11,244 nucleotides of DNA from Flammeovirgaceae bacterium. GTDB lineage: Bacteria; Bacteroidota; Bacteroidia; Cytophagales; Cyclobacteriaceae. Numbering within the stretch: the stretch's first letter is position 1; each line of letters opens with the position of its first letter. The translations under genes were made by a program, and so were the position numbers. The notes beneath the pieces were generated by a model. The model was not told where the DNA came from and made no database searches. It was given only the letters and a program-made list of their open reading frames with translations. Positions 1-11,244 of this stretch are shown one piece after another. The DNA is taken from assembly GCA_003228395.1 (NCBI GenBank), contig QIDJ01000319.1:1-11244 (forward strand). The letters are read 5' to 3'.

Positions 1-91
1 CGGTGGTCCCCCACCGCCCGGTATTCAGGCGCATGGTCGGGATACCCAGCTTATACGCCAGCTCAATCTGGGGATTAGAGAACAATCCCAC
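1..91 (-). pseudogene. Fragment of sugar phosphate isomerase/epimerase-like TIM-barrel gene, runs off the left edge
   Basis: Read on the minus strand, the bases up to the window edge encode IELAYKLGIPTMRLNTGRWG followed by TT. I recognise this as the central segment of a xylose-isomerase-like TIM-barrel family (sugar phosphate isomerase/epimerase, IolE/Hyi-like). Recognisable homology begins at about position 67. The codons just upstream (GLFSNPQ) do not resemble the family, and an in-frame stop lies at 92-94, so the N-terminal third is missing. A GTG at 89-91 could start translation, but that would give a protein without half of its barrel. The rest of the gene, if present, is to the left of the window. 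This is the part that the remnant at 1152-1567 lacks. Calling it a broken copy is an inference; a chimeric or rearranged intact gene cannot be excluded from here. Confidence 0.6.
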
Positions 92-151
92 TCATTCATG
101 ATGAGCATTTTAAATCAGAAAACAGTAGCAATTTTGGGTTAAATCAATCTA

Positions 152-463
152 TTATAATCTATTTTTTTGATCAAAAATAGTATCAGGATTTTTTCGATTA
201 TCCCTGAAACTAATAATTTCAATAAAATCAACAGTAACACGATAATAAATGCTTGTTTGCTTACTAAATACACATTTTCGAAGACCGGTTTTTAACGAAG
301 AAGCCGGATACATTTCCGGCATGTTCGATATCTGATCCAGTATAAATTCTATCCTTTTATATATTTCTTTGGCTTTTTGCAGACCATATTCTTTCACAAT
401 GTATTCCAATAATTCAATTTCTTCATGTCTTGCACGAAGTGAAAAACGAATATGTAACCCCAT
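152..463 (-). CDS. RelE/ParE-superfamily toxin of a type II toxin-antitoxin pair
   Basis: A 103-residue protein, the usual size for this superfamily. The N-terminal part (about residues 5-45, RFSLRARHEEIELLEYI and a second charged helix) matches the helical hairpin of ParE/RelE toxins. The C-terminal part has the typical strand pattern YYRV...IEIISFRDNRKNP (about 73-94). ParE-type members poison gyrase and RelE-type members cleave mRNA on the ribosome; the sequence alone does not settle which applies here. The start ATG (461-463) follows the antitoxin stop directly (TAAATG), so translation is probably coupled. The order antitoxin-then-toxin on the minus strand is classical. The gene ends in an AT-rich stretch shortly before the isomerase fragment. 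Superfamily assignment is firm; target is unknown. Confidence 0.85.
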   Translation of the reverse strand: MGLHIRFSLRARHEEIELLEYIVKEYGLQKAKEIYKRIEFILDQISNMPEMYPASSLKTGLRKCVFSKQTSIYYRVTVDFIEIISFRDNRKNPDTIFDQKNRL

Positions 464-694
464 TTAAAAGTTGAACCGTTTTTTGATCTCTTTGTTCACT
501 GATTCATGAGATACATGGTCACCACTATCCAACTGTTCTAAACCTTCATCAATAGCGGCTTTATCTATGGCATTCAAATCATCCCAAAAATCACTCTCAT
601 CTATCTTCAAAAGCGATTTGATAGCACTCAATAAACCCTCATCATTGCTATTTATGATTTTCGCCACAATCTTATATTTTGTTGCTATATCCAT
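464..694 (-). CDS. Antitoxin partner of the RelE/ParE-like toxin
   Basis: A 76-residue acidic protein, first gene of a two-gene operon whose stop abuts the toxin start. It resembles the small antitoxins often found in Bacteroidota beside RelE/ParE toxins. An N-terminal helix (MDIATKYKIVAKIINSNDEG) is followed by a linker with FWDDL (about 36-40), and a C-terminal amphipathic segment GLEQLDSGDHVSHESVNKEI (about 51-70) is likely the part that wraps the toxin. No classical ribbon-helix-helix or HTH could be assigned by eye, so the DNA-binding mode is open. If it follows other type II systems, the antitoxin or the complex represses its own promoter, and the palindrome at 706-715 is a candidate operator. 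Identification rests on size, position and motif resemblance. Confidence 0.75.
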   Translation of the reverse strand: MDIATKYKIVAKIINSNDEGLLSAIKSLLKIDESDFWDDLNAIDKAAIDEGLEQLDSGDHVSHESVNKEIKKRFNF

Positions 695-705
695 AATTCA
701 AATTT

Positions 706-750
706 CTATTAATAGTAAATATAACAATTTAATCATTGGTTTTACGTCAA
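706..750 (-). promoter_or_regulatory. Candidate promoter and operator of the toxin-antitoxin operon
   Basis: Immediately upstream of the antitoxin start (694) is a perfect 10-base palindrome CTATTAATAG (706-715). Next to it on the minus strand is TATATTTA (716-723), one base off the Bacteroidota -7 consensus TAnnTTTG, and further upstream TTGACG (745-750). The spacing between TTG and the -7 element is longer than the usual range, so the -33 element is doubtful. A palindrome between the -7 box and the start codon is where an autorepressing antitoxin would be expected to bind. This is inference from position only. Confidence 0.3.
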
Positions 751-759
751 CCGGAAAGG

Positions 760-1151
760 TATTATAGCTATCTTTTCTTAACCATCCAGTTTCAGGATAC
801 AAACTACACTTATGGCAAAGTCAGTTAGATAAGCCTGGTAATGAACGAATCTATCAACCCAACACTGCAACCGAGCTGACTGACCAACCATGCCATTCCA
901 TGCCTGTCGTGTGGTCACCCGTAAGGGTTTTCTGGCATGAAATCAATGCTCCATGCTGCAAGGGCATTAGCTCCATGTAATCAGGCGGGAGCACAGCATT
1001 TCCGTACTCATTGCGTCACAGGAGTCCAACCGGGCAGGTGTGCGGTCGCGTTCGCTGGATTGTGGCGAACCGATGTAGCAAAATGCTCAGTGCCCTTCTA
1101 TCGAAGTGGCACTGAGCGGTGTTAGCGTAATTACCAAACGTAACGCACCTC
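760..1151. other. Gene-free stretch with a row of hairpins
   Basis: No convincing coding sequence is found here in any frame. From 899 to 1117 there are four inverted repeats in a row. They are CATGCC/GGCATG (899-904, 934-939) enclosing ACCC-GTAA-GGGT (917-928); GCTCC/GGAGC (970-974, 988-992); GTTCGC/GCGAAC (1050-1055, 1065-1070); and GCTCAGTGCC/GGCACTGAGC (1085-1094, 1108-1117). The last contains a further CTTC-TATC-GAAG inner stem with one bulged T. The stretch lies between a toxin-antitoxin module and a broken gene, so it may be part of an inserted element or a structured RNA. I recognise no known RNA family, insertion sequence or repeat. Confidence 0.5.
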
Positions 1152-1567
1152 TCACAATTCAAAGTAAAATGCCTCCCTCAAAACTTCCAGGCTCTTCGGT
1201 ATAGCCAAATCCGGCGATTCATTCCCTTCAAATTCCAATGAAATGTATCCGCGGTAGTTGTGATCACGCATGATCCGGCCAATCCGTGTGTAATCGGGTT
1301 CCAGTTCGTACCATTTCCCGCCACCGAAATAGGTTTTTGCCTGCACCAGACAGGTTTGGGGTGCAAGCATCTCCAGTTGATCATAGGGTTCTTCAAGAAA
1401 ATTACCCGTGTCAAGCGTCACCTGCAGCCACGGACTATCAATCGCATCCACAATACGTTTGACTCCCGCAGCAGGCCGGCATGGAACGCCCTCCTTTTCA
1501 GTTTTTGGAGGTATCCGTTTTCTTCGGATGCCATCTGATAAAGCAGCAATTCAATACCGTCAGACAA
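1152..1567 (-). pseudogene. Internally deleted sugar phosphate isomerase/epimerase-like TIM-barrel gene
   Basis: The 99 codons from the stop at 1152-1154 up to 1448 encode a well-kept C-terminal half of a xylose-isomerase-like TIM-barrel protein: SPWLQVTLDTGNFLEEPYD, VQAKTYFGGGKWYELEPDY, HNYRGYISLEFEGNE, AIPKSLEVLREAF. The frame stays recognisable upstream to GVKRIVDAIDS (about 1466). From about 1475 to 1561, in a different minus frame, the codons read DGIELLLYQMASEENGYLQK and LKRRAFHAGL, which match the N-terminal region of the same family. The centre, roughly 110-120 residues, is missing at a junction near 1466-1475, and the two halves are out of frame. The gene is therefore dead unless an internal start is used. 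It lies downstream of the GH172 gene on the same strand, suggesting a former sugar-processing operon. Family homology is recalled, not searched. Confidence 0.7.
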
Positions 1568-1618
1568 TCAATACGCAGCGTCATGCTGAGGTCCCCATAA
1601 ACAAATTCAACTTACATG

Positions 1619-1650
1619 AAATGACTATTTTGCATAGCATTTAGTCATTT
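1619..1650 (-). terminator. Hairpin downstream of the GH172 gene, possible terminator
   Basis: A perfect 9-base inverted repeat AAATGACTA (1619-1627) / TAGTCATTT (1642-1650) has an inner TGC-ATA-GCA mini-stem. On the minus strand it follows the GH172 stop by about 80 bases. The 3' arm ends in TTT but no longer U-run follows, so it is a weak terminator candidate. It could equally be an mRNA-stabilising hairpin or a protein site. Confidence 0.35.
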
Positions 1651-1732
1651 GTAGTGACTGAGCGGGATGAATAATAATAGGATACCCTTTTGCCTTATCC
1701 CATATCAATCATTATCCGTATGTTTTCTTTAA

Positions 1733-2866
1733 TCACCTGATTTCCAGGTAGTCTTTGTCCGGCAATGCTGGGAATCTGACATGCGGCTCGGCCTGATACC
1801 AGAATGCAACCGATGAAATGTCGTCCTGCAGCGGCAGATACCGGCCACCGCTTCTCCAGCCCAGCGCCTGGATGGTGACTTTCATGTCTTTTTTGAACCG
1901 CACGGGGTCTGTAATATGCCACCGGTACATCCCGAACCGGGTCTGAGAATCGTATGATCCGTCCGGCCTGAATACATGAAACCCGGTGTAAGGCGTCGTA
2001 AAATCCTGGTATGTCCCGGTTTCCCTGTTCTCAAAATTATACGATCCGCAAAAATAGTCTTCCGTGCCGGTGCCGCAGATGGTAGGAAATTTGTTGTCGC
2101 CGTCGATATAAAATTTAATCTCCCCTTCGCCCCACCAGCCTATGTTGTTCGACTGCCAGAACAAATAACAGCCTACAAACTGGCCTTGTCCCTTGATGCC
2201 GTTTACGATGGTATATACTTCTTTATACGGCAGCGGATTTACTCTCCGGAACTGCACATGAAAATAGGCGGCGCTCTCCGGTATTTCGGTAAGCGAATAG
2301 TCGATCTGATAATACAACCGCATTTCACTTTCATCCAGGTTTTGCATCGTGATTCTGCATTTTTTTCTGAACGGCATGACCCAATAGCTGTTGAATGCAC
2401 TTCCCGGGTTAACACAAACCGCTAAGGAAGAAATTTGTTTGTATTTATAGGCCGCGGCAAAGAAATCACCTACGGGAACCTCCACGGAAGGCTCTGTTTC
2501 ATCATCCCAGTATATGCGCAATATCGAATACCGCCAGTTTCCCGTAGGCGTCATCCAGATGTGCTGTATCGCGCCGGGACCCGATATTTCTGCAAGCGTA
2601 AACGTTTCACCTGCTTTAATCCGGATGAATGGATTTACTTTCCAGCCCTGGCCCAGATCCCTGGCGGCATGGGCCGCGCTTCCTTCTTCAAGGGTGGCCA
2701 TACCTCCCCTGCCTTTTTCTCCGGTGAAGTTCTCGGGACTTATCGAGCGGGTTTCGGCATTCGATAGTTGATACAAATTCCCCAGATTCGAAGTAAGGCC
2801 ATTGACGTTTTGGCCAGATAAATTCAGTGATGCAAAAATCAATAAAACGGTAATTTTAGTTTTCAT
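1733..2866 (-). CDS. Secreted glycoside hydrolase family 172 (DUF2961) enzyme
   Basis: A 377-residue protein with an N-terminal Sec signal (MKTKITVLLIFASLNLSGQ, likely cleaved near residue 18). The remainder is one DUF2961/GH172 domain. Recognisable blocks are ISGPGAIQHIWMT (about 95-106), VEVPVGDFFAAAY (128-140), GEGEIKFYIDGD (246-257) and GTGTEDYFCGSY (265-276). Characterised members act on alpha-D-fructofuranosides or alpha-D-arabinofuranosides and use two glutamates; by position I infer E247 (or E249) and E269. Substrate here is unknown. The start at 2866 was chosen over an upstream ATG because AAGGAGGG lies six bases before it; this leaves the signal peptide at the very N-terminus. The protein should act in the periplasm or outside. 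On the same strand downstream lies a broken TIM-barrel isomerase gene, in keeping with a sugar-use operon. No SusC/SusD pair is in the window. Confidence 0.88.
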   Translation of the reverse strand: MKTKITVLLIFASLNLSGQNVNGLTSNLGNLYQLSNAETRSISPENFTGEKGRGGMATLEEGSAAHAARDLGQGWKVNPFIRIKAGETFTLAEISGPGAIQHIWMTPTGNWRYSILRIYWDDETEPSVEVPVGDFFAAAYKYKQISSLAVCVNPGSAFNSYWVMPFRKKCRITMQNLDESEMRLYYQIDYSLTEIPESAAYFHVQFRRVNPLPYKEVYTIVNGIKGQGQFVGCYLFWQSNNIGWWGEGEIKFYIDGDNKFPTICGTGTEDYFCGSYNFENRETGTYQDFTTPYTGFHVFRPDGSYDSQTRFGMYRWHITDPVRFKKDMKVTIQALGWRSGGRYLPLQDDISSVAFWYQAEPHVRFPALPDKDYLEIR

Positions 2867-3143
2867 AATACCCTCCTTTTTGTAAATAAATAACAAAACA
2901 CAAAGGTCCGGACAGGACGTGTGCCCGCCGGCCTTCTTTTTTTATGTAAAGTAGTGGATTTTCACTTCACTGCCAAACCGGCAGGCTGGTTTGGAAAGCG
3001 CATACGAAATAAGTAAATTGTGGCTAATTATTGTGTACCAGGCGGTCAGCCTGAAACAGACGCGCTCCGTACATTCGGCCGGGGAAGGACGGTAAGCGCA
3101 AAGGGCAGATTGGCCACCCGGTAGCTTATCATTTAATAGTAAT
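2867..3143. other. Intergenic region between divergent genes, with two inverted repeats
   Basis: This stretch separates the minus-strand GH172 gene from the plus-strand oxidoreductase and must hold promoters for both, but no convincing -33/-7 pair was found. It contains a perfect 7-base inverted repeat CCAAACC/GGTTTGG (2973-2979, 2988-2994). It also contains an imperfect stem AAGG-CCGG/CCGG-CCTT followed by a T-run (2903-2943) that would terminate plus-strand transcription, although no plus-strand gene lies before it. Confidence 0.4.
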
Positions 3144-4265
3144 ATGGCACAGAAAATCTTAATCCTGGGAGGTTATGGCAACGCCGGACTTCTGATAGCC
3201 AGGCTGCTGCTGCAGGAAACAAATGTCCGGCTTGTTATCTCCGGACGAGATCTGAACCGCGCAAATAAAACAGCAGATGCCTTGAACCGTGAATTCCAGA
3301 CCGACCGCGTTTCAGGCCGGCAAGCCGATGCGGCAAGCACAAACAGCCTTGACGCGGCCTTTGCCGGCGTGGATATGATCCTGGTGGCATCGAGTACCCT
3401 TAAATATGTTCACCAGGTATGTGTCAGCGCCCTGCAGGCAGGCGCCGACTACATGGATATTCAGCTTTCTTCACCGGAAAAACTGGCTGTACTGTACGAT
3501 CTGCAGGAGCAAATCGAGAAAAAGGAACGATGTTTTATCACTGACGGCGGATTTCACCCCGGCGTTCCGGCGGCCATGGTGCGTTACGCGGCGGTCCGGT
3601 TCGATATGCTGGAAACAGCCCATATCAGTGGGGCATTTCAACTGAACTGGAAGGCAATGCAGTTTTCAGAATCCACTACAACGGAGTTTATTGATGAATT
3701 GAAAAATTTTAATCCGCTGGTATTTAAAAATAAGAAATGGGGAAAAATGAGTATGATGGCATTTCCGAAAATTGATTTTGGCGAACCCTTTGGCGTACGT
3801 TACTGCTCACCCATGTTTTTAGAAGAAATGCGTATGTTACCAGATGTTATTCCTGCACTGAAAGAAACGGGATTTTATATCTCCGGGTTCAATTGGATGA
3901 CGGATTACCTCATCATGCCTGTTGCATTTGTCGCCTTAAATCTGTTTGGCAACAAAGCCAAAAGACCGATGGGCAGGCTTTTTGCATGGGGATTGAAAAA
4001 TTTCAGCAAGGCGCCCTTCAAGGCCATTTTACAACTGGAAGCAAAGGGATTGAAGGATAAAAAAGATTGCATAATGCACATGAAACTTGCCCATGATGAT
4101 GCGTATGTGCTTACCACCGTACCCGTTGTTGCCTGTCTGCTGCAATACCTGAACGGGAATATCCGGCGTCCCGGGTTGTGGTTTCAGGCAAATTTGGTTG
4201 AATCAAAACAATTTTTCAAGGATATGGAGAGACTTGGGATTAGAATTATCATTCAAATCAAATAG
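3144..4265 (+). CDS. Saccharopine dehydrogenase-like NAD(P)-binding oxidoreductase
   Basis: A 373-residue protein opening with a Rossmann fold: strand KILILGGYGNAG with the GxGxxG loop at residues 10-15, then a helix and the acidic or basic end of the second strand (VISGRDLNRA, about 31-40), which suggests NADP. The blocks AGVDMILVASS (about 74-84) and QAGADYMDIQ (about 98-107) are typical of the saccharopine dehydrogenase NADP-binding domain. A GG-F-PGVPAAMVRYAA segment follows. The C-terminal half contains a hydrophobic stretch (MTDYLIMPVAFVALNLFG, about 252-269), as in many membrane-associated members of this broad group. The real substrate cannot be told; classical lysine metabolism is unlikely from context. 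There is no clear Shine-Dalgarno before ATG 3144, which is common in Bacteroidota. It stands alone, divergent from the GH172 gene. Confidence 0.8.
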   Translation: MAQKILILGGYGNAGLLIARLLLQETNVRLVISGRDLNRANKTADALNREFQTDRVSGRQADAASTNSLDAAFAGVDMILVASSTLKYVHQVCVSALQAGADYMDIQLSSPEKLAVLYDLQEQIEKKERCFITDGGFHPGVPAAMVRYAAVRFDMLETAHISGAFQLNWKAMQFSESTTTEFIDELKNFNPLVFKNKKWGKMSMMAFPKIDFGEPFGVRYCSPMFLEEMRMLPDVIPALKETGFYISGFNWMTDYLIMPVAFVALNLFGNKAKRPMGRLFAWGLKNFSKAPFKAILQLEAKGLKDKKDCIMHMKLAHDDAYVLTTVPVVACLLQYLNGNIRRPGLWFQANLVESKQFFKDMERLGIRIIIQIK

Positions 4266-4269
4266 TTTA

Positions 4270-4287
4270 CATTAAATTGGTTTAATG
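4270..4287. repeat. Short perfect hairpin after the oxidoreductase gene
   Basis: CATTAAA (4270-4276) and TTTAATG (4281-4287) form a 7-base inverted repeat around TTGG, four bases after the stop codon. There is no T-run behind it, so it is only a weak terminator candidate. Confidence 0.35.
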
Positions 4288-4340
4288 AACAATTTCTGTC
4301 ATACTGCCAGGTCCATTATGACCAATGAAGGTGAATAAAA

Positions 4341-4430
4341 GTGGCGAAACCGGCAGACCATATTGATATCATTGAAGTCACAGAACACAATGTTTCTGAA
4401 GTTGGTATCTACTGTATTAAAAATAAGTGA
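4341..4430 (+). pseudogene. N-terminal stub of a GNAT acetyltransferase
   Basis: A 29-codon frame from GTG 4341 to TGA 4428-4430 contains HIDIIEVTEHNVSEVGIYC followed by IKNK. I recognise this as the extreme N-terminus of a GNAT-type N-acetyltransferase subfamily in which I-E-V-T-x-x-N-V-x-E-V-G is followed by a lysine-rich helix. An AAGGTGA sequence eight bases upstream could serve as ribosome binding site. After the TGA no further GNAT motif is seen in any plus frame, so the acetyl-CoA binding core is missing. The stub sits in the gap between the oxidoreductase and the catalase cassette, a stretch with other signs of insertion. The assignment depends on a short match from memory and could be chance. 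Confidence 0.4.
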
Positions 4431-4576
4431 AGAATGAGACCTGATCCCCATGTGGCGATAACTATTAAAATAAATCGAAAATTTTCATACTGTGAAGGAA
4501 AACCAAATATTCATTTTTTTTACCGTATAATACGCTGTATATATGCAATAATGCTGATATCGGCAGTAGAATATAT

Positions 4577-6170
4577 GTTAGCTGCACAAAACCAAAACTT
4601 GGAAGGAGAAAAAACATGAAAGACCAAAAGAAGAAGTTGACCACCAATGCAGGCGTGCCGGTACCTGACAATCAGAATGTGATGACTGCTGGGCCTCGCG
4701 GACCGCAGTTGCTGCAAGATGTCTGGTTCCTCGAAAAACTCGCTCACTTTGATCGTGAGGTCATCCCAGAGAGGCGTATGCATGCCAAGGGATCCGGGGC
4801 GTATGGAACCTTCACTGTTACCCACGACATTATCCGCTACACCAGGGCGAAGATTTTCTCTGAGATTGGAAAGAAGACCGAACTCTTCACCCGTTTCTCA
4901 ACGGTGGCAGGGGAGCGTGGCGCCGCGGATGCAGAACGTGATATTCGCGGATTTGCCGTGAAATTCTATACAGAAGAGGGAAACTGGGACCTTGTAGGCA
5001 ATAACACGCCTGTCTTCTTTTTGCGTGATCCGCTCAAGTTCCCTGATCTAAATCATGCCGTAAAGCGGGATCCCCGGACGAATCTGCGTAGCGCCCTTAA
5101 TAACTGGGATTTTTGGACATCTTTGCCTGAGGCGCTACATCAGGTGACCATCACTATGAGTGATCGCGGGATTCCATTTTCATACCGTCACATGCACGGC
5201 TTCGGAAGTCACACTTTCAGCCTTATCAATGCCCAAAATGAACGGTTCTGGGTAAAGTTCCATTTTGTGACTCAGCAAGGAATTAAGAATCTCACGGATG
5301 CCGAGGTCGAGGCCATCATCGGCAAGGACCGGGAAAGCCACCAACGCGATCTCTATGAAAGTATTGAGAAAAAGGATTTTCCAAAGTGGACCCTTTTCAT
5401 CCAGGTTATGCCGGAGGAAGAAACCACCAACTGCCCATACAACCCATTCGACCTGACAAAGGTATGGCTTAAAAGAGATTACCCGTTGATTGAGGTCGGT
5501 ATGTTAGAGCTGAATCGCAACCCCCAAAACTATTTTGCCGAGGTCGAACAGTCCGCTTTCAACCCGGCCAATATCGTCCCTGGTATTGGTTTTTCACCCG
5601 ATAAAATGTTACAGGGCCGTCTCTTCTCTTACGGTGATGCACAGCGTTACCGGCTTGGCGTAAACCACCACCTTATTCCGGTCAATGCGCCCCGCTGTCC
5701 TTACCACAGTTACCACCGCGATGGCGCGATGCGCGTTGACGGCAACTATGGTAGCACTATCGGTTATGAGCCCAACCGCTACGGCGAGTGGCAACAGCAA
5801 CCCGACTTTTCAGAACCACCTCTCAGTCTGGAAGGAGCAGCTGGTCATTGGGATCACCGCGAGGACGATGATTACTACACCCAGCCCGGCTTACTATTCC
5901 GTCTGATAAGCCCTGAACAGCAAAGAGCGCTCTTTGCCAATACTGCCCGTGCTATGGGTGACATTCCAGAGGAGATTAAGATTCGCCATATCGGCAATTG
6001 CATGAAAGCCGATCCGGCTTATGGAAAGGGCGTGGCCTACGCTTTGGGAATTTCGTTTGATGATATACCCTGAGAATCATAAGGCAAGCAGCTAACAATC
6101 GCATGAACTCGGACAGCAAAAAGCGCCACTCGCTCCTCGTTCTGCTTTTTGCTGCCGGTGATGCGCAACG
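4577..6170 (+). mobile_element. Integron-type gene cassette carrying the catalase
   Basis: The segment has the anatomy of an integron cassette. It begins at G/TTAGCTGC (4577-4585), has a 38-base leader with a ribosome binding site, one gene, and ends in an attC-like site (6088-6172) 14 bases after the stop. The left-end GTTAGCTGC is the exact reverse complement of the attC R'' arm GCAGCTAAC (6088-6096). In integrons this is expected, because cassette start and R'' come from the same attC when the circle is closed. The mobile unit would be 4578-6170, 1593 bases. No attI, no integrase and no neighbouring attC were seen. The DNA left of 4577 does not look like an attC end, so insertion at a secondary G/TT site is the simplest reading. 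Structure is seen; mechanism is inferred. Confidence 0.7.
4616..6073 (+). CDS. katA: Haem catalase, small-subunit (clade 3) type
   Basis: A 485-residue monofunctional catalase, which converts hydrogen peroxide to water and oxygen in the cytoplasm and protects against oxidative stress. Length and ending fit the small-subunit group; the C-terminal flavodoxin-like domain of large catalases is absent. The distal haem residues are present: His56 in [12 protein letters not shown], Ser95 in [12 protein letters not shown] and Asn129 in [11 protein letters not shown]. The proximal ligand is Tyr338 in [14 protein letters not shown]. The catalase core runs from about residue 15 to 480 with no gap. A strong GGAAGGAG lies nine bases before the ATG, stronger than at most genes here. 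The gene is tightly framed by the two ends of a probable integron cassette and so likely arrived by transfer. No own promoter is visible within the 38-base leader; it probably depends on transcription from upstream. Confidence 0.96.
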
Positions 6171-6176
6171 TTTAAC
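6088..6176 (+). other. attC-like recombination site at the end of the catalase cassette
   Basis: The parts, from the outside in, are: R'' GCAGCTAAC (6088-6096) with AAC facing GTT at 6170-6172; an unpaired spacer (AAT / CAAC); an L-type box CGCAT (6100-6104) with ATGCG (6161-6165); CGG (6110-6112) with CCG (6155-6157); an unpaired A at 6113 acting like an extrahelical base; and a perfect 11-base stem CAGCAAAAAGC (6114-6124) / GCTTTTTGCTG (6144-6154) around a 19-base loop. This R-spacer-L-bulge-variable-tip order is diagnostic for attC sites, and the left half resembles the aadA attC (CTAACAAT...GAAC/CAAG). Crossing over would occur between G6170 and T6171. The bases after it, TTTAAC, belong to the recipient DNA or a next cassette. 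It could alternatively act as a transcription terminator, but no T-run follows. Confidence 0.72.
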
Positions 6177-6184
6177 AAACAGAG

Positions 6185-7165
6185 ATGAGAATGAATACAG
6201 ATACAATTCTATACCTCAGCCGGAAGGATGTTGAGACCGTAGATCTGTCCATGTCTGAGATTATCGATGCATTGGAGGGCATGTTCAAAGAGAAGGGTGA
6301 AGGGCGCATTGAGATGCCGCCCAAGCCCGGAATCCACACACGTAAGGATGCATTCATCCATGCCATGCCTGCGTACATACCCAATATTCAATCCGCAGGG
6401 ATGAAATGGGTTTCCGGTTATCCTGACAATCAAAAGAAGAAACTCCCCTACATAAGCGGTCTTCTTATCCTGAACGACCCGGATAACGGCATCCCGATCG
6501 CCGTGATGGACGCAACGTGGATCACGGCACAACGCACGGGAGCTGCGACCGCCGTTGCAGCGAAATACCTGGCCCGCAAAGACAGTTCAAGTGTGGGTAT
6601 CCTGGCCTGTGGTGTACAGGGCAGAAGCAATCTTCAAGCACTGTCATGCATATTCGAGATTGAGAAGGTGAAGGCATTCGATATTCACCCCGAAGTGGTT
6701 GAGAAATTTGCCAGGGAAATGACAAAGGTCGTACCGGTGGAGATAGAAATTGCAGACAATCCCAAGAATGCCGTTGCCGGTTTGGACCTGGTGGTTACAA
6801 GCGGTCCGATACTAAAGAATCCGGATCCCGTGATCGAGGCCGGCTGGCTGGCTGAGGGTTCCTTTGCCGGCCCGGTGGATTTTGATTCCTACTGGATGGG
6901 AGACGCACTCAGACAGGCAGACAAACTAGCAACGGACGACATAAGCCAGATGGAATTCTATCGCGAATCCGGCTATTTCAAAGACGTACCGCAACCCTAT
7001 GCCGACCTGGGTGAGATTGTTGCGGGCAAGAAACCGGGGAGGGAGAATGCCAACGAACGTACGATCTGCATCAATCTCGGACTTGCCCTGGACGACATGG
7101 CAACAGCCATACTTATCTACAAGAAGGCTATAGAAAATGGAATCGGAACGCAACTTCCGTTGTGA
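6185..7165 (+). CDS. Ornithine cyclodeaminase/mu-crystallin family enzyme
   Basis: A 326-residue protein, the usual family length. Family members are NAD(P)-dependent enzymes acting on amino acids or cyclic imines (ornithine cyclodeaminase, alanine dehydrogenase, ketimine reductase). Visible landmarks are the substrate-side lysine in MKWVSGYP (K74), WITAQRTGAATAVAAKYLAR (R117, about 112-131), the Rossmann loop GILACGVQGRSN (138-149) and the strand KAFDIHP (163-169). The usual GxGxxG glycine before the Cys is Ala141. The usual active-site block is GSFAGPVDFDSYWMGDAL (about 225-242), somewhat divergent. The true reaction is open. The start could be ATG 6185 or 6191; neither has a good Shine-Dalgarno. 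It begins 14 bases after the cassette junction, so the catalase cassette now sits where its leader or promoter should be. Confidence 0.85.
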   Translation: MRMNTDTILYLSRKDVETVDLSMSEIIDALEGMFKEKGEGRIEMPPKPGIHTRKDAFIHAMPAYIPNIQSAGMKWVSGYPDNQKKKLPYISGLLILNDPDNGIPIAVMDATWITAQRTGAATAVAAKYLARKDSSSVGILACGVQGRSNLQALSCIFEIEKVKAFDIHPEVVEKFAREMTKVVPVEIEIADNPKNAVAGLDLVVTSGPILKNPDPVIEAGWLAEGSFAGPVDFDSYWMGDALRQADKLATDDISQMEFYRESGYFKDVPQPYADLGEIVAGKKPGRENANERTICINLGLALDDMATAILIYKKAIENGIGTQLPL

Positions 7166-7249
7166 TCTGATAGGTGGTGCCGTAACTGATATATCTCAAA
7201 ATCGCGTTAGCGTTAAATCAGAACTAAAGCTCGACAAGATAAAGGATTG

Positions 7250-7753
7250 TTATTCTACCTTCTCCAGCAGCCTTTTATCAATACTCACCCGAAGCGCCTG
7301 GTCGATCGTTTCCAGTATTACATAGAATTTTTCTTCACTGTACGGACCGGAGTAGTATCCTACAGCGCCCCGCAGCGGTCCGTCTATCACTTTTACCCGG
7401 TCGCCAGGATCCAGGTCACCAACCGACGTAGTATCTAAAAATAACCCGGAGGCAATAAACCGCTTGATCATCTCCAGTTCACTGACACGCAAGACGGCCG
7501 GCTTTCCGTTATGCCGGATGTTCCAGCTTATCCCTGGTATCTTCAGCACATCCTGTATCCGGTGTTCGTATTCATACACGAATATATATGAATTGAACAA
7601 AGGGGTTTCAATTTTCTTTTTCCGGTCGCTCCACTGCCGCAGCACTTTGTGCACCGGCAAATAGGGTTCAAACCCGAATTGCTTCAGGTATTTTTCTACT
7701 TTTCGCTCCCACCGGCTTTTGGTATAAAAAACCAGCCATTTTTTTTCAGCCAT
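7250..7753 (-). CDS. UpxY-type transcription antiterminator (NusG paralog)
   Basis: A 167-residue specialised NusG-like protein. The N-terminal NGN domain (about 5-100) opens with KKWLVFYTKSRWERKVEKYL and contains LPVHKVLRQWSDRKKKIETP and FNSYIFVY. A C-terminal KOW domain follows (about 114-165, PGDRVKVIDGPLRGAVGYY). In Bacteroidota, UpxY-type proteins ride on RNA polymerase and let it read through long polysaccharide or natural-product operons, normally those they lead. Here nothing follows on the same strand: the next gene is the convergent cyclodeaminase 84 bases away, so this copy has no target operon in sight. It may act elsewhere, or its operon was cut away by rearrangement. Promoter evidence is given separately. 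Confidence 0.88.
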   Translation of the reverse strand: MAEKKWLVFYTKSRWERKVEKYLKQFGFEPYLPVHKVLRQWSDRKKKIETPLFNSYIFVYEYEHRIQDVLKIPGISWNIRHNGKPAVLRVSELEMIKRFIASGLFLDTTSVGDLDPGDRVKVIDGPLRGAVGYYSGPYSEEKFYVILETIDQALRVSIDKRLLEKVE

Positions 7754-7772
7754 TCCGATACATTTAACAGCA

Positions 7773-7780
7773 CAAAAGTA
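7773..7780 (-). promoter_or_regulatory. Bacteroidota -7 promoter element of the UpxY-like gene
   Basis: TACTTTTG on the minus strand matches the Bacteroidota -7 consensus TAnnTTTG exactly and lies 19 bases upstream of the UpxY start codon (7753). A clear -33 TTTG was not found at the usual distance. The 5' leader would be short, unlike the long leaders in front of typical capsule-locus UpxY genes. Confidence 0.45.
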
Positions 7781-8114
7781 TCAGATTTTTGTATTTCATC
7801 TTCATTATTTTTTGTTCGAGTTTCTTTTTACCCGATTTAAATAAAAATTAACGTTAAAACGGATAAGAAAACAACCTTATGAGTATGCTGTGGTCATGGC
7901 AGGATCAGTATCCCCGCCGGAATGGCCCGACAGGCTGGATGTGATCTATGAATTATGATTTTTAACAAAACTGCGACCTGATCGGTCATTGATTAAGATT
8001 ATATTTAACCTATTTTTATGTTTTCTTTACAGGGCACAATTATTTTGATACGTTAAAACCTGAATTGACTTCATTATACAAATACAGCATTTTTAAGCAA
8101 AAAATCGTAACACT
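7781..8114. other. AT-rich intergenic region between divergent genes
   Basis: No gene is supported here; a 21-codon frame from ATG 7879 shows no recognisable motif. The region contains a perfect palindrome TTAACGTTAA (7848-7857) and the direct repeat ACGTTAAAAC at 7851-7860 and again near 8051. It must carry the promoter of the NIF3 operon, but no clear TAnnTTTG box on the plus strand was found. Confidence 0.45.
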
Positions 8115-9212
8115 ATGACGAAGATCACTGAAGTAACCCGTTATCTCGAAATCATTGCACCACCCGCTTACCAGGAGAGTTACGATAATGCCGGGCTGAT
8201 TACAGGGGATCCAGAAACGGAGGTAACAGGTGCGCTGGTGTGCCTTGATTCAACAGAAGAAGTAATAGACGAAGCAATCGGGAAAAACTGTAACCTCGTA
8301 GTAGCCCACCATCCGATTATTTTCAAAGGACTCAAAAAAATTACAGGTAGAAATTATGTTGAAAGGACCATCATAAAAGCCATACAAAACAACATTGCCA
8401 TTTACGCTATCCATACTAACCTTGATAATGTTTCATCCGGAGTAAACCGTAAAATTTGCCAAAAACTTGAACTTGAAAATGTACAGGTATTATCTCCAAA
8501 GAAAGGTGTATTAAGTAAACTGGTGACTTTTATTCCGGAAAAAGACACACCGCGCGTGCTGGAAGCCCTGCACGAAGCCGGGGCCGGCAAGATAGGCGCA
8601 TACGACCACTGCAGTTTTTCAACAGAAGGCACAGGCCGGTTCAAACCCGGTGCAGCGGCAAGTCCGCACATCGGAAAACCGGGGGAGATTGAAAGTGTGA
8701 TTGAAATAAGGGTAGAAGTGATTTTCCCGATTACTCAATGGCCTGCGGTACAGGACGCTTTAAATGAAAGCCACCCGTATGAAGAAGTAGCCTACTATCT
8801 TACATCACTTGACAATACATACAAGGAGGTGGGCAGCGGAATGACCGGTACACTTAAAACCGCCATGGAACCACGGGAATTTTTAAAGTTTTTGAAAGAA
8901 AAAATGGCATTATCTGTCATCCGCCACAGCCGGTTACTGAATAAAAAAATCAGTAAAATAGGCGTATGTGGTGGATCGGGAAGCTTCCTGATCCAAAAAG
9001 CAATAGCCGAAAATACAGACATTTTCGTGACCGGGGATCTGAAATATCACGAGTTTTTTGATAATGAGGGAAAGATTATACTGGCTGACATTGGGCATTA
9101 TGAAAGCGAAGTTTATACAAAAGAACTGCTGCGTGATCTATTAACTAAATATTTTAATACTTTTGCAGTCGATTTATCAGAAACGGTAACAAATCCGGTC
9201 AACTATTATTAA
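8115..9212 (+). CDS. NIF3/DUF34 family dinuclear metal-centre protein
   Basis: A 365-residue member of the NIF3 (YbgI, YqfO, DUF34) family; several genomes label it GTP cyclohydrolase 1 type 2, though its physiological role is not settled. Metal ligands are visible: H65 and H66 in VVAHHPIIF, H100 and D104 in AIHTNLDN, and H328 and E332 in DIGHYESE. Between the two NIF3 halves lies a PII/CutA-like insertion (about residues 127-230, including KLVTFIP, AYDHCSFSTEGTGRF and SHPYEEVAYY), giving the long form common in Bacteroidota and Firmicutes. The N-terminal YDNAGLITGD is also typical. There is no strong Shine-Dalgarno before ATG 8115. It is the first gene of an operon with the zinc-ribbon gene nine bases downstream, an association often seen in Bacteroidota. 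Confidence 0.95.
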   Translation: MTKITEVTRYLEIIAPPAYQESYDNAGLITGDPETEVTGALVCLDSTEEVIDEAIGKNCNLVVAHHPIIFKGLKKITGRNYVERTIIKAIQNNIAIYAIHTNLDNVSSGVNRKICQKLELENVQVLSPKKGVLSKLVTFIPEKDTPRVLEALHEAGAGKIGAYDHCSFSTEGTGRFKPGAAASPHIGKPGEIESVIEIRVEVIFPITQWPAVQDALNESHPYEEVAYYLTSLDNTYKEVGSGMTGTLKTAMEPREFLKFLKEKMALSVIRHSRLLNKKISKIGVCGGSGSFLIQKAIAENTDIFVTGDLKYHEFFDNEGKIILADIGHYESEVYTKELLRDLLTKYFNTFAVDLSETVTNPVNYY

Positions 9213-9221
9213 AATTTATAG

Positions 9222-10001
9222 ATGGAAAGCACAGTACCACAAAAATTAGACGCACTTATAAAACTTCAGTCCATTGATTCCAAATTAAACGAGATCATTA
9301 AGGTACGTGGGGCATTACCCGAAGAAGTCCAGGATCTGGAAGATGAGCTGGCGGGGTATGAAACAAGAATTGAAAAGTATAACCAGGAGTTAAGTGATCT
9401 GGAACTGGAAATTGCCAATAAGCGAAACGCAATAAAAGATTCTGAGAAACTCATACAAAAGTATGAAGAACAGCAAATGAATGTTCGGAACAACCGGGAA
9501 TACGATGCGGTGTCGAAAGAAATTGAGCTTCAGACACTCGAAATTCAGATTTCCGAAAAACGTATAAACGAAGCCGATGAAAAAATTCTGGCGAAAAAGG
9601 AAGAGATCGAAGAAACCAACAATATCAGGATTGAAAGACAGAAAGATCTCGATAGCAAGAAAGATGAACTGAAAGTTCTGCTGGAAGAAAGTGAAGAAGA
9701 AGAAATAAAGCTAATTAAAGAGCGTGATAAAGCAGCAAAAAAAATAGAGGAACGGCTGTTTAATTCCTATGAGAAAATAAGGGACAATGCGCGAAATGGC
9801 CTTGCAGTGGTGTCAGTAAAGCGGGGCGCATGTGGCGGCTGTTTTGCAGTTGTACCTCCTCAACGGCAGGTTGAAATCAAAGAACGTAAAAAACTGATCG
9901 TCTGTGAACATTGTGGCCGGATACTGGCCGATGTGGATAATATACCTGAAGTGGTAGTAACCAAGCCCAAAAGAACCGCCAGAAGGAAAAAGACTGCATA
10001 A
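9222..10001 (+). CDS. Coiled-coil protein with C4 zinc ribbon (DUF164-like)
   Basis: A 259-residue protein. Residues about 10-190 are a long charged coiled-coil hairpin (repeated E/K/L/I heptads) with the family motif NNREYDAVSKE (90-100) at the turn. A C-terminal zinc ribbon follows, with Cys204, Cys207, Cys228 and Cys231 in CGGC...CEHC. A lysine/arginine-rich tail (KPKRTARRKK) ends the protein and may touch nucleic acid. Related proteins such as Helicobacter HP0958 and chlamydial CT398 bind RNA or sigma-54/flagellar partners, but no function can be assigned here. It is cotranscribed with the NIF3 gene. The stop is followed at once by the reading frame of the next gene. Confidence 0.93.
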   Translation: MESTVPQKLDALIKLQSIDSKLNEIIKVRGALPEEVQDLEDELAGYETRIEKYNQELSDLELEIANKRNAIKDSEKLIQKYEEQQMNVRNNREYDAVSKEIELQTLEIQISEKRINEADEKILAKKEEIEETNNIRIERQKDLDSKKDELKVLLEESEEEEIKLIKERDKAAKKIEERLFNSYEKIRDNARNGLAVVSVKRGACGGCFAVVPPQRQVEIKERKKLIVCEHCGRILADVDNIPEVVVTKPKRTARRKKTA

Positions 10002-10012
10002 ACTTAATTTTA

Positions 10013-11244
10013 TTGCGTAATTTCAAGTATATAGAGAAGCGAAAGGCAGGCATTTTATCCTGCCTTTTTTTGTCATTCACCAGCCTTGCACAAGATAATT
10101 ACGATAAATGGCAATTCGATCGTGCGCTGGCAGATGCTTACAGGTACAGTATCGCTTTGCAAATCAGCAAGAGTAAAGATTTACTTGATTCATACTCCGA
10201 TAAACAACATTATGGATGGTTGTATCTCAACCATATCAATGAGGTTATTGAACTATTCATTAACGAGGATGAATCGAAATTCCATGATTTTGAGGATAAC
10301 ACGGATCAGCGCCTCGAAATACTGGATAATGCTCCTGAAAGCCCATTTAAAGCATTTTATATCGCCGAAATCAAGCTTCACAAATCTTTCCTTCACCTCA
10401 AATTTGGAGAAGAGCTCTCAGCGGCATGGTATTTCAGACAAGCTTACCGCCTTACTATGAAAAACATAAAGGAATACCCAGGTTTTATATTCAACAAAAA
10501 ACCCGCCGGGTTGCAGCATATACTGATCGGATCGGCGCCCGAAAAGCACCAATGGCTGCTTAGTCTGCTTGGGTTTGAAGGCTCGGTTGATACCGGTTTG
10601 GAAGAATTGCAGGCCTTTGCAAACAGCAATACTGTATTTTCTATGGAAACTGACATCCTGCTCGCATTCATATACTCCTATTTAATGCAGGAGCATCAGC
10701 GTGGAATGGAAATTATCAAAAAGTACGAAGACAGTCTGTATTCAAACCTGCTATTGAATTACGCGCTGGCTTCCATTCTGATTAAAAACGCACAAAGTGA
10801 AGAAGCGCTCCGCGTGTTGGAAAATTTTCAGCAAACAGATCACATTCTTTTTCCGTTTTCCGATTATCAAAAAGGAACTATATTACTACAAAAAGGATCG
10901 TATAACCCGTCGATCCGGGCATTCCGGCAGTTTCTCTCCAACCACAACGGTACAAACTATATCAAAGATGCGCTGTATAAAACCGGATTAAACTATCTGA
11001 TGCTTGATAACCCTCCCCGGGCAAATGCATTTTTTAGTCAGGCCGAAGCGCGCGGTCACTCGCTAACCGAAGCAGATAAATATGCCAGTCACGCACTGAA
11101 ACAACCACTCTCGGATAAAAATATACTTAAATTACGGCTATTCACAGACGGCGGGTATTACGATGAAGCCCGTTTAGTAATTGCTAAAATCGAAAACACT
11201 ACGTTCTCAAACGAGAAAGACCGTGTGGAGTTTATTTACAGGCA
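10013..11244 (+). CDS. Secreted TPR-like repeat protein, incomplete at the right edge
   Basis: One open frame runs from just after the zinc-ribbon stop to the window end. There is no ATG in any plus frame between 10002 and 10080; the only sensible start is TTG 10013. This gives a clear Sec signal: basic KRK, hydrophobic AGILSCLFLSF, cleavage at SLA/Q27. The mature protein begins QDNYDKWQFDRALADAYRYS. The rest is helical and repeat-like. A segment near residues 161-205 (NKKPAGLQHILIGSAPEKHQ, WLLSLLGFEGSVDTGLEELQ) faintly resembles IML2/TTC39 (DUF3808) proteins. TPR-like helix pairs follow (about 246-272, 283-346, 380-395, e.g. GSYNPSIRAFRQFL and GGYYDEARLVIAKIE). It probably acts in the periplasm or at the outer membrane. 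At least 410 residues are in the window; the C-terminus is missing. A frame error in the T-run at 10065-10071 could also explain the absent ATG. Confidence 0.8.
   Translation, partial: MRNFKYIEKRKAGILSCLFLSFTSLAQDNYDKWQFDRALADAYRYSIALQISKSKDLLDSYSDKQHYGWLYLNHINEVIELFINEDESKFHDFEDNTDQRLEILDNAPESPFKAFYIAEIKLHKSFLHLKFGEELSAAWYFRQAYRLTMKNIKEYPGFIFNKKPAGLQHILIGSAPEKHQWLLSLLGFEGSVDTGLEELQAFANSNTVFSMETDILLAFIYSYLMQEHQRGMEIIKKYEDSLYSNLLLNYALASILIKNAQSEEALRVLENFQQTDHILFPFSDYQKGTILLQKGSYNPSIRAFRQFLSNHNGTNYIKDALYKTGLNYLMLDNPPRANAFFSQAEARGHSLTEADKYASHALKQPLSDKNILKLRLFTDGGYYDEARLVIAKIENTTFSNEKDRVEFIYR
10043..10071 (+). terminator. Terminator-like hairpin lying inside the next gene's signal-peptide codons
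   Basis: AAGGCAGG (10043-10050) and CCTGCCTT (10059-10066) form a perfect 8-base stem around an 8-base loop, followed by a T-run to 10071. By itself this is a textbook intrinsic terminator for the NIF3/zinc-ribbon operon. However, the reading frame of the downstream TPR-like gene runs through it, and exactly these bases encode the core of its signal peptide (AGILSCLFL). It may attenuate expression of that gene. Confidence 0.7.

Follow-up and report, generated by a model that had tools for sequence, protein, structure and literature searches.

In an 11,244-nucleotide stretch of Bacteroidota DNA (the window, which is the whole of contig C21 of genome G000), the segment at 4578-6170 is quite probably a gene cassette that an integron integrase (IntI) inserted at one member of a dispersed family of attI-type sites, a family that would descend from integrons native to the genus and whose integrase genes (intI) would by now be largely broken or deleted. 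The preliminary description of this DNA had proposed an integron-type cassette carrying a whole catalase in a Bacteroidota genome, and our analysis supports that proposal. It had also taken the cassette to be simply standing alone; here the picture changed, since the left edge turned out to be an attI-type site that is specific to the genus and has 13 strong copies, of which three adjoin incomplete intI. An empty site, such as had been envisaged in related genomes, was not found.

Genome G000, fragmented into 396 contigs that total 2.06 Mb (58.7% complete), was compared with two congeners, G001 (95% complete) and G002 (98% complete), and these three make up the genus set. Because matches to the Por-secretion-tail family occur in all three (15 in G000, 18 in G001 and 28 in G002), Bacteroidota is a fair label for G000; among the 14 control genomes, such matches occur in two, those of Bacteroides ihuae and Deinobacterium chartae.

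Features of the window, and first segments behind attI-type copies that have an attC-like site of their own (+ distances are those of that site)
Feature	Position	Strand	Basis or content
Saccharopine-dehydrogenase-like gene (synteny marker)	3144..4265	+	Pfam PF03435; DNA matches to G002:C161
attI-type site	4511..4577	+	Ends at the crossover G|TT (4577/4578); 13 strong genus copies
Start core GTTAGCTGC	4577..4585	+	Exact complement of R'' in the cassette's own attC-like site
Probable gene cassette (leader, catalase and attC-like site)	4578..6170	+	Cassette score; G+C 0.51 vs 0.41 for 7166-11244
Cassette leader	4578..4615	+	Purine-rich AAGGAG ahead of ATG
Catalase, 485 aa, full length	4616..6073	+	Pfam PF00199 and PF06628
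attC-like site, 89 bases	6088..6176	+	R'' AGCTAAC 6090-6096; closing GTTTAAC 6170-6176
Segment past the crossover	6171..7248	+	Ornithine cyclodeaminase-family gene 6185-7165, Pfam PF02423
NusG-family gene	7250..7753	-	Profile match; start of DNA common to congeners
First segment at the window copy	+1513		Catalase
First segment at the G002:C10 copy (55 kb)	+1621		428-aa protein without Pfam match
First segment at the G002:C119 copy	+776		Small ORF and PIN-domain protein
First segment at the G002:C57 copy	+489		80-aa ORF; pairing at 6/7 bases

Boundaries of the catalase cassette

The gene product resembles monofunctional haem catalases (Pfam PF00199; PDB 2isa) in being full-length, with residues 5-481 aligning to PDB chain 2isa_A, and differs from them in apparently being carried as an integron cassette. 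Both 9-mers of the preliminary description are exact: GTTAGCTGC (4577-4585) lies 30 bases before the ATG at 4616, and GCAGCTAAC (6088-6096) lies 14 bases after the stop at 6073. The first bases past the crossover do pair with R'' of the cassette's own attC-like site, as had been claimed, and they do so at nine of nine bases. With both strands counted, GTTAGCTGC occurs exactly twice in the window, while 200 shuffles gave a mean of 0.06 occurrences and no shuffle with two.

The attC-type hairpin that had been placed behind the catalase ORF is likewise present, by its fold and by its cassette score, although a plain attC scan, which looks for R'' and R' of an integrated site, did not report 6088-6176. 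The scan missed it because the R' now present (GTTTAAC) matches R'' at only 3/7 positions; such poor agreement is expected, without amounting to proof, if R' belongs to the next segment, and in the closing GTTTAAC the bases after the G are assigned to that segment. The stem is long and imperfect with unpaired bases on one side, and the stretch 6084-6178 folds better than its shuffles by a modest margin (z -2.65 for the top strand and -1.97 for the bottom strand). Counted from the start of R'', bases 16-17, 20 and 24 are unpaired in the top-strand fold; in the seven attC sites of an Aliivibrio array, taken for comparison, bases 16 and 23 are unpaired. We also aligned 17 attC sites from other integrons (three of 17 scan matches were dropped as false and three of four others added), and the right arms came out misaligned. 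No Rfam family matched the window at its gathering score, and a terminator scan reported nothing at 6088-6176.

The scripted cassette score combines the 9-base pairing across a gene with the inner arms and the closing GTT, and it was computed for 396 ORFs that are 80 aa or longer and have complete flanks, on 21 stretches of the three genus genomes. At 22.5 the catalase cassette ranks third, the fourth ORF scoring 16.0 and the highest shuffled-flank control (one mononucleotide shuffle per ORF, n=396) reaching 15. The top score, 24.5, belongs to a 464-aa ORF (8161-9555) on the minus strand of G002:C64 (L107 8028-9580), where the start core GTTGTAAAA pairs with TTTTACAAC behind the stop and a long hairpin follows; this is probably another cassette, situated away from any attI-type copy. 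Second, at 23.5, is a small ORF on the minus strand of G002:C10 (L109 844-1257), with pairing of GTTGTGTGC and GCACACAAC and a hairpin.

A sigma-70 scan of 4250-6300 gave seven matches against 3.0 expected (sd 1.6), none of them on the + strand within 4400-4616. Bacteroidota use promoter types other than the sigma-70 consensus. The catalase may be expressed at this locus.

The attI-type site family and its integrase remnants

Repeats that are 75-88% identical to bases 4505-4582 occur in G000, G001 and G002. The strong copies (two in G000, three in G001 and eight in G002) align over about 75 bases up to ...TATTGGCAGTAGAATATATG|TT and diverge shortly past that point. A sequence-only model, R1, was built from the 13 copies, whose own matches to it hold by construction, and searched against 20 genomes it found no further copy above 34 bits; nine other matches, all below 34 bits, were left out of the count, and one of them, of 19.6 bits, is the single match in the 17 non-genus genomes. 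IMG/VR had no match to the element core. A reading of the element as a disguised attC, by way of its inverted repeat, was rejected, the shuffle p being below 0.05 in five of 15 copies and 0.20 in the window.

Three of the 13 copies, each of them in G002 (C64, C10 and C119), have incomplete intI next to them. In C64 the element adjoins an interrupted intI whose main piece scores 279.8 bits with TIGR02249 (cut-off 265 bits), which makes G002 the only one of 22 genomes with this profile over cut-off; the first 64 residues are missing, and the gap holds an unrelated ORF that looks transposase-like by eye. The C10 copy has an N-terminal intI piece (residues 1-39) that then diverges 25 bases before the contig end, and the C119 copy a degenerate N-terminal piece (residues 1-42); both pieces start 124-125 bases from G|TT and run divergently. 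The element beside these pieces has the layout of an attI, and the name is given by position and homology; on the same two grounds only, the left edge of the first cassette is called an attI-type site.

Intact intI was recognised in none of the three genus genomes. The window contains no intI pieces by tblastn, and the assembly of G000 has no intI over cut-off, a result that holds for the fetched assembly and, at 58.7% completeness, not for the genome. In the window the saccharopine-dehydrogenase-like gene has the attI-type site behind it. A homologue of the gene is found in G002:C161, where intI pieces on the opposite strand, covering residues 124-164 and 1-30, come next and the start of an attI-like region stands at the contig end. 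The window and G002:C161 may represent one locus at which intI was broken in G002 and deleted in G000; this we infer rather than read from an alignment, because the intervening DNA is too different to align well.

Two further candidates were not accepted as intI: an IntI-like fragment in G002:C136 resembles an XerC-like recombinase of G000:C396, and the TIGR02249 match in G000:C396, which consists of two pieces skipping the middle of the model, was taken for an ordinary tyrosine recombinase. G002:C127 (L216) has a weak IntI-like match. No close IntI relative (P0004) was found at E 1e-90 in 390 sampled genomes of the order, a sample with no known-positive genome among them. IMG/VR contained 47 IntI relatives at 38-73% identity, of which 33 were scanned for attC, with four matches.

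At four of the 13 copies the first segment ends in an attC-like site with which its own start core pairs (see the table). Behind the other nine no own attC was recognised, two of these leaving the contig within 410 bases; the proteins encoded behind copies without a clear own attC include peroxiredoxin, cyclase-domain, arginase-family and DUF885 proteins. With 13 copies, intI at three and an own attC at four, we read the catalase as the first cassette behind an attI-type site from which intI is gone, and, given such a family with incomplete intI at three copies, it appears to be left over from integrons that the genus itself possessed. An integrase, presumably the IntI of this genus, would have joined a circular cassette, through its folded attC, to the G|TT of the attI-type site, and so placed the catalase, together with its ribosome-binding leader, in first position there. 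Loss of intI at the locus would then have frozen the cassette in place, and decay of native integrons in this manner would leave an attI-type site with one or few cassettes.

Some copies have neighbours of a different kind. A peroxiredoxin gene follows an attI-type copy both in G001:C13 (L074 401-472) and in G002:C10 (L068 11587-12501), with different upstream genes in the two, and in G002:C10 a second attI-type copy stands directly behind the peroxiredoxin. Upstream of the attI-type G|TT there is an attC-like site at a distance of 125 bases in G002:C136 (L070 2686-2939) and an attC-like remnant at 112 bases at the G001:C41 copy (L110), as if the attI-type site were itself carried like a mini-cassette.

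The attI-type sites could have spread by recombination, as the 3' site of unusual cassettes, instead of being left behind by the decay of complete integrons. The attI-peroxiredoxin-attI arrangement and the attC-like sites upstream of the element would suit such a history, for which PMC12901181 offers a precedent in class 1 and 2 integrons; we consider it unlikely, as the element was nowhere seen in a mobile form and three of the eight strong G002 copies keep adjoining intI pieces, which fits decay of complete integrons. It is a rather doubtful proposition that a stray cassette entered a non-specific G|TT (attG-type) on a chromosome that had never carried an integron, the left flank being a mere host repeat. 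That G000 has no integrase over cut-off and that most copies of the element are without intI would agree with it, and attG insertion is mentioned in PMC12901181, but the target is one of 13 copies of one element rather than a non-specific G|TT, the attI layout recurs beside incomplete intI at three loci, and four of the 13 copies are followed by a segment that has an attC-like site of its own. Finally, a reading without any integron, in which the repeat serves regulation in the genus and chance or a transcription terminator accounts for the hairpin and the 9-base pairing, is highly improbable: the element does lie close upstream of genes, peroxiredoxin and catalase each follow a copy, and the hairpin z-scores are modest, but chance fares poorly against the 9-mer shuffles and the cassette scores, the terminator scan is blank at the hairpin, and intI pieces occupy the attI position.

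Origin of the catalase and the surrounding DNA

Relatives of the catalase occur in 12 of 58 other related genomes, at 58% identity at best, and none was found in the congeners G001 and G002; the gene is apparently foreign to the family. Among at least 80 catalase loci from a species-genome collection, the nearest are those of a Nitrospirae MAG (L114, 90%) and an uncultured Hippea MAG (L115, 88%). Leaders and tails were compared at 22 of these at least 80 loci, and 27 were searched for intI. From the GTTA core to the ATG, the L114 leader resembles that of the window, with a score of 59 against a maximum of 39 in 200 shuffles of the L114 stretch, while upstream of the core the alignment is gappy; a Desulfobulbaceae leader (L116), at 46, is also above that maximum. 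Behind its catalase L115 has AAGCAGCTAACAAT in common with the window, with a tail score of 36 against a shuffle maximum of 35, and the L114 tail, at 29, falls within the shuffle range (maximum 35). At 2136-2240, L115 has the same R'' (GCAGCTAAC) as the window, with a different inner stem and no clear R'. The L114 genome has two integron-integrase matches over cut-off and the L115 genome one, below cut-off and with an internal stop; an integrase over cut-off was present in 10 of the 27 catalase-bearing genomes tested. Given these likenesses and the integrase genes, the cassette form may have existed before it arrived here. A catalase on a Raoultella plasmid has IS, hydrolase and Tn3-type genes as annotated neighbours.

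To the right, the segment 6171-7248 has a G+C of 0.51, equal to that of the catalase cassette, and its ornithine cyclodeaminase-family protein has no match above 32% identity in 14 related genomes. Neither the plain attC scan nor the cassette score revealed an attC behind the gene, and the segment is possibly a second cassette that has lost its attC. Beyond it the window matches G002:C127, with 83% identity over 7249-7906 and 86% over 7912-11244. A wrongly binned contig is spoken against, because both flanks of the catalase belong to the genus.

The left part of the window has several features of its own. Positions 877-939 are a short dispersed repeat, with 80-88% matches at several places in all three genus genomes, and 1579-1631 and 2-71 are further short dispersed genus repeats with matches at fewer places. 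A ParE-type toxin gene (152-463, Pfam PF05016) adjoins a same-strand region that possibly encodes a partner antitoxin (within 152-715). At 1152-1451, a 99-aa sugar-isomerase-like TIM-barrel piece covers only the end of its Pfam model (145-248 of 249) and is probably a gene remnant.

Relation to known integrons

The locus is like a sedentary chromosomal integron in its attI-type site, its G|TT crossover, its cassette with an own attC-like site and the incomplete intI at some copies of the site. It differs in that many attI-type copies are dispersed with one or few cassettes each, and from a complete integron in that the window has no intI and none intact was recognised in the three genus genomes. 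A cassette without integrase recalls the CALIN elements, which PMC9024848 describes as attC sites without integrase, thought to be degraded integrons; unlike these, the window has an attI-type site, and its single recognised attC-like site compares with the default of at least two in IntegronFinder 2. Attention is also drawn, in PMC12901181, to attI-derived sites as parts of cassettes: the delta-attI-type cassettes of class 1 and 2 integrons resemble the present case in having attI sequence away from intI and near cassettes, but there the attI pieces lie downstream of resistance genes in mobile integrons, whereas here a chromosomal site family lies upstream of first cassettes in Bacteroidota. 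Insertions at attG share with this locus a cassette at a chromosomal G|TT; here the target is instead a family of repeated sites, some of which have intI pieces beside them.

The phyla with integrons listed in PMC8618304 include Bacteroidota, and in the survey of PMC9024848 Bacteroidetes gained one complete integron (Salinibacter). According to the same survey, attI sites of other classes than class 1 are poorly described and go undetected by IntegronFinder, so multi-copy attI relics would escape such surveys. A literature search at the level of titles and abstract beginnings, which is weak evidence, found neither a catalase cassette nor dispersed attI copies.

The cassette itself is well supported, its cargo is unusual and its host uncommon, and the site family appears to be decaying. 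A dispersed site family might also be a distributed integron, in which one integrase would serve, or would once have served, a dozen dispersed attI sites, each with an expressed gene in first position. We think this improbable; if true, whole enzymes such as catalase would be domesticated at chromosomal loci of their own and not in one long array. The surprise lies more in the site family than in the catalase. The family gives a sequence handle on integron decay, on the fixation of single cassettes as chromosomal genes and on a possible spread of the attI sites themselves. With the catalase, a complete 1.5-kb oxidative-stress enzyme would join the cassette cargo in Bacteroidota, and the locus suggests how captured genes may become fixed where integrons had been considered rare.
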